Below are positions 1 to 5,238 of a DNA stretch of 5,238 nucleotides, one piece after another. The stretch lies in the NCBI GenBank assembly GCA_012032575.1, contig JAAUSP010000551.1, positions 1-5,238 of the forward strand. Reading direction: 5' to 3'. The stretch is from Anaerolineales bacterium (GTDB lineage Bacteria > Chloroflexota > Anaerolineae > 4572-78 > J111). Position numbers and translations under genes: made by a program. A model generated the notes under the pieces. It searched no databases. It was not told the DNA's origin and worked only from the letters and a program-made list of their open reading frames with translations. Positions within the stretch are counted from its first letter, which is position 1. Each line of letters begins with the position of its first letter.

Positions 1-104
1 CGGTCCAAAAATGGCGATGTCGGCCCAGCGATGCCTTGCGCCGGTCGCCAAAGCCGGGGGCTTTGACCGCCAGCACGTTAAAGGTGCCGCGCAGCTTGTT
101 CAAA
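1..104 (-). pseudogene. groEL: groEL continuation in shifted frames at the window edge
   Basis: Reading the minus strand past the TGA with one base restored gives [18 protein letters not shown], then GDRRKA, the highly conserved GroEL apical segment. A second break follows near 24-26, where an extra base in a G run (CCC on the plus strand) spoils the frame. After correction, A-D-I-A-I is recognisable, then further extra bases near 5-10 disturb it again. Three frame breaks within about 100 bases of the end, two of them at homopolymers, point to low-quality sequence at a contig edge and not to a decaying gene. The rest of groEL lies outside the window. Confidence 0.8.
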
Positions 105-888
105 CCAGGGTCGCCAGGGCTTCGCCGTCCACATCTTCGGCAATAATCAGCAGGTTGCGCTTGCCGCTCTGGACCAGCTTCTCCAGCACCGGGATCAAAT
201 CGGCGGCGGCGGAGATTTTCTTATCGTGGATGAGCACATACGGCTCATCCAAAACGGCCTGCATCGAATCTTGATTGGTGATGAAATAGGGCGAGATGTA
301 GCCCCGGTCAAACTGCATGCCTTCGACATACTCGGTTTCAAAGGCCAGGGCCTTGCTTTCTTCAACGGTGATGACGCCGTCCTTGCCGACCTTGTCCATC
401 ACTTCGGCAATCAAATCGCCAATCTCGCGGTTTTGGGCCGAGATGGAAGCGACGCTGGCAATTTCTTCTTTGGTATCAATGGTGATGGCTACACTGCGGA
501 TGGCCTGGGTGACGGCGTTGGTCGCCTTCTCAATCCCCCGCTTGATGAGCATGGGGTTGGCCCCGGCAGCCACATTCTTCAAGCCTTCGTTGACCATAAT
601 ATGGGCCAGCACGGTGGCGGTGGTGGTGCCGTCGCCGGCAATGTCGTTGGTTTTGGTGGCGGCTTCTTTGAGGAGCTGCGCCCCCATGTTGGCATAGGGG
701 TCTTTCAGTTCAATCTCTTTGGCCACGGTGACGCCGTCGTGGGTTACGGTCGGTGCGCCCCACTTTTTATCCAGGGCCACGTTGCGGCCTTTGGGTCCCA
801 GCGTGGTGGCAACCGCCTGGGCCAGGGTGTCAATGCCGGTCTTAAGCTGCCGGCGTGCTTCATCTTGAAAGAGCAGTTGTTTTGGCAT
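100..888 (-). CDS. groEL: GroEL chaperonin, N-terminal 262 residues (gene cut and frame-broken)
   Basis: 60-kDa cytosolic chaperonin subunit, which forms the double-ring ATP-driven folding chamber with GroES. Visible are the ATP-site motifs GPKGRNV (residues 31-37), [13 protein letters not shown] (about 49-61, Asp51) and GDGTTT (85-90, Asp86 being the catalytic Asp of the family). The intermediate-to-apical transition follows, with [10 protein letters not shown] (193-202), then apical sequence up to [12 protein letters not shown]. The ATG at 888 is supported by a strong Shine-Dalgarno AAGGAG (898-903, minus strand), 9 nt away. The usual protein is about 540 residues, so only half is here. The frame closes at a TGA (100-102) exactly where the family continues VVNKLRG; restoring one base resumes the homology, so this stop is a frameshift and not a natural end. 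It is the second gene of the groES-groEL operon. Identity is certain; whether the break is biological is doubtful. Confidence 0.96.
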
Positions 889-927
889 AGGTATTATCTC
901 CTTAAAATAGTAGACGGTAGAGAGTAA

Positions 928-997
<70 letters not shown>

Positions 998-1014
998 ACG
1001 GGGAATGTAACTGC

Positions 1015-1085
1015 CTGCTACCTTGCTACTTTGCTACCTGCTACTTTGCTACCCTGCGACCTTGCGACTCTGCTACCCTGCGACC
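1015..1085 (+). repeat. Octamer tandem repeat YTGCKACY, nine copies
   Basis: Nine units of the form C/T-TGC-T/G-AC-C/T follow one another: CTGCTACC, TTGCTACT, TTGCTACC, a 7-nt TGCTACT, TTGCTACC, CTGCGACC, TTGCGACT, CTGCTACC, CTGCGACC. The reverse complement (GGTAGCAG) resembles the unit of the neighbouring heptamer array. Bases 976-988 and 1010-1022 can therefore pair with 11 Watson-Crick pairs, one G-U and one mismatch around a 21-nt loop. The pair of arrays occupies most of the spacer between groES and groEL and would be present in the operon mRNA. Confidence 0.9.
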
Positions 1086-1121
1086 TGTTCATAATTATGG
1101 TTGATACTTGAGTACACTCTC

Positions 1122-1418
1122 TCAGTCAATCACTGCCAGCAAATCGCTTTCGCGCATGATCAGGTATTTGGAGCCATTGTGTTTGATTTCGGTGCCGGCG
1201 TACTTGGCAAAGAGCACCTTATCGCCCACTTTGACATCCAGCGGGGCGCGCTCGCCCTTTTCATTGCGATTGCCCGGCCCGACGGCCAAAATCCGGCCTT
1301 CCATCGGCTTCTCTTTGGCCGTTTCAGGCAGGACGATGCCGGAAGCGGTCATCTCTTCCCGTTCAATCGGCTCCACCCACACCCGGTCGCCCAAAGGGCG
1401 CAGTTTCAGATCTGACAT
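1122..1418 (-). CDS. groES: GroES co-chaperonin, 98 residues
   Basis: 10-kDa co-chaperonin that caps the GroEL ring as a heptamer in the cytosol. The protein begins [20 protein letters not shown], the canonical Cpn10 start. It then has the mobile loop that docks on GroEL (about residues 19-33, with GIVLPE at 27-32), the GPGN roof-loop turn (47-50), [18 protein letters not shown] (63-79) and the closing [14 protein letters not shown]. At 98 residues it has the usual family length. The frame is open further upstream to an ATG at 1490, but the start at 1418 is chosen because it matches the family N-terminus and has GGAGGT 8 nt upstream. It is the first gene of the operon, 233 bp before groEL, a wide gap for this gene pair that is explained by the tandem repeats in it. 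Confidence 0.97.
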
Positions 1419-1426
1419 ACGTTGAA

Positions 1427-1432
1427 ACCTCC
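1427..1432 (-). promoter_or_regulatory. Shine-Dalgarno of groES
   Basis: GGAGGT on the minus strand, 8 nt before the ATG at 1418. It decides the start codon against the longer reading from 1490, which would add 24 residues unlike any GroES N-terminus. Confidence 0.85.
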
Positions 1433-1474
1433 ATGTTGTTAGAATAAATTTTGGATACAGTGTTGTGGCGACAA

Positions 1475-1528
1475 AAAACGTAAAGCGCACGACGTAATGT
1501 TTTACGTTTTACGTTTTACGTTTTAACG
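1475..1528. repeat. TTTTACG tandem array with an inverted arm
   Basis: Three exact 7-bp units TTTTACG (1500-1520) are followed by a stretched fourth, TTTTAACG (1521-1528). On the other side of a 16-nt loop, AAAACGTAAA (1475-1484) is the perfect reverse complement of TTTACGTTTT (1501-1510), so a 10-bp hairpin can form. It lies 57-110 bp upstream of the groES start codon, so it could be in the leader or over the promoter. Confidence 0.8.
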
Positions 1529-1577
1529 TTATTGCAGGATTAACTACAGCTTACGAAGATAAATTCTATTAATCCAC

Positions 1578-1616
1578 TGTTAGAATCGTATTAGCGAAGT
1601 GTTAGAATTGTATTAG
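1578..1616. repeat. 17-bp direct repeat with 22-bp period
   Basis: TGTTAGAATCGTATTAG (1578-1594) recurs as TGTTAGAATTGTATTAG (1600-1616) with one mismatch. The 22-bp spacing is about two helical turns, so both copies face the same side of the DNA, as tandem regulator sites do. The distance to groES is about 160-200 bp. The function is unknown. Confidence 0.7.
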
Positions 1617-1671
1617 AAATCGGCCACTCACGCTAACCCCCAACCAGACCGAGCCTATGGCTAAAAGTTTG

Positions 1672-1703
1672 TATCGCATCCTTATCGCATCCTTATCGCA
1701 TGG
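1672..1703. repeat. 11-bp tandem repeat TATCGCATCCT
   Basis: There are two exact copies (1672-1682 and 1683-1693) and a partial third, TATCGCAT (1694-1701), followed by the related TTGCCGCATCC (1704-1714). The period equals about one helical turn. No role is evident. Confidence 0.75.
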
Positions 1704-1781
1704 TTGCCGCATCCGTAAGCCAGCAAAAACCGACTCTTTTTGCCTTAGTTATACCTTGCTCTTGCCCGGATGATACAGCCG

Positions 1782-1840
1782 TGTCAAGCCCAATTTTGGG
1801 GGGTAAAAAACCCTAAAAAATTGGGGGTGCAAATTTGACA
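1782..1840. repeat. 59-bp imperfect palindrome
   Basis: TGTCAA (1782-1787) and TTGACA (1835-1840) form the outer arms. CCCAATTTT (1789-1797) and AAAATTGGG (1817-1825) form the main 9-bp stem, and GGG/CCC (1798-1800/1811-1813) can pair inside it. It could be a terminator-like hairpin, an operator or the relic of a small mobile element. The right outer arm coincides with the TTGACA of the possible promoter for the next gene. Confidence 0.6.
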
Positions 1841-1863
1841 AAATTGAAGTATAGTGAATGTCA
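1835..1863 (+). promoter_or_regulatory. Possible sigma-70 promoter of the 170-codon gene
   Basis: A perfect -35 consensus TTGACA (1835-1840) stands 84 bp before the start codon. At 17-bp spacing the -10 would be ATGTCA (1858-1863), which is weak. The better-looking TATAGT (1850-1855) is only 9 bp away and cannot pair with this -35. The assignment is therefore tentative. Confidence 0.35.
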
Positions 1864-1923
1864 TAAGCTGATCGGCTGACTTGATGGATTTAACATTATT
1901 AAGTAGAGAAAGGACAATCAAAT

Positions 1924-2436
1924 ATGGCCAAAGTAACCGGCCCTTTATTTAGTATGAAAGCCTCTGGCTCTTTTGGCGATATTGTTTTTGATAAGCGCGG
2001 CTATGCCCGGCCCAAAGGCAATACCTACGACCGCCAAACCCACCAACAAGGTGATTTTCGCCAGGCCATGACCGTAGCCCAGAAATGTGTTAAGGTGTGC
2101 GGCCCGGCCACCCGGCAACTGCTGCGTAATATCGCCGACGAACCAGGACGGTGGAGCGCTTACCTGACCAAAAACCTGATCGGATCCGACCGGGCCATTT
2201 ACCTGGAGACTCTGGTTGCCTATGGCCAACTGAACGGTGACCAGGCGGGCTGGGAAACGGCAGCGGCCGAAGCCGGCCTGCGCCCGGTGAGCCTGGATTA
2301 TGCTTCCGAGACCGAGGTTTCGCCCGGCGCACAGCTTTTCAGCCTGGCCTCAACCCTGTTCACCCTGGGCCTGTACAGCAGCGTCGGCACACCCAACGGT
2401 AACGCCGCCGCCTGGAAAAGCCAGATTGTGTCTTAA
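1924..2436 (+). CDS. 170-residue protein of unknown function with phage-like N-terminus
   Basis: No firm family is recognised. The start MAKVTGPLFSMKASGSFGD, followed by IVFDKRGYARPKGNTYDR, resembles from memory the opening of small proteins in tailed-phage structural modules (V-T-G-P-L-F-S ... A-S-G ... I-V-F-x-K, then a basic Arg-rich strip). This is an impression, not a proven match. After residue 45 come a mostly helical middle part (about 45-120) and a Ser/Gly/Ala-rich tail. There is no signal peptide, no membrane segment and no catalytic motif; two Cys (55, 59) lie in KCVKVC. The start has GAAAGGA (1908-1914) 9 nt upstream. It stands alone, with its own possible promoter and a terminator at 2645-2681, so it is probably monocistronic. 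No other phage gene is present in the window. Confidence 0.8.
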   Translation: MAKVTGPLFSMKASGSFGDIVFDKRGYARPKGNTYDRQTHQQGDFRQAMTVAQKCVKVCGPATRQLLRNIADEPGRWSAYLTKNLIGSDRAIYLETLVAYGQLNGDQAGWETAAAEAGLRPVSLDYASETEVSPGAQLFSLASTLFTLGLYSSVGTPNGNAAAWKSQIVS

Positions 2437-2474
2437 GCATTAAACCAGTTTGTTGGCCCCTACAACTGAATAGG

Positions 2475-2616
2475 GTAACTACTCAGGCATGTCATTTCGA
2501 CCGAAGGGAGAAATCTCTAATGCCTATGCAGCGTAATAGGGACGCTTCGCGTCGGCCTACGGCCTCGAAACCTGTCCTGAGCCTGTCGAAGGATGACATA
2601 AGGGCTGAGTAGTTAC
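2475..2616. mobile_element. 142-bp miniature inverted-repeat element (MITE-like)
   Basis: Its ends are perfect 12-bp inverted repeats: GTAACTACTCAG (2475-2486) and CTGAGTAGTTAC (2605-2616). Further in, ATGTCAT (2489-2495) faces ATGACAT (2593-2599) and TTCGAC (2496-2501) faces GTCGAA (2585-2590), so the terminal symmetry reaches about 30 bp with small offsets. Directly outside stand GAATAGG (2468-2474) and GAATAGC (2617-2623), a target-site duplication matching at 6 of 7 bases. The middle contains small hairpins GACGC/GCGTC and GGCC/GGCC. It encodes nothing and would depend on a transposase elsewhere. The CCTGTCGAAGG-ATGACAT portion resembles a repeat widespread in Chloroflexota and Bacteroidota genomes (recalled, not searched). 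Confidence 0.85.
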
Positions 2617-2644
2617 GAATAGCGGATTTTTGTTGAGATAAGAC

Positions 2645-2681
2645 AGACCTTCGGGGCAACGTGGCCGCGGAGGTCTTTTTT
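2645..2681 (+). terminator. Rho-independent terminator
   Basis: AGACCT (2645-2650) pairs with AGGTCT (2671-2676), with an inner GGC/GCC stem, and the hairpin runs straight into six T residues (2676-2681). It would end transcription of the 170-codon gene. It lies 209 bp past the stop codon, but only about 60-70 bp if the 142-bp mobile element and its duplication are subtracted, which suggests that the element inserted between gene and terminator. Confidence 0.75.
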
Positions 2682-2692
2682 GTTACCAGCCG

Positions 2693-2712
2693 CCGGGCGT
2701 TGAAATGCCCGG
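2693..2712. repeat. GC-rich palindromic hairpin
   Basis: CCGGGC (2693-2698) and GCCCGG (2707-2712) form a perfect 6-bp stem with an 8-nt loop GTTGAAAT. Flanking AGC/GCT bases allow an extension with a bulge. It follows the terminator directly and has the form of a dispersed intergenic (REP-like) repeat. No U-tract follows. Confidence 0.65.
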
Positions 2713-2727
2713 CTACCCCAGGTGGAA

Positions 2728-2926
2728 GCCCGCTGAAGCAGGCGCATTACCTTAAAAGAAACTCCATTGAGGCATTTGCTGAATAATTGTTGAGCAATTT
2801 GAAAACTAATCATGATATACTCAGTACATCCAATTTTTGAAGCGGAGCAGGCTCCCACGCCTGCGTAGCGGCGGTGTGGGAGGCAGCGCCACAGACCCCC
2901 GCCCGGCTGAAACCTGCGCATTATCC
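2728..2926. repeat. Two diverged 24-26 bp repeats flanking further hairpins
   Basis: Bases 2728-2751 and 2901-2926 are imperfect copies of one sequence: GCCC-GCTGAA, then a variable part, then CGCATTA and CC. Between them GCAGGC/GCCTGC (2847-2852/2859-2864) competes with CTCCCAC/GTGGGAG (2852-2858/2876-2882) for pairing. This looks like overlapping remnants of dispersed intergenic repeats. Confidence 0.5.
2790..2821 (+). promoter_or_regulatory. Possible promoter of the HTH gene
   Basis: TGATATACT (2813-2821) is an extended -10 element with five of six bases of TATAAT. TTGAGC (2790-2795) upstream is a fair -35 with a long 20-bp spacer, tolerable with an extended -10. The -35 lies in the loop of a small dyad AATTG/CAATT (2785-2799). 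It would leave a leader of about 180 nt containing the hairpins upstream of the HTH gene. Confidence 0.45.
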
Positions 2927-2950
2927 GGCCATGAGTTTTTGAAATGTTGC

Positions 2951-3006
2951 CGTAACAGCAGCATTGAAGCGTTACGCTGTAGACATCTTAATTTGGAGGT
3001 GTCTAC
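2951..3006 (+). promoter_or_regulatory. Tandem stem-loops, the second holding the Shine-Dalgarno in its loop
   Basis: CGTAAC/GTTACG (2951-2956/2971-2976) and GTAGACA/TGTCTAC (2979-2985/3000-3006) are two perfect stems, each with a 14-nt loop, separated by two bases. The GGAGGT Shine-Dalgarno of the HTH gene (2995-3000) lies at the 3' side of the second loop. The 3' arm of that stem fills the spacer up to one base before the ATG at 3008. In RNA this would present the ribosome site in a loop next to a closed stem, a layout suited to translational control. Confidence 0.55.
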
Positions 3007-3007
3007 G

Positions 3008-3220
3008 ATGGGACGCAAAGTCAACTCAGAACGTCTGGAAGAAGTGGTCCAAACCATCCGGGAGCATGATGGGGAAGTACGGGCCAACGATATAGCCAAA
3101 GAACTGGATTTACACCCGGAGGCTGTGGCCCGGCTGTTGTCAGTTGCCGACAGGGAGAGTGAAGAACTGCTGATTGAAGATGACGAGGGGTATCTGGGCA
3201 TCTTTAAGAAGTGGTGGTGA
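3008..3220 (+). CDS. Small winged helix-turn-helix protein, 70 residues
   Basis: Predicted small DNA-binding protein; the exact family is not recognised. Helix 1 is about residues 6-20 (NSERLEEVVQTIREH). RANDIAKELDLHPEAVARLL (26-44) is a typical helix-turn-helix, with L33-D34-L35 at the turn and a recognition helix from about 36. It is followed by an acidic beta-wing, EELLIEDDEGYLGIF (52-66), and an aromatic tail FKKWW. The frame is open back to an ATG at 2837, but that part translates hairpin repeats. The start at 3008 is preferred because of GGAGGT 7 nt upstream. It lies 276 bp before the WYL regulator gene in the same direction, with a strong inverted repeat after its stop. A regulatory role for the following CRISPR-Cas genes is only an inference from position. 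Confidence 0.8.
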   Translation: MGRKVNSERLEEVVQTIREHDGEVRANDIAKELDLHPEAVARLLSVADRESEELLIEDDEGYLGIFKKWW

Positions 3221-3227
3221 ATGAAAT

Positions 3228-3266
3228 AGACCTGACAGGTCTTCGCGCAGCGTACCTGTCAGGTCT
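3228..3266. repeat. 13-bp perfect inverted repeat downstream of the HTH gene
   Basis: AGACCTGACAGGT (3228-3240) and ACCTGTCAGGTCT (3254-3266) form a perfect 13-bp stem with a 13-nt loop, beginning 8 nt after the stop codon. No T-tract follows, so it is a poor intrinsic terminator; it may act as a 3' stabilising or REP-like element. Hairpins of this sequence type are frequent in intergenic DNA of Chloroflexota and Bacteroidota (recalled). Confidence 0.8.
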
Positions 3267-3273
3267 CAGATTT

Positions 3274-3332
3274 GGCAACGAGTTTGAGCTTGATTCACGT
3301 TATTCGGCAACATGGTGTGATATGATGTTGCC
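3274..3332 (+). promoter_or_regulatory. Operator-like dyad over an extended -10 promoter for the WYL gene
   Basis: GGCAACAT (3306-3313) and ATGTTGCC (3325-3332) are a perfect 8-bp dyad with an 11-bp spacer. Within it lies TGATATGAT (3318-3326), an extended -10 with one mismatch to TATAAT; no good -35 is present, as is common for extended -10 promoters. A third half-site GGCAAC (3274-3279) stands exactly 32 bp upstream of the first, about three helical turns. This arrangement is typical of a repressor operator covering a promoter. The natural candidate ligands are the WYL protein itself or the small HTH protein (inference). Confidence 0.5.
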
Positions 3333-3337
3333 AAGAT

Positions 3338-3378
3338 AGACCCTCAAGGTCTTCGCGCAGGGGGTCTTTAGGGGGTCT
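3338..3378. repeat. AGACCC hairpin repeat sharing its loop with the upstream inverted repeat
   Basis: AGACCC (3338-3343) can pair with either of two GGGTCT copies (3362-3367, 3373-3378). Its interior repeats 14 bases, AGGTCTTCGCGCAG (3347-3360), found identically at 3237-3250 in the previous inverted repeat. The two are therefore copies of the same repeat family with different arms. The right end supplies the target site of the following mobile element. Confidence 0.65.
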
Positions 3379-3382
3379 GAAT

Positions 3383-3474
3383 GTATCTTCTCAATATGTA
3401 GGGGCGAACCCTTGCGGTCGCCCCGTGGGGCAGGCGCAAGGCCGTGCCCCTACCCCGAATTATTGAGAAGATAC
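3383..3474. mobile_element. 92-bp hairpin MITE with perfect 8-bp target duplication
   Basis: GTATCTTCTCAATA (3383-3396) and TATTGAGAAGATAC (3461-3474) are perfect 14-bp terminal inverted repeats. Both are bordered directly by the same octamer GTCTGAAT (3375-3382 and 3475-3482), an exact 8-bp target-site duplication. Inside, GTAGGGGC/GCCCCTAC (3398-3405/3446-3453), CCTTGCG/CGCAAGG (3410-3416/3435-3441) and GCCCC/GGGGC (3420-3424/3427-3431) continue the symmetry, so almost the whole element folds into one hairpin. It encodes nothing. The right duplication ends one base before the GGAGGT of the WYL gene, so the element sits in that gene's leader. Confidence 0.95.
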
Positions 3475-3482
3475 GTCTGAAT

Positions 3483-3488
3483 GGAGGT
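3483..3488 (+). promoter_or_regulatory. Shine-Dalgarno of the WYL gene, abutting the MITE duplication
   Basis: GGAGGT, 8 nt before the ATG at 3497. It is immediately adjacent to the right copy of the 8-bp target duplication (3475-3482), so insertion spared the ribosome site by zero bases. Confidence 0.85.
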
Positions 3489-3496
3489 ATATAACA

Positions 3497-4585
3497 ATGA
3501 GCAGACTGATTGACGACGAAGAGTTTATTCGCCTTTACACCCAACCCGGCGATGGGTTTACCGACCAGGAATTGGCGGATCGCTTTGAGGTGGGCCGCGA
3601 TGCTATCTTTAAGCGCCGCAAGAAGCTGGAAGATGCCGGCTATCCTATCGAAGCGACCGAACGGGGCCGTTATAAAATCAACCGGGAAAAGCTGCTGTCT
3701 CATATCCGGGTAAGCCAGGGTGAGGCTCTGGTATTGTATCTGGCTACCCGCCGCTTGAGCCGCAGCACCCGCCTGGCCAAGCGTTATGTGCAAAACGCGC
3801 TGGAAAAACTGGCCCTGGCCCTTTATAAACCGATGACCGAACAACTGGTTAAGGCCGCCGCCGGTGTGCCGGAGCATCCCGAAGCCAAAAAGCGTGAGGC
3901 CATTTTAGAGGTCTTGCTGCGCGGCTGGACCGAGCAGCTTAAAGTCCATATCAGCTACCAGGGCTTAAAAGGCGAGAAGCCGATGAACCACACCATTAGC
4001 CCTTACCTGATTGAACCTTCGCCCTGGAGTGACAGCGTTTATGTGATTGCCAAGACCAATGTCTGGGATGGCGACCCGACCCCCTTTCAATTGGAGCGGA
4101 TGGAAAAGGCCAGCCTCAGCACCGAACCGTTTAAGATTGACCCCAAATTTGAGCAGGAAACGCTGTTTAAATACGCCTGGGGTATCTGGGCCAGCGACAA
4201 AGAGCCGGTGACGGTCAAACTCCGTTTTAGCGGGCGCGAAGCCATTCGCCGGGTGGGGGAAAGCGTCTGGCACCCGCAGCAGACGATAAGCGAGCCGGAT
4301 GAGCAGGGCCGGGTAACGTGGCAAGCCCCCATTGCCGAATGGCGCGAGATGCTGCCCTGGATTCGGGGCTGGGGCGCGAGTTGTGAAGTGCTGGGGCCGG
4401 AGGGATTGCACCAGGCGCTTAAACGGGAAGCCCGCCGGTTGGCGGAGTTATACGAGGTGATGGCGATGGGAAAGCAACGATGGTTGCGCATGTGCGCGAC
4501 AGAGATAAAAAAATTCAATCGCTTGAAGACCATCTTGTTGCGGTTTCAAAATATGCCGGTCAATTTGCCGGTAAAATCGGGTTGA
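3497..4585 (+). CDS. WYL-domain transcription regulator, probably CRISPR-associated
   Basis: Predicted cytosolic ligand-sensing transcription factor. An N-terminal helix-turn-helix (about residues 18-62, FTDQELADRFEVGRDAIFKR, then an RGRYKI wing) is followed by a helical linker (68-140). The WYL beta-barrel comes next (about 143-215), with the degenerate core WSDSVYVIAKT (177-187) and FQLERMEKASLS (197-208). The WCX dimerisation domain (about 235-320) contains VKLRFSGREAIRRV and WIRGWGASCEVLGPEGL, ending in REARRLAELYE. WYL proteins often head CRISPR-Cas loci and control or assist them; cas3 directly after it supports that here. After AELYE (about 316-320), where the family usually ends, some 40 residues follow that are mostly cas3 sequence read out of frame, and the gene overlaps cas3 by 106 nt. 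Dropping one G from the GG at 4456-4457 would place a TGA right after AELYE. The product call is firm; the true C-terminus and the regulatory target are not. Confidence 0.9.
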   Translation: MSRLIDDEEFIRLYTQPGDGFTDQELADRFEVGRDAIFKRRKKLEDAGYPIEATERGRYKINREKLLSHIRVSQGEALVLYLATRRLSRSTRLAKRYVQNALEKLALALYKPMTEQLVKAAAGVPEHPEAKKREAILEVLLRGWTEQLKVHISYQGLKGEKPMNHTISPYLIEPSPWSDSVYVIAKTNVWDGDPTPFQLERMEKASLSTEPFKIDPKFEQETLFKYAWGIWASDKEPVTVKLRFSGREAIRRVGESVWHPQQTISEPDEQGRVTWQAPIAEWREMLPWIRGWGASCEVLGPEGLHQALKREARRLAELYEVMAMGKQRWLRMCATEIKKFNRLKTILLRFQNMPVNLPVKSG

Positions 4586-5208
4586 AAGAGATCGGGGAAA
4601 TTCTTGGTTTGTTGCACGACGTTGGCAAAGCAAGTCAGGAGTTTCAGAATTACATTCTTTCCGGGACGGGGCTTATCCTGCAAAATTCGCCGGATTGGGT
4701 GGATGTCAAGGCAAACAAAGGGAAGATTGACCATTCCACGGCGGGCGCACAAATCATATATCAAAAGTTGAGCGAACGTGGGGATAAGGCCACAGCAACG
4801 GCGATGGCAATGGCATTATGTATTGCCTCGCATCACTCCGGGCTGATTGATTCGCTTAAGCCAAATGGAGAAAACAACTTTCAACGGCGCATTGAAAAAC
4901 AGGAAGAAGGTTCTCATGCTGATGAAGCCTGGGCAAATTTGGCAAACGTTGCAAAAAAATTTGGTAAACTATTGTCTAATGACATAGAAACCCAGTTTAT
5001 CGAGAAACTGAATAGCTTAAAATTGGAGCTTGAATCGCCTGACACAATAAATTTCAAACGTGGTTTGCTGGTACGCTATCTGCTCAGTTGTCTCATTGAT
5101 GCCGACCGGCTTGATACCGCTGATTTTGAGTTTCCTTCCAACGAACGCATCAGAAATTACGGTAACTACACGCCCTGGAAAACGCTCATTGAACGACTTG
5201 GATCATAA
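4480..5208 (+). CDS. cas3: CRISPR-associated Cas3, N-terminal HD nuclease domain (partial, frame-broken)
   Basis: Type I CRISPR interference nuclease-helicase, recruited by Cascade to degrade target DNA; here only the metal-dependent HD nuclease domain is seen. Residues matching the HD signature are His18 (EDHLV), His46-Asp47 with Lys50 (LLHDVGKA), His85 (KIDHSTAG), His118-His119 (ASHHSG) and Asp207/Asp209 (LIDADRLD). The N-terminus VAHVRDRDKKIQSLEDHL and KIDHSTAG look like type I-C (Cas3 of the Bacillus halodurans kind), a recalled resemblance. The ATG at 4480 has GGGAAAG just upstream, within the WYL reading frame, so translation may be coupled. The stop at 5206-5208 arises from a one-base shift at the GG 5200-5201; one base fewer gives LDHKIERVCKQAR running off the window. 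The helicase part should therefore follow outside. Its base composition is visibly more AT-rich than the WYL gene. Confidence 0.9.
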   Translation: MVAHVRDRDKKIQSLEDHLVAVSKYAGQFAGKIGLKEIGEILGLLHDVGKASQEFQNYILSGTGLILQNSPDWVDVKANKGKIDHSTAGAQIIYQKLSERGDKATATAMAMALCIASHHSGLIDSLKPNGENNFQRRIEKQEEGSHADEAWANLANVAKKFGKLLSNDIETQFIEKLNSLKLELESPDTINFKRGLLVRYLLSCLIDADRLDTADFEFPSNERIRNYGNYTPWKTLIERLGS

Positions 5209-5238
5209 AATCGAGCGAGTTTGCAAACAAGCCCGAAC
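5200..5238 (+). pseudogene. cas3: cas3 continuation in shifted frame at the window edge
   Basis: Skipping one G of 5200-5201 gives codons for D-H-K-I-E-R-V-C-K-Q-A-R up to 5236. This is an open, charged helical segment that follows naturally on KTLIERL, whereas the uncorrected frame stops at once. It most likely belongs to the linker between the HD and helicase domains of Cas3. Lying within 40 bases of the end, the break is probably a sequencing or assembly error. Confidence 0.7.

Follow-up and report, generated by a model that had tools for sequence, protein, structure and literature searches.

A probable 92-bp MITE of a Chloroflexota IS66-family lineage in the leader of a WYL-Cas3 locus

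The window, a 5,238-nucleotide stretch of an Anaerolineales bacterium contig, carries a 92-bp element immediately upstream of the ribosome-binding site of a WYL-domain regulator gene. We consider it very probable that this element is a non-autonomous MITE of a Chloroflexota IS66-family lineage (single-ORF, ISBst12-like), inserted once and retained as a near-harmless passenger. In the mechanism that we propose, a transposase of this lineage would have acted in trans on the GTATCTTCTCAATA.. ends, a single insertion into the WYL-Cas3 leader would have duplicated 8 bp of the target so that GTCTGAAT now stands twice, and the leader would have grown by 100 nt in the interval that runs from the presumed promoter dyad to the Shine-Dalgarno site.

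The element occupies positions 3383-3474, with its extent supported by sequence, repeat search, family copies and the partner insertion sequence described below. The first-pass annotation had proposed a 92-bp MITE with perfect 14-bp terminal inverted repeats (TIRs) and a perfect 8-bp target duplication, placed flush against the ribosome site; sequence inspection and TIR searches confirmed each of these to the base. A mismatch-tolerant search places the left TIR GTATCTTCTCAATA at 3383-3396 on the plus strand and the right TIR, the same sequence on the minus strand, at 3461-3474, with all 14 outer positions matching; these are the sole TIRs in the window at up to three mismatches (0.23 expected from shuffles), and a repeat search of the window recovers them as 22-nt inverted arms (3383-3404/3453-3474) with 86% complementarity. 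The two copies of GTCTGAAT at 3375-3382 and 3475-3482 are identical at 8/8 bp. Between the TIRs lies a 64-nt interior (3397-3460), assigned by clustering of copies and by folding to the GTAGGGGC type, with which it starts, and thus a GTAG-tagged palindrome; no transposase gene is contained in the 92 bp.

The whole element had further been described as a single hairpin, and folding agrees: together with both duplications it reaches -58.1 kcal/mol (z -8.03), whereas shuffles average -31.2 (sd 3.35) and 0/200 of them are as stable. Folded alone, the interior remains more stable than expected (z -3.56, 1/200 shuffles), and the core left after trimming 22 bp from each side is unremarkable (z -0.85, 41/200 shuffles) because the halves of its cargo class are offset. 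The hairpin ends 8 nt before GGAGGT, the Shine-Dalgarno site of the WYL gene (3483-3488, plus strand).

The gene itself starts with the ATG at 3497 and encodes a WYL-domain regulator of 362 aa (3497-4585, plus strand), in which domain searches identify HTH_11, WYL and WCX domains along with a match to the first third of the Cas3c model; homology ends near residue 328. The next ORF (4480-5208, plus strand) overlaps it in a different frame, encodes a Cas3 HD domain and is probably interrupted near 5196. This neighbour upholds the earlier designation of the WYL gene as CRISPR-linked, but no CRISPR-like direct-repeat family was seen within the window. Upstream, a dyad common to relatives, GGCAACA-N13-TGTTGCC (3306-3332), lies over TATGAT (3321-3326) and is the likely WYL promoter/operator. 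A consensus promoter scan did not select this dyad as a promoter; it returned for the window one promoter-like site (2980-3009) and, on the other strand, one terminator-like site (3228-3242).

Ahead of the MITE, repeat search and folding also identify in the leader a degenerate and older palindromic repeat, AGACCCTCAAGGTCTTCGCGCAGGGGGTCT.. (3338-3376). Both this stretch and window positions 3228-3266 hold AGACCTGACAGGT-type palindromic repeats, a relative of which forms the WYL-leader hairpin of locus L133 (about 489-525). A small HTH-like gene (3008-3220) precedes the WYL gene and is matched in 6/36 relative loci at 26-57% identity; it is itself preceded by TGTAGACA...TGTCTACx, as it is in loci L133-L135. 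Farther upstream, window positions 2690-2821 share two blocks (85% and 80% identity) with positions 1209-1406 of L128, which lie upstream of a distant WYL gene of genome G001. A second MITE-like element at 2475-2616 has the ends GTAACTACTCAG/CTGAGTAGTTAC, and its flanks, GAATAGG and GAATAGCG, amount to an 8-bp duplication minus one base; among similar pairs in the loci examined, 5/12 have perfect 8-bp duplications, and the ends resemble those given for ISDge4 in the excerpted description cited below. Four short tandem arrays (909-997, 1016-1086, 1495-1530 and 1672-1714) lie around and between the groEL and groES-like genes. Frame breaks are apparent in groEL (about 60-110, apparently two), at the WYL/Cas3 junction (4480) and inside Cas3 (5196), and these may be indel errors in the contig or marks of decayed genes. 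In two relatives, L136 and L151, a single open frame (1171 and 1161 aa, respectively) spans WYL and Cas3 HD; in many others the WYL open frame measures about 320-370 aa.

The element belongs to a dispersed family. A TIR-pair scan of genome contigs with GTATCTTCTCAA-N50..80-TTGAGAAGATAC returned at least 120 loci, from at least 20 assemblies; titles of the 120 matches listed name Chloroflexi, Chloroflexota, Anaerolineae, Anaerolineales or Chloroheliaceae in 115 cases, with four more in one "bacterium" assembly and one in Candidatus Altarchaeum. From these listed loci (at least 120) we analyzed 123 copies, the window included, 122 of them with both flanks. Further copies with different 8-bp duplications, the check that the first-pass annotation had suggested, were indeed found: among the matches listed, 73 of the 122 copies have perfect duplications, comprising 73 different 8-mers, 14 have one mismatch and 35 have two or more. 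Two copies in G001 share 96.7% identity with the window copy; this genome is listed in the same family as G224, the source of the closest WYL relative found. Beyond the scan, the exact 14-mer TIR occurs in 63 of the 396 genomes of the class of G002, 14 of which the scan had already reached; the richest of the 396, G149, contains 483 exact 14-mers, with the backward control found once. Plasmid and phage records queried with the 108-bp sequence gave six and four partial matches, respectively, none covering 80% of the query, and viral contigs searched with two TIR patterns gave none. The copy on the contig titled Candidatus Altarchaeum (L044, 482-580) has a perfect duplication and an AT-rich interior, and may reflect transfer, mis-binning or chance. 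In L047 a GTATC-type MITE (3297-3388) lies within a GTAAC-type pair (3118-3426), probably as nested elements. Genome G020 contains longer elements of about 210-460 bp, which were considered as candidate autonomous forms.

A transposase gene bounded by these ends, the other search suggested at the outset, was also found. IS66-domain matches occur at 10 places in 5 of the 12 TIR-bearing genomes searched, and one of them (L191, in G004) lies between GTATCTTCTCAATATTCCGGGG and an inverted GTATCTTCTCAATAGGTTGGGG within a 1,866-bp element flanked by the perfect duplication agtgacat. The space between its TIRs is taken up by a single long sense ORF of 553 aa. Its product scores 49.2 bits (6.3e-13) against PF03050, the IS66 DDE domain, above the cut-off of 23.1, and 119.8 bits (1.4e-34) against NF033517, below the NCBIfam IS66 equivalog cut-off of 180; as judged by these profile scores, the L191 transposase is a diverged IS66 member. 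The L191 element, recovered again as L197 in the sample below, provides an autonomous element with the same ends and a perfect duplication.

Relatives of this transposase are found in 16/396 class genomes at 1e-40 and in 5/19 TIR-bearing genomes at 1e-10, with the other 14, G001 among these, giving none. Across a sample of 24 loci of the transposase lineage, two of them overlapping, the 22-bp TIR GTATCWTCTCAATAAWYCGGGG is present at up to three mismatches in 20, seven of which have it at both ends, and a reversed-pattern control is present in 0/24. Other IS66 loci have it in 0/8 cases, or 2/8 at five mismatches; one of these eight, L192 (in G014), which falls outside the lineage, does have an exact 14-mer close by but not the 22-bp sequence. 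Perfect 8-bp duplications flank L197, L199 and L201, of which L201 has an ORF broken by a stop, and both ends are present without a duplication in L198, L200, L202 and L208. Other candidates were rejected: L188, G001's own IS66, as the partner, since it has GTATCTACTCACC ends and no duplication, and two long-distance TIR pairs in G008 as autonomous elements, since they are separate MITEs around unrelated genes.

We compared 36 loci of WYL relatives; a simple rule yielded a usable start for 35, and in four of the 35 fewer than 100 nt lie upstream. The closest, L133 (73% identity; the closest found, in G224), L134 (60%) and L135 (55%), all carry this small HTH-like gene ahead of WYL and match the window in the block that surrounds the dyad; the leader 3' of the dyad does not align between the window and these three loci. 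In 6/35 relatives the dyad is recognized, and 42-88 nt separate its left edge from the start; the corresponding 191 nt in the window equal 91 + 100, the latter being the element plus one duplication. A search for the family TIR at up to two mismatches within 600 nt upstream found the element in the leader of 0/35 relatives. For the comparison of orthologous loci that had been proposed, relatives' leaders without the element are thus the nearest substitute for an empty site, but no exact empty site from the same species was found; a genome search of G224 found no exact TIR.

We next consider what the insertion might do. In MITE transcripts, RNase III cleavage (e.g., at Correia TIRs) and changes of stability are described in excerpts of PMC10969869 and PMC3733652, and the first-pass annotation had suggested that the hairpin could alter translation or act as a processing site, and so serve as a domesticated tuner of the CRISPR-Cas locus. 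We folded the leader with and without the element, beginning at the inferred 5' end of the transcript and extending into coding sequence. The predicted probability of being unpaired is 0.02-0.13 with and 0.00-0.12 without the element for the Shine-Dalgarno site, and 0.45-0.53 with and 0.45-0.52 without it for the AUG; the Shine-Dalgarno site pairs with coding sequence in both folds and is open in a shorter fold. By these nearly equal predictions, the transcript would be expected to hold the hairpin as a closed unit and to keep the ribosome site largely as it was before the insertion. A consensus scan shows neither an outward-facing promoter nor a terminator within the element.

Our gene-context set comprises 121 copies (from the at least 120 loci listed, with one N-containing copy and the window left out), for which genes were called by a longest-ORF heuristic; 27 of the copies among the matches listed lie at contig edges and 8 partly overlap ORFs. 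Long ORFs contain 31 of the 121 copies among the matches listed, compared with 95.8 for random positions, and gene insertions are therefore avoided or purged. Of the gene starts that neighbour intergenic copies among the matches listed, 15/58 lie within 40 nt, compared with 71/281 for random intergenic positions. Copies thus show no start-proximal excess, and the location of the window copy 22 nt before a start is therefore ordinary for the family.

A role of the hairpin in the leader, kept for tuning WYL/Cas3 as a ribosome standby site, by RNase processing or by mRNA stabilization, is the alternative that survives best, and we nonetheless regard it as unlikely. The strength of the hairpin and its position 8 nt upstream of the Shine-Dalgarno site would suit such a role, as would the post-transcriptional MITE effects just cited. 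Furthermore, a strong hairpin unrelated to the element occupies the corresponding leader of L133 (z -5.2, 0/200 shuffles), which leaves the neutrality of the insertion less than assured, and L121, the single relative (1/35) with a family TIR within 600 nt upstream, has an element end 106 nt before its WYL start. Against these stand the 0/35 relatives sharing the insertion, the short and plain leaders of L134 and L135, which have no hairpin, the predicted Shine-Dalgarno and AUG pairing that hardly changes, and the lack of a start-proximal excess among copies; together with the absence of a promoter or terminator in the consensus scan, they leave the earlier suggestion of domestication without support. 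The element is most likely a near-neutral passenger, whose influence on mRNA stability or processing would be modest at most.

The GTAG-tagged interior raises a second alternative, in which a RAYT-type tyrosine transposase would have mobilized a pair of GTAG-tagged REP sequences (a BIME), as opposed to a DDE transposase mobilizing a MITE. Both interior halves start GTAGGGGC, palindromes of this type occur in a few places without a nearby TIR, and GTAG repeats are reported from Chloroflexi in a passage of PMC3733652. However, the exact TIRs and 8-bp duplications, the occurrence of the same TIRs on an IS66 element, and the presence of other cargos without a GTAG palindrome in the same shell make this origin very improbable. 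A native cas-leader RNA structure (riboswitch or attenuator) that merely resembles a MITE would explain the high folding z-score, but it is refuted by the occurrence of this element at numerous unrelated positions, where the 8-bp duplications differ, sits poorly with a leader that fails to align among relatives next to a dyad that does and with the lack of a match in a gathering-level Rfam search of the window, and is the least credible reading. The evidence thus favors a MITE of the IS66-family lineage, inserted once. Weighing against it are the 35 copies among the matches listed with at least two duplication mismatches, the 14 TIR-bearing genomes that lack a match to the L191 transposase at 1e-10, the four two-ended IS loci with no duplication, the NF033517 score under its cut-off, the missing exact TIR in G224 and the exact 14-mer near L192.

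As indicated by the copies without GTAG palindromes, the interiors of the family are diverse. At a similarity threshold of 0.75, the same ends enclose about 16 cargo classes among the matches listed, many being palindromes and seven single-copy, with class numbers that depend on clustering (the two largest split 68/17 or 44/41 at the same threshold; the N-containing copy was left out). Five assemblies contain more than one class among the matches listed. When class representatives were trimmed by 22 bp on each side, 9/16 folded more stably than every one of 100 shuffles, one was equalled by 5/100 and six were unremarkable; these six and the window core led us to reject the notion that every cargo is a hairpin. 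We likewise rejected confinement of cargos to shells, as several are also found more than 70 bp from any TIR, in counts that lean towards shells because all loci were obtained via the TIR. The AGAAACCAGGTTTCTT palindrome, a MITE cargo, also lies inside what seems to be a different inverted-repeat shell of the same assembly (L111, 3362-3394 and 4121-4153). We tentatively raise the possibility, which we hold to be somewhat doubtful, of a shell-and-cargo transposon, in which an IS66-type TIR shell would repeatedly pick up and spread host palindromes: ends would be shared and interiors not, one cargo could occupy more than one shell, and the WYL-Cas3 leader would have received hairpins more than once, a MITE here and a palindrome in L133. 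If true, this would offer a route for recruiting and dispersing host palindromic repeats and would bear on the origin of REP-like repeats.

One suspected insertion thus leads to a well-delimited MITE family whose transposase lineage is identified, within a phylum for which metagenomes supply most of the available knowledge. The insertion also explains why the cas-regulator leader of the window differs from those of relatives. Among the titles and abstract openings covered by our literature search, no paper describing this family was found; it may be catalogued elsewhere, for example in ISfinder. The words IS66 and Chloroflex are absent from the main text of a 2024 MITE review (PMC10969869), and the predicted MITEs on dioxane contigs described in passages of PMC12542641 are different from the present family.

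IS66 elements and MITEs are both known kinds, and the present system resembles each of them in part. The partner element is like the IS66/ISBst12 group in its one long ORF, IS66 DDE domain, GTA..CTCA ends and 8-bp duplications: an excerpt of PMC12898284 describes ISDge4 of Deinococcus geothermalis (IS66/ISBst12) with a single ORF, the ends GTGACTACTCAGCA/GTAACTGCTCAGCA and the 8-nt direct repeat CCTCGATG, and a table excerpted from PMC3281130 gives two Paracoccus IS66 elements with 8-bp repeats. It differs from that group in its GTATCTTCTCAATA ends and in a transposase that falls under the NCBIfam IS66 cut-off; the window element, in contrast, is a 92-bp derivative without a gene. GTAG REP/BIME sequences share with the window element a palindrome starting GTAGGGGC, which in the window is enclosed by TIRs and an 8-bp target duplication. 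Finally, the family is like the prokaryotic MITEs MITEPsy1, Correia/NEMIS, ERIC and Nezha, as portrayed in parts of PMC3189936, PMC3733652 and PMC10969869, in being short, non-coding and hairpin-forming, with TIRs, a target duplication and intergenic dispersal; it differs from them in its tie to an IS66 lineage and in the many unrelated cargos found within one TIR shell.
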